A stretch of DNA of 64,000 nucleotides from Cladophialophora immunda (lineage: Eukaryota > Ascomycota > Eurotiomycetes > Chaetothyriales > Herpotrichiellaceae): contig NW_015622541.1 in assembly GCF_000835495.1 (NCBI RefSeq), positions 7,068,001 to 7,132,000 of the forward strand. Direction: 5' to 3'. Positions within the stretch are counted from its first letter, which is position 1; each line of letters begins with the position of its first letter. The notes beneath the pieces were generated by a model that was not told the origin of the DNA, ran no database searches, and saw only the letters and a list, made by a program, of their open reading frames with translations. Below, piece after piece: positions 1 through 64,000 of this stretch. The position numbers were made by a program, and so were the translations under genes.

Positions 1-2084
1 GCCATGTGGATGACGATGGTCTGGAAAACCAAGACGGTGTAGGGAATATCTGGCGGGATTTTAGCAACCACGTCTCGTGCAGCCCAGGGTATTTGATCCA
101 GGGGGTGCAGCACAGATCTCTCCCCACGTGCTGTCACGGTATTGTGTATGTCACTCGTGTTTGCTTTCTCTCCATCATGTATGGCGAATTGGTGCCTAAT
201 TGTCGATGGATCGTGGACAATTTCAAGCTTACCCCCTTTCTGGGACATCCGCCATTTGATCCAATTGGCATCGGCCAGCCAGTCGAGAATCTCATCCTCG
301 CCACTGAATATTATATCAAATTCACCCCAGATGTGCCAAAAGGACGGGGCCCGCCATCCTGCCCACGACCAGCTCGGAAAATCCGACCTACGGCGCACGT
401 CTGAAGACAGCTCTGGGTTGTCCCCTCGATTTTGAAAGATCATAGCCACAGGGAGAATCTTAGCGGGTAGGCCTTCGATCATTTCCGTCGTTGCGGCATC
501 GGCAACTCGCTCAAGGATGCCAGACATGGCATTCAATGCGTCACTGTTCATAGTAATTTTGCGTTTTTGGAATTCCTCCAGAGCACTGAAGAGGAAGTCG
601 TAAGGTGCCAAGGCAAACTCCATGTCGTCCATACTCTCTCGCGCAAACGCGATGTAATCGGTTCCCGTTTCGCGGTAAAGTCGAGGATGAGTCTGAAGCA
701 CAATGTCTTTACACAGATCTTCGGCCCATACGCTCTCCCGGCAGCGGAAGAATACTTGTTCGTCGACAAAATTCATTGTTCGGCGTGAGAGATGTTGTTC
801 TTGGAGTCTGTGTCGATGGTGGTCAGTATCAGTTTAATAAGGAGCTGCATTGTAAGAATGATTGCAGGAATGATCTTACGTCCAACCGCGCGTCGACCAC
901 ACTGATGACTTCAGGTGGGCATCTAGCGGCACCACCCTAATCAGACTTGTGTTGGGCTTTATATATTGGACCATCTGGCTTGGGTTACGGGATCTCCCAA
1001 CACCTGGAAGACCATCATTGGCACTGGAACCATTGGCGGCGACTATGGTGAAATATGCTTTCTCAAATATCATGTCCATATTTTTGATGCTCTTGCGAAG
1101 CTCTTCGAAATCATCTTGAAAGAGGCACAGTGAGTCAAACCAAAAATACCGTAGCTCGAGATTCCTGACAACCTCTATCGCATCGCGGATGGTTTGGGGA
1201 AAGCTGTGCGCTCGAAGTCGGATTGAGTCGGGAGTCATCCACATCTCCAGCTCGTGTTTGACAAGCCGAGGAGGAGTTGCTCCTCCCCACACATAGCTCA
1301 GGGCAACGTATTTCTCCGTCCATGGGATTTCCGTCAGACACATTTCTTGAACATCGACAACGCGAAGGCGAAGGGGGAGATTTCGGCCATGTGTTCTGCT
1401 CCCTATGGCTGTGGACGGGCAGACTTTATGCAATTGCGAGCAAAGCTCTAACCAGGATTTCATACGTTGGTAGTCGATGCCTTCGGAATCCACGACTCTT
1501 CCTGCCTCAGGATCTCGGTTATAATCGTTTGCGAGGAATGTCAGCATTTCCAGCAACTTGCCCACGTAATAAAAAGCTGGGTCACCAGCCTTGCGGTAGC
1601 GAAGCCTGATAGTTAAACATCTGGTATCACAAGAAGCCCAATACGTCGAGTCCGGCGGCCCCCTATCGTTAGAGCAGCTTTCTAGCACGGCGAGGGTGAA
1701 TCTGCAGGAGGGGCAATATTCTCTGGCCACAATTGTTTCGAATGATCCGATTTCGAGTATATGGAATAAACGGCCATCGAGGAAGGTCTGGCCCAGAGCC
1801 TCTTCAATCGCGTCGAATGGATGGAGAGACGGGCTAAACTGCAGAACGGCCAGGAATCGGCAGAATTCCGAGTCGCAGAGTTGGTCAAGACTACCCTTGG
1901 CACTCTGTTGTTGAGGATTGTCCATTGAGATCAGGAAGCGAGAAGGGAGGTTTGCTTTGAGTGTTTCGGCTGTGATGGCGGGAATGACCATGCGAGGATA
2001 TAGCGGGTAGATCATAGATCCTGCGGGCCAAGAGTCAGCATTGCTCCTACTGTACGGATCGCTGCGTCGGTGACCGCATTCCAC
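1..2084 (-). CDS. HET-domain (heterokaryon incompatibility) protein, 3' end cut by window edge
   Basis: Fungal HET-domain protein, a family linked to non-self recognition and cell death after hyphal fusion. Exon 1 (2084-880) carries the HET signature: YVALSYVWGG at about residue 259, FWFDSLCLFQDD near 314, and STRGWT at the exon end. A 72-nt GT-AG intron (808-879) splits the STRGW-TLQEQHLSRR block, and exon 2 (807 to 1) continues with FFRCRESVWAEDL and SDFPSWSWAGW, both usual after a HET core. Exon 2 stays open to base 1, so the C-terminus lies outside. The first 230 residues are not recognised. The start is uncertain: Met at 2084, or an internal Met at 2015 beginning MIYPLYPRM. A TATA-like box sits about 60 bp upstream of 2084. 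The family call is firm; the partner or allele specificity is unknown. Confidence 0.88.
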
Positions 2085-2143
2085 GACTCCAAATGCCGCG
2101 CGTCCCTTGTACAGTCGGTACGGCCGTTTCCCGTCGAATATGC

Positions 2144-2151
2144 CTTATATA
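2144..2151 (-). promoter_or_regulatory. TATA-like box of the HET gene
   Basis: Read on the minus strand the bases are TATATAAG, about 60 bp before the upstream Met (2084) and about 130 bp before the internal one (2015). It lies in the 186-bp divergent gap shared with the GH43 gene. Functional use is inferred. Confidence 0.4.
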
Positions 2152-2270
2152 CAACACCCAATAACCCCTGATGGACAGAGGCTACTCTTCCAGCTGCAGT
2201 CGCCAGCTCTGCGGTTTGATTGCTGAAGCCAGAGACAGCCCCGTTATTCGCTGCTTGGCTAACAATTACA

Positions 2271-3739
2271 ATGACTTCCAAGATATGGCGACGCCTCTCA
2301 ACGTTCTTTTCCAACCAGCCTCGAGCTGCCTGGGTGAGAGGAGGCGGCATCATTTTGTTCCTGTTAACAATCCTCTTCACAGCGACAGCTATTGCGTACT
2401 CGAACTCAAATATTGAGACAGTATCACCGTCTCACTATGCTGTGATTAAGTCCAATTTCGCCGATCCATGCCTGCTGAGTGTGGACGGCATGTTCTATGC
2501 GTTTGCAACGCGACCAGATCCTTCGTTACATGTTCAAGTTGCCAGTGCGAAGGATATATCGGGTTGGACATTGCATGAGGGATATGATGCCATGCCGATC
2601 CTACCGAAATGGGCTCTACAAGAAGGCGATGCTGCGGTGTGGGCGCCAGAGGTTGTGCAACGGGTAAGTGAGCATCATTCCAATGGTGTGGTGACTTGAG
2701 ACCTGGCTTGCCTGCCAGGAGCGCTACCGAACTCCCGCGGTTTATCGCTGCTCCTGGAAAGCTCTCTCGGTCGTTATCTTGCTAACGGTCTGAGCGTAAG
2801 CCTGACGGGAGCTTTGTTCTCTACTTCTCGGCATCATGGCATGCCAACAGTCGTTTCCACTGTGTCGGCGCTGCGACTTCTCCCAATGTCACAGGCCCAT
2901 ACGTCCCAATGGAAGAGCCACTCACCTGTCCCTTCGACCAAGGAGGCGCAATCGATCCAACTTTCATTTACGACCGACGAAAGAACATGTCGTTTGTCGT
3001 CTACAAGAACGATGGCAACGCAATTGGCACCGGCGGAGCTTGCAGCAATAGCAACTGGCCTAACACACCCACTTCGTTCCAGTTCAACATCGTCGACAAC
3101 GAGGACTACACAACGCGCATCGGGAACGATACCTGGACTCCGGTCGGCAATGCCACTTGGATTTTGTTCAGCGAACGTAGCGACGGCCCAAACGTGGAAA
3201 GTCCACAGATATTCTACCGGGGCGATGCCAAGGGCAGATTCGCCCTTGACGGAGACCATTCAGCCTACCACCTGATCTACAATGCCGGCTGTTACGCGGA
3301 TGAGTCTTATCGCATCGAACATATCGTCTGCCGAGCAACTCAACTGAACGCGGTGTCCACGCACTGGACTTCACATGATCCCACATATGTTCCCTTTTTC
3401 CGGGATTGCTCGTTTGGCGCCATGCAACCCGAAAGCTATAGATCCTGGGGCCAGGCGTTCCTGGGATTCAAGGACAGGATTGACAACCACCACGACTTGA
3501 TTTTGAAATCCGGTGTATTCCGGCAGCCTGATGGAGTCGGCGTGCAGCTATATGCACCTGGGGGACCTGCAGTGATTCAGGACGGACGATACATGGCTTT
3601 CCACGCAGACATCAGCCGCGATTGGTACGAGGGTAAAGTATGCCCTGCCTGTAGGGTCCGAGCTTTGTTCATCGCCGAATTGGAATATGGTAGTAAAGGC
3701 ACGGGACTGAGGGTCAAACGACTGATCAAACCGAAATGA
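2271..3739 (+). CDS. Membrane-anchored glycoside hydrolase family 43 protein
   Basis: Five-bladed beta-propeller glycosidase of family 43 (arabinanase/xylosidase group; substrate not predictable). Two exons, 2271-2663 and 2801-3739, with a phase-0 intron (GTAAGT...GTAAG), give 443 residues. The expected catalytic residues are visible: base Asp in FADPCLL (residue 65), the pKa-modulating Asp in GGAIDPTFIYD, and acid Glu in NVESPQIFYR. The N-terminus is unusual for a secreted GH43: about 24 basic residues (SKIWRRL...) precede one hydrophobic segment at about residues 27-42, which looks like a type II signal anchor rather than a cleavable signal peptide. Several N-x-S/T sequons follow, as expected of a lumenal or extracellular domain. 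An in-frame Met at 2220 would add 17 residues. Divergent from the HET gene. Confidence 0.88.
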
Positions 3740-3927
3740 GACATCTGTATCCAAGTAGGAGTTTGCTCCTCATGACACGGTTGGCGTAAAGGTGGTAAAA
3801 CCTCAAGGAATGGACTCAAATGGTGGGAATGAATCAGATATGCGTACGTAAGGCCTGGGTTGAGGCTTCTTAAAGGGGACCATCGATTAATTTTGGGCGT
3901 CAGGCTTGCATAGACACCACGCAGGAG

Positions 3928-3928
<1 letters not shown>

Positions 3929-4014
<86 letters not shown>
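3929..4014 (+). repeat. (CA)n microsatellite with a short (TA)n tail
   Basis: About 39 uninterrupted CA dinucleotides (3929-4006) followed by four TA units. It lies about 190 bp downstream of the GH43 stop. The purity and length suggest recent slippage and likely length polymorphism between strains. Confidence 0.98.
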
Positions 4015-4015
<1 letters not shown>

Positions 4016-4296
4016 GGAGATTGAGAAGAGGATGAATCGATGTCGAGGTCGTGCTTTCGGGACTCTTCAACTCAAGTGCATTGCTATTTGTGTCTTTTGA
4101 GTGCTCGACGAGATCTGTATATAGTGTGAGGCCTCGAATAGATTCCCGTCACAGCGCTCTTGGTGTCACTCGAGAGGACAGTAAACAGCCGGTGAGTGAC
4201 TTCGAGGACATATGCTGACCTTCTAGGGCTGGAATATATTCGGAAATCCTTCGTCCGGGAGAATGAACGTTGCAGAGTTGAGTCTGCCGACCTGGT

Positions 4297-5634
4297 GACA
4301 CTGCATTTTTAGCGTCCTCGAACTGTCAAGAGCCGAGGGATACGTGGCTCGCTTCGTGTTCCATGCCAGTCAGTGTGCACTAACCTGCACTGCAATTTTA
4401 GCCTTGTTGACCTGATGTTCCCACACGCTCCTCTGACCACCACCCCCAAGTACCCACACCTGGATCCTCAGCCTGATCGTCCTGTTTGCGATTGATCACC
4501 AACTACTCTCGCGGCGTCATTGCCCTCTTCTGCTCTAATCATTATTATGAGTCGTCAGAGACGTATGCTGATAGATAAGGCTTTCCAGAAGGCCATTTGG
4601 TGAGTGTACCAAGATACTCACATACTGTCTCCATCAGCCGTCAAGGCTCCGTAGCGTGTAGCCTGGTGTAGCGCGCCTACCTCAGGGTCAGTTGCCTACC
4701 CAGACAGGGCTTGCGCCTTGATACCTGAGGATGGGCAGTCTTCAGCCCACCGCAGGAGTATCACTCGAAGAACGGATAGCCCCTAAGGGGAACATTTGCA
4801 GAGACGGCCTCTCCCGACATCCGACAACAGGTGCTTAGCAACGGATAGTTATACCTGTTAGCGCACTCTGCACTCCGTACTCTTTCTACCAACTACTAGT
4901 AGACATCAGCTGGCAGACGAGAACAGTCATTCCGGAAATGCTACTTCGCAGACAAGCAGGACCTGGGGATCAGGCTGAGCAAGGTGCCCGGTTTCGGGCG
5001 AGTTCTGAACATCATGTCGACGAGACTAAAAATGCAGTGCTGCCAATGAGGCTTGGGCACTGTCCAATCTGCCGCTGCATTTTTGTTGTCCCTAGAGCTC
5101 CCACAAACCAGGTGTGGGGACCAAGAACGAAGATCTCTCAACGCTTGCCTCAACCTGTCTAGAGAGCACACCGCCCTCAGCTATCTGAAGGCACGAAGTG
5201 CATGGACGTCCACCTTCAAGGAGGAGGTGCAGAGCATTGTAACGAGACTAGAGCATCGTCATGCCCGACCGAGGACACTAAAAGTGCAGTGCACGAGGCG
5301 CTGCAGGAGGCCGCGCACCCTTCAAAACCCCACTGAAAACCTGTTTGATGAAGGTGCCCTGGCTCATCTTCCTACTCGTTGGTCGATGGACACTCGAGGA
5401 CATTAAAAGTGCAGTGCTTGGTGGCTGCCTTTTTGCGAACGTCGAGTGGCCCTGTACTGTTGATCCAATCAGATCGTGGAGGCTCACAACAACACGCAGA
5501 GCCTCACTAACCAGCAGGGACTTGAAGACACTAAAATTGCAGTGAGGGTGAGCAGGCGTCGACTTCGACTTCTCCCATCCGAAATAGAGAAAGGTTGGCA
5601 AGGGCTCTGGGGGACTAAAATTACAGTGCAGCAG
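4297..5634. repeat. Array of at least seven copies of a short conserved motif
   Basis: A 19-nt motif with consensus GRNACTAAAADTGCAGTGC recurs in otherwise unrelated sequence. Plus-orientation copies are centred near 5030, 5281, 5405, 5533 and 5621; minus-orientation copies lie at 4297-4321 and 4386-4413. The bases before the core are often CGAGGA or similar. Weaker relatives occur near 4168, 4201, 5071 (inverse), 5240 and 5424 (inverse). Three successive plus-copies are 124, 128 and 88 bp apart, but the spacers do not align with one another by eye. No gene is visible in the whole 3740-5742 stretch. The motif is seen directly; whether it is a regulatory site, an RNA signal or a decayed repeat family is unknown. 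Confidence 0.8.
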
Positions 5635-5742
5635 CACTGCAGCAGTCCAAGTCAAGTAGATGGTGATGGCGAAGAGTCTCGAATTCAGCCTAACTGCCCA
5701 AAAATGAGTAACTACCTATCTCCAAACAACTTCTCCTTGACC

Positions 5743-8700
5743 TCATCGTCGGTTCAGGTGAATCTTCTCATGCCTCGTGCAATCATTTTTCCTAGTGAAA
5801 GCCTTGCCACACGTTGCACACGGGAACGGCTTTTGACCGCTGTGCGCCAGTTCATGGTCTCGCAATATAGCCTTGCGGACAAAACTCTTGCCACACTGTC
5901 CGCAGCCAAACTTTGCGTGGCTGGGTGTCGCTGGCTTCAATTCCTTGAAGATCTGGGCTTTCATCTCGGCGTCTAGATGGAAGTTGTGCATGTGATTTTC
6001 GAGTTCTTTCTTCGTTCCGAATCCCATGTCGGCCACGTCGCAATCTTCTGCCGTGCACTGATATGGTCGATCGTGTCTGCCCACATGCTTGTCTCTCGTT
6101 CTCCCATCGGTAAACCCTTCGTGGAAGTAGAAGCAAGTGGTTTTCGAGCATCGGAAAAACTTGGAACCGTAGTATGACTTCAGCCGCTCATGGGCTTCCG
6201 CCTGCAAGCCTTTGTCTGTAGAGAGCTCCTCCAGCAACTTCCGAATGCTGGCCATCGCAGTTTTCAGCCTGTCTAAACTGATTTCGTTGCGTTTGTCAAA
6301 GTCTCTGGTCCGATGCAGCTCGACGTGATGCCACAATGACTGAAATCCATCTTCGGCGCCTTCAAAATCCGTAAGCAGGCGGCAGACCTCGGGCTTCAGC
6401 CTGGCTTTCAGTTGCGACGCTTCGGCCTCAGCGTGACTGCCTCGAAGGTCGTCCGCACACTCCCGAACCATGTTCTCCACTGCTTCACAGAGCTCCTGTA
6501 CCACAGCTTCGTACGTGTCAGATTGCATCGCGTCGACTTGACTGGCAAATTGACCGAGTATCTTGTCGAAGTGATAGATCCATTTAGCAACTGCATAGTC
6601 CGCAAAAGCATAGGACCCGTTGAGTACGTTTTCCACCTTGACATCTCCGTCAAAGTGGGGGAAAGCGAGGTATTCCAGACACAAGCTCGCAAATCTGGAT
6701 TCCACGGCCAGAAGGTCGACATGCTTCGTCACCGTGATAAATCTAACCACCAGAATTAGATCAAACCGAGATAGAATATAATGGTAATACAAAGGTTATG
6801 CCAGGAAGTCTCGAGTATACCAATCCTGCTAAACGTACCTCTTGGCGGTGCTATGCACGAGAATTACGCGGTCCCTATGTACAGTGACCAATGGCCCGCA
6901 CAGGTCCTGGGCTGTCTCTCGGATGCGACCTTCCTGGAAATCTACTTCCTGCTCGTCGACTGATATTGCCATCGCACCTTGAATTTCGTGCCACTTGAGC
7001 GGTCGAGCTGCGCAAGTCATCCACCCTAGAAATTGTTGCACAAAATCCCACTCGTGGTCCTGAAGTCGCAGCTTGATGCGTTCAATGATGCGATCGTACC
7101 TGTCAAAATTCTACAGTCAGCAGAGAGACAAAACGCCTTTGAAGGATGTAGATGTCTGCTGCCAATGGTGAACAGCATCCTTCTACGAACCACAAAGCAT
7201 CGGAATGGTTGATACCCACGCTTCTTCCAACTTCTTCGGAAAATGCTCCGCTTCAACTTCACGCTTAAATTGTCTGAGGTTGACTTGAGAAAGAAGGTGT
7301 TCTAGCACCAGTTTGGCGAATAGAAATTGGCCTTTCGAACTCAGCAGGTCAGTCCCATCAGCAGGAGAAGATCCCTACCTGCTGCATTGCGGGATGTATG
7401 CTCCGCTAATAGGTTTGATGCCTCGACACTGAGTGTAAACTTTTCCTGAATTTTGGCTATACGTGCTTGCACAAATGTTCGTATGTCCTGGCTGTTGTCT
7501 TCGCGTTTGAGTGCAAACTCTTCCGCCGATGATAACCATCTCCTTATATCAGGCTCCTCCTGACTGACAATGAGGACGCGTAGCTTTGAGGGGTTCCTGC
7601 CGTCAATTCGGGTGACTAAGGACGTAAGAAACGACAATATCGACTTTCGTTCCTCGGGCCGGCATTCATCCAAACCATCGAGAACGATGTACTGGCGCTC
7701 GCCCTCTTCGCAAACGGTCTCGAACAGATTCTTTGCGGTCTTATCGAATGTCAGGACAGCTTCGCCTCTCTGAAGCCGCTGTTCATTAAAGTAAGGGACA
7801 AGAACCGGATACCAATATATCTGTTGAGCAAGAAGACCTTTCAAGATTGAAACACAATTGGTGGTACCAATGTCATCATGTCTGCAATAAAAGTAGGCTG
7901 TTTTGCTTTGCTGCTGCTTTAGGCAAGCTTCGATAATGATCGATGCCAGGATGGTTTTCCCTGAGCCAATTCAGTTGACGTCTACCGGGGAGCGGTGACT
8001 GCCTCACCTGAACCTGGAATGCCATGCATCCACAGAATTGAAGACCGGGGGAGGTCGTCTGTGAGCCAGCTAGAGACCTTTTCATTCTGTGTGATCCAGA
8101 GTCCCGTCTGAGCATAGTCTTCACGGTCTCTCAAAGCCAATTCGTGGGAGTCGCTAGTATTGTTCCCCGCGATCCAGTCGCGTATCCCGGACAGCCGCTC
8201 GGCCTGACGACTTTCTTCCCTGCTCTTAAGCGAATCTCCTGCCTTTCGCACTTGCTGCTCTAGATTCTGAATTTCATTAAGTAAATCTGTGTGATGTGCT
8301 TCGTGCTGGCGCGCCTGGAGCAGGTTGAACTGTGATTCAATCAATCGTCGGTGCCGATCAAGGTTGCGAAGGATCCCGTCAAACTTTGTCTTGAAGTCAC
8401 CCCATGCGGATGGAAAAAGCTGTCGCCAGCCTCGAAAAAGTCAGTGGGGGGACAAACTGGGATAGTGCGCTATTACTCACCCGAACGATTGAGAAAGCGA
8501 AGTGCGGGCTGATGAAATTCAAGAATGTCCTTGTACATCATGGCAAGCACCCTCTGCATCTCAGGATGCTGCTGGAAAAGTGACAGATATTGCTCGAGCA
8601 GAGGTAACGCTTCACCAATTTGCTCGTATGCCTCCAAAATCTTATCGAGAGAATTTGCCCACGCGCTGGATACCTGAAGGATGAACTTTAGGGGGCCCCA

Positions 8701-8976
8701 GACAAAAGCGACGAAATCACTAGTATTGGTGAAGACTTCGATGATATTGCCAAACTGTTTCATCGCGTCCAAGAAGCCCCGAATGCGAGTCAAGTTGCGT
8801 AGTTCCCGCTTTGCTTCCTGACGTTTCTGGATCTCATTTATGGCATCCTTAACGTCATTTAGGGATGTACACTTGAAGCTTCGCAACTGCTCCTCGTTTA
8901 GACGATTTTTGAACTTCGTCAGCTCGGCTTGGAAAAGATGAGATGCAGCTGAAGTGCCGGGCGTAGCAGCAGCCAT
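5743..8976 (-). CDS. NACHT (STAND/NLR-like) NTPase with C-terminal C2H2 zinc fingers
   Basis: Six exons (8976-8481, 8430-8008, 7960-7379, 7331-7220, 7099-6839, 6742-5743) join in frame to 957 residues. Order: an N-terminal helical region (about 1-165) resembling the domain that precedes fungal NACHT modules; a charged coiled-coil stretch around 190-260; NACHT with Walker A GIPGSGKT (302-309) and Walker B YIVLDGLDE (about 397-405); a helical arm ending VHSTAKR; a second helical region; and at the C-terminus two canonical C2H2 fingers (last 55 residues), preceded by a degenerate Cys/His pair region. A 47-nt intron (7961-8007) splits the Walker A codons, so an unspliced reading looks broken. No WD40, ankyrin or TPR repeats follow, so the zinc fingers sit where the sensor repeats usually are. 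Probably cytosolic or nuclear; ligand unknown. Confidence 0.88.
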
Positions 8977-9501
8977 TGTGCACCAAGAAGGAGGGTATGG
9001 GAAATAAAGATATTGACCAGATCGATTGTATTTTCACGGCTTCCTGGCCGTTCCCTGATCAGGGCCCCTAATCCGTCCAAACCAAAGCGCAGGATGTCGA
9101 GGGAAGTCAAGGATTCGGCAAAGGATGGCATGTACGGATTGCTGCCTCGAGCACAAGCATTTGCAGTATTTGATCGATCTAGGAGAGATAATCCATAGTT
9201 GTAAGGATCATGTTGAGCTGAACCACGATCAGGCTGAGGGTCGACATTGAGCGAGGCGCAGGCGCAGGCGCCGGAAGGCAGACTGCCATGCAGGAGAAGG
9301 CGTCCACGGTGGGGCTGAGTGCGCCAACACCATGGCCGCATACTGTGCAACCTCATCACCACCCTGGGGGTTCTCGAGGCTGATATGGCTGATTTTCTCG
9401 GTGCATAGATGTGTTAAAGCGAATGCAGCAGCCCTCACAGCCGTTGATGCGAGAAGTGTTGTTGTGCTCAGGAGAGAGCTCGGCCCAGGCGCCCCGGCAG
9501 A
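8977..9501. other. Divergent intergenic region
   Basis: 525 bp between the NACHT gene start and the SNF2 gene start; presumably holds both promoters. No TATA box or repeat stands out. Confidence 0.6.
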
Positions 9502-12500
9502 ATGACATCATCCAAACGAACGGCAGACTGCCTCGATTACTTCGAATATCACGACGACTGCGACGACACCTTCTCGTCTCAGCCGTATTCCTCACAGCAG
9601 TCGCAGAGCTTCGATGACGGCTCGGAGCTACAACTGGATGTCGGTGGTCGTGATTGGAACCATGTCTGGAACGAGTTGATCGGAGATCCAAACTGCGAGT
9701 CTGCCATTGGCAATGTGGAAGAAGGAGACCCTCAAACACACCTCTTGTTTCCCGACATCCACAATGTGCAGGACGACATCGAATCCTGGTTCGCAAAAGA
9801 CTGGGGGATGGCTTCTTTTGGGGACGGAGATGATCTACGCTTAGACCTGGAAGACACGGTCGGTCAGCCGCAAAATGACTTCAACCGTTGCTATGGCATG
9901 GTCAGTGACTACCTGCTCAGCAGACGCCCCCTCTCTAAAGCCCAAAGAGAATTCGCTCTGAAAGTGCTGGGCTGATATTTCCCATGCAGATTTACCGCGC
10001 AAAAGCTAGGCTTCAAGGGACCATGTCAGAGGTGTCGAGATGTCTAAGGGAAAATGTGCCTCGCGCTCTCACACACTTTATCCTGGACATCATTTGCGCT
10101 GACGACGAGCTTTGCGTCTGCATTCCAGATGGCATGAGGATTGCAACTCTCAACCTCCACCTGACCGAATCATTGCTGGAGCACGTCAAAGCCCAAAAGG
10201 TCCGTCTTGAAGCCCTGATCCGCCGAAGGACGATATTCGAGTAAGTCTCTGGCTGGTGCCCACGAAGAATGCAGCCTCAAGCTACGGATAATGAGTGACA
10301 ACGGCTTTATTGCCTTGCCGACTCTAATTCTCATTCGTCCATGATATCGACGTGGCTGTCCCTCCTTTTACTGGAGCACTTTGCAGCAAATGTACGATCC
10401 AGGACTGACTCATTCAGTGATATTGGGCAGGCTACAAGAGCGAGGGAGGCATTTGCATACTTCAACATCAACGTCTATGGGACTGAAGAGTCACAAAGCT
10501 CTATTGGCCACGACTTCTCTGTCAAGAAAATATGGCTACAACGGCCTGATTGGGTGAGCCCAAATTCGACGTACGACAATCCGCATGTTCTGAAGTTGGC
10601 CACGGCTCAGCAGCAGAGCCAGTGGGAGATACCTGATCAGCTTGAGCAGACCACGAGAACCTGGGGGTTTAAGGATTCCGTTGACCAGATGTACTCAATG
10701 CTCACGCGTGATTCGCATCTCAAAGGGTTGGCTGGTGATGCTCGTCTTCGCACCCCACTTCTTCAGCACCAGGAGAAGGCCCTGGATTTCATGATACAAC
10801 GGGAGACAGGCCCTGTTCCAGAACAGTTTCAACTTTGGCAGGCCACTACCGTGGAATCGGAGCTCTGGTATCGCCACAAAATCACAGGGACAAAATCTCG
10901 GACGTTGCCAGCAGAAGCCGGCGGCGGCATTTTGGCCGACGAGATGGGCATGGGGAAGACCTACTCGATGTTGGCTGTGATCGTCCGAACACTGGATGAG
11001 GCAACAAGGTGGTCCGAACGCCCGGATGTGCACGTTGTCGAAGAAATCCTCCCGACCAAAAGACCTTCCAGGGCGACATTGGTCGTTGTCTCATCCCCGC
11101 TGTTACTACCTACTTGGGAAAAGGAGATCCGGAATCGTGTCGGTATAGAATTGAAGATCTTGAAATATCACGGCAGGACAAGAACCAACGACCCCAGAGT
11201 CATAGCTGATAATGACATCGTCCTGACAACCTACCATACAATCGTGGCAGACAAGCACAGATCGAATCCTGCCACCGGGGTCGCTTGGTATCGCATTGTT
11301 CTGGACGAGGCACACTTCGTACGCAGGCATTCCACCTTTCTCCACAAAGGAGTGGCCGAACTTGACGCAAAGTTCCGCTGGTGCCTGACCGGAACGCCTA
11401 TCCAGAATACTCTGGACGATATCGGCTCACTGTTCGCTTTCATCAAGATATACCCATTTGACAGACTGGGCGTCTTTCGCAAACATATCACGGCCCCGTT
11501 TGGCGATGGGGGGATCCGACGCCGGGAGGGGCAGCGGAATCTTGTCCAACTGTTCGACTCAATCGGTATCCGACGCACGAAGGACCATCTCAATCTGGCT
11601 CTCCCGGTGGAAACGATAAACACGATCCAGTTGTCACCCGAAGAGCGGGCGCAGTACGAAAAGACAAAGGAGGACATGAAACGGGCATTGCCGCATCTTG
11701 TAGGCGCATCCGAGAGCCGGAGCAGATTCAGCATGTTCCAAGCCCAGCTGCAACTACGCCTCCTCTGCAACCATGGGACCTTCCAACATCAGTTCCACTG
11801 GGCCAAAAGCAGGAACACTCGTGACGCTCGAGAAGATGCGCTCAACTCTGCCGGCACCGACGGCGAGGTCAAGTGTTCGGCTTGCGAACAGACCGTGCAC
11901 GCTGTCCTCACGAACCGACCCTCCGGCCTGTCCGACAAGTGCGCACATATCCTGTGCTCCGAGTGCAAGGAAGGTACAGGCGACAGCTGCCCGGTGTGCG
12001 AAGCGACGCTCCGACCCCTCAAATACCAACGTCCCACGGAAATAGGGATCCCCCAGTCCCGTCTGCACCAAGGCGACCTGCGCTCCGAAGGCTACTCGTC
12101 GAAAATGGTCGCCCTGGCCAAGGACCTGCGGGGCGCCGCCGCTGTGGGCGACAAGAGCATCGTCTTCTCGTGCTGGACGACGACGCTGGACCTGATCGGC
12201 CAGCACCTGAAAGTGTGCGGGGTCACGTTCGAGCGCATCGACGGCGAGCACTCGGTCGAGCACCGTCAGGACGTGCTCGCGCGGTTCGAGGCCGACCCGC
12301 TCGTCCCCGTGCTGATCATGACCACGGGCGTGGGCGCGTTCGGCCTGAGCATCATCGCCGCCAACCGCGTTTTCCTCGTCGAGCCGCAGTGGAACCCCAG
12401 CGTCGAGGCCCAGGCCATCGGGCGCACCATCCGCATCGGCCAGCAAAAGGCCGTGCTGGTCACGCGCTACGTCGTCGAGAACTCGGTCGAAGAGGACATC

Positions 12501-12602
12501 CGGCAGCTGCAGCGGCGCAAGCAGGGCATCGCCAAGATGACCAGCAAGGACATGGAGCTGGCTGACACGTACATCAAGCCCGAGTATCCCGCGTTCAATT
12601 GA
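9502..12602 (+). CDS. SNF2-family ATPase with embedded RING finger (RAD5/RAD16/HLTF type)
   Basis: DNA-translocating ATPase likely acting in chromatin remodelling or damage tolerance; the RING could give ubiquitin-ligase activity. Exons 9502-9900, 9990-10240 and about 10403-12602 yield about 949 residues. Motifs: Walker A GGGILADEMGMGKT (about 391), VLDEAH (about 516), GTPIQNTLDDIGSL, a RING-like block CSACEQ...CAHILCSEC...CPVC (about 708-749) between the two lobes, then lobe 2 with SIVFSCWTTTLD, IDGEHSVEHRQ, LIMTTGVGAFGLS and QAIGRTIRIGQ. The first intron restores a CYGM-IYRAK junction. The second intron's acceptor (10402) is my best in-frame choice but is uncertain. The last 500 bp use nearly only G/C in third positions, unlike the first exons. 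Orthology to one yeast gene is not assigned. Confidence 0.87.
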
Positions 12603-15304
12603 GCCTCGGACGTGCGCCGGCAGCAGAAGATAATAGAATGAAAGACATATAGCTGAATGACTACCCGAAAGTAATGATCATGTAGGAAGAATCAATGTCT
12701 GTTATGTACTCATCATCCATCCCTCTCTTGTCTCGATATTCCAACTCCCACAATATGTACACTGGACATTCCACTATACATCCACGTTACTCCCTCCAGG
12801 CTGGCGAGCGTCGAATCTGTACACGAAGAAGGGAATACTGGGAACTCAAATCCCCAGCCGCAAAAACTGCCAGATTGGGATACTGGTAATGTAGAGCCTG
12901 TTATCTCTCCTTTTCCTTCGTTGGGAGCCACGGCCCTCTTCTTTCGAGGCTTTGTACAACATCCTCTGCCCGGCTCCAAGTTCATTTGTGCAAAACGGGT
13001 AAACTGCCTTCGTTTTCAAGAACATCCCCCCCCTTAAAAGATAAGTATCATGGAAAGAAACATGTGCTGGGTGAAAACGAGTAAAAACTCGATGCAAAGA
13101 TAGGAACAGAAGGATGCCGCTCACTGGCAGCAGGCATGGCCACCAGAACACATTCGATGAAAGCGACTCCCGAGTGTGGAGGCAAGATTCTCAAACAGAC
13201 GGGTAAAAGATTTCTCTCAGAGCAAACACCCCAGTGGACGGCTTGCCGATATGCTCACGCGACTTGATCGATGCCCAGCAGAAGCAACCTGTTGATTCGA
13301 CAAGAGTCGCCCACATTCGTTGGTCTGGTCCCCCAACATGACTTGGTAACCAAAGTGCCTCCGGTCCCGCTCGCTCCAGGTTTCCACTTGTCATTACAAA
13401 GTCAGAACAATGGAGTGTTGAGTCGAGGCTGGTTGATGGTGTGGCAAACTCTCACGGCGACACTCGGGGAATGACGAAGGCGATGGTCGACTGGTACCAT
13501 ATCTGGGAGGAAAGCCCCCCTTTACAGGCAGCCTTTGCCATGGATGGAAGCCCACGTCGACTTACTCAGTCTTTCTCAGGCCTGGGGCGGGTACATCGTA
13601 ATTTTCTCGATTTTCAACGGCGACTAAGTTTGTGTCCACTGTAATCCGTGTAGCCGGTCACTGCGACTGCCGATAGAGACCCCGACTGCCGAAGTCTCTG
13701 CTTAGAAGGAAAATCTTTTGCTCTCTGGGGCTCTGCTCCTTCGGTACTCCATTAAGCAGGAAGCAGACCGGACGCTGTGGAGTTCAGGCAGACTCGGCGG
13801 TGCGCGTTTCACCATCTTTTTTAGACAAAAGGTCCCATATGCGTTCACTGAGCCATCAGCTTCTGGTCCTGTGACCATCTTGCGAAAATCAAAAAATGAA
13901 TGCAAGGAGACTTCTATGGTCGCAAGAAATCATCGACACCCAACTCCTTTTTGCAGTTCGTTATTCTGCGGGGGTGACCGGCGCCCTGAAGGTTGCAGTC
14001 CATAAGGATTTGGTCTGGTTGAGATATTTTGTCTCGACGCTTTTCAAGTAGCTCGCCACGCAACCGCATCCTTGATCTTGGTTGTCCAAGAAGATCGGCT
14101 GAAGTACTATTCAAACCTTCTTGTAGGAATGGGGCAGCAACTGTGGGTTGCTAGTCTGTCCCGGCAGGACAATGGTAAGAGGGTCGTGTCGCTCTATATC
14201 GGCTTTATGCCGTTCTCTGACTTCTAGGTCGCCCCTGTTCTGCTCGATAGTGCAGATATGGGGTTGCGGTTACGCAAGCGATTGCTCCTTGCAGCCATTA
14301 TCCCTTGCTCTGCATTGAGATTGGTGATTGATTCCCTGGCATGCAAGTTGATGCTCTGTACCACGGAAGGCGGAGACAAATCCGAGCCATACATTAAGTT
14401 GAGACAAACAATCACTGTACGTGGAGCCAGTGAGTGAGTCGACCAACTTTCTTTTAGCAATGGGCCGCCCAGTAGACCGAGTCGCACCACCCCCTGGAAT
14501 AGGCAGTCAATGCCTCAACCCGGTTTCGATTGTCGTCTTTGCATCAATCACATCGGCTTGCGAAAACACCCTCGCTTGGGATATCTTGCCATTGTCGATG
14601 ACTGCATTTGTTATCCCTCATTGGGATCGAGACTGCGACCGTGAACTCTTGTTGATTTGAGACCAAAATTTACTCTTCTCTGGACTGAATGCCAAGGCAC
14701 GGCTATCGAGCAATCGAAGTCTTGCGAGTGCTCAGCCATCCGGCGATCCGATCCTCGAGGCCAGGAGAGAGTCGAACCACAGTTCATAGGATGAGGTCAG
14801 TTGCAAGTTATGCTACGGTAGTCGGTGTATCGCTCGGCAGTCGGACGGGCTCTAGGCGGGATGCCAACGACTGTGCAGCCCGACAATCGAAGTATCGGGT
14901 GGCAAAGTCGCATTTCGGAGCGGTAGTCGGCCCTCGATGTGATTCGCCTAGAGCGCAAGGCTCTGGTATTGACGGATGGCTCTTGTTGTAATGGTGCTGT
15001 AAATGACCGTATCCTTGTCAGATATCCCTTCGGACTGTCGGCTAGGACATTTCGAAGGTGAGAGGACACCCGAAGCCTTGCAGGATGATGGGACCATGGC
15101 CGCGCAGGGAGGGGCGAGCCCAGCAAAGTCATATTCCGAGCGCTTGGAATGCCGGTGTGTCGTTTCCACAAATACTGGCGGATTCTTTGTCTGCTTTCGA
15201 GAGACACAATTCTTTCTTCTTCCACTGGCAAGCCATTTCAGGACCCGTTTCTCAAGTCGTTGATCTCTTCTCAAGCCACCTGTTTTGCTCGCTTCATTTC
15301 AGTG
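12603..15304. other. Long gene-free interval
   Basis: 2.7 kb between the SNF2 stop and the DUF1275 start. Only short, compositionally random reading frames occur on either strand. No tRNA, transposon ends or clear repeats were seen. A pyrimidine-rich stretch near 15,205-15,300 fits a leader for the DUF1275 gene. Confidence 0.5.
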
Positions 15305-16141
15305 ATGGCTCCCATCAATGATGATAGCAGCGTCTCGAGTGAATCGAAAGAGCAGGACCATCCAGCACAGGTCGACCTCGCAGTCAAGGAACCGCAACGA
15401 ACAACAGTTGCGACACGGCTGAAACAACATTTGATAGGCCATGTCGAAGTCAACCTTCTCGCCGAGACCGAACTCCTAATCCTCACCTTCTGTACGGGAA
15501 TGCAAGACGCAACGACCTTCCCAGACTACCATTGCTTCGCCTCGAACCAGACGGGCAACACGGTCATGCTCGCAATGGCAATCCTCCTCCCAGATCTGAC
15601 TGGCAAGTTATTCAAGACGGAAAACATCGGGGTCGCCCTGGGTTTCTTCCTCGCCGCAGGATGGATAACAGGTCAACTGGGTCACATTATTGGGCCGCGA
15701 TCTCGTCTTTGGATCGTATTTTGCAACTTGATCCAGACCATACTCGTCTTCATAGCGGCTGCGATTCAATACGCCTATGGCATTGAGCTGGAAGGCACAA
15801 AAACCATGGTGGTCATCGGCTTGCTGGCCTTTGCCGCCGGCAGTCAGGTCGTCCTATCGAGAGCGTTGGCAATAACTGAAATCAGCACGGCAATGGCGAC
15901 AGCGGCATGGGTTGATCTGCTAATCGACCCTCGTTTGTTTGCGGCAAAGAATCGCCCTCGGAATCGTCGAGCGAGCTTTCTTGCTGCCCTTGTGGCCGGA
16001 GCCTTCTTTGGCGCAGGCATATATCGCGGCATAGGCCCGGCAACCTCGGTCTTGTTTTCAGCAGTTGGGAAACTCATAGTGACCCTCATGTTCTTACTCA
16101 ACAAAGCAGAAAAGGCGCCGAAGCCCATAGGTATCGTATGA
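15305..16141 (+). CDS. DUF1275 (YoaK-type) multi-pass membrane protein
   Basis: Intronless, 278 residues. A polar N-terminus of about 50 residues is followed by about six hydrophobic segments. Family features visible are the early LLAETELLILTFCTGMQDATTFPDYHCFASNQTGNTVML block (DUF1275 proteins carry a D-A-x-x-F/Y and a SNQTGN-like signature) and the late RRASFLAALVAGAFFGAGIYR segment. The Met at 15305 was chosen because the residues before it are low-complexity leader and the Met follows a pyrimidine-rich stretch. The function of DUF1275 proteins is not established; a transporter role is only a guess. Convergent with the Zn2Cys6 gene, with 161 bp between stops. Confidence 0.88.
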   Translation: MAPINDDSSVSSESKEQDHPAQVDLAVKEPQRTTVATRLKQHLIGHVEVNLLAETELLILTFCTGMQDATTFPDYHCFASNQTGNTVMLAMAILLPDLTGKLFKTENIGVALGFFLAAGWITGQLGHIIGPRSRLWIVFCNLIQTILVFIAAAIQYAYGIELEGTKTMVVIGLLAFAAGSQVVLSRALAITEISTAMATAAWVDLLIDPRLFAAKNRPRNRRASFLAALVAGAFFGAGIYRGIGPATSVLFSAVGKLIVTLMFLLNKAEKAPKPIGIV

Positions 16142-16302
16142 GGGTCATACATACGTCAAGTTGCCGTGACTTGGCTTTGAGCTGGCGGCGTTACAAGAGT
16201 AACATGTTGACGTTATTGTTAGCGAAGGCGCTGGTTGATTTTGTGGGTATAAGAAGCAAGCTGGTGTCGACTGTGGTGAAATTAGATCGAAGAAAATATT
16301 GG

Positions 16303-18592
16303 CTAGAAGTATTCATCGTCAAGATCCTGAGAAAATCCATATGTTTCTAACGTTTCGGGCCATCCCATCCAAGGATTAAAGGCGAGACGCATGCCGTCCA
16401 GCCACTGGCTCTGATCTTCTTGGGCGTAATTTGTCGGCTCATTGCTTCCGCTTTCAATGATTCCATCAGGCTGTTTAGACTGTGCCGCTTGGGTTGCTCC
16501 AGGGACACTCTGAGAGCGGAGGATTTGAGGATTGGGTTTGGCATTCATAGTATTTCTTAGCTGGCGTTGGCGTTGCGGTCTCAAGGAGCCGGTCGAATTG
16601 CCGTTGGAATTATGGTCTCGCGGTGGTGCAGGACTGGTCACTTCATTGCTGTCGTCAACAAAATCTGCTCGGCCTATCAGACTATGAATTGCCAGGCGCT
16701 GTCTGGTCCTCGCTTCATCTGCAAGTCTGGATAAATGGTCCTCCAATACTTCTTCGGGCTGAGGTAGTTGTATACCGGCGTTGGTGTTCTGCGACGAATG
16801 GCGAGCGATGAGCATCTCGAGTTCCCTCTTCATTGGCTCGACTACAGGAGAGGTACGGAAGAACCTGTTCATGATAGACTGACAAAAACGAGCCTTTTCC
16901 AGAGCGGCAGGCATACTCAGACTTTGGGTGACGACATCTGTTTGAGCGCTAAAGAGGATGATCCGAGCGCTATGGTATGCGCATATTGCAGTGTCAAAGT
17001 CAATTGTCAAAACCTTACATTGCTCTGAGAAAGCTGCAAAGATCTGGACGATTGACAGAGCGTGGTTCAAACACAGAGTACGCCGTCGAAGGATGTCTTC
17101 ACGATTGATGCCTTCCATGGCCGAGGGAGGAGCGGCCTCGCGGTACCCTGTCAAAAAAATTCGGTACAGGTCAGTATATGCTTGGTGCCAGCATTCGTGC
17201 ACCATGAGGATTCTAGCCGGTCTTTCACAGTATGAGAATATTTTGGGGTTGTATCGATCAGAGTCGGCAAGGCTTCGGTATAGGTGCTGCAACTCATCTT
17301 CAAATCGCCGCACTGTATGCATGAGCTCCCCAGGTGGGACCACCGAGGATGCAAGCCGGCGCGTCAGTCTGGATCAGTCAGCGTAGAACGGCGAAATCAC
17401 GGCTTACGGCATACCTCATGATGTCTGTTCTTATGGCTGCAAGTCTTATACATGCAGCATACGTGCCAATGCGCTCGGGCCTGTCGAAAGAGGTCGCCCT
17501 CAATGGGGCTGTTTCCACTGGTGCATCCTGCTCAAATGCCGTTTCTGGACATGGAAGTTGAAGGAAGACATTCTCTGGCGGACACGTTTCGAATTCTCGC
17601 AGTCCCACAGAGAAGTTGCCATCGAGGGCGAAACATGACCACATTAATCGTCGACGGACTTCTTGAGCCAGGAAGCGCAGTTCTGGGCGTTCGTAGTTCA
17701 ACCGAAGGGCGACGGCAGACCGACCAGCCAATGCAGCAAGCATAAAAGCCCTCGAGAAGTGGCCGACTTCCACCCTGTATCGCACAATCAAGATGAGAGC
17801 CTGGAGTCGTGAGGTGGAAGGACTTTCCAAGTTTTGCAACAAGAAATCTTCGGCTTTCTGGGCCCATTGGGCACTCAATTCCCGCGCGTACGGCTCAATC
17901 TTGAGACGCTGAGTGGTTACGGCACAGATTGCAAATGTCAAACAGTCTTCAATCGCCCCTTCATGGCATCTTTGCATCACCGATCGTTTGTGCAAGAATG
18001 CATACCACGGCAGGGCGTATATGTGCTGGAAATAAGCCTCGATTAAAGAAATGATTTCCTGGCGGTCTGGCAAAGCGCCTTCGTTCGACAGAGGGGTTTG
18101 GCTGGCTTCGTTAGCCGACTGCTCCAACTGGGCTGGGAATTGCAGTTGACTCTCAGGGCGCTGCGACACGGCAGGTGATGGTAAGCTAGAAGTTTGTGGC
18201 GTCCGGTGCGGCCGCTTGAGGGCGGGATAGACACAAGGTCGATTCCTTCGAAGACAGTTGGAACACGCAGGAGACTCCCCGCCACATCGGATTTTTTGAG
18301 AACGACATTCTGTGCAGGCGCGAATCCCGCGTCGTCGCTCCAGCTGAACGAGTGATTGGTCGCCTGATGGCGAATCGCCCGAAACACCAGCGTCTCTCGG
18401 TTGAAATGAACAGTCAAACCTCAAGCGTTCGCAGTTGCGACAACAGTTGGGACGCCCGTCGCAACGCACCTGTTCGTATCAGTCCAGTCGCTGGCTAAAA
18501 CCCACACTGCTTAGAGCGGTTCGTTCTCCGCTTACCTTCCGAGCGCGACATTGCATACAAGTGGTCTTGGACTTTCTCGAAGTCGGCGCCAT
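16303..18592 (-). CDS. Fungal transcription factor with two tandem Zn2Cys6 clusters
   Basis: Three exons (18592-18536, 18469-17415, 17368-16303) encode 725 residues. Exon 1 supplies the first two cysteines of cluster 1; splicing restores C12-x2-C15-x6-C22-x5-C28-x2-C31-x6-C38. A second complete cluster follows at C71-x2-C74-x6-C81-x6-C88-x2-C91-x6-C98. Most fungal regulators have only one. The middle and C-terminal halves show the fungal-specific regulatory domain (for example LIEAYFQHIYALPWYAFLHK, and GRSAVALRLNYE with RRRLMWSCFALDG). The last about 130 residues are Gln/Asn/Ser/Pro-rich and end in an acidic QDLDDEYF. The intron 3' site at 17369 was chosen because it restores RLTRRLASSVVPPGELM. 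Nuclear; targets unknown. Confidence 0.9.
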
Positions 18593-20100
18593 TTCATCCA
18601 TCTTGTGTCGCACTCGTCTCAGCAGGAATTGTTGCCGGCGAAGCAGACAACATCATGCGAGACTATGAATATTATCGAAGAACGAACCAGAGAGTGATGT
18701 TTCGGTCGGACGGGCCACGGCGCTTTTTGTTGAACAAAGGTCACAGAGGTGTGATTGGAAGACCCGATTTTTGAGAAGTTTGAGCCCGCAGCAGCTTTGG
18801 GAGTTATGATTCTCCGTAGACACGGCAGAGTATCTCTCCACGAAATGCACATCACTATCTTCAACTTCCCAATTTCATCTGGCGCAGGTGCTCATCATCT
18901 ACGCCATTAAGACGTGCTTGCTGACTATGGCCGTTTATTCCATCGCGTCTTGGACGCGACATCCACTGCAGAACCAGAGCCTAAAACCACGGCTGACCAG
19001 ACAAACCCCCTTAGCAATGATCGGCTCAGTCCACCCCGAGCACTGTCTATAGCAACTTTCGATTCCTTTGTCTCATTGCTCGTGTGTTGCTATTGCAGTC
19101 CTCGATAACTAATTTCAGATCAAGGGCCGATGTCTCTTCTCTCCTCGCGCTTGTCTCATGGCATCAGTCCTGAGTGAGGAATCTTTCCTATCCCACCGCG
19201 CCCTCGTCAGCCTGTCCTCACCACGGCGAAGACCTGTTGCACCTGAACCTTGTCCTGTTCCACCAAATGAAGCCGGGCCAGGAGCTAGGACAAGACAATC
19301 AGGTTAAGCCTCTAGAGAGGCAGTTGCACAAGAGTTGTGGCAAGACATGTGTGGCGACGGAGACAAAAGGTTGCTCAAGAGCCGATATTTCGTCTTGGTC
19401 CAGTCCTCCAACATGTTGGACATGGCACCGCTGCGACGACTGTGCATGTTGGACTGAAGCAATGCAATCTTAGCCGACTGCACCCATACATGGACGGAGC
19501 GAGGGTCATTGCCTACAATGAATGGAACGGACAGCTCACACTATCACGCTCAATCTAGTCCCACCCTACCTTCCAGGCCTGCAAATTGCGCTTTTGTGTC
19601 CTTGATGGCTTCTGCGGCTGGTAATGTTGCACATACAACTTTGGACTGAGTATAACCTGAGAGAATCAACAGGTCTTCTGTATAGAACCAGACCAATATA
19701 CGAACGCCAACCAAGAGTATTCTCAGCAGTCACGTCTGCCCGCTCTGCACAAGCATGTCAAGCCCGCCCGTCTCACCCAAGTGCGCACTTTTTCTTCCTT
19801 CGTGCCAATATCCTCTTCTCATCTTTTTTTGGACATATTCTTATCCTAGCAGGTCGAGGGCGGCATTCCTTACAACCATTTTTCAAATCGCAAGCCTAGA
19901 AGCATTCAGCGCCTCCGCTTCAACCTTTTTGATCATAGTTTCTCCTTGCCTCGTTGCAAAGCTCTGGAAGAGAGTAAATGAATCTGCAGATAGCGCAAAG
20001 GCCTCGTGGTCTTCTTCAAGAGTACCCATCGACACCGGCACGAGCCCCTGCTAGGAAAGCTGACCAGGGGTAGCGCCATGAGAGACGCGATTGTCAGGTT
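18593..20100. other. Promoter-side intergenic region of the Zn2Cys6 gene
   Basis: 1.5 kb upstream of the transcription factor and downstream of the AAA gene. Only short non-homologous frames are present; one 65-codon minus-strand frame at 18653-18850 could act as an upstream ORF, but nothing else supports it. Confidence 0.45.
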
Positions 20101-21534
20101 TCACTGCACACTGGCAGGATTTTCCTTTGAAATCTGCTTCCTCAATAGCTCGATTTGTTGCTTCAACTTTCTCCACAGGATATAGTCATCCAGGTCCTTT
20201 TCTTTCTTCGATCCCTCTGCTTCGATCTCCAGCAAATCCCACTGCTCTCGCAGGTCTTCCAGCTTATCATCCCTCGCCGGTGCTTCTCCTACAAGCTCAC
20301 TATCCTTTTCCCTCGCAATCTCCAAGAGTGCGGTCACAAAGGCTTCCTGAATATACGCAAAAGAAAAGCCGTCGGTGATCTTGGCGGCCGCCGTACATAT
20401 CTCGTCGGGAAACTCGATCTCTTCGTTGTCGCCCAGCTTCTTCTGCCAATACTGGCAATACTTGACGCGCTGCGAGAAAGTCGGGTTGTCGAACAAGTAC
20501 TTCCTGTCGAACCTGGACGGGCGCTTGGCGATGCCGGGATCCAGCCTGTCGAGATGGTTCGTGCTGCCGATCATGAAGATGCCGTCGTTCTCAGAGAGGC
20601 CGTCCACGGCGTTGAGGAAGAAGCTTCGCACTTGGTCGGTGACGAGGCTGTCGAGGTCTTCGAAGACCAGGTAGCAGGGCGCCTCCTGTCGGGCCTTTTG
20701 GAAGATCGTGTCGATGCTGAATTCGGGCGGGACGAAACTGACCAGCGACTTCACGTAGAGCGTCGGTACAGGCGGGCTTCGACTGTACAATGTGTGCATG
20801 GTGGCCTTGATTGAAATGGTCTTGCCGTTCCCGGGGGGCCCGTAGAAGATCACACCCCGTTTCCAGGGGACACGAAGACGGTTGTACTGTTCCCTTGAAT
20901 CGAAGAACCGCTGCACAGTGTCGACGAGATCCTTCTTGAATTCCTTGTCGAGGATCACATCCTCCCAGCGAGACTTCATGATGCTGCGGTAGAGCAGCGG
21001 ATCCTTCTGCCAGTATCCCTTGTTGAAGACCCAAACTTCATCATGCAAGACAGATTCCCACCGTCCAATGGTGGCCACCAAGGTTCGCGCTGCCGCTTTG
21101 TCGCCCAGGATATACTGGTTCCGAACTTGCGGGTACGACAGAAGGCCGTCTCTGCCATCGGCAAAGTACACGAGGAACGTCAGATTCTCCCACTTGTAAA
21201 TGTAGCTTTCGAAAAACACCTGGTCGGCGACGATCCCATCACCGCCTTCCATGCGCCGGCTCGGCGGGACGAAGAAGGTCCATCTGAGCGAGTCCGGCCA
21301 GATTTTGGGGTCGATCTTGCTTTGTTCGAGGACCTCGATGGAGGCCTGGCCCGCTCCGGCATAGGCTTTCAAATTACAATTGAATTCGGGGACGATGGTG
21401 ATGGGAACGCCAGGGTGGGCGTTGGAGATGGTGTCGAAGATGACCGCATCCGTGTCAACGCGGGACGCTGTGGCGTTGCGGAAAAAGGCGCCAGACACCG
21501 ATTCCGCGGCTTCCTGAGCATTGTGGAAATCCAT
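20101..21534 (-). CDS. BCS1-like AAA ATPase
   Basis: Single exon, 477 residues. Walker A is GPPGNGKT (232-239) and Walker B is YLVFEDLDS (about 288-296), followed by FFLNAVDGLSENDGIFMIGSTNHLDRLDPGIAKRPSRFDRKY, which is the BCS1-type sensor and arginine-finger region. Unlike mitochondrial Bcs1, no N-terminal transmembrane segment is visible; the first 200 residues are soluble-looking. Close to the many Pezizomycotina proteins annotated as 'AAA family ATPase, BCS1-like', whose roles are mostly unknown. The C-terminus is a charged helical tail (KKEKDLDDYILWRKLKQQ). The Met at 21534 starts the only long frame. Confidence 0.9.
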   Translation of the reverse strand: MDFHNAQEAAESVSGAFFRNATASRVDTDAVIFDTISNAHPGVPITIVPEFNCNLKAYAGAGQASIEVLEQSKIDPKIWPDSLRWTFFVPPSRRMEGGDGIVADQVFFESYIYKWENLTFLVYFADGRDGLLSYPQVRNQYILGDKAAARTLVATIGRWESVLHDEVWVFNKGYWQKDPLLYRSIMKSRWEDVILDKEFKKDLVDTVQRFFDSREQYNRLRVPWKRGVIFYGPPGNGKTISIKATMHTLYSRSPPVPTLYVKSLVSFVPPEFSIDTIFQKARQEAPCYLVFEDLDSLVTDQVRSFFLNAVDGLSENDGIFMIGSTNHLDRLDPGIAKRPSRFDRKYLFDNPTFSQRVKYCQYWQKKLGDNEEIEFPDEICTAAAKITDGFSFAYIQEAFVTALLEIAREKDSELVGEAPARDDKLEDLREQWDLLEIEAEGSKKEKDLDDYILWRKLKQQIELLRKQISKENPASVQ

Positions 21535-21753
21535 TGTTCTTGTTCACTCCCAGCTGTTGGGATGGATCCTTGATTGAACGAAGTCTGCAAGTAGTGGTGG
21601 TAAGGTTTGGAATATAGATGGAATAACTGGGGGTATATAGCTCTGCCAGGCACCAGCATTGATCGGCAAGGGAGCTCTCGAGCTCTGCGTCGATCGCGTC
21701 TGGGGAGGTTTCAGTTGCACAGCCCCGATCCTTCGAGCTTGGGGGCCAAACAT

Positions 21754-23497
21754 TCAGCCTTGTGGTTTGAAGGCCAGGTCAATAATGTCTTGAGAGACAT
21801 CCTCCTTCCTCAATAACGCCTTGAGTTGGTTGTCAATCCACGCAAGGGCGATTTTGCGTGTCTCTGCCTTCTTATGTTGGTATGCATTCCAGAAGCTGCC
21901 CTCATTCTTTACATCTTGAAGCGCCCCATCAATCAGTTTTTCTAGCTTTCCGTCCGACCTCGTCCCTCTGTTCATGATTCTATGAATGTCGTCGATCAGC
22001 ACGCAGCTCAACATCCCAAGCATCTGCGGGTCGTGTTGGATGCTGTCAAGCGATCGCTCGTGCAGCATCAGAGATTCCAAACATTGCCGGCATAAATTCC
22101 AGAACGTCCACATCTGCACGACTCGGATTGGATGATGCTCTTGTTCGAACATGACAGGATGTACTATCCTGACAAACACTGCCGAGTGCAACAGAGCCTC
22201 CGAATACCTCTGCGAGGCGAGTAGTCCAAGGAGCAACTGCTGCCGCAACTGAGGCCAAGGGTATCGGTACAGTGGCCAGCTGCTCGTCTGTGCCAGGCGA
22301 TGCATGATGTGATTGATGCTGTCAATCTGGGTGTGCTCGAGTCCAGTTTGAGATTGCAGGCCTGCGAAGAATTGCTCCACCTGGTCGCCGGTCTCAGCAA
22401 CGATGGCACTAATGGCTGGCTGGGCTGCATCAGTGGCCACGGTGTTCAGAGATGGGTGGAATCTGTCTCGAGGAGAGTCTCGACCTCTGGAGCACAAGCT
22501 ACAACTGCAAGTAAAGAAATACCGAGCCTTCAGTTCCTCTTGTCTCTTGTCAAAGGGGAATGTCGTATCAATATATGAAAGAGTCACTTCCTCGTCTCTG
22601 GCGATTGGCTTCAAGGCATGAACAGATATGTTTCCGTAGGGGGGGAAGTCCTCTTGATGACCTACTGCTGGGACGTCAAATCTCACAAATGCATTGGGAT
22701 CACAAGAGTGATTCAAAAGAGCTGGTTTGGGATGCAGAATCAATCCCAGAGAGTCGAATGTCGGGTTTGTCAGAGTAAAAGAGTTGACAAGCAACTGGAG
22801 AGTCAGTCTTGGTTCAGGACCAGCGTTCAATGCATGCTTACAATGCAAGATATTCGCAGTACTGTCTCCTCACTATGGTTGGTACCACAATAAGACTTTA
22901 TGCCCTTCATCATGATGAAGATATCTTGCCAACGCTGGCCCCCAGCTTTGATCAGGTCCTCTTGATGACTCTCAAGGGTCAGAAGCTGATCCCATTCGGA
23001 TTGAGAAAGAAGTTGTGCCTTGTGCTGCTTCAGTAGTCGAATGATAGCCCTAGCAGTGCTTGGGAGTATTCGAGGATGCAATCTGCCATAGAGCTTGCAC
23101 TCTAGCCGATGATACTCTAACCAAGCCCGAGTCTGGCACTTCTGCGCTTGGAGTTAGAACTTTTGCTTCCTGAGTATTCCCCTGTAGCAATATGGTAGCA
23201 AGACGCCCAACCTACTTGACCACAAAATTTGACGGCTTTGCATCCACCACACGTCTTCAAAGTCTGACCTTTGGCGTTTTCGGCAGATTGACTAGGATCT
23301 CCAGGGGAGCTATAGCAATAATAACAGCGAGTTTGCAGTTGAGGGGTCTCGAGTGCCACCATCAGAGGCCGAGCAACGAAGATGACCTCTGATTTGGGTG
23401 CGATATCGTGAACTGCGAATATGCCGTTTCCACGAACTGGCACTTGTTTCGTATAGGCCTTTTCGGCCTTGACCCATTGCTTCAAGGAAGTCGTCAT
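21754..23497 (-). CDS. SET-MYND (SMYD-like) lysine methyltransferase candidate
   Basis: Three exons (23497-23216, 23141-22842, 22794-21754) give 540 residues. The split SET domain begins with GNGIFAVHDIAPKSEVIF (S-adenosylmethionine-binding N-lobe). A MYND zinc finger is inserted: C58-x2-C61, C83-x2-C86, C92-x3-C96, and a final H105-x3-C109; the first intron interrupts it between Cys92 and Cys96. The SET core resumes with NSFTLTNP and carries the hallmark NHSCDPNA (222-229), then EVTLSYID and a post-SET CSCSLC. The remaining 240 residues form the helical C-terminal lobe. All expected catalytic motifs are present. Substrate unknown; histone or cytosolic protein lysines are both possible. Confidence 0.92.
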
Positions 23498-24216
23498 GGT
23501 GAGGAGAAGAGGATAGCAGCTTTATCGAAGGCTGCTTCACCTTGAGATACGGAGCCGACTGGTGCTGGTCATGCACGAATATTTTCGCATTAGTCTCGGC
23601 ATTTCTCGAGGTTGAATATATCAGGCAATTGTCGACTCGAGTAGAGCTTTCATGACCCCTGCCGACCATCCAACCAGCCTAAGATTATTGCAGTTGTGTA
23701 CAAAGTAGAAATACACCACACGAAATGGTAAAACGGAGTCGCAGTTGATGCCGTGGCGCAGGTTGAACGTTGCCGCTTTAACAGCTAGACTTCAACTCTC
23801 TGAAAACTTCATCGCCAATTCTCAGCACTCTCCCTTCCATCACTCCTCCTTCGTCGGGGAATCAACCAAATCATTCATGTGCACCTATAGATATTCCCAC
23901 CGATTGAACGTCCAACTCCAACATGGCAAGGCAGCGGATACTGTTGACCTAGATTCAATGAAGAAACCAAGTAGGATCTTTTGGGGCGCCAATGAAACTT
24001 CCATTAGCGACCTGGCTATTGATCAGGTCTCTCTCTCTACGAGCCTTAGACCTTTTACAAGGTCTGAGTAATTCGAGACCGTCCAGCCCCCCTTATCTCA
24101 TTTTTCCAGCTCGTCAGAATATACTGACTCAGCTCAGTCTCCCTTTCGGGTCTGCGTTTGCTGCTGCGTACATGTGGCTTTTCAGAACCCTGTCAGTCCG
24201 ACACCCAAAGTCTCGC
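23498..24216. other. Intergenic region between SMYD start and repeat-precursor stop
   Basis: About 720 bp with no supported gene. It holds the SMYD promoter (a weak TATATT on the minus strand near 23,615) and the 3' flank of the repeat precursor. Confidence 0.45.
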
Positions 24217-25059
24217 TCAGTTCTGTCCCTTCTTCGCTGCCGCCGCCTCCTTGGCCGCTATCTGGGCTTCAGTGTGGTGAGGATCACGAGACTGATGCTT
24301 GTTTGCCGCCGCCTCCTTAGCCGCAATCTGTGCTTCGGTGTGGTGTGGCTCCCTGGATTGATGTTTTTTGGCTGCTGCCTCCTTGGCCGCGATTTGTGCC
24401 TCTGTGTGATGCGGATCACGCGCCTGGTGCTTTTTCGCCGCTGCTTCCTTTGCTGCAATCTGAGCCTCGGTGTGATGTGGTGATCGCTTGTCAACCCAGG
24501 AGCCAAATTCGTCTTCGGTGCTGTCCCAGGGCCCGAACTCGTCGGGAGCTTGAGCACTTCGGGCGCGGTGACCCTTGGCTTGTGCTGCCTCTTTAGCAGC
24601 AATTTGAGCCTCTGTGTGATGTGGATCACGAGCCTGGTGCTTTTTCGCCGCTGCTTCCTTTGCTGCAATCTGTGCCTCGGTGTGGTGCGGAGATCGTTTA
24701 TCAACCCAAGAGCCAAACTCATCTTCGGTACTGTCCCATGGTCCAAATTCATCTGGAGCCTGAGGACTACGAGCACGATGGCCTTTGGCCTTGGCTGCTT
24801 CCTTCGCAGCGATCTGGGCCTCCGTATGGTGGCGACGCTCAATATCAGGAATCACCGCCCTGACGACTTTCGACGCCATGGAAGCTAGTGAACCCTGTCT
24901 GCTGTCAGTACGACGCAATAAAAGTTGTGTCCAGATTTTACTTACCACATATCTCCTCTCCACATCGTGGCCACGAGCCTCGAGTGTGAATCCAGCAGTG
25001 AGTGGCGCGGAGGCCAAAAGGCCAACGACCAAAGCTTTGGTGATCGAGAATGCATGCAT
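24217..25059 (-). CDS. Secreted repeat precursor with Kex2-type sites (candidate RiPP precursor)
   Basis: Two exons (25059-24946, 24894-24217) give 263 residues. The 51-nt intron (GTAAGT...CTGAC...ACAG) is a multiple of three without stops, so it is easily read through by mistake. Residues 1-23 are a signal peptide (hydrophobic ALVVGLLASAPLTAG). Dibasic sites follow: RR at 35-36 and 58-59, KR at 104-105 and 174-175. Seven copies begin HHTEAQIAAKEAA (residues 60, 108, 130, 178, 200, 222, 244). Copies 1 and 3 carry an insert holding two DEFG-x-W hexads each and ending VDKR. Such Kex2-cut, signal-bearing tandem repeats are the hallmark of dikaritin-type precursors, and two UstYa-family genes lie next door. 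An alternative is a repetitive secreted effector or wall protein. The product is unknown. Confidence 0.78.
   Translation of the reverse strand: MHAFSITKALVVGLLASAPLTAGFTLEARGHDVERRYVVSKIWTQLLLRRTDSRQGSLASMASKVVRAVIPDIERRHHTEAQIAAKEAAKAKGHRARSPQAPDEFGPWDSTEDEFGSWVDKRSPHHTEAQIAAKEAAAKKHQARDPHHTEAQIAAKEAAQAKGHRARSAQAPDEFGPWDSTEDEFGSWVDKRSPHHTEAQIAAKEAAAKKHQARDPHHTEAQIAAKEAAAKKHQSREPHHTEAQIAAKEAAANKHQSRDPHHTEAQIAAKEAAAAKKGQN
24220..24831 (-). repeat. Tandem coding repeat (66-nt and 144-nt units) of the precursor
   Basis: Seven units of 22 codons in the simple form; units 1 and 3 are 48 codons because of the DEFG-x-W/VDKR insert, so units 1+2 and 3+4 form a duplicated 70-codon super-unit. The DEFG-x-W pairs lie at 24706-24753 and 24496-24543. 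Variation is concentrated at the unit ends (HQARDP, HQSREP, NKHQSRDP). Confidence 0.9.
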
Positions 25060-26166
25060 CTTTGTTCTTTCGAATATGTTTTCAAAGTGAACTGACCGGC
25101 AGTCTTGAGCAATTGGCACAGAAGAAGTGAATAAACAATGGTCACAGACCTATATTGAAGTCAAGTGGAATGAGAGCTTGGGATTGGAATTTGCTGAGGG
25201 AGTGATGCAGATTTATATCAGATAAACAGAGTCTTTGAATCTAGGAATGCTGTGGTCCTTGCAGTGAGTATCGCCCTAGCCGTCCGAGACTACCTTTCTC
25301 GGTATGGCTACAAGTCTTGACTATTACACTGGAACCGTTAGAATAGGGTCGCATCATGGACGCAGGAAATGCCTCACGGGGTTGAGATCTCCTGGAGTTC
25401 TGCGACGAGCGACGCCTGTCCACGGCCTGGACCTGTGTCTGATCGCCATCGCTTTGCTAACAAAACCCAGGATGAGACCCCTAAGCGCCTTCAACCTCAA
25501 GAGGTATGTGCCACCAATACCCTCTTAGTTCTGTGGGCACGTCGGTCAATAGAAGAGGTGAGTGATCAGTTTCTAGGAGGCAGGATCCACGTGGAACATC
25601 TACCCGCCGCACCTAAGTTCAAGGTCACCATCAATATTGGCGTTTATGAGCTTGTTCTCCGCACGACCCGCATCTGTGTATCACAAAGCATGGTTTAGCC
25701 CTCAATCCGCGACCTCCAGCGAGAAGAACATCTCCCAGGAAGCCGTCTCGAAAGGCGTTGACAATGGACAATTCCTCCTTTGGGTTAGTATGGGGTACCG
25801 AATGTGGAGTATCACCAACATCTCCACAACGGGGGCAGTTGTTTGACCACTCCCTCCCCGGGCGCTACGCCATTCTGAAGCAGCACGTTGTGGGAAAGCT
25901 TTTCAGGTCTTGTCGCGACGCTTTGAAACCGAAAATGTGTTACAACTAGAGAATGGAGAAAGGCAGAGTATATGGCAACTTTACGCGGCCATATGCATGC
26001 TTGGACCAATTCGTGCGTCGCAGTGCTGGACTGATGTTCAATGCAAGTCTTCTTGACTCTTGCAGAACTTTTCCCCGTTTCCCAGGCCTCTTTCTGGCAA
26101 CATTGATCTCTTCCAGTACAAGCTTTGATGTACGCTGACTGAATCTTCCTACCTGGAACTTCAAAA
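25060..26166. other. Divergent intergenic region of the candidate RiPP locus
   Basis: 1.1 kb between the precursor start and the first UstYa-family gene; it would hold both promoters. Reading frames here are short and unrecognised (for example plus 25369-25698). Confidence 0.5.
25212..25217 (-). promoter_or_regulatory. Possible TATA box of the repeat precursor
   Basis: TATAAA on the minus strand, 153 bp before the chosen Met. The distance implies a leader of about 120 nt, so assignment is tentative. Confidence 0.3.
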
Positions 26167-27203
26167 ATGGATTGCAAATACCAGCCGTTGACTCCAGTCA
26201 TCGAAAAGCCTCGCGCCGAATCTCTCGATTCCTGTTCAACACTTGGTGACTTGGAGGATCTACAAATCCCGCTAACATCTGGTTCGAGCGCCTGCCATGG
26301 TCAGAGGCTGAGCATTCTGCGCCAATTTCTCACCTCAAATTGGCTATGGATGGTTCATGCGATTCTGCTTCTCACATCTTGCACGTTATTCACCCTTTCT
26401 ATCACGATCCGATCATCAACCTTAAAACATGTACGAGAGTTTTCTGCTTGGTGTAAGTAGTCCAGTCAAGTGGCAAGCCATGCAGAATCACATGAGCTGA
26501 CCGAGCATGCCGACAGCCCCTGCAGATACGGCCGTCAAGTTCAACTCCGTGAGGTATAACATCACAACAAACGGGAATAGGTTCGTCGGTGCTGGGCCTG
26601 AGGTGGACAAGGCCTGGCGCGAGATTTCCTATGATGGTACGGATTCGGCTGCCGAACCTCTGTTATCATGCTCAATATCTAACGTGTCTCTCAAAAATAG
26701 TTGGAGACCAATGGATCTCGAAATCTGACATCAAACACCTCGACATGCCGGATTCATCACTTGAAGTCAACCACCCAGAAACGGGCGAGGAAGGTTATCG
26801 AGTTGGGATGGAGGTATTTCATCAGCTCCACTGCATTAATCTCCTCCGTCGAGTGACGTACAAGGAGTATTACGAGCCTCTGGGAGGGGAGTTTGCAAAG
26901 GGGCCTGAGGAGTTGCAAAGACATACCGGTATGCCAACTTTCACCTTCACTTTTGGTTAGGGAGAATTGTGGCGAAGATCCATTCCTGCTAACTGTATTG
27001 CGAAAACACCAGATCACTGCATCGAGGTTCTCCGGTTAAACATACAATGCAACGCCGACGTAGGACTCTTCACTTTCTACATGATCGAAGGTGATCCGTT
27101 GGCCTGGCCAGAGCTTAACTCCAAGCACGTCTGCCGGGATTTTGACCGGGTGCGCCGGTGGGCCTTGGATCACTCGGTCGGGAATATGGAAGTTCTTTCC
27201 TGA
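26167..27203 (+). CDS. UstYa-family (DUF3328) oxidase-like protein 1
   Basis: Four exons (26167-26452, 26517-26636, 26701-26928, 27013-27203) join to 274 residues. A cytosolic tail of about 60 residues precedes one transmembrane segment (WLWMVHAILLLTSCTLFTL). The lumenal domain has the family pattern: RFVGAGPEVDKAWREIS, then the first HxxHC motif in FHQLHCINLLRR, and a second, HTDHC, followed by IEVLRLNIQC. The second motif is created by the last splice (T-D junction). It ends in a helix beginning HVCRDFDRVRRW. In ustiloxin, asperipin and related pathways such proteins catalyse oxidative cyclisation of peptide cores. Divergent from the repeat precursor, which supports a shared pathway. Substrate not shown. 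Confidence 0.92.
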
Positions 27204-28338
27204 AAGACAGACGGTCTTGCAACTCGGAGAACTTCCAACCTAGATTAGAACTTTTGGTAGAATGAGCGGTTAACCTCTGTCTCTTTCCTCAAACTCAATC
27301 AACTTGCAGTGCTTTTCGAACTTACCGATGCTTTGCAGGAGCGGCCCTCTCTAGACTAGCCCAACTCCTGCAGTGAGGAGCCTAAGCTGCGTCGTTCTCG
27401 ATCAATTTCCCCTTCGAGTCTGATACATGGAGAGATCGCGTCCAATTCGCGTGGGTCAGGGAAGCTTGACGATTTGGTAATGGAAACGCTCGCGCAATGA
27501 ATTCCTCCGCCACGCCTCGTCTCACATCAAGTCGTGAGTTGTGAGAGCCGCAAGAGACTAGATCAATCAGATTTCAAAGATGTGGGGGTGTAATGTGTAT
27601 CAGCGCGGACTAACCAGTTCAGAGAAAGCCACTGTTGCTCTTCGGGTTCGAAACAAGGCTTGCTCATTAACGATTGTCGATGTGGAAAATGTCGCATGGT
27701 TAAAAATGGAGTCGAGTTTCAACACTGGCTCTATGGGCCTCGCTTGAACGGCCATCAGGCTCTGATCGACCTAGTCAGCCTCATCGGCCCCCTGCATTCG
27801 ACCCCCTGGTGCCCCAGAATGTTGTGGAGTACAGTATGTAACCAGCCGGGCGGAACCTCGGCGCGTCCGCCAATTCTTTCTCTGATGTGATAGTCCAAGA
27901 CTTCAACAGTCTCGACTATAGACAAGACCAATCCACCAGACCAATACTGCGAATACGGCTCACAGACCCTATGGAGCAATGGTGTCGCCAGCGGATAAAA
28001 CGGCATTCGATGTGGCACCGCAGACTAAGATTACAACGCGCTTTCCAGGTGGATGCTAGCCATGCTATTCATCAACCATCTCATCGAAAGCTCAAACGTG
28101 TGATACGGTTTCATGGTAAGCCTCCTTGGCTGGAGCTTGATCCAGGGCGTTAGAAAGGAATATGCTTCTGATCCATTGTGAGCACATCACTGCTCCCCCC
28201 TAACGCCCATAACTTTCACCTCCAGCCTTTTCTGGATCTCATTGATGTTGGCTGCAATCTTGTTTCTGCACTGCTACCCTGTTTCCGTCCCCTACTGTTG
28301 CCCTCTGCTATTTTGTATTATTCCCCATACTTGACACC
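27204..28338. other. Intergenic region between the two UstYa-family genes
   Basis: 1.13 kb. Short frames at 27660-27890 (+), 27887-28153 (+) and 27755-28018 (-) are not recognised and share no obvious splice path; they may be relics. No transposon ends seen. Confidence 0.45.
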
Positions 28339-29458
28339 ATGTCTTGCTCAGCGGATGAAAGCACACATCCCATGCTATCGCAGCACAGAATCCGAGATGA
28401 GGAAGACGAGGATATTCCACTTGAGGACAGCGAATCAGACGTGACAAGAGTCTGCCATACGGCGCCATTTGGCAAAATGAACCGTCTACGAGCACGGAGC
28501 CCCTCGGACATGTCAATATGGTCTTATAGCGCTCCCAATCCACAGACAAGAGGACGGCAGCGGCTTGTCGCCGCCGTGGCTTGGTTTCGCTGGGGGATGG
28601 TCGTGATGTTGCAGACTGTCATTTTAGTCCTGCTGTGGCGGCAGAGCCTGAAAGGGACAGGAGGAGAAATGGATCCAATATTGAGAGGCAAAACAGTCGA
28701 GACCGGCGGCGACATCAATGGGATTTACAAAACAAGTAAGCACTTCATCTCTATACACCGCCCTCTGAGATCCTAATGTGACTCCACGTCGTGCATTCGA
28801 AAGTCCATCTGGATCAGCCACTGACTGATTGTGTTCAGCATCACATGCCTATACATTCTTAAAGCCCGACCCAGACAGATTTATCCCCAATATGACATCG
28901 AACGACAACCGGTTGGAGATACGGAGGAATTGGGACTTACTTATGCCATGTAAGCAGACCTGGAAGACACTGACAGTTCCAGAGCTGTCGCTAACTTGGA
29001 TTGGCAACAGTGGGTAGTGGCAGCGTTGCGATCCCAGACTACCGCGATCATCCGCTTCTCGGAGACCCGATTACAGACGATCCCATTCGTTCTGGGCCGC
29101 TTTTCGAGGCGTCATGGACGCACGCCTTGCATTGCGTTAGTCGCGACCCGCTGTCCTTTTCTTGAACAAAAAAAAAAATTGAAGCTGACCAAAACAGTTA
29201 TACTATGCCGTGGATAGCTACCACCAACTCATTGTCAACGGACGCACAGACAACGATAACCCGTACCATGCAGCCCACTGCTTCGAGTACCTTCGCAACA
29301 GCATTCTGTGTAACCTCGACATGACATTGGAGGGGTCGATGTCGACGCCAGATGACAAGGAACGTGGCCAGCCTCACGTATGTCGCAACCGAGAGGAGGC
29401 TATTGCCTGGATTGAGGCGAGAAGGGTGGACGATTTGCAGGACATTGTTGGACCATGA
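28339..29458 (+). CDS. UstYa-family (DUF3328) oxidase-like protein 2
   Basis: Four exons (28339-28735, 28839-28949, 29011-29135, 29198-29458) give 297 residues. An acidic/Ser-rich cytosolic tail of about 85 residues leads to a transmembrane segment (WGMVVMLQTVILVLLW). Lumenal domain: DRFIPNMTSNDNRLEIRRNWDLL (the family's N-terminal block), first HxxHC as HALHC directly before an intron, second as HAAHCFEYLRNSILC. The spacing and the LRxxxxC tail match the family. It differs from the first copy outside the motifs, so the two are ancient rather than recent duplicates. A poly(A) signal-like AATAAA lies 47 nt past the stop. Probably acts in the secretory pathway with the first copy. Confidence 0.92.
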
Positions 29459-29504
29459 TCCTGGATGAGTACATGTCTATGATCACAGTCCGCACGATAT
29501 AGAG

Positions 29505-29510
29505 AATAAA
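29505..29510 (+). terminator. AATAAA poly(A) signal-like element
   Basis: Canonical AATAAA 47 nt after the second UstYa-family stop and 229 nt before the BMS1 start. Confidence 0.45.
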
Positions 29511-29738
29511 TGCTTAACATCAAACCGATCTTCCAGCTATGTCCAAAGTGATAATGCGTGTCTTCTGGGAGCAGGGGAGCTCGGGAACCATATTTCCTCC
29601 ACGGCTAAACCTCGGAAGAAATTTCAACTCCGCAGTGCGGCACTCGCTCCAAATTTTATTTTCCCTGCGCTGCGGTCATTGATATTCTTCATATTCCCAC
29701 GAGTTGGCGGCGGAGGTGGTGAAGGGCTGCGGAACAAC

Positions 29739-32700
29739 ATGGAGTCACAAGCCAACAGGCCTCATCGGCCGTCCAAAGAGAAGAAACAGCCCAAAAAGGG
29801 AGAGAAGAACGTCAAGGCCTTCGCCGTCGCCAGGCCTGGGCGACTTGCAAAGCAAGCGGTGCGGTCTAGCGACATCAAGGAAAAGCGCCTTCATGTACCC
29901 CAAGTCGACAGAATTCCGGAAGAAGCCCCTCCTATCGTCGTTGCCGTCGTTGGCCCTCCCGGCGTCGGAAAGACCACCCTCATTAAAAGCCTGATCAGAC
30001 GCTACGCAAAACAGACGCTGTCGCACCCGACGGGCCCTCTTACCGTGGTGACCTCCAAGAGAAGACGCCTCACCTTTCTAGAATGTCCCTCCGACTCGCT
30101 CGCTGCCATGATCGACGTTGCGAAGATCGCCGACATTGTCCTCCTCATGATCGACGGCAACTACGGTTTCGAGATGGAGACGATGGAGTTCCTCAACGCC
30201 CTGAGCGTTTCTGGCATGCCGGGGAACGTCTTTGGCATCCTCACACACTTGGACTTGTTCAAAAAGCAGAGCACGCTCCGCGCGGCCAAAAAGAGGTTAA
30301 AACACAGGTTCTGGTCGGAGCTGTACCACGGGGCAAAACTGTTCTATCTGTCTGGTGTGATCAACGGACGATACCCTGACCGCGAGATCCACAACCTATC
30401 GAGGTTTCTCTCGGTCATGAAAAATCCCAGACCGCTGATATGGAGGAACAGCCACCCGTATTGCCTCGCAGACCGTTTCCTGGACGTGACACCGCCCACG
30501 GAGATTGAAGAGAATGAGAAATGTGATAGGCAGGTAGCACTGTACGGCTATCTTCGAGGCACAAACTTCCCAGCGGAGGGCGCGCGAGTGCACGTCCCGG
30601 GCGTGGGAGACTTGACAGTCAAAGAAATTGAAGCTTTGCCCGACCCCTGTCCAACCCCCTTCCTCGACCAGGCGATAGCCAAAGCGACGGGAAAAGCTCA
30701 CCGACGAAAACTGGGCGAGAAACAAAAAGTTCTTTTTGCACCCATGTCTGATGTTGGTGGCGTTCTGGTTGACAAAGATGCCGTCTACATAGACGTGAAG
30801 ACGAATACTTTTGACCGGGAGGCAGAAGACGCAGACGAGAGAGGGCTTGGCGAACAACTTATGATGAGTCTACAGTCGGAACGGAAGTTACTTGGGCAGG
30901 CGGACATTGGCGTCCGGCTGTTCCAGGGCGGTCGACAGCTCACATCGGATGATCCTGCGGAGAACGATACTGGCCGTAAGACGAAAAGGGGGATTCGAGC
31001 GTTTGGTGACAAGGGCGAATATGCCGAAGACATCGAGGACGATGAAGACGAAGGGTTTGTCAGTGGGGAGGACGATAGCGAGGCAGACGAGGACGAAACC
31101 AACGATTTCCCCGAGCATTCGGGAAGACCAGGGTTCATCGCTGAAGATGAATCCGTCGAGCGTGAGGGCGAAGACGATGTTGCATTTGCTGAAAGCGACT
31201 CCGACATGGGCTCCGTCTCAGGTGACGATGACGGCAGCAGGGATTTCTCAGCTGATGAGCTTGAGGCTTCTGATGAAGAGGATGAGGACGATGGAGGTCT
31301 TCGTTGGAAAGAGAATCTTGCTGAAAGTGCTCGAAAATTGCATTCCAACAAAGTCGCTTTCCGAGCTGCCGATCTTTCCAGATTGATGTATGATCTCACT
31401 CTATCGCCCTCCCAAGTAATGTCGAAATGGGCCGGACAAAAGGTGGGAGAGGACGTGGCTGCTGGCGAGGATGAAGATGAAGACGATACCTTCTTCAAGA
31501 AAGCAAAGACTGATCAAGAGACCACCCTTGAGGACCGACAGACGCCCAAGTACGATTATGACGCATTGGCTGAGAAGTGGGAGGATGAGGAGCATATCCA
31601 ATCACTGATGTCCCGCTTCACCAAAGGCTCAATTGCTACTGGAGGTAATGCAGATTCAGAGGCCGAAGGCGAGGAGGCTGAGGACTACGAAGATGACGAA
31701 TCTGATGAAGGGGATGGTGAATTTGAAGATCTGGAAGCGGCAGCGGACGAAGACTCAAAAGCTACAGCTGAGCTCACCCTTGAAGAAGAGCGGGCTCAAA
31801 ACGCCAAACGAAAAGAAGAACTGAAGTTACGCTTCGAGGAAGAAGACCGAGAAGGCTTCGCTAATGCCGCAAAGAAGGATATCGAAGCAGCAGAGCAAGA
31901 GTTTGGCGAGGATGAGTGGTACGACGCGCAAAAAGCGATGCTTCAGAAGCAAGTTGACATCAATCGAGCAGAGTTTGACAGCCTCGACCCCGTCTCGCGA
32001 GCAAGAGCCGAGGGATTTAAGGCCGGGAGCTATGCACGGATAGTGTTGGACAAAGTGCCTTACGAATTTGTGCGCTCGTTCAATCCGAAACTACCTGTTA
32101 TCGTTGGGGGACTGGCACCTACTGAAGATCGGTTTGGATTTGTGCAGGTTCGCATCAAGCGACATCGGTGGCACAAGAAGATCCTCAAGACGAACGATCC
32201 ACTCATCTTCTCCCTCGGCTGGCGGCGGTTTCAAACATTGCCTCTTTATTCGATATCGGACTCGCGGACTCGCAATCGAATGCTGAAATATACCCCCGAG
32301 CATATGCATTGCTTCGGCACCTTTTATGGACCGCTCGTTGCCCCAAATACTGGATTTTGCTGTGTCCAGTCATTCTCCAACGCCAATCCAGGGTTCAGGA
32401 TAGCAGCGACCGGGGTGGTGCTGAATGTTGATGAGACCACCGAGATCGTCAAGAAGCTGAAGTTGACGGGACACCCATACAAGATCTTCCGCAACACAGC
32501 CTTCATTCGCGATATGTTCAACTCGTCTATCGAAATTGCCAAGTTTGAGGGGGCAAGCATCCGCACCGTTTCTGGGATTCGTGGACAGATCAAGCGAGCC
32601 CTCAGCAAGCCTGAAGGGCACTTTCGAGCGACCTTCGAGGACAAGATCCTCATGTCTGATATTGTTTTCTTGCGAGCATGGTATCCGGTCAAGCCACATC

Positions 32701-33269
32701 GATTTTACAACCCAGTCACGAATCTCCTAGACGCGCCTCCCACAGGCGGTGCAGATGCTGGGGAAGAAGGACAAGGCCTTGATGATGGATCTAACGGATG
32801 GCAGGCCATGCGTCTGACCGGCGCCGTGCGAGCGGCGATGGGTATACCAACTCCCTTGGTGAAAGATTCAGCATACCACAAGATTGAACGGCCAGTTCGT
32901 CACTTCAATCCGCTGCGGGTCCCACGGACTCTGGCCGCGGATCTTCCATTCAAATCTCAAATCACACAACAAAAGGCACGCAAGGCACCAACATACCTCC
33001 AGAAACGAGCAGTTGTCCTGGGAGGAGAAGAGAAGAAGGCACGCGATCTCATGCAAAAACTGCAGACCTTGCGAAATGAGAAAGCTGAGAAGAGGGCCAA
33101 GAAGCAGGAAGAAAGACGGGCCGTGTATCGTAAGAAGGTGGCCGAGAACCTGGAGAAGAAGGAAGAGCGAGAGAAAAGAGAGCGAGACGAGTTTTGGAGA
33201 CGAGAGGGCCGCAAGCGAAAGACAAACGAGGGGAGCGGCGGAGGAGGAGGGAAGCGGCCCAGACGATGA
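29739..33269 (+). CDS. BMS1: Ribosome biogenesis GTPase BMS1
   Basis: Nucleolar GTPase of the small-subunit processome that works with Rcl1 in pre-rRNA processing. Intronless, 1176 residues, close to the yeast length. G1 is GPPGVGKT (72-79), then TFLECPSD and [21 protein letters not shown] long acidic middle (about 440-720, rich in EDE/DDE runs) is followed by the conserved C-terminal half: [56 protein letters not shown], and [25 protein letters not shown]. It ends in a basic coiled tail (KRPRR). The start follows AACAAC and precedes the lysine-rich N-terminus typical of BMS1; an upstream in-frame Met at 29679 would add a Gly-rich stretch. Confidence 0.97.
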   Translation: [1176 protein letters not shown]

Positions 33270-34011
33270 TTGTCTATGTGGTCTATTTAGATGATACGAT
33301 ACATGCGATGTCAAAGATGATACCCCTTCACTGTGAATATGAAAGACAGCAATGGAATTTGAGGAACGGTGGAGTCGTATGCTCAAAGCGGATAACACAC
33401 AGCCCATTGGAAGAGGGAGTTGGAGGCGACGGCGAGGGAGACGAGGCCGAGGCGATCACCGCTGCAGGCGTAATATGACGAGGCCGTGCAGCGAAAAACG
33501 GAGCAAAGGAGCATAGCGCGTGCCAACGTGCCAACGGCCAGACGCAGATGCCACGAGCAAAACTCTGTCACCATACCTTAGACAGGTTACAGGTACCTAG
33601 GTCCTCACACCCAACGGCGACATGGCGAGGTGAGCCCTTGAACCTGGCCCTCTTTGTCGCTGCCGCCCTTGGATGCGCGTGCGCTCTTCCTCTCCTCCAG
33701 ATTCCCGTCTTCATCTCGCCTATCCAACCCGATAACAACGCGTCGGCTGTGGCCCGAACACGCGTTGCAACGCAATCAGGTCCTCGCCCCACCATCGTGA
33801 CCAGCCTGCGAGGTTTGGAACTCGCTCGCTCCACCGCTACCACACGAGCCACGACCGCTGCGACACGCGACGACGCTGCGCTGTCTCATCGTTCCTCTCT
33901 TGTTCTTACTCCTGGTGCCCATCGTCCTCCTTATACGAGAACGTCGCGGTCCGTACCCCTCGATATTCGAGCCCTGCTATCTCTCACAATCGGGCGACCG
34001 TACGCCGCCGA
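33270..34011. other. Intergenic region and pyrimidine-rich leader of the WHI5-like gene
   Basis: About 740 bp. Contains one TACCTAGG-type element (33590-33604). The stretch 33650-34000 is C/T-rich and has a stop-free frame joining the WHI5-like start region, but its residues are low-complexity Thr/Arg/Ser and look like leader. Confidence 0.5.
33590..33604. repeat. TACCTAGG-type palindromic element, copy 1
   Basis: Contains GGTACCTAGGT. One of five intergenic sites of this type in the window. Confidence 0.7.
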
Positions 34012-35352
34012 ATGACCGAGTCGAATATGCAGCATGCCACGGTGCATGATGCTTCAGCCATGCCGGATCCACCTGACTTGACACCTGCACCCTTACCGCC
34101 CGAGTCTCTCCATTCCGCTCCTCCTTCGCGAGACTCGAGCGATACCCATTCCTCCAAACCGACAGACCTCAAACTGTCCACCAGCGTGAAGAATCCGTCT
34201 GCGGACCATGACGAAGTATCGCCCACTACTTCTGCCATATCGAGCCATGGGGGATCACAAGCCACAGAAACTCTTTCACAGCAGGAGGAGCGGCTGAACG
34301 GGGAGACTGCTCAGGTCGAGGGAGGCAAACGCGAAAAGACCGACTCCACCTCTCAAAGTCCTCCACCAAATACATCCTCGGGTATTAAACGTACCGCGAG
34401 TGGTGAAGTCAAGAGAGCCAGTGTGGACGCGGTGGAAGACGGTATCCCCAGACCTAACGGTATCGGTCATGCTCATACATCGAGCACTGTCTCGAACCAG
34501 ACAAAGGGCAATGTCCTCGAAGTAAGTCGTCCACGTCTCTCCGTATGAGTTTGAAGTTCTAACGTAAAGCAGCTCTCACAGCAGTTGCGCACCAAACTGA
34601 AATATGCCATGGTCAAAGTCCAGAACGGTTGGCAGGCTCGCTCCTTGGACGAGGTCGAGTCCTTAGCATCCCAATCACCACGGTCGACCGTGTCCGGATT
34701 CCAAAATCTCCATGACCAGCAGTTGCTTTCGCCCAGGACCGCCATGTCTAGAAAGTACCAGCGCGAGTCAAGCGAGAGTGAATCGTCCGATAGCACTGTC
34801 GCTCTCGAAAGCCGCGGGCTTGTGAATATGGTTGGCAGTCCTCCAGTTCCATCCCGTCGCGCTCTCGCTCCTCCGGCCGATATTGTTCCTGGTTCACGCC
34901 GGCGTCCGACTCCAAACGCTGTCTTTCAGAGCGTCAACGGGATCCACGCCCAGACTCGGAACCTACATTCGTCGAGGCCGCATACGAATCAACGGACTCC
35001 GAGTCAGAATGCTGCGATGGAAGCAGATGCTGTTGAAACCCTTCTTTTCATGGCCAGCCCGAACAACTCAGGATACAACCCACCCTCCCACGCTTCACAA
35101 GATTCTTCCCTCCGGTCCGCACAGGTGTTCTCATCACAGACCTCACCCCTGCGAACTCAGTTCAGCCAGACATCGGTCACGTCACCGAAGAAAGTGGTGT
35201 TTTCCGATGCCGGCTCCACGGAGCCTGCCTTTGACAAGGCAGCCCTCATTGACCGCATGCTGGACGAGTTATCCGACGACAGCGACGATGAGTTGGAGCA
35301 AGCCTTTCGACTTGCGGAGAAGAGCAAGATCTCGGCGCCACTCTCTACGTGA
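34012..35352 (+). CDS. WHI5-like G1/S transcriptional repressor
   Basis: Two exons (34012-34521, 34573-35352), 429 residues, mostly disordered and rich in Ser, Pro and Thr. The only folded-looking segment is LSQQLRTKLKYAMVKVQNGW followed by QARSLDEVESLAS, immediately after the intron; this is the short conserved block of the Whi5/Nrm1 family that binds SBF/MBF. Many SP and TP sites (for example SPRSTVSG, LLSPRTAMS, QTSPLRTQ) would suit CDK control. The C-terminus ends in a conserved-looking helix DKAALIDRMLDELSDDSDDE. Family assignment rests on that block; function as Rb-like brake on G1/S genes is by analogy. Confidence 0.8.
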
Positions 35353-36827
35353 CATTTATCTACATCTACCCTTGTGCGTGTCAGCGGCGTTTGAAGAGAC
35401 CTCACTCTGCGCACCGTGTGCAGTGAGGCTACGAGGACTATGACTTGTACAGCGATCTTGCATGTCATCTCGAAGGCGGTTCAGTTGGCTTACATATTGG
35501 GGAATCCCATGTTGTTGTATATGCGCATGCCACATTTGGAATCCTAAGCTTATGGACTTTGTTTTCTCTTTTGTACTTTTTCCCTTTCTCGCTTACAAAG
35601 TGATCATTCCGGAACCCCGAGTCCATCCTCTCCATTTGACCCTTAAACTGCCGTTTGTGTTTCGAGGCCTGAGGGAACCAAAACATCTACGAATAACTCC
35701 CATCGACGTCAAGACAAAGGGAAGTCATAATACCTGCTGGGATATTACTGGCATTGAGGTTTGCCTGCCCTTTTCCCTGACTGGATGCGAGAATAACGCA
35801 GGGCTTCCCCCACCACGAAATGCCCCTTTCTCCTGCCAAGCAGTCGTCCGGGTCTCTTGGACCATGTGAGAAGGTCCGGTGCCATCAGCAGAATAGTGTC
35901 CTAGACAGTTGGAATGAACCATGGGCGTGATAGAATTCCTCGCCGAACGGATTTGGGTACGGATTATGGACTATTCGCCTCTTGGACTTGGCTGCAGACG
36001 TTCTCACCGGATTTTCGAATTGTGGCTCGGTGGACGACAGGCTGTGATAGATCGTTCGCCAAAGGACTCGCTCTCGTTATTAACATCAAAGAACCAACTT
36101 CTTGCCTCAACTTGCAAGCATTCAATCACGCTCAAGGCCAGAATAGTGGGTGCACGAGTGCTGTGGTGTGGTGATACATGTACATATACCCAGGTTAAGA
36201 TAAACAGAGGTGGGACTGATGCAAGATCTGAACTGGTTCGCTGAACCGTGCCCACCTTTCCAATTGTCAAGGGAGCGAGCCTTGGCGCCAAGGTCTCCGC
36301 CGCTCTCCGCAGCCTCAGCCTCAGCCTCAAAGGTTCATGGACTGGCCCTCGGACTACCAATATGCCCGTGATATTTCAGCTCGGGTTGCGTCCTTCATCA
36401 TTCGTGGGAAACCAACACCGATCTCGAGAGGCAAACCTAGAGTTCGAGCGCTTGCACACCCCCTAGGACTTTTGCCCGCATCGAAATACGAAACTGCCTG
36501 GTCAACCTGGGGTTCTTTGGGGCTCCCTGGCAACATATCTGCTGAAGCTTCGTCAAGAGAGCTCGGATGACAATTCTGCCTCGTATTCAGCCTCAAATGG
36601 CGGAACACCTGACTCAACCACCGAGCAGCATCTCAATGCTATCCTTCCCATTACTAAGTGCGAAGAACGAAGCTGAAAAGGTTGGTCAGTAGGCGTTAGT
36701 ATATTACTTCAATGGCCTGTTCTGGTCTCGAAGAATCTGTGCCTTCATCCTCTCCTCTGCGGTCATTCTAGATCCCACTTCACACTGAATACCCGGCATC
36801 ACAGAAGTAGTAGCTGCGGCTCTCGCT
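35353..36827. other. Intergenic region
   Basis: 1.47 kb between the WHI5-like stop and the CAP gene. Several frames of 80-135 codons exist (for example plus 35462-35869) but none has a recognisable domain or consistent composition. Confidence 0.45.
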
Positions 36828-37522
36828 ATGCGGTGGTACACCTTGACTAGTCCCATTTTCTTCCTTCTGTGGCTCTCGTCGAGCATAGCGAACCCAGTAG
36901 GCGCCAGTGCACCACATGGACTACCTCTCCAGAAGAGAGCGGTCCCGCCTCCGCCAACGGACACCACCTTCATCAACACGGTCCTGACACGAATCAACGC
37001 CTATCGCGCCTTGCATTCCGCGCCAGCCGTGAGCTGGGGCGCGACGCTAGCGCAAGCCGCAAAGACCGCCGCCACGAGATGTAGCCCGGTCCACACCGTG
37101 AGTTGCCCCATGATCCCTTGCACAGCATCCCCCCCCCCCAAAGCCTAGCCAATCTAGTCAACCCGTTCGACACAGCTTTCTCACTGACCTACCATTCGCC
37201 CGAATAGCCGAATAACCCGTATGGCGAGAACATCTACAACTTCTGGCTCACGCCCAAGACCACGGTCCCCAATTTCGGCCTGTTGCTGAAGAAGGGGATC
37301 GACTGGTGGTACAGCGAGGTCGGGACCTACTTCTCGTGGGCGGTGGACCACTCTCCCCAATACCACTTCACGCAGCTGGTGTGGAAGGGCACGACCAAGG
37401 TCGGCTGCTCGTGGTCGGCCAACCAGTGCGCGACCGCGAACGGCGACTACTACCTCGTCTGCGAGTTCCAGCCCAAGGGCAACATCGCGGGGCAGTTTGA
37501 CGCCAACGTGCTGGACGCTTAA
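36828..37522 (+). CDS. Secreted CAP-superfamily (PR-1/SCP-like) protein
   Basis: Two exons (36828-37097, 37208-37522) encode 194 residues. Signal peptide at about 1-21 (ISO: FFLLWLSSSIA), followed by a propeptide ending in LQKR, a Kex2 site at about residue 37. The CAP domain starts at FINTVLTRINAYRALHSAPAV. The intron falls after the His of CSPVHT and exon 2 opens with PNNPYGENIY. CAP signatures 1 and 2 are seen as HFTQLVWKGTTKVGCSW and YYLVCEFQPKGNIAGQF. The family includes sterol-binding secreted proteins (yeast Pry1-3) and plant PR-1. Exon 2 is strongly GC-biased at third positions. The intron contains a run of about ten C residues. Confidence 0.93.
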
Positions 37523-38266
37523 CGCAGAGAGAGAAGTGGGGGGGACGAGAGAGTAAGAGAGACGTCCGCAAAGATTGGGGTCTTGAGAGTATGGCATTAG
37601 CGGTGATTTTCTTTCGAGTGTGTGTCGAAGCGAGAAGCGTCCGCCCCAGGAAAGTGTGTGGAGTGCCTTCGTGCGGTCTTTTATTGATTATGTCTGGGAC
37701 CCTCCACTAACGAGCTCAGGCATATTTGTTTATTGGAGCCTTGTATGTCCAGCAAATGCATACGAGCAAATAGCTGATTCTAGCACTATATAATCACGCC
37801 ACATCAATCCACGTCTTTGGCCAGAGTGACCAAAATTGTTCTATCATATTTTTTTTTCAGTCTTTTCGACATCTGCGAGAGCGCCCCACCTCATCGTTCG
37901 AGCCACGGATCTACATCTACAGTGAGATGCTACATCACGTTATCCTTGTCGGAAGGCACTATCTACAGATCAGATGTCGGGATCAACCATGCACTGAGTC
38001 AGCGCAGCCCCTTAAGGCCTGAAGAAAGGGTCGAAATTGAGGACGGAATATGAAATGCAGGACCGTCCCCCCGATCACGATTCTAGATTCCTCACGTTAT
38101 CGCTCAGCCATGTCTGGCACGAATAGAAAGAAGAAATCTCAACAGCCAAGGGAGCGGTCAACGTGAAGACGGATAGAAGCGTATCTGGGTCCTTGATATC
38201 TAAGCCTAGCCCGCCTCCCCCCCATCTCTTTCACCCCGGACGTCCTTGGAAAGGGACGACGCCCAT
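37523..38266. other. Convergent intergenic region
   Basis: About 740 bp between the CAP stop and the GST-like stop (opposite strands). Nothing beyond a T-run near 37,849 is noticeable. Confidence 0.5.
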
Positions 38267-39241
38267 TCAATGGGGCCGCGGATACACCTTGCGCACCGAC
38301 TCGCGCTGCACCATGTTCGCCCACCAGCGCCGCGTCCTGGGCCCGACGTGGAAGCCCGGCACGGATTTCCGGAGCAGCGCCTCCAGGGGCGCGAAGTCGT
38401 CCATCTGCGCGCTGCCGGCGCCCCACAGCGCGTGCGCCAGCCAGGGGACGATGTGCAGGTCGGCCAGCGTCGGGTCCGGGCCCGGGCCCGCGGCGTAGGG
38501 CAGGACGAGCAGGGCCTCGAGCCTGTCGACGCCGGCGGCGAACCCACGGTACTCGGCGCGGCTTCTCTCAAAGAACTCCCGGAGCGCGGGGGAGTCGTTG
38601 GTCGACGATGATGATGATGATGCGGCGGCGTAGTGTTTGTGGATGGCGCCGTTCGTGTCCCGGCGCGAGCGGTAGAAGGCGCTGTCGGGAAACTCTGCGC
38701 AGTACCGCTCCAGCGTGTCCTGGCGGGCGGCGAGGAAGGCGCGGAACGGACTGCCTTGTTTGGCCGCGAGCTCTTCGGCGTCGCGGGCGGCGAGGAGGAT
38801 GATGTTGGTGCTCACCTCGGGTGAGTGGACGAGGTCGATCAGCTCCTTCATCCTGCGCGATGTCGCGTGGTCATCCTCCTTGGGCGAGAGGTCCAAGCCC
38901 GACGGACGCGAGTCGTTGAGGTAGACCAGGATGTCGGTGCTGTCGATCAGTGCTTCCGGCAGTGCAGGGCTGGTCAACGACGGGATGGTCCCGTTGGGGT
39001 TGATCTTGACATAGTCGGGATGGAAATTGCCGGCGCCCACTTGAGCAGTAGAAGGGAAGCCCGTAGTCAGCCAGGAGGTCTTGTAGGAAGCGACGCAGGG
39101 AATGTACTTACGCAAGTCAATGTTTTCCACTTCGTAGCTCCCTTTAGCGTACCCTTTCTCCACGAGGCCGAGAAGGGGGACACCCGCCCATTGGGAAGCG
39201 GTGGAAGAGTAGATTTTGAAAAGCGGCTTCGAGTCCTGCAT
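38267..39241 (-). CDS. Glutathione S-transferase-like protein
   Basis: Two exons (39241-39112 and 39039-38267) give 300 residues. The 72-nt intron 39040-39111 (GTAAGT...CTGAC...CAAG) is divisible by three and stop-free; removing it restores DLLGAGNFHPDYVKINPNGTIPSL, the expected thioredoxin-fold segment with the cis-proline (TIPSL). The acidic glutathione-contact pair follows as DSTDILVYLND. The C-terminal helical half is about 200 residues with a poly-Ser stretch (AASSSSSS) and ends ADLHIVPWLAHALWG and RWWANMVQRESVRKVYP. It belongs with fungal GSTs of unclear class; peroxidase or detoxification activity is possible. The Met at 39241 opens directly onto the beta1 strand (PLFKIYSST). Confidence 0.86.
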   Translation of the reverse strand: MQDSKPLFKIYSSTASQWAGVPLLGLVEKGYAKGSYEVENIDLRKYIPCVASYKTSWLTTGFPSTAQVGAGNFHPDYVKINPNGTIPSLTSPALPEALIDSTDILVYLNDSRPSGLDLSPKEDDHATSRRMKELIDLVHSPEVSTNIILLAARDAEELAAKQGSPFRAFLAARQDTLERYCAEFPDSAFYRSRRDTNGAIHKHYAAASSSSSSTNDSPALREFFERSRAEYRGFAAGVDRLEALLVLPYAAGPGPDPTLADLHIVPWLAHALWGAGSAQMDDFAPLEALLRKSVPGFHVGPRTRRWWANMVQRESVRKVYPRPH

Positions 39242-40914
39242 TGTCTCGGGATAATTGTCTGAGTGGAAGAGTCCTGTCGAGGAAAACCGGCGTAGCTCGT
39301 GTAGATAGTCGCGAGATGAAGTATAAAACAGCTACTGTTGGAGATATAAAGTCTTGTCGGTTCTTCGGTAGTATGCAAAAGTGATAAGTGCGTATGTCTG
39401 TCTCAAACCTGGTCTGCGAAGGAAGATCCAGCATGACTTTATACCCTCAACAGTCGCAGATGTCGTCGCGAATATGGAGTAGGTCCATTGAGTAATGCAA
39501 AATGTGGTATACCGCATTCGGCAAGGACCGCGCATTCTGATTCGCTCAGAACCTGGAACGTCGAATTCTAATGTTTCCAAATCCTTGGCGCGTCGCTGCT
39601 GGTGGCAAGTATAGATCCATAATCAGCAGCATCTGCGAGGCTTAATAATGAATGGATTCGTGGGGATCTCCAGCCTTAGCGATGCATCATTGAGTAACAG
39701 CGAAGCGCTCGGTAATGGCCAGCCTTTCTTCTACGGAGAGACGATGGTAGCACGGTGGCCGAATTATTCAGTCGAAGATCGCAGGAAAAGGCTGTTTAAT
39801 CGGTTGTTTTCTTTTACGTTATATTTCCACAAGATCCCCTGAGCGCTCAGCCTCGTGGATCCGAAAATGCCGGGAAGAAGCTCAGTCGCTGTTGCCAGAT
39901 GTGTTGCGAGAAGTATGGTGGGAGAAAAGGGAGCCTGCGACAATTCTTGCGGAAACTGATGCTTTTCTGTTTCATTTCCCGGGCGTGGAATTGGCAGCGC
40001 ATTTTTGAGAGAGCCAGAGGGTTATGTTGAAGCCTTCTCGCAGTATAGGCGATGAGTGCTAGAGTCCATCATTAGTCGAGTTACGCCGTACAAATCTCAA
40101 CTGCTTAATGCATTCGTGGGGGAAGCCTTCAAAAGTCTGGGTCAGTTCTCTCGTCCCTTCACTTTGATCCTAGACAAGGCATGAGTTTATACAAGTTCCT
40201 CGCCAGCTAGCAAATCTATCTTGCAACAACAGACGAGCCAGCAGTGGTGACGACCCCTTCTATACAAAAGCGACCCGACGTCAGCACATACTTACCTAGG
40301 TACCTGCCTAGTCACTGCGGTGTCCCCTTTCCGACACCTCCAACTCTTACTCGCTGTTGCGCCAACGCTTGAGCCTCGGGCCAGTCGGCTAAGCCCGCGC
40401 GAAGGATGCCTCCAGGATTCTGGTTTTCTTACAAGGCGCCGACTGACTCGGCAGTGGGACCTCGATCGCAGGCCATGGCTTCCCCTCATATTGTATTCGG
40501 TACCGACATTCAATCTACGCCCCGTTAAAAGGTGGATGTTTATTTGTCCGCTTTCGATTCGACTCGTCACGGGCGTGGTGCGGCGAGACATCCCCCTGGA
40601 TCCCGAGGACACCAACGAATTGGAAGACTGGCCCAGCTCGAGGCCGAGTCTTTGCTTGGATAGACCGAGTCGGCTCGCTCGAAGGGAATTGGGAGCCAGT
40701 GAGGAGCAAAAAAGTATACTCGTCCAAGAGAGGACGTAAGCCCCCTCTTTATCCCATAACATATACACGTACTATAACATCGAACCTTCGACCATACCGT
40801 TCAACACCCCGTACCACGCTATACCACCCCATCGACGTGATATAACAAGATACAATAGCAATCCACCACACCACACCTCACTGACGCTATTCCCCCCCTC
40901 CCACCCCGTCTACA
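39242..40914. other. Divergent intergenic region
   Basis: 1.67 kb between the GST-like start and the SDR start. A stop-free plus frame at 40320-40739 (139 codons) has no recognised domain and is rejected as a gene for now. A TACCTAGG-type element lies at 40292-40311; 40,740-40,910 is a C/A-rich leader. Confidence 0.5.
40292..40311. repeat. TACCTAGG-type palindromic element, copy 2
   Basis: Contains TTACCTAGGTACC. Located about 0.6 kb upstream of the SDR gene. Confidence 0.7.
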
Positions 40915-42055
40915 ATGGCTCAACCCACACACTTCTTCCCCGCCCCGGACTCGCCGATCGGCAACATCGCCTCGCTGGAGGACAAAGTCGCCCTCATCAC
41001 GGGCGCCTCGTCGGGGCTGGGGCGGGCGATCGCGCAGGCCTACGCCGCGGCGGGCGCGTACGTGGTCAACGCGGACCTGAAGCCCGCACCGCCGCCGCAG
41101 CCCACCATCGCCGGCATGCTCAAGGACACGGACCTGACGACGCCGACCGTGGAGCTGATCAACACCAAGTGGCCCGCGACGGCGACGGTGGACAGGGCCA
41201 GCTTTGTGCAGTGCGACGTCACGGACGAGGAGAGCGTCAAGGCCGCCGTGGCGTTTACGGTCGAGAGGTACGGCCGGCTGGATATCCTGGTGAATAACGC
41301 TGGTGAGATTTGGTTTCCTTCTGTTTTCCTGTTTTCGGTTGGAGTCGGGTTCATGGATGGTACATCCTAGCGACATCCATGACCACACAGAAACACAACT
41401 GCCCATGCATTTACGACATCCCTACATCCATATATATCTTAACATCTCCCCTCTCTCTCCACCAGGCATCTCCGCCGAGACCGGCTCGCGAGAATACACG
41501 GGCGTGTTCCGGCGGATCCACGAGACGCCCGTGGCGGCGCTGGACCAGACGTACCAGGTGAACATCCGGGGCGTGTGGCTGGGGACCAAGTACGCGGTGA
41601 CGCAGATGCTGGCGCAGGAGCCGCACCCCCGGTACTCGCGGCCGGGAGGCACCTCTTCCACGACCGCCACCGCGACGACCGCGGACGTGCACCGCGGCTG
41701 GATCATCAACCTGGCGAGCATCCTGGCGAGCGCGGGGCTGGCGGGGGCGTCGCCGTACTGCGCGAGCAAAGGGGCGGTGCTCAATCTGACGCGGGCGACG
41801 GCGCTCGAGTACGCCAAGGACGGGATCCACGTCAACGCCATCCAGCCGGGCTTCACCGACACGCACATGCTGGAAAACATGTACGCCAAGATCGGCCGCG
41901 ACGCCATGGACGCCATGATGAAGACGTGGCACCCCTGGGGCCGCACCGGCCGCGCCGAGGACATTGCCCGCGCCGCCGTCTTCCTCGCCGGCGACGGTGC
42001 CAGCTGGATGACCGGCCAGTCGATCGTGGTGGACGGGGGATATCTGGCTCAGTAG
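40915..42055 (+). CDS. Short-chain dehydrogenase/reductase (SDR)
   Basis: Two exons (40915-41302, 41466-42055) give 325 residues. Cofactor motif TGASSGLG at 29-36 follows the VALIT strand; QCDVTDEESV and NNAG (split by the intron at AA-G) are in place. The catalytic set is Ser in IINLASILAS, Tyr and Lys in SPYCASKGA, then NAIQPGFTDT and the C-terminal SWMTGQSIVVDGGYLAQ. It is longer than classical 250-residue SDRs because of an N-terminal extension and an inserted Thr/Ser-rich loop (SSTTATATT). NAD(P) preference cannot be read reliably, although Asp in NADLK suggests NAD. Substrate unknown. High GC at third positions. Confidence 0.94.
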
Positions 42056-42855
42056 AGAGGTCAGGGGAGAGAGATCGGAAAGGAGGCGACAGCGGAGAAA
42101 GGGGGAATCAACGGAGGGCGAACGTAAGGACGAAGGGAGCCTCTTTCGACAAGAGAGTAAGATGTTTGTGCGAGAGAAGGTCGACGGCGAGTCAACACTT
42201 GCGAAGTCTTCAAGTTCTCGACCATGGCCACTCACAAGCACGACAGAGTCTTCCAATGGATGCACAGACAAACAAAGCTTCCAATACAGAAGCAAGAGAT
42301 ATGTCGCTTACAGAAGTGGGCGGCATATGAAAAGACAGAGCGGTTTGGACAAAGTTAACCAATACCCATCTGATTATGCATGCTCAACAGGGCCGTGCCA
42401 CTGAGCCTATTATGCAGTCAACAGCGTAGGATGAAGTGTAAAACCGCTTGCTGGAACAGGACCCATGAACGCCTCGCCTCATGACTCATTCATCATTCCA
42501 CCATGTGCCTCGTTTGAGAGAGCCTCCCTTCATGTCTCGTAGCCCACCACCACGTCCGCGAATCGAAACGAGTGGCTGCGGTCGTCAAATACATGCATGA
42601 AACCAATCATTAAAAACCAAAACCATATCGATCCCGTCTCCCCATTCCGTCCAACGACCGTAAGACGCGCAGAAGAAATGAGACTGGGTTCGGTTAGGAT
42701 GTCGACCAATAACCAACATGAGCATTTCACATTGGTGCTCTTGACGGCGAGTCTTGACGAGAAGAAACCCGATGCCACCGATTGAAACCCTCTTGACAAC
42801 TCCAGCGTCTTGACTGTCATATGTCGCTTTCAAAAAAGGTAACATGATGAGCCGA
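42056..42855. other. Convergent intergenic region
   Basis: 800 bp between SDR and AAA stops; no gene or repeat seen. Confidence 0.5.
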
Positions 42856-45793
42856 TCAAGTATAACCTGTCAAACGTCAGCAACAGACAGTGGAAGTCCA
42901 GTCACAAGTAAAACTCACTTCTCATGGCGTCCGTGTATCCAGTACCACCCTTCAGGTCCATCTCAAAGCTCTCAGCCACGTCAATCACGCGTTTGATATG
43001 CACCATACTCAAAGGCACTTCTTCATGGACAGCTAGAGCTTGTGCAGCACGCACAAGGTTCTTGATCTGTCGCCCATTGACGTCGCGCCGCGCGAGGTCG
43101 TTGTAATCTTGCTCCGTGATGGCCGCAACTTGCATCCCTTCCTGGTTCTTAACACGGTCGATGAAGAGCTTCCACACGGTGCGTTTGGCCTTGGTCGTGA
43201 GGTTCTGGAAGCGCAGCGACAGGTGGATACGTGACACAAAGGCGGCGTCAAACGTCTCCACTCTATTGGTGGTCAAGAACAGGATGCCTTGGAAGTATTC
43301 GAGAAGGCGAAGGAAGATGCTGACCAGGGCATTACGATGGATATCGTGGATTGAACGTTGTTCCAAGAAAACATCGGCTTCGTCCAGCAACAAGATTGCA
43401 CCCCAGCTGTGGGCGATGTCCAGAATGTTCTGAAGTTCCTTTTCGAGTTTGGTCGGTTCGGTGCCCAGATCGCCGGCGCTGACCATGTACAACGGACATT
43501 TGAGAAGATCTGCGATCCCTTCAGCCGTAAGCGTCTTGCCTGTTCCGGGAGGACCATGGAGAACAGCCACCAGGCCACGACCTTTGCCAGAGATGATGTC
43601 GTCAATGCTTTTGTGGGCTTGAAAGGTATGACTCGAGACAAGGGCCTTGACGATGGACTTGTGGTTGTCGGGGAGCACGAGGCTTTCAAATGCTTTGTCG
43701 TTGAAGACGACGTCGGAGATGCCGGAAACTGTGAATTCGAGCCAAAGCTTTTCGCCGAAGGCGAAGCCCAAGACCACAGGGCTGGCAATGAGCAATTCTT
43801 CCTCGGTGAATTCATGGGTCGACAGCTTGTCGTCTCCAAGTGGTTCAGTGTTTTGACTCCAGTCAAGGTCCTCCTTCGAGTTGACTTCGACAATGACATT
43901 TTGGCCATTTGGTGTCTTCACCACTTTGTATTTTTTCGTCTCCGGCACCTGAATGGTTTCGTCAGAAGGAGTGGTCTGGTTGTTGCCCCCCACGTCGGAG
44001 CCGCTATCAAAGCCGCAGCCGCAGCTGTCATCTGTGTCGTCGAGGATGGCTCCGTCAGGATCGTCCTTTGGCTTGATGACACTGGCAGGGTAGTTGGGAT
44101 TGATTCTGCGATGAATGGCGGGATCGACCATGACACGCCCGTCAATGTTGATCTTCAAAACCTGCTTCTTGCGTTTGGTGTACGCCATGCCCTTGTGGTG
44201 GCGGTAATTCATGCCTTGGAGAGACACAAAATGCTTTCCTCGCTCAATCAGCTGAGATCTCATCTTGTCGGCATGTTTGTGATACTGAAGGGGATAACAG
44301 TCTAACGAGGTGATCTTGCGCACACCTTGGAAAGACGAGATTTCCGCGTGGGTGGTGCCCATTCCAAAGTTCTTGCCGTCGTACTCTAGGTATCTGCCTT
44401 CGACAATGTACCAACTGCCCCTCATGAAGTGCGATTCTTTGGTAGTGAAATCGATCTTGAACGCCCGAGGTTCATCCTGATCTCCATAAGTGGAAGAATA
44501 CACAATGGCGTTCGGTTTGTACAGGGCCCAGAGGAGGTCAAAGGTGATCATGCCATTTTCCACCATCGGGTATAGATTCTTTTTCGTCTCGGCAAAGTCT
44601 TTGTCCAGGTATTTGACCATCACTCGGAGGTGTTTGGCTTTGGTCTTAGAGGCTTTTGCCTCCTTGCGCTTCTTTCCCGCGGCGTCGTCCTCGAGCGTCT
44701 TGATATAGTCCCTCATCTCTTCCAGATACAAGAAGAGCATATTGGGGTCCAGATGCGGTGTGTCTTCGACTAGGCTGATACCCTTGACGCCTGCCATGAC
44801 ATGTTGCAGGCATTCTTTGAGAGGTTCGGATTTGATGTCGACGACCGTTGCCAGATATTTGTGCTCCCAGTCGAACCGACGACGAACAGTAAAGATATAC
44901 TGGTCCCAGATGGCCTCTCCTGTATTTTTGACAGTTTCAGTGAGCTTGAAGTTGTGGATTGACTGGTCCCATAGTTGGTCCACTCGTTTGTAGGCCACTT
45001 TGGAGGCGCGTTTTGGCTTCTTTTGTTTCTTCGGCTTGACTTCTTCAAGGTCGTCAAGGAGGATTTCGTCATCGAGGACAGCATCCCTACGCCGACTTCT
45101 TCGAGGTTTGTCATAATTGCTGATGGGGATCACGGGCTCGGGATTGAGCTGAGCTCTAGGCATGCCGAAGACAGCAGATGGAGGAGCGAGGGGATTGTTG
45201 TCAAAGTCCAGCTTTCGTAGTGAGGATTTCAGGTGGCGTAGTCTTGCAGATTTGGGATCTTCACGGATCTCGATAACATCACATTCGTCTCGACCAGGGC
45301 TGTCATGTTTCCTAGACATTCTCTTGGCCGGCTTGACTCGGACTCTCGAGCGAGGCCTAATGACCTCCTCTTCAAACTCATCCTCGCTGTATGAGTCGTC
45401 CTCCTCAGTTGTTACCCTCTTTTTGGATCTCTTCTTCTGCTTCTTGAGTTCTTTCGCCAGTGCTTTGGCCTGCGCCTTCAGCTTCTTGACTTTGGTTTTC
45501 TTCTTGGAGACTTCGACAGAAGAGGAAGAGTCACTCCCCGAGTCGCTCGAGTCGTCACTATCGGTTGAGGCTTCCGAGGAGGATTCTGACTCTGTAGACT
45601 CGCTGTCACTATCAACGATCTCTTTCTTCTTGGTGCCATGCTTCGGCTTTGCCTTGCTGGACGGTCCAACGTGCTTCTTGCATTTCTTCTGGTCTTTGGC
45701 AGCCTCGGGAGCAGGAATCTTGTTGGTGGTAGGGCGTTCGGCCGAAGACTCCACCTTCTTCGTTTCTGCCGTGACACCAGTGTTTTGGTCCAT
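42856..45793 (-). CDS. AAA ATPase with DUF7025-like region and acidic/basic N-terminal tail
   Basis: About 961 residues. The first 260 residues are Lys-, Ser- and Asp-rich (including an SDSESTESES-type run and a KKKTKVKKL helix), suggesting nuclear location. The middle (about 400-510) resembles DUF7025, common in fungal AAA proteins. The AAA core has Walker A HGPPGTGKT (746-754), Walker B ILLLDEADVF (about 800), sensor FLTTNRVETFDAAFVSRIHLSL and an arginine-finger region. At the end a reading without splicing gives MRSEFYL-stop, but a strong 52-nt intron (42867-42918: GTGAGT...GCTGAC...ACAG) would instead give MRSYT-stop at 42856; I used the spliced form. Role unknown. Confidence 0.88.
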
Positions 45794-47120
45794 CTTGCCC
45801 GGGAGGTAAAGGTGGGGAGAGAAGGAGGGTCACGGTCTAATGGTGTGTAGGATATACTGCAAGGTAGGTCAATGACAAAGAGATGTGTTCCCCAGGAAGA
45901 GATGAGCCGCCGGCACCTCAATTCATAAGGCGGAGAAGGAAAGTATGGAGAGGGAAAGTGATTCTCAAAGGTGCAAGAGAGAAAAGGGTGGGCGTCTCAG
46001 GCAGAATTGAGGCTGAGGCAGCGGCAGCGGTAGAGGTCGAGTCACAGGCGCGAGGGGCTCACTTCTGCCTTTTCTGAAGTCAGCCAAGAAAGATACCAAG
46101 CGTAAAAGAAAAATCAGGCCAAAAGGAGGGGACAGGCAGAAACCTGGATGGCTGAGCAGTGAATGATGGAATGATGAAGGTCAAATGCGCGAACCAGGGC
46201 CTCGAGCGAGGTGTTGTTTGATGCCTTGTTGCAGCCTGCCGCAGTCTCTGGACCAACCAAGCCATCTGGTCGCCCGAGAGGCAGGTGCTAATCCAAGGTT
46301 TTTTAGTCAATGACAAGCAGCAGTAGCAGCCTGACGAGAAAAGAAGGCCATGTCAAGCCTACCGGCAGTAGGTGGCATGGGCAAAAAAGCATCGCAATCC
46401 CTGGGGAAGAGCAGCGCAGACGTGCATGGATGATGGTTCTGTGTGGTCTCCTGATCAGCGGCGGCGCAGAGGCCGTGGACGATGAGTGGACGAACTGCAC
46501 CAGCCACCCAGGACTCCCCAGGCCAGTCTACTGGGTGCCCAATTGCCCACAGGGTGAGCTGACCAGGCGAGCAGGGGAGCTCTCATCCGTGCATCCGATC
46601 TGTGGAGGAGCTGGCCCTTTAAACCACTTCAGGCTTACGTTTCGCTTTCCTCGCGGCAGGACACACAAAGACCCCCAGAAAAGCAAAAGATCCCCTCAAC
46701 CAAGTGGGCTCCGTGCAGCGCATTCCACTCAAAAGTCCTTCGGGGTCCGCCCTGGACGGCTCCAGGCAAACCGCCACCGTCTTGACGTCCACTGCAATTG
46801 GAAGAAACGCTCGCATGGCGGCCCAGCTCAGGAAATGATCTATCGCATCAGAAACGTGGTGAAACTCTTGTCGCCGAACTCTGGGTGATCGACGGCAGAT
46901 CTTGTACGTCTATCCGTCAAACGAGCGAGTAACAAAGAAAACATTGCTAGTACTTGTGCTAGCTATCAGTCACCTGCACCTCAGATTCGACCCGCTTGCT
47001 TCATCTATCAATGAAAGAAAGAAAAAGAAAGAAAAGAGCAAGAGAGATATCGCATTCCCAGAACTCCTTCAAGTCAACCCCGCCCGCTCCATGGCTTCAC
47101 GCTCTCACGCCCACAATGCC
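45794..47120. other. Intergenic region
   Basis: 1.3 kb between the AAA start and CCCH stop. A purine-rich GAAAGAAAGAAAAAG stretch lies near 47,010-47,040. The plus-strand 192-codon frame at 46310-46888 is unrecognised and of non-coding composition. Confidence 0.5.
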
Positions 47121-48731
47121 TCAATAACCTGGAGCAGGCGCAACAAATTTGGCAATCTCCAGGTCCCTGATGTCGTGTAAGCCGGCTTTGAGAAAGGAGC
47201 ATTTCGGATTTCCGCAGTTGTTGTTACCCCACTGCTCGATCGTCAGCACTCAACCACGACAACAGGACGCTCGGTTCCGAGATGACTTACCGGACATTGA
47301 TGACCATAAAAGCAATCGCTGCGACGACACTTGGAACCATAAGTACACGCAATGCTTCTCGCCTTGTAGCGCAAGGTATTCTTCATGGTAGCGTCAATGG
47401 GTTCATGATCGTAACGACAGTTGTAGGATTCACAGTTGTCTCGCAGATGATGCTCGTTACAGAGCTTGCGCACGGCGATACGATCGTCAAACTTCCCCAT
47501 CTCCGCGTCGGAGGGGACTCTCATCTTCAAATCAATCCTCTGCCCCAGGCGGTTGACCGGAATTCCGCTCTTGCCATCGTGACCCCCGTTGAGCGCCGCA
47601 GCATAAGCTTGGGTGGCGGGCTTCGGTTTAGCTACCTCGGTGGGTGGGGTGGACGCTTTGGCCTGAGATGAGGCTCTGTTAACGGTGTTGAGTGGAAGCG
47701 TAGCCATCGATGTCGAGGGCTGTGGGACAGGGTTGGATGAATAGCTCGACCTACTCATAGCTGGGGTCAAATCCGAGCTACCATTTTCGACGGAGGACGA
47801 AGCCAGGCTGAGGGCCTCGAGGGCGGGTTGGACATAGACCATCTCGGGCTTGGGGATGATCTCTAAGGGTGAGGACTCGAAAACATTGTCGAATCTTGTC
47901 GACGTGAAAGGTAAAGCGTTGTAGGCCCGAGCAGTCGCAGCCGTCTGTGCACCGTGCACTAGGACAATCTTGGGAGCGACGACCTGGTCATGGCGATATT
48001 TGTCGAACTCGGCGATATAGCCATTATCGTGGGAACAGGCCAAGTAGATGCGTTGACACTGCGCGTTATTTGCATAGAAACGGAAGGTATCTGGAGATGC
48101 TCTGGTCAGCCACGTCGGCACGCTTGACAAAAGCAGGAGCCACATTACCTCGTAGTTTAGCATCGACCCTCTCCTTTCCCGGGCCGCAATCGATAAAATG
48201 AAAGAGGCTGCGGCTTTGAGTAAAGGAGCAAAAGAAGGAATCGATCTGAGAAGGGTGGGCAAGGTAATCGGCGGCCACGAGGGTTCTCGCCAGCCCCTGC
48301 TTATTTGCATAGATGTTGAGCAGGACATCACAGTCGGGATTAGTGCCTGGAAGCGCCTCGGCGGCCTTTAGATGGTTGATGACCTGGTTGTAAAGCTCAT
48401 TGGCCGCCTTGGAACCGCCGGAGGTGGCCAGGGCATCAAAGAAGGCCTTTCGAAAAATGAAGCCGTCGCCGTCGACGAGGACTACACTATACTTGCGGGC
48501 CACGGCAGCTTCGGCGTCTTCGGCACGTTTCTTCCATGTGCGACGCGTATTTCTCTCGTCGTCTAGGTCGGATTCTAGGGTGGAGCAGGTGTGGTTGAGT
48601 TTAATGCAGCTCTGGATCAAAAACTCGATCTCTTTCTGGCGGGTCTCGTCAAAGGTGCAATAGTCGAGGAGGCGCTGGCGTAGGTCGTGTTGTGGAGGCA
48701 AGGCAGCCATGGCGACAGGTGTATTGGCCAT
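47121..48731 (-). CDS. CCCH-type zinc-finger protein with N-terminal coiled coil
   Basis: Three exons (48731-48149, 48099-47291, 47231-47121) give 500 residues. Residues about 15-80 form a charged coiled coil. The domain starting at YSVVLVDGDGFIF and continuing through GGSKAANELYNQVI to FHFIDCGPGKERVDAKL is the conserved PIN/NYN-like N-terminal domain of a fungal CCCH family. Ser/Thr-rich linker, then Cys/His clusters: LCNEHHLRDNCESYNCRYDH, IACTYGSKCRRSDCFYGHQC, and from the last exon WGNNNCGNPKCSF. The last exon is short and easily missed; the 59-nt intron before it has good signals (GTAAGT...GCTGAC...GCAG). Likely an RNA-binding protein; targets unknown. Confidence 0.86.
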
Positions 48732-50103
48732 GATAACGTGTAAGTAACGATGATAAGAAGTTACGGGACTTGATCCAGGTGATGGGCGGCACGAAGCAGC
48801 TTAGAGGAGCAAAGAGGGTACTGCTTTGAGGGTCGGTCGCAAGCAGCCAAAGTCCAGAGGGACTGAGTAACAAAACAATCAAGTGGTGACGATGGCGATG
48901 ATGATGACAGTAACTTTCGGTGACAAGGCTAGAGCAAACGAAGAATCAAGAGCACAGAAGGCCTCTACTGGCAAAAAGTAGTTTCACCGCCCAATGGAGG
49001 CGACGCTCGGACAGGAGGTGGCACAGAAAGAGGATGGGAAAAGGGGGCATCAAATGAAACAAGAAGCAGTGCTGGTCTGGCAGAGCGACAATGGCCTACC
49101 AGTCTGGAGATGGCCAGCTGAACAGAGACGAGAGCACGACACAACACAACACGGGATCTTCTAGGACTGTTTCAACGAAGGTGAGAATGAACAGTCACAG
49201 GAGTGAAAGTGTGAAATTCATTCCAATCTCAGGGTTCGTCAGTCTGGCCGGATCTGGCCCTTCGCATTTGGGCACCGCAATGGCTGACCTGATTCTCATT
49301 CACGTTCAGGCAGCCGCCGGTGACAGGTTGAGAGTATTGCTGGGGTAAAAAGACAGAGACAGAAAGAGACTGAGCGAGACTGATGGTTGTGTATGGTCTT
49401 GTTTTAATACTGGCTCCTTTGACATTGAGTTCACGTCAATCACGGCATTAAGCAAGACCTAGGTACATAGGTGATTGTGCAAGGCCCAGTTTAGCTAAGC
49501 AGGTGTCGCCCCGGTTATCTGTTCGGCTATTCCAGGGAGCTAATTCCTTACCCAAGCACGGGCGATGCCAGAGCCATTGTTTAGTGAGGGCGGGGCCTAC
49601 AAGTACATAGATATTGCAGCTCTAGGTGGCAGCCCCCTACAAGTAATTAGACGCCTCCCTTAGCACTGACTTCGTTTACACTCGTGACATTCCCCTCCCC
49701 AAAATTCATCATCAACAATCATCCACATCGTCTCATGTTCTGCAGTCCCATTCAACGATCATAATCCAAAAGTCTCACCACCTCCCACTCAAGCTCCCGC
49801 TATCACTGGCTGCCGCCGCTCAAAGACGGGGGATCATCAAATATCCGATTACTTATGCAGCTAGGGTCTCTGCTCCCTGTTGTATTAACAATCAACTCCC
49901 CATCCAAGCCACGGATCTACCGAGGCAAAAACTGGCTAACGTTGAGGTTTTGGTGGTGCTGCTCTCGTGAAACTGTCATCTCGTTGGCCGTAGTTGATAC
50001 CATCAGCCAGAACTAGAGGCCCACCCCCAGGAAGCGACTAGGGACTCATACTCTTTATGGATGGGTTCCCTGGTACAGTGCCAGAGTTCTCTGGGACTAT
50101 ATT
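48732..50103. other. Divergent intergenic region
   Basis: 1.37 kb shared by the CCCH gene and the MDR reductase. Contains a TACCTAGG-type element (49456-49474) and a C/T-rich stretch near 49,690-49,760. Confidence 0.5.
49456..49474. repeat. TACCTAGG-type palindromic element, copy 3
   Basis: ACCTAGGTACATAGGT, an imperfect copy, in the shared promoter region of the CCCH and reductase genes. Confidence 0.6.
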
Positions 50104-51492
50104 ATGACGACCATCTTCTCAAGAGCGGTAGGAAACTTCATACGATCAACAGCACACAGCACTTCCCGCCACTGTCTTCATCTTTCTAGGCCTTACTCCT
50201 CTTCCCCCACTTCTCTCGATCCCAAAATGGTGCAGAACAAAGCCTTCATCTACAAGGTGCGTCCTATTTCCCTTTCTTCACCTGCACAATGGCCTGACAT
50301 CCCATATCACTAACACCACACACCAAACAAAGGCCATCCCAAATGGCTGGCCCGTTCCAGGCAAAGACCTGACGGTGGAGGACATTGGGTTTGACGAAAA
50401 CGCGCCCCCGCCCAAGGGCGGCTTCACCACCAAAAACCTGTACGCGGCCTACGACCCCAGCCAGCGCGGGCGAATGCGCGACCCCAGCATCCCGTCGTAC
50501 TCGGCGGCCATGACGACGGGCCAGCCGGTGATCAGCGTCAGCGTCATCGGCAAGGTGCTGAAGAGCGACAACCCCAAGATCCAGCCGGGGGCTATTGTCA
50601 TGCTGCAGGGCTCCGGCACCGAGTCGTATTCGACGAAGGACGAGTCGGCCGTCGCCACCACCCAGATCATCGAGCCCAAGGAGGGCGTGCCCTTGACGGC
50701 CTACCTGGGCCTGCTGGGCATGACGGGCATGACGGCCTACGGGTCGCTGCACGAGATCGGGCAGCCCAAGAAAGGGGACGTGATTTTGATTTCGGCCGCT
50801 GCTGGGGCTGTGGGTCAGATGGTCGGGCAGATCGCAGTGCGAGAAGGTCTACACGTATGTCTGAACATCCCTCTATTCTCGGTTCTTTGCTGTTGCTGCG
50901 TACCCATCGATCAAAAGCCAACCAACTCCCACCTTCCTCCTCCCCTTGGGGAAAACAAAATATTGACGGGAAAAAAAATTATTCACAGGTAATCGGCTCA
51001 GTCGGCGACGACCGCAAACTCGACTTCATCCTCAACGACCTCAAATTCCACGCGGGGTTCAACTACAAGAAGGAGTCGATGGCCGAGGCGGTCAAGCGCC
51101 TCGCCCCGCAAGGGCTGGACATCTTCTACGACAACGTGGGCGGCGAGCTGCTGGACGTGGCGCTGGCCAACATGAAGGAGTTCGGGCGCATCGTGGCCTG
51201 CGGCTCCATCTCGACCTACAACAACGCCAAGGACACCACCCCCTACGGCGTCAAGAACTACGGCGCCATGGTCCGCAAGCGCCTGCGCTGGCAAGGCTTC
51301 TTGGTGTTCGACCCCAACATCGTGCGATGGCGCGCCGAGCGCGACGACAAGATCACCCAGTGGATCCGGGACGGGAGCTTCAAGTCCGTCGACTTTGTCA
51401 CCGAGGGCATGGACCATGCCATCGAGGGGTTCCTGGGAATGCTCCGCGGCGAGAACCTGGGCAAGAGTATTCTCAAGATTGCCGATGAGTGA
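50104..51492 (+). CDS. NADP-dependent medium-chain reductase (alkenal/prostaglandin reductase type), two possible starts
   Basis: Zinc-independent MDR enzyme that reduces alpha,beta-unsaturated carbonyls. Three exons (50104-50256, 50333-50854, 50989-51492), 392 residues from the first Met. Features: NLYAAYDPSQRGRM near the N-terminus, the nucleotide-binding SAAAGAVGQMVGQIA, DIFYDNVGGELLD, and GRIVACGSISTYN. The second intron sits after the Rossmann helix (EGLH-VIGSVG). Residues 1-41 are rich in Arg, Ser and His with no acids before Asp39 (MTTIFSRAVGNFIRS), ending with a SRPYS-SS pattern like a mitochondrial cleavage site. An in-frame Met42 at 50227 (MVQNKAFIYK) gives the usual cytosolic N-terminus of the family. 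Dual targeting by alternative starts is possible. Confidence 0.93.
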
Positions 51493-52831
51493 TTCACCGA
51501 GGGAGTGAATGGATCAATCAATGAATGAATGAAGGAGGGCAACCTGGGGCTGGAGCTGGTTGTCAGGGACCCTCAAACCAGATAGGCCGAGTGAACAGGA
51601 TGACCAGGATGGAGAATACTACCTAGATACCTTGGGTAGGTACAGACTGTCTAATCCAGATAAGTTCAATACATACATACCTAGGTATGCAAACGCATTC
51701 AAACACCGTTTATGTACCCTGGGTACTAGTATGTTGCAACCCCTTCCGTCTCCTCTGCTACGTACCGAGCACGAAGTACACCCACCTCCCGGGATTCCTA
51801 GATACCACCACTCTCCCGCCCCCGAAAGTCCGAGCATGGGAAAATCAAAAGGAAGAATCCAAAAAATAAAAGAGGGGGGAAGATTTTGATCCTCGGCCCT
51901 TCTCAGGACTTTACCTATCCTAACTATGGAGGTAGATTGGTCTGTGACCGAAACAGTGCGCAAAATCTGGAAAACGACCTCTTCGCATGTGTACCGAAAG
52001 CGAGGAAAGGAGGAGACAAGGGGCCAAGGAGAAATTGACCTATTAATATTCATTCAACAGGAGCGCATTCATGGAAGATGAATTGCACACCAAAAGATCC
52101 GACTATCAATACCTAGTACCCAACCAGACTGTGAGCTATGTTTTCCGTCTCCTCCATCAATCCCGTTGTTTCCAAGTCTGTCATTTTCATTCGGTTCGTA
52201 AACGTCGTTGTCATCTCCTGCCTCCCTGACCGCCGCCTGGAGCATTCCTCCAAACATCGCCTTGCGTCGCATTGCATCTCGTGCCATAAACGCCAGCCGC
52301 AATCTCCTACCCCATGACAACGTCGTCGTGTGCTGTTGTCCACATAAACGCAAGGAACAAGGCGTCACCGAGTCATAAGCAATCTCGGCGTCTGCTCTCT
52401 GGAAAGCCGCAGTATGGCATGAACCGCCGTGCCATGGCCGTGTCCTCGTCTTCCCTGGTCGTTGATACCCCGATGCTCCGACTCGCAGCGTTCCCTTGCC
52501 TTTGCAGCCTTTCGGGATAAGAAGCAGTCTCAGATACCGCAGATTCATCAATGCCCTCGCTGACACGGCCGTCCTCCTTAAGATAAATCGGAAAAGTCGC
52601 GGAAGTCCCCTTACTCCTCGTAGAACGCGCGTCGAAACGATCTCATGCTGCCTGCGCATACAGTCCAGAAACATCAGCACCCCAGCACTCGCCGCAAATC
52701 CACACCTGTTCGGGTCTCAAACACCTCTGACAGCTCGACTGAGCAGGGCCTAGTGAGCCCATGGTAACCTGCTCGTCGCGGAGACACGTGGCACGACCAA
52801 ACCTCCCAAAGGCGGACGTGGGATGGGGCTT
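51493..52831. other. Convergent intergenic region
   Basis: 1.34 kb. Two TACCTAGG-type elements occur at 51619-51690. A 203-codon minus frame at 52069-52680 has no known domain and lies in the 3' flank of the RBR gene. Confidence 0.5.
51619..51690. repeat. TACCTAGG-type palindromic elements, copy 4 cluster
   Basis: Degenerate CTACCTAGATACC and TTGGGTAGGTAC at 51619-51643, then ATACCTAGGTATGC at 51677-51690. Confidence 0.65.
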
Positions 52832-54007
52832 CTACTCTGCGGCCATCGATTCATCAATGTCCATGTCATCCTCATCCTCGTCATATCCATCGTTGCATCC
52901 ACAAATACTGCTTTCGTCGAAATGTGTGCCGCAGAGATAGCAGAACTCGACGCCGCAGATGCAGTCCATGTGTTCACAGCCGTCAGTCCTCTCCACCATG
53001 TTCGCACACGTCGGGCACTGTCTCCATTCCTTCTCCTCCCCCAGCTCAAAGAGTTTGACGACGTCTTCCTCCAGAGCAGGACACACGCGCTTCTTCATAT
53101 CCGCATCCCAAACAGGGTGGTCGCTCTGGAGCCGTTTGCAGCTTTTGCATGTTGAGTTGTGGCATTGAAGACAGAATGCCACCTCTTGCTGGGCTAGATG
53201 GTCCTTCACAGGGATGAAGGCGGAGCACTTTGGCGAAGCGCAGTAAAAAGGGCGATGTGCACCGAACTCGGCTTCAATCTCTTTGTAGCGTTCGACAACG
53301 TCGTCGTCGAGCACGGTGCCTACAGCAGAGATGCGTAGCGGGACATTGTGGCACCTGGGAGGGAATGACGCTCGATCCCTGCAGGCTACTCGGAAGGCCT
53401 GGTTGAGACACGGTATGCAATAGGCGCAGTGGCAGTGATGTAAGACAACCAACTCTCCTGGTCGGTGTTCCTCAAAGCATACGGCGCACTCCTTCGGCGG
53501 TGTCGAATGCAGAGGTCCGTCGCGCACAGGATAACCAAAGTGAACATTAGGCTGACGACCCGCTTGCAAATGCTCTTGATCGCGTAGTCGTCGAGCAATT
53601 TCCAATTCACCAAGCATTGCTGCCACGTCGCTGTTCCATTCATACACCAGGGAGCCGATCGGAGGGAGGACTTCTCTTCCGGGTGGAGGCAGCCTCGCTC
53701 CTCCTGTGGTGGCACGTTCATGCTCAGAGAAGAAAAATGGATTCCCAGGAATAATGGGCGGGAGATGTAGCATGGGGTAGGCATGTGGCTGGGTCCAACA
53801 TTTTTCTTCGAAGCTCCTTCCACCTGCAGAGGCTATGTGGGCCTCTAGAGTTCGTCGCTCTTCACGCGGAAGATTGGCTTGTAGACGCTGTGCTCTCCAA
53901 TCCCCATAGTTAGCAGCGGCCGGCGCAGGCATCAGGTGGTGCCCATGGCCACCGAAGATGCTGGACAGGCTGGGCAGCGTTGTCATAGTTAATTTGACGC
54001 CTGACAA
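52832..54007 (-). CDS. RBR (RING-IBR-RING) E3 ubiquitin ligase
   Basis: Single exon, 391 residues. RING1 is CAVC...CHCAYCIPC (174 to about 219), IBR about 235-295 (FYCASPKC...AFCLQCHNSTCKSCK), RING2 331-360 (QCPTCANMVERTDGCEHMDC). By comparison with parkin and HHARI, the thioester cysteine would be Cys344 in TDGC-EHM. The C-terminus is strongly acidic (DEDEDDMDIDE). The N-terminal 170 residues are Pro-rich with an EWNSDVAAMLGELEIARRLRDQ helix. An alternative Met at 53986 (MTTLPSLSS) would shorten it by 7. A family of such RBR proteins is expanded in filamentous ascomycetes; substrates unknown. Confidence 0.92.
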   Translation of the reverse strand: MSGVKLTMTTLPSLSSIFGGHGHHLMPAPAAANYGDWRAQRLQANLPREERRTLEAHIASAGGRSFEEKCWTQPHAYPMLHLPPIIPGNPFFFSEHERATTGGARLPPPGREVLPPIGSLVYEWNSDVAAMLGELEIARRLRDQEHLQAGRQPNVHFGYPVRDGPLHSTPPKECAVCFEEHRPGELVVLHHCHCAYCIPCLNQAFRVACRDRASFPPRCHNVPLRISAVGTVLDDDVVERYKEIEAEFGAHRPFYCASPKCSAFIPVKDHLAQQEVAFCLQCHNSTCKSCKRLQSDHPVWDADMKKRVCPALEEDVVKLFELGEEKEWRQCPTCANMVERTDGCEHMDCICGVEFCYLCGTHFDESSICGCNDGYDEDEDDMDIDESMAAE

Positions 54008-55098
54008 TGTCGCAACATGTGTCGACGGTTCATTTTCTGCCCAACTGAGATGGGCCTAGGTTGACCTTGTGTTTGTGAGGCCAAGGGGCCCCGTGAAGCC
54101 TTGAGACTAGGTAATAGCTTATGCTTAGCCCAGGTGCTAAGAATGTTGGGGGCGGAGGTGATTGCGGGGGAAATGGTGAGATGCTGTGGCACCAGTGGTT
54201 GTTCGATCGGCGGGAAGCTGTTCCGGCGAGATTGATCGACTGGAGGATGCAAAAACTCTCTGGCCACAGGACGATTCAGTGGGCGAGACAACCAATATGG
54301 AAGAGATCGACCGATGCTCTCAATGGAGAGGGCAGGCGAAGGTGTCTGCGAGGGTCGAGTCAAGTCAAGGTGTGCCCCCCCGAAATTCAGAACTCAGCTG
54401 AGACAAGTGACAGGTTTGGCTTGGCTGCAGCCAAGGTGGCTTGAAGGTGCAGTAACAAACTGAGGGCGGCAGTCAGGTAGAAACAAGTGATGGCAAGGAT
54501 GACAAGAGCAGGTCGACCTTCCAGCAGGGCGGGGAGGGGTATTAATATGTCCTCTCAAGACCTCAACCTGTCCCATGTGTGCGGATCGTCCAGTTCGCTG
54601 CTGCAGGAGCCAGGGCTTCAACACCATCTCGTTTGCCCGATTTCATGTGTCCCCCTTCTAGCACGCATGCTACCAGTTGCCCCAAGACCTATCCAGACCT
54701 GTCCAAGCCCTGTCAGCAGCTGTCAAATCGCAGCTATCACACCGCCCAGCGAGTCTGATTGGATACCGAGTCTCGGACCATCCACCGCATCGGCAAGGAT
54801 TGTTCTCCTCCGTACTTTGGCGCATCCGGGGAAAGGGCACGGTGCACTCGATTCGCATACTGGCCCTCGATTCGAGAGGTCAGGAGAAAAACAGCTGGGA
54901 AATGGGCCACACACACCAAGAACCAGGAGCGGGGAATTAGTGTCTGCAAAGGGCTCAAAGATGCATCCAACTACAAGAGTCGATGAGTGAATGGGCCAAC
55001 CCGTGTCACTCTTTCACAAGAACCCACGCTCGAAAAACCTAGAGGTCGGTTGTTTGTACATGCTAGCTCCAAAGCCCCCCCTGGACCCATCCCGTTGT
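54008..55098. other. Intergenic region
   Basis: 1.09 kb between the RBR start and the malate dehydrogenase stop. Several overlapping plus-strand frames around 54,487-54,990 are artefacts; no gene recognised. Confidence 0.5.
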
Positions 55099-56436
55099 CT
55101 ATGGATTAGCCTTGACAAAGTCCACACCCTTCTGAATGTTCTTCTTCAGGTCTGGAAATGCGGTCAGTATTGCGTGATTTTAGGTTCTCGGAGAGTTCAA
55201 ACTCACCTCCCATGCATGCCTCCAGTAGATTCTCCTCGTACTTGTTGATGCGACCGACCTCGTGGATCTTCTGGACTCCGTCGGGACCAAGCTCAACTCG
55301 GGAGGAGAAGAAATCAATGCCCTGGTCCTTGTACAAGGGGCTGTCGACGAACGTGCACTCAACCACACCCTTCTCGCCCTGCGCGGCCTTGAGCAAGCTC
55401 TCGGCAAATCGAGCACCGGCCATAGCCATGGACAGAGTGGCGGAGCCGGCACCATCCTTGGCCTTGACGACTTCATCACCACCGAATTGGATTCGGTTGA
55501 TCAAGGCATCCAGCTTCTCACCGGTGATGTCCGGGTGGCCAGACTGGGAGATCAAGGGGACGATGGTGACGCCCGAATGTCCACCAACGACGGTGATGTT
55601 CTCATTCGCCGGGTCTGTTCCCTTGACTTCGGAGACGAACTTGGAGGCACGGACGATATCGAGCGTGGTGACACCAAAGAGACGCTTGGGGTTGTAGACA
55701 CCCTTGCTCTTGAAGACCTCGGCGCAGATGGGGACAGTCGAGTTGACCTTTCCAGAATCGTCAGCTGCATTTATCGGGTGTGCCAGGGCAGGGCTGTTTC
55801 GTATTCACATACCGGGTTGGAGATGATCAGAAGGTTGGCGTTGGGCGCAGCATCAGCCACAGCCTTTGCGAGGTCCCGGACGATGCTGGCGTTGGTGTTG
55901 AACAGATCTACAACCCGTCAGCAACTACATCCTAGACATTGTAGAAGCCGTCTCTTCTTACCATCACGAGTCATGCCAGGCTTTCGGGGGACGCCGGCGG
56001 GAATGAGGACAACGTCACTTCCTTCCAGACACTCTCGGAGACCCGAAGGAGTTGGGTCGTAGCCCTTGACGGTGCTCCTCGTGTTGATGTGGCTGATATC
56101 AGCTGCGACACCTGTGTATTTGCAGTCTTTGATCAACATCTTTTCTCATCACCACGCAAGCTGTGGACAGACGGACCTGGACCCAGGCGGATATCGTAGA
56201 GGGCTAACTGCGAGACACGGGGGTTGAGCTTCATCAACAGCGACAGCGGCTGGCCGATACCACCGGCGGCACCGAGGACTGCAACTTTGGAGGACTGTGC
56301 CGGGGTTTAGACATTAGCATGAGGTTCGTAACGATGGAAACGACTTGGTGTGACGGTGAGAGGAACAAACCTGTCTAGCAGACGCCGAGAAAGCTCGACG
56401 CTGGACCTGTCCGAACATTTGCCTGGCGAAAGACAT
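55099..56436 (-). CDS. MDH1: Mitochondrial malate dehydrogenase
   Basis: TCA-cycle enzyme converting malate and oxaloacetate with NAD. Six exons (56436-56371, 56294-56177, 56111-55962, 55907-55813, 55747-55207, 55151-55099) join to 340 residues, the usual length. Exon 1 is a presequence ([21 protein letters not shown]). Then [17 protein letters not shown] (NAD site), [20 protein letters not shown] (active-site loop with the substrate arginines), [26 protein letters not shown], and [14 protein letters not shown] holding the catalytic His. The last exon adds [17 protein letters not shown]. The second intron begins GTCCGT, a weak but frame-restoring donor. Confidence 0.97.
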
Positions 56437-57370
56437 GGTGGGCTAAGACAAGAAGAAGAGATTCCAGAGAAAACCAAGGGGGCCGGGATTGGGACAAATG
56501 AGACGAGATGTTGGAAGAGAGAGAGGGAGTGAGTGATAGATGAAGCTGGCGTGATAATATCTGCGAGGAGATGTGCTCTGTGAAAAGGTTTACACCGCAA
56601 GCTCTCTGCTCTAGGCCCGCGGGCCCATCTCCAATGGACGGATCACTCTGGGCTGCTCGCTTGGGTTGCCGTAGCCGCAGTCCCGAGCTTCCTTGGAGAA
56701 GCAAACAACCCCCAATGCTGCCCTCTCGCCCCCTTTCTGCTCGCCCTCGTGACTTGGGCTTGGCATTTCTTGCTCCGGGTGTCCGGCCTGTTCCACCCCG
56801 GTTGATCCGATGCTCCATCCCTCTCTACAATGGACGAATTGATAGAAGATGGAGCTCCTCATCCCACCACCTATTGTATAAATGCCTCAAGACTACCTAT
56901 GTTTGTGGGGAGCCGCACGATGAGACTCGGCTGGGACGATGACGCACGCTTTCATTTTCAAGGGCGACACGTATAATGACTGGGCCAGCCAGAAATGGAA
57001 TGAATGGCGAGAATACGACACGACTGCTGCTCGATCAGCTCATCTCTCTTTTTCCCATCCTCAATCAGAGCAGACCTCCATGGTCATGATAAGACTCCCT
57101 TAGAGGACGAACCTGTGCACTCAAGCTCGGATGGTCGATTGATTCATGCTTGAGAAAGGAGGAACTGACACTCGCTCCCACCAGACGGGTACATTTACCC
57201 TTATATCTCTTGAATCACATACCGACAACTAAAGTCTTGCCATCCATCTTGTGCTCATTAACGCATCCCCATCACTTTGCGCTTTGTTCATTACATAGTA
57301 TACCTCTGCAAAGTAAGCGACTGCTCCAGCCCATGAACGTCGTCCAATCCATGCATCTCTCTCCCAGGGC
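56437..57370. other. Intergenic region
   Basis: 930 bp upstream of malate dehydrogenase and downstream of the MFS gene; no supported feature. Confidence 0.5.
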
Positions 57371-59510
57371 TCAGCCCATATTACTCTCTGGCCCCGTCGC
57401 CTGCATCCCAAAGAAGACAAAGAGATCATGTCTCGTCCACCAGCTCCTCAACCTCTTCCCGAACATATATACGGGAGCGGCAAGCAGACACATGGCCAAG
57501 GTAGTGCCTCCGAACGTGAACATCTGTGGCGCGAGTCATTAGCACATTCTATCTCACCCTCGCTGACAACTCTAGCAGGAGCGGCGGAAGAGCGGCCCCT
57601 GCCGGACCAGCCAGAAGACCAAGACACTGTCCCTTTACGGAGACATGCACAGTTCTTTTCCCCGGTGCAAGTTTGAGGTTAAAGGGACGGGACGACTTAC
57701 AATTTCCTCGGGACCTTTGGCGGCGACCCAATTGTTGGCGAAGTTGGAGAGGCCGTAGAACATGAAGTTCTGTATTTCGAGCACTCTTAGCGTCCAAACG
57801 GATGGTCTTGATGGGGTGAGGCTGCTTGAGGGGACAGCAATCATACCTTGAAGAACATATTCATCACGAACATCTCGTTGCTCTGGCTACGGAAGGCGTC
57901 CAGCCCGTACGACATGGTCGACCACACGCCAATGAGGACACCGACCATCATCAAACCTTGACAGAAGGCGCAGAGGACCGCATTGGAGCCATGGGCCATG
58001 GTGTAGCCGAAGAAGAACATACCAAACCCGGCAAATACGGCGCAGGGAAGCATAAATACCAGTCGGAACTCGGGCTCGCTGATTTTTCATTCAGTCAAAA
58101 TCGGCTCTTTTCATCTCCCGATTGAGGAGCAGGGGGAAACTTACTAAGTCCCTTTGTTCTTGATCGTCATCCATTTTACCACGCGATCTCCAGTCAATGC
58201 CACAATGATGGACCCAATCATTCCGCCGATGAATGGCCCTGCTCCAATGTAGCCGATCTGGGCGGGATCAAACAACCAGGGCGGCCCTGCAAAAATGCCG
58301 GCCAGAATGATCGCCGAGCCGACGTACCAAGCACAAAGCAGACCCGAGACAATGATGGAGTAGCATCCGGCTGGATTGAGGAGGGTGAGGAACATCCCCA
58401 GGACCCACTTGAGGATGTTGTCGTGGGAGAAGATGCCGTTGTAGAACTTGAGTTCCTGGACAAACGTCTTCTTGGGAGGGATGCGTGAGGAAGCCGCGGA
58501 GGATTCGTTAAGCTCTTTGACGGCAATGGCGTGCTCACGGTGTTCTTCTTGGGCCTTTTCAATCTGCTCAAACGTCTCGACCTTGACGATGTCGGTCTCG
58601 TAGATGGACTCGCGACGATACGTCGTCTCTGGGACGAAGAAGAACATGAGCACGAACTGGAGGACCAGGAATATTTGGAACAGGTGGAAAAGCCAGAGCA
58701 GGCCTAGGTTGTTGAACACCTGGCCGCAGATGATCGAGGCCAGACTGGAGGCCGAGTTCAGGATGAAGTTGATGGTTGAAATCCGGAGCCCCCGTTGATG
58801 CACGCAGTAGAGATCCCCGACGGCGGCGACAATCAGGGATTCAAACGCGCTGGTCGAGAATCCCTGCACGATTCGAGCCGCGAGGAGGTAGTTGTAGCTT
58901 ATCTTCGACTCGCCGATTGCGGTCCCGATGATGCAGATGAGAGTTGACACAATGAATACAGGCCGTTTGCCGTATCTGCGGCTAAATGCACACACAAATG
59001 GGCCAGCGCAACCGGCAGCAAGGATGTTGTAGCCCGATACCATGACCGTGGTTGTAAGATCTGTATTGATTTCCTGGGCGATAGCAAAGTATGAAGCATT
59101 CAAGAAAGGACCCTATCGGGCAGTTAGTATGCAGATACTTCGCCACCATCGCTGCCCAGGCGTACGTTTGTTGCCGCGTTCAACATCGCACCGAAACAGA
59201 GAATCCAGATAATGGCCTCTTTCTTCAAGAGAGACCAGTTGAGCGGATCATTGGGATCATCGCTCGGCTGCGGAGAGAGCACGATATGGGAGTTCTTGCC
59301 CGTGCCATGCTTGAGGTTCGCTGTCTGAGCTTCTGCATGGGCAGCCTCGTCGTTCAAGAGGACCGTCCCAGGCACATGCGGAAGTTTGGTATCTGGATCG
59401 AAGCAGCGTCAGCATCGAGCGGTGGGGTTTCGAGGGGGAACTGTGGAATGTGACAGTCCGTTCACAGAAGCAGACGTCAAGCACCGACCTTCCAAGACAC
59501 CGAGTCCCAT
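57371..59510 (-). CDS. MFS transporter of the fungal drug:H+ antiporter / polyamine (HOL1-like) type
   Basis: Six exons (59510-59489, 59392-59166, 59112-58145, 58078-57847, 57769-57701, 57523-57371), 556 residues, plasma-membrane proton-coupled carrier. The tiny first exon encodes MGLGVLE and splices to DTKLPHVPGTVLLND. The pre-TM1 signature DDPNDPLNWS is present. Twelve hydrophobic segments can be traced, with the TM2-3 loop FSRRYGKRPVF (motif A) and a cytosolic loop after TM6 (about 90 residues, ETTYRRESIY to KTFVQELKFYNG). The C-terminal half runs EPEFRLVFMLP, FGYTMAHGSNAVL, NFMFYGLSNFANNWVA and, in the last exon, FGGTTLAMCLLAAPVYMFGKRLRSWWTRHDL. Substrate unknown; no cluster partner nearby. 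Confidence 0.93.
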
Positions 59511-61414
59511 ATTTGTTGATACTCTATAGATTTCTGGAAGCAAGTTTACGGAGCAGAGTCGAGGATGATCGGGTGCTATGACAGCAGCAAGGTCTCGACG
59601 ACAGCGCGGTACGTGGAACGACGCAGATCACTTCCAGGACCTCTTGAACTCGGGAGGAGAGCGAGGTTATATGCCTGGACGTGAGTCCCGCGCATTTTGT
59701 GGGATAAAACCCCCAAGCGAAGCAATTGAAATCATCTGCGATTGCCCCAACTTCTCCATGTCCTTCCACACACTCCACATGTCTCGATCGAGTTGGTTCC
59801 ACGGGTCTGCCGTATAGCAACACGAGGTCGAGTCATCTGTGATCTTTGGGCCGTGACCAAGAGCTGCCAAGAGGGCAAAAAGCAAGAAAGGCGCGCTGGT
59901 ATAGGATGACGGAAGGCTAGTGAGTCTTCAGTGGCGCGAAAGAGGCGACCATGTCTGGGCCTGGATCGATGGTCGTCTGCCAGTGGAGACCGCCAGACAA
60001 GCCTTGCGTACTTGGTACAGGCATTCCTGGCTAAAAGCTGGCACCCCTCCGCAGTAGGTCTCATCAGCCCCAGTCGAAAGGTTGGGGAATCCGGGGAGCA
60101 TATCCACCAGCTGGTCGCTGGTCGCACGAAAATGCGGAGGTTCTCCACTTGCCTTCCATCTGAAGAGACTTGCTTCTAGTAGACCACAGAGGGTTCAACA
60201 GCACCACGCTTTCATTCGCTGTTGCCATTGCCAGCTAACAGTTCTCAGCAGATATCCAGATCGGTTGAGTATAGGCGGTAAACAGGCAACGTGGCACGGT
60301 AGCCCATTGATAGGACGGCGGCCAAAAGAGAGAGAGAGATTGGCGTACCGAAGGAGCCTTGTAGATTGCATCTTGGCTGGAAAGCAGCAGTGTGATACCT
60401 TCGTGGAGTTCAGTCGATCTTGGCCGGAATAATCCCACTCGCATATGCCCAGGTTTGGGGTGGGTGAAGCGACTTTGGTTGATGCTCTGGATGCTCGACA
60501 GGGCCGCTCTTCACATCTGCGCTGTGAGGATGGACTGCCAACAGTCCCTCATGTTGAATTCCATCTCTTTTCCATCAGAAACCTGATGATGCCAACGCGG
60601 ACCAACGAAAGCTGTAAGAAACGAGGCATCTGCGAGGACCGCCTCAACTTGATAGAGCACACCATGTCTCGTCAAAACCTGTTGTCTGATGTGATCGTCA
60701 TCGGTATAGACTGACAGTTTGGAAACCAACGGCATCAGCATTCCGCACTCCGGGTGCAAATACGAGCTCTCCACACTCGACATGTGGAGTTTGTTCTATC
60801 TTTCTGCTGTCTTGTGCTTTCTGCCAATACTTAGAAGCACAAGACACTGTCTGCTGTAATTATCCCAACCGGAAATGCCAATCCGCGGTTTTCCTGGAGG
60901 TCCTTCAGGAGGTCAATCATGGTACGGGGGTTGAGATCGGCCCGGAAGACTGGGTTGGGTGTGGTGTTACACAGCAGAAGAAGAGGAGTTGACTTGGACA
61001 ACATGCGATTCAAGGCGGAGGATTGCTGAATCAGAGGGCAACATGGCTCAATCTGTTTCACAGTGAAGGGTAGGCGAGTAGTAGCGAAGAGGGTATTGTC
61101 TGTGGTCATGTCAGCAGCTGCTCAGCTGTGTGTGTTTAAGTACTGGCTGAATACGCAGCCATAAGGGGTTGGCCAGAGAATTGGACAAGAGTCAGAGAAG
61201 ATGGAAATCCGGCGAGGTTTAAGATGGCGAGACACTCTCATACAGTGACTGCGCCCAACAACTAGCCACACTCATGGACTCTGCTAACAATGCTTCTAGG
61301 TACCTAGGTAGGTAACTGCCGATGGATGGTCTTCCATTGTGTATCGACATTGACGACGGCCTCTTCAGCCTGGCCGTCCTCCTCGTCTGCGCCTTTCTCC
61401 CCACCGTCTGTTGT
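59511..61414. other. Long intergenic region
   Basis: About 1.9 kb upstream of the MFS gene. A 92-codon minus frame at 60831-61109 is unrecognised. A TACCTAGG-type element lies at 61295-61315. Confidence 0.45.
61295..61315. repeat. TACCTAGG-type palindromic element, copy 5
   Basis: TCTAGGTACCTAGGTAGGTA, the longest copy in the window. Confidence 0.7.
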
Positions 61415-61766
61415 TCATCTCACCTCGTCATTGTGCTGCTGTGTTCTATTTCTGCAAAATCTTGTTGCACCCCATCTGCAGTCACCTCGTAGCATGGCAT
61501 GCTGGTCCCACACGTTGTTCTGCACCCTGCCAATGGCGCGGTAGAACTCGTTTTCTGGGACTCTACAAATGCCTCCAGGCTATCCCATTCCTTTTCATGT
61601 GACTCCCTTTTAGCCTGTTCTTTTGATGGCGGCGGCCTGGGCGGCGGCCTGCTGAGCCCATTCAAAAGCAGCCCATTTATCGACATGGGATGACGCTGCG
61701 CCCATGTCAGTGGATTCATCTCAGCCGCAACGCCGATCCCCATGGACTCCAAAAAGATTTACCCAT
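61415..61766 (-). CDS. Possible small multi-exon gene, unrecognised
   Basis: Coding-like pieces follow the ubiquitin protease on the same strand. Exon 1 would be only ATGG (61766-61763), then a textbook 67-nt intron (61696-61762; GTAAAT...CACTGAC...GCGCAG), then ASSHVDKWAAFEWAQQAAAQ and AAIKRT, giving an N-terminus MASSHVDKW. About 100 nt further a frame reads VPENEFYRAIGRVQNN then VWDQHAMLRG, preceded by a TTTGTAGAG acceptor-like site. Joining these two needs a GC-AG intron (about 52 nt), which is rare. The amino-acid texture is protein-like but I recognise no family, and the 3' end is arbitrary. It could instead be a decayed gene. Confidence 0.28.
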
Positions 61767-61793
61767 CGAGCGAGCATATCTCGGCTCCTCCGA

Positions 61794-64000
61794 TTAAGCT
61801 GCAGGATTGAACCTCAACTCGTTATTATTCGCCGGATCAGCCTGCAACTCCATGACCGGCGGATCGTCGACATCATCATTATCATCATGCACACTCATGT
61901 TCACCGGCCTCGACATTCCACGTCCAGACGTACCTATCCCCGATGCGATCTCATCAGGAGGAGGCGCGCTCTCTCTGGTACCACGGTTGTGTCCGAAGTC
62001 TTCATGGTGCATGACAGGCCCAGCTTCACTGCTGTATAGAGCAATATCATCGTCGGGGTTGTGATGGATCGAACCCGCGTCCTCCACATCCGTGAAGCTT
62101 GGTGCTGGACTGCAATCATTCCCTTCAACGCGCGTACTGTCGTTGGAACTGCCCTTGTCACCAAACATTCCTTCCTCTTCCGAATTGGCTGGCGCTCGCT
62201 GCGTCGAGGTCTCTAAGCGCGCAAAATCCCACGTCTGCTGTGACCACTGGAAATCCATGCTGACACCTTCATCGACGTCAGCTTCTGCCGGGGCGTCGTC
62301 ATATCCTGGAGGCTGCTCGAATTCGCCACCACTACTGGCTGCTGTTGGCAGCATCAAGCTCGGTGGACTTTCTGTTCCGGCTAATAGACCTCGAGTCTGC
62401 CGACTTCCTTCTCCCGGCGCCGAGCCACCCGGTCCCACTCCCACGCGGTGACCGTGACCGACTGGAAAAGCGCTCGACGACCCATTGTGGGAGGAGTCGC
62501 CGAGACGCCGACCTTCCCCCGTCACCGGAGAAGAGTCACGCGAGTCTTGCGGCAGTTCAGAGTCGGCTGCGGCATCGTTGTTGTTGGTGTTCGATTCTTC
62601 GAGGAGTTCCTGAAGCTTGGATCCACCTAAAGGGTGCTCCGACCGTCTACGATAGAACAAGAGGTACGCAGCACTGGTTACGACCGATCTCGGGTCCGTT
62701 TTCGACGAGACATGAGAGTCTAATGCGGTTAGCAGAGCCGGCAAATGGGATCCGAGCAACTCACCATTGTATTCATACCAGCTGTTGTTATAAAAGTTCT
62801 TCGCGTACGCCGTGTAGTGACCGCCTCCCAAGCCTCCGTAATGGTTGTCAACGGCGATCAAGTCATACACCAAGCTCTTGCCATCTTGCTGATCTCTCAC
62901 CATCTCCGAAAGATCGAGTCCTTCTGTGGGGTAATCAACTCTCACCTCAAGTTTGTCGCGGAAGTTTCTGTTAGAACTGAACCGCTTAAGGTGCATGACA
63001 AGGATATCGGGTGCTTTCCATAACTCAAACATTTTGTCGGCTCGGCGGTGTTCCTTGCATCGAGGACAGTACCAAGCGTTCTGCTCAGATAGCGTTTCGG
63101 ATTTGCCAAATTCGTTCAGACAATCTACCAACGTGATGCCATGCTTCTTGCGATTGTTTCGCTGCTCGCGTTTCGCCGCAATCTCTGCGTCGGGCAGAAG
63201 ACCCACGCTTTTCCATGTCGGCAGGCCGCGAAAGCCCTCGACGCCATCATCGCCGCCGCCAAATAAAGCATCATAGCCCTCTTGGCTCCAGTCGAGGATG
63301 ATGGCTTCGCCCGGTCGGATGAGGTCGCCGGTTTGGGCTTTGGGTAACGGTTGAGGAGGCGGCAAAGGTGATCGGCGATGCGCGCGTCTGGCGGAGAACT
63401 TACCCCTGTTTTTATTCTTGCCGTACTTGTTCGCTTTCTTATTCCGGCTGGGCAGGATCTCCTGGGGTTCTTGCAACTCGGATTCGGAGTCAGGACCAGA
63501 GGGGATGACTGGGCTGGCTTCCGATCCAGACTCGTTGCTGTCCATAGGCGTGTCGTCATTCTCAACATCTGCAAGCTCATCGTCACTCTCTGCAGAGCCG
63601 CTCTCACCATTCGCAAGAGCAAGGGCGCCAGTTGACTTCGTCGAACGAGATACTGGTTTGGGGATTCTGTTCTTGATACACTCGTATTCTCCACTCTCTG
63701 AGATCTGACTCCAGCCAGTGGGAATGCCCTCCCCAGTGGTAGTGGCCTGAACGTCGAAAAGCTGTTGGAAACGACGGGGTATGGGCGAATTAGAGTGCAG
63801 TAGCTTCTGTAAACCAGCGTCGGTGGGCTGAGGCCTCAGCTCAGGAGCTTGACTAGCGTCTCGCATGGATACATCTACGAGGCCATCTTCGCCTTGCACA
63901 GAGTTGGCTGTAGGAAGACCCGAGCCAGAACTGGACATGTCGTCCGTCATGACCATAGTGTCTGACCCTTCCGGTGTCCCCACCCCATCTTCCGACGGAT
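61794..64000 (-). CDS. Ubiquitin-specific protease (UBP12/USP15-like), 5' end cut by window edge
   Basis: C-terminal part of a USP deubiquitinase. The frame is open to base 64000. Visible: the split between catalytic sub-boxes containing a long charged linker (KYGKNKNRGKFSARR and acidic runs), zinc-ribbon Cys pair YCPRC, the LKRFSSNRNFRDKLEV block, the His box GGLGGGHYTAYAKN, and SAAYLLFYRRR ending the fold. The Cys box and any DUSP/UBL domain must lie outside. A 45-nt intron (62720-62764; GTGAGT...TGCTAAC...TTAG) is stop-free and in frame; removing it restores WYEYNDSHVSSKTDPRSVV. A 300-residue disordered tail ends PPVMELQADPANNNEL. Layout resembles yeast Ubp12, but orthology cannot be settled from a partial gene. 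Confidence 0.92.
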   Translation of the reverse strand, partial: PSEDGVGTPEGSDTMVMTDDMSSSGSGLPTANSVQGEDGLVDVSMRDASQAPELRPQPTDAGLQKLLHSNSPIPRRFQQLFDVQATTTGEGIPTGWSQISESGEYECIKNRIPKPVSRSTKSTGALALANGESGSAESDDELADVENDDTPMDSNESGSEASPVIPSGPDSESELQEPQEILPSRNKKANKYGKNKNRGKFSARRAHRRSPLPPPQPLPKAQTGDLIRPGEAIILDWSQEGYDALFGGGDDGVEGFRGLPTWKSVGLLPDAEIAAKREQRNNRKKHGITLVDCLNEFGKSETLSEQNAWYCPRCKEHRRADKMFELWKAPDILVMHLKRFSSNRNFRDKLEVRVDYPTEGLDLSEMVRDQQDGKSLVYDLIAVDNHYGGLGGGHYTAYAKNFYNNSWYEYNGELLGSHLPALLTALDSHVSSKTDPRSVVTSAAYLLFYRRRSEHPLGGSKLQELLEESNTNNNDAAADSELPQDSRDSSPVTGEGRRLGDSSHNGSSSAFPVGHGHRVGVGPGGSAPGEGSRQTRGLLAGTESPPSLMLPTAASSGGEFEQPPGYDDAPAEADVDEGVSMDFQWSQQTWDFARLETSTQRAPANSEEEGMFGDKGSSNDSTRVEGNDCSPAPSFTDVEDAGSIHHNPDDDIALYSSEAGPVMHHEDFGHNRGTRESAPPPDEIASGIGTSGRGMSRPVNMSVHDDNDDVDDPPVMELQADPANNNELRFNPAA

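What the first reader, a model, noticed from the sequence alone, without database searches (positions are those of the whole stretch)
24217..29458. Candidate dikaritin-type RiPP locus: Kex2-repeat precursor plus two UstYa-family oxidases
Seen: a signal-peptide protein with seven tandem repeats and dibasic sites, divergent from one DUF3328 gene and followed by a second, each with two HxxHC motifs and one transmembrane segment. Known: in the ustiloxin, asperipin, phomopsin and victorin-type pathways, UstYa-family proteins oxidatively cyclise core peptides released from Kex2-cut repeat precursors. Inference: these three genes make a modified peptide. The repeat sequence is not one I recognise, and no tyrosinase, P450, methyltransferase or transporter is in the block, so the product would be new or the locus minimal.
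Basis: partly seen in the sequence, partly recalled or inferred. Interest (0 to 1): 0.88.

Follow-up and report, generated by a model that had tools for sequence, protein, structure and literature searches.

The report
Conserved fungal histidine-repeat peptide cassette
A black-yeast fungus carries a three-gene unit, also found together in several distantly related fungi, that looks built to make a small secreted peptide starting with two histidines and modified by two copper-type oxidases; its product is unknown.

Summary
24217-29458 contains a repeat precursor (263 aa spliced), a divergent UstYa/DUF3328 gene (U1, 274 aa) and a second one (U2, 297 aa). The assembly matches Cladophialophora immunda. 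The seven repeats are constrained at the protein level: 161 synonymous, 0 non-synonymous differences over 21 pairs.

Precursor and oxidases are co-conserved: of 22 named precursor rows, 10 have a same-species oxidase row that can be judged, and 9 of these 10 share a contig length, several with adjacent locus tags.

The family is very probably Umemura's 2020 KEP type G-3 (di-histidine, DUF3328 neighbours): catalogued, but I found no product in print.

What I add: the shared repeat HHTEAQIAAK (218 of 237 exact) has no Tyr. In 235 of 237 repeats it follows Arg plus whole X-Pro/X-Ala pairs, a Ste13 signature as in alpha-pheromones, so the mature N-terminus should be His-His. The Phe/Trp module is absent from 7 of 7 Sclerotiniaceae precursors found.

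Best reading: a Tyr-less, pheromone-style matured, UstYa-modified peptide family. The oxidation chemistry and role are inferred.

The parts
24217..25059 (-). Repeat precursor, 263 aa after splicing; signal peptide, leader, seven A repeats, two B modules
   Evidence: 46 homologues at E<=0.01; single copy in this genome
24895..24945 (-). Likely 51-nt intron of the precursor gene
   Evidence: GTAAGT...TACTGAC...CAG; relatives P0001-P0004 carry the spliced reading
24220..24882 (-). Repeat array: seven HHTEAQIAAK repeats (A) and two DEFGPWDSTEDEFGSWVDKR modules (B)
   Evidence: 161 synonymous, 0 non-synonymous differences among A copies; 12 and 0 between B copies
25060..26166 (.). Intergenic stretch between the divergent precursor and U1 genes, possible shared promoter region (inference)
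   Evidence: Gene positions only
26167..27203 (+). U1, UstYa/DUF3328 protein, exons 26167-26452, 26517-26636, 26701-26928, 27013-27203
   Evidence: Pfam UstYa E=6.8e-52; two HxxHC, one hydrophobic segment
28339..29458 (+). U2, UstYa/DUF3328 protein, exons 28339-28735, 28839-28949, 29011-29135, 29198-29458
   Evidence: Pfam UstYa E=9.4e-14; two HxxHC, one hydrophobic segment

Best explanation
The three genes are one unit for a secreted, ribosomally made, oxidised peptide. (1) The precursor enters the secretory pathway (inferred). (2) A kexin-type protease cuts after Arg before each repeat and carboxypeptidase trims the C-terminus (inferred from sites). (3) A Ste13-type dipeptidyl aminopeptidase removes the EP/EA/DP/SP pairs and stops at His-His, giving HHTEAQIAAK... 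peptides (the register is shown; the enzyme is inferred). (4) U1 and U2, single-pass proteins of the copper-dependent UstYa/DUF3328 family, oxidise the HHTEAQIAAK core by cross-link or hydroxylation (family chemistry known from CctR; this reaction inferred). The core has no Tyr, so the Tyr-ether chemistry of ustiloxin and phomopsin cannot apply; a His, Thr, Gln or Ile position is the likely target (inference). (5) The Phe/Trp module B is a second, lineage-restricted peptide.
For: Protein-level constraint on every copy. Co-conservation in 9 of 10 judgeable species. Register: 235 of 237 repeats; 24 of 25 distinct spacers fit, against mean 5.6 and maximum 12 in 10,000 letter shuffles; shifting the core start by one residue gives 0 of 176 and 0 of 236. 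A is in all 47 precursors examined (they were found by it), B in 38 of 47 and in 0 of 7 Sclerotiniaceae, of which Ciborinia's gene is adjacent to U1. UstYa Pfam matches and paired HxxHC. CctR shows the family is copper-dependent. One DPPIV_N gene and one kexin P-domain match exist in the genome.
Against: No product, expression or mass data. Umemura found the di-histidine rate similar in KEPs with and without DUF3328 neighbours (5.7% and 3.9%), unlike Tyr (65.6% and 38.2%), so HH is no general mark of UstYa substrates. About half of the junctions (113 of 236) lack a dibasic site. Scytalidium lignicola has precursor and U1-like gene on different contigs. The precursor search was seeded with repeat A. 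A Tyr-type KEP in this genome also carries EP pairs, so the Ste13 mark is not special to this family.
Confidence: 0.65

Rival explanations
1. Phe/Trp-core version: the modified cores are DEFGPW and DEFGSW in module B, cross-linked through Trp or Phe; the HHTEAQIAAK repeats are recognition elements or by-products.
For: B has the only aromatic residues besides His (4 W, 4 F, 0 Y in the window's repeat region), is under the same constraint, and is present in 38 of 47 precursors.
Against: 9 of 47 precursors lack B, including 7 of 7 Sclerotiniaceae, and one of these is adjacent to U1 (Ciborinia); 4 of 4 Trichoderma precursors have only the FGSW half.
Confidence: 0.18
2. Linear signalling peptide: the repeats give an unmodified pheromone- or hormone-like peptide, and U1/U2 act on something else or are only neighbours.
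For: Ste13 register; Le Marquer et al. regard KEPs with that signature as hormone candidates.
Against: The same two UstYa orthologue groups accompany the precursor in distant lineages; 57 of 64 G-3 KEPs have DUF3328 neighbours, whereas pheromone KEPs almost never do (abstract).
Confidence: 0.12
3. Cell-wall or other structural repeat protein, unrelated to the oxidases.
For: Ala/Lys-rich repeats; no Pfam family reaches its cut-off for the precursor.
Against: The protease register and the repeated linkage to U1/U2 are not expected of a structural protein.
Confidence: 0.04

Closest known systems
KEP type G-3 (#6), Umemura 2020, PMC7329392 (outline, passages, section 6 part 1 of 2, sections 7 and 9 seen)
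   Same: Di-histidine repeat, DUF3328 neighbours (57 of 64), Ascomycota only. Of its 20 genera, 8 gave precursors here and 15 gave a precursor, U1 or U2.
   Different: Probably the same family, so no difference claimed; the paper's repeat logo and tables with accessions could not be opened, and no product or Ste13 register is given in the parts seen.
Dikaritins (ustiloxin, phomopsin, asperipin-2a)
   Same: Secreted repeat precursor and UstYa-family proteins in a cluster.
   Different: No Tyr in the repeats; no tyrosinase, methyltransferase or transporter in the block; Ste13-type spacers, which Le Marquer et al. do not predict for ustiloxin and phomopsin.
Ascomycete alpha-pheromone precursors
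   Same: Kexin site followed by X-Pro/X-Ala pairs before each repeat.
   Different: Repeat is not pheromone-like, and UstYa-family genes sit beside it; pheromone KEPs lack them with three exceptions.
CctR, DUF3328 copper hydroxylase of cyclochlorotine (PMC12435403, part 1 of 3 read)
   Same: One membrane helix and paired HxxHC motifs on two helices; the U1 orthologue model has the motifs on helices 173-188 and 204-224.
   Different: CctR acts on a non-ribosomal cyclic peptide; metal geometry here was not measured.

Membership tests
UstYa/DUF3328 (U1, U2) | Pfam UstYa match above cut-off | tested here: met
   176.9 and 52.2 bits, cut-off 25
UstYa/DUF3328 (U1, U2) | HxxHC...HxxHC motif and one membrane segment | tested here: met
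   aligned relatives
UstYa/DUF3328 (U1, U2) | Copper-dependent oxidation | not testable with these tools
   Shown for CctR only
Kex2-processed repeat protein (KEP) | Signal peptide | tested here: inconclusive
   Judged by eye; no predictor; no 19-residue window over 1.6
Kex2-processed repeat protein (KEP) | Repeats separated by dibasic Kex2 sites | tested here: inconclusive
   KR or RR before 3 of 7 repeats in the window, 123 of 236 in the family
KEP type G-3 (Umemura 2020) | Same genera, di-histidine repeat, DUF3328 neighbours | tested here: met
   15 of 20 genera seen here; motif text
KEP type G-3 (Umemura 2020) | Sequence identity with listed members | not testable with these tools
   Supplementary tables and figure not available
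Dikaritin | Tyr in the repeated core | tested here: not met
   0 Tyr in the window's repeat region; 6 of 237 A segments contain F, W or Y
Dikaritin | Multiple DUF3328 genes beside a repeat precursor | tested here: met
Dikaritin | Tyrosinase in the cluster (Ding definition as quoted in PMC12048977; asperipin lacks parts of the set) | tested here: not met
   0 of 11 genome matches in the window; nearest on C1 about 1.22 Mb away
Dikaritin | Oxidatively cyclised product | not testable with these tools
   No chemistry data
Alpha-pheromone-type maturation | X-Pro/X-Ala pairs between kexin site and core | tested here: met
   235 of 237; shuffle and register controls

The most novel reading that the evidence does not exclude
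A widespread fungal peptide hormone or metallopeptide: copper-dependent U1 and U2 oxidise or cross-link an invariant N-terminal His-His core, a histidine-centred chemistry that I know of for no UstYa-family enzyme, on a peptide matured like a pheromone; the His-His N-terminus may itself bind copper. A bacterial lanthipeptide with a His cross-link that is needed for copper binding (noursin, PMC10206099, passages) is a distant precedent.
Probability: 0.25. Interest if true: 0.85.

Novelty: new variant of a known kind. Interest (0 to 1): 0.6.

Why it matters
Umemura's table ranks this type third by number of genera among KEP types, yet I found no product in print, and its core lacks the tyrosine through which ustiloxin, phomopsin and asperipin are cyclised. 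Three genes suffice to describe it, the mature N-terminus is predicted to the residue, and Trichoderma species carry it, so it makes directly testable what UstYa copper enzymes do to non-tyrosine cores and whether toxin-type and pheromone-type peptide maturation are separate pathways in fungi.

Tried and rejected
Gave nothing: full-text search for the repeat letters (0 papers; 1 paper, on a human peptide list, from the string DEFGSW). PDB sequence search with the U1 alignment: 0 matches at E<=0.1. Foldseek of the U1 model against the PDB: 47 matches at E<=10, 0 at E<=0.001. The U2 model (pLDDT 57.8) was not used. Other precursor copies in the genome: none found. Five of nine other UstYa neighbourhoods were scanned for tandem arrays: one (C5) has a Tyr-type KEP; the others have no array or only short-period repeats.

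Rejected: chance repeat; structural protein (see rivals); weak Pfam hints for the precursor (DUF4096, EFTUD2), both below cut-off. The public model PV07_02068 (P0002, 193 aa) lacks 70 aa of the array. No single GT-AG cut reproduces it; a 210-nt GC-AG cut or one 158+52 two-intron reading does, so I think it a probable mis-annotation.

Limits: no fungal genome collection could be searched for gene order, so adjacency rests on locus tags and contig lengths in hit lists that show one member per 90% cluster. Rows for the trees were picked by hand from the hit lists.
Full report
WHAT IS THERE. The window lies on a contig of 8,230,860 bases, the length given for the contig of the near-identical precursor PV07_02068 of Cladophialophora immunda (P0002), so the assembly is almost certainly that species (Chaetothyriales). 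Between a SET-domain gene (21754-22848) and a BMS1-like ribosome-biogenesis gene (29679-33269) lie three genes: precursor 25059-24217 (-), U1 26167-27203 (+), U2 28339-29458 (+). U1 and U2 match Pfam UstYa, each with two HxxHC motifs and one hydrophobic segment. The precursor is found once in the genome; UstYa gives 22 exon matches in ten places, this one included.

REAL AND SELECTED. Over the seven HHTEAQIAAKEAA copies all 13 variable nucleotide columns are third codon positions: 161 synonymous and 0 non-synonymous differences over 21 pairs, where 8.7 of 39 sites are synonymous. The two copies of module B differ by 12 synonymous and 0 non-synonymous changes. Each copy is kept at the protein level.

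TWO OLD ENZYMES. In a joint tree of 55 hand-picked rows U1 and U2 each form one side of a branch (100/100); four U1 rows outside the main group have long branches and may not be orthologues. In the U2 tree ten rows, mostly Leotiomycetes with Venturia and Microthyrium, group at 100/100; in the U1 tree the corresponding rows are unresolved outside a 15-row group (97/96). In both trees Trichoderma (Sordariomycetes), Xylogone (Leotiomycetes) and Verruconis (Dothideomycetes) fall in one 11-row group with Eurotiomycete copies (U1 97/97, U2 98/96). That suggests transfer of the cassette between classes; it was not formally tested, and roots are midpoints.

THE CORE AND ITS PROCESSING. Among 237 A repeats in 47 precursors (46 homologues and the window), positions 1-10 keep their residue in 228-237 cases and 218 are exactly HHTEAQIAAK; position 11 is E in 148. 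The search was seeded with this repeat, so diverged precursors are missed. In 235 of 237 cases the residues between the last Arg and His-His are nothing or a whole number of X-Pro/X-Ala pairs (exceptions: P0026, and P0027 with no upstream Arg). Of 25 distinct spacers 24 fit; 10,000 letter shuffles give mean 5.6, maximum 12. Shifting the core start by one residue gives 0 of 176 (earlier) and 0 of 236 (later); shifts two or four residues earlier fit (19 of 19, 14 of 14), as they must, since they drop whole pairs, so the end of trimming is set by His-His not being an X-Pro/X-Ala pair. This is the Ste13 signature of alpha-pheromones. Le Marquer et al. 2019 (PMC6339444; passages and sections 10 and 16 read) say Ste13 is not predicted to process ustiloxin and phomopsin precursors. 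A Tyr-type KEP in this genome (L013) also has EP pairs. KR or RR precedes 123 of 236 repeats and 3 of 7 in the window, so a relaxed kexin or another protease is needed. The genome has one DPPIV_N gene and one kexin P-domain match.

MODULE B IS OPTIONAL. 38 of 47 precursors have an FGxW module and 9 lack it, among them 7 of 7 Sclerotiniaceae (Ciborinia and Botrytis/Botryotinia); the other two are unnamed metagenome rows. Ciborinia's B-less gene is adjacent to U1. The 4 Trichoderma precursors have only the FGSW half. I take A as the shared substrate. Against this, Umemura found that di-histidine is not enriched in KEPs with DUF3328 neighbours (5.7% against 3.9%), while Tyr is.

ENZYMES. CctR is a copper-dependent DUF3328 homodimer with paired HxxHC motifs on adjacent helices (PMC12435403, part 1 of 3 read). 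No solved relative was found.

PRIOR KNOWLEDGE. Umemura 2020 (PMC7329392) lists type G-3: 64 KEPs, 59 strains, 20 genera, 57 with DUF3328 neighbours, a di-histidine motif. Of the 20 genera 8 gave precursors here and 15 a precursor, U1 or U2. I take our family to be G-3; its logo and accessions could not be opened. In the lichen survey (PMC12048977, passages) no repeated precursor was found in the two clans studied. The Trichoderma paper (PMC7099791, passages) does not show this family in what I saw. Searches found no product; the library holds open-licence papers only, and listings were mostly read as titles and abstract starts.

VERDICT. Observation confirmed; the three-gene unit is strongly supported; 'dikaritin' only loosely. 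It is a Tyr-less, His-His, Ste13-registered variant of UstYa-associated KEPs, catalogued but, as far as I found, uncharacterised. Oxidation chemistry and role are inference.

Noticed in passing
L013:4101-4601 (G000:C5 about 4,221.1-4,221.6 kb): A second KEP with Tyr repeats (ETGYIAVSGN, ETGYIAILGN, ETGYFNVLGN) and KKR plus EP pairs, between two UstYa matches (C5:4220064 and C5:4223026): an ordinary dikaritin-like locus in the same genome.
   Followed up: partly
G000:C1:5844707-5867019: A tyrosinase match lies about 20 kb from a pair of UstYa matches; no KEP-like tandem array in L014, which covers only the UstYa side.
   Followed up: partly
L012 (G000:C1:8163500-8173400): Six UstYa exon matches within 7.3 kb, no tandem repeat found by TRF.
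   Followed up: no
24217-25059: The public gene model PV07_02068 (193 aa) is 70 aa shorter than the reading here, probably by mis-annotation inside the repeats.
   Followed up: yes
26167-29458: U1 and U2 of Trichoderma, Xylogone and Verruconis group with Eurotiomycete copies in both trees, suggesting transfer of the cassette between fungal classes.
   Followed up: partly
876-2084: HET-domain (heterokaryon incompatibility) ORF at the window's edge.
   Followed up: no
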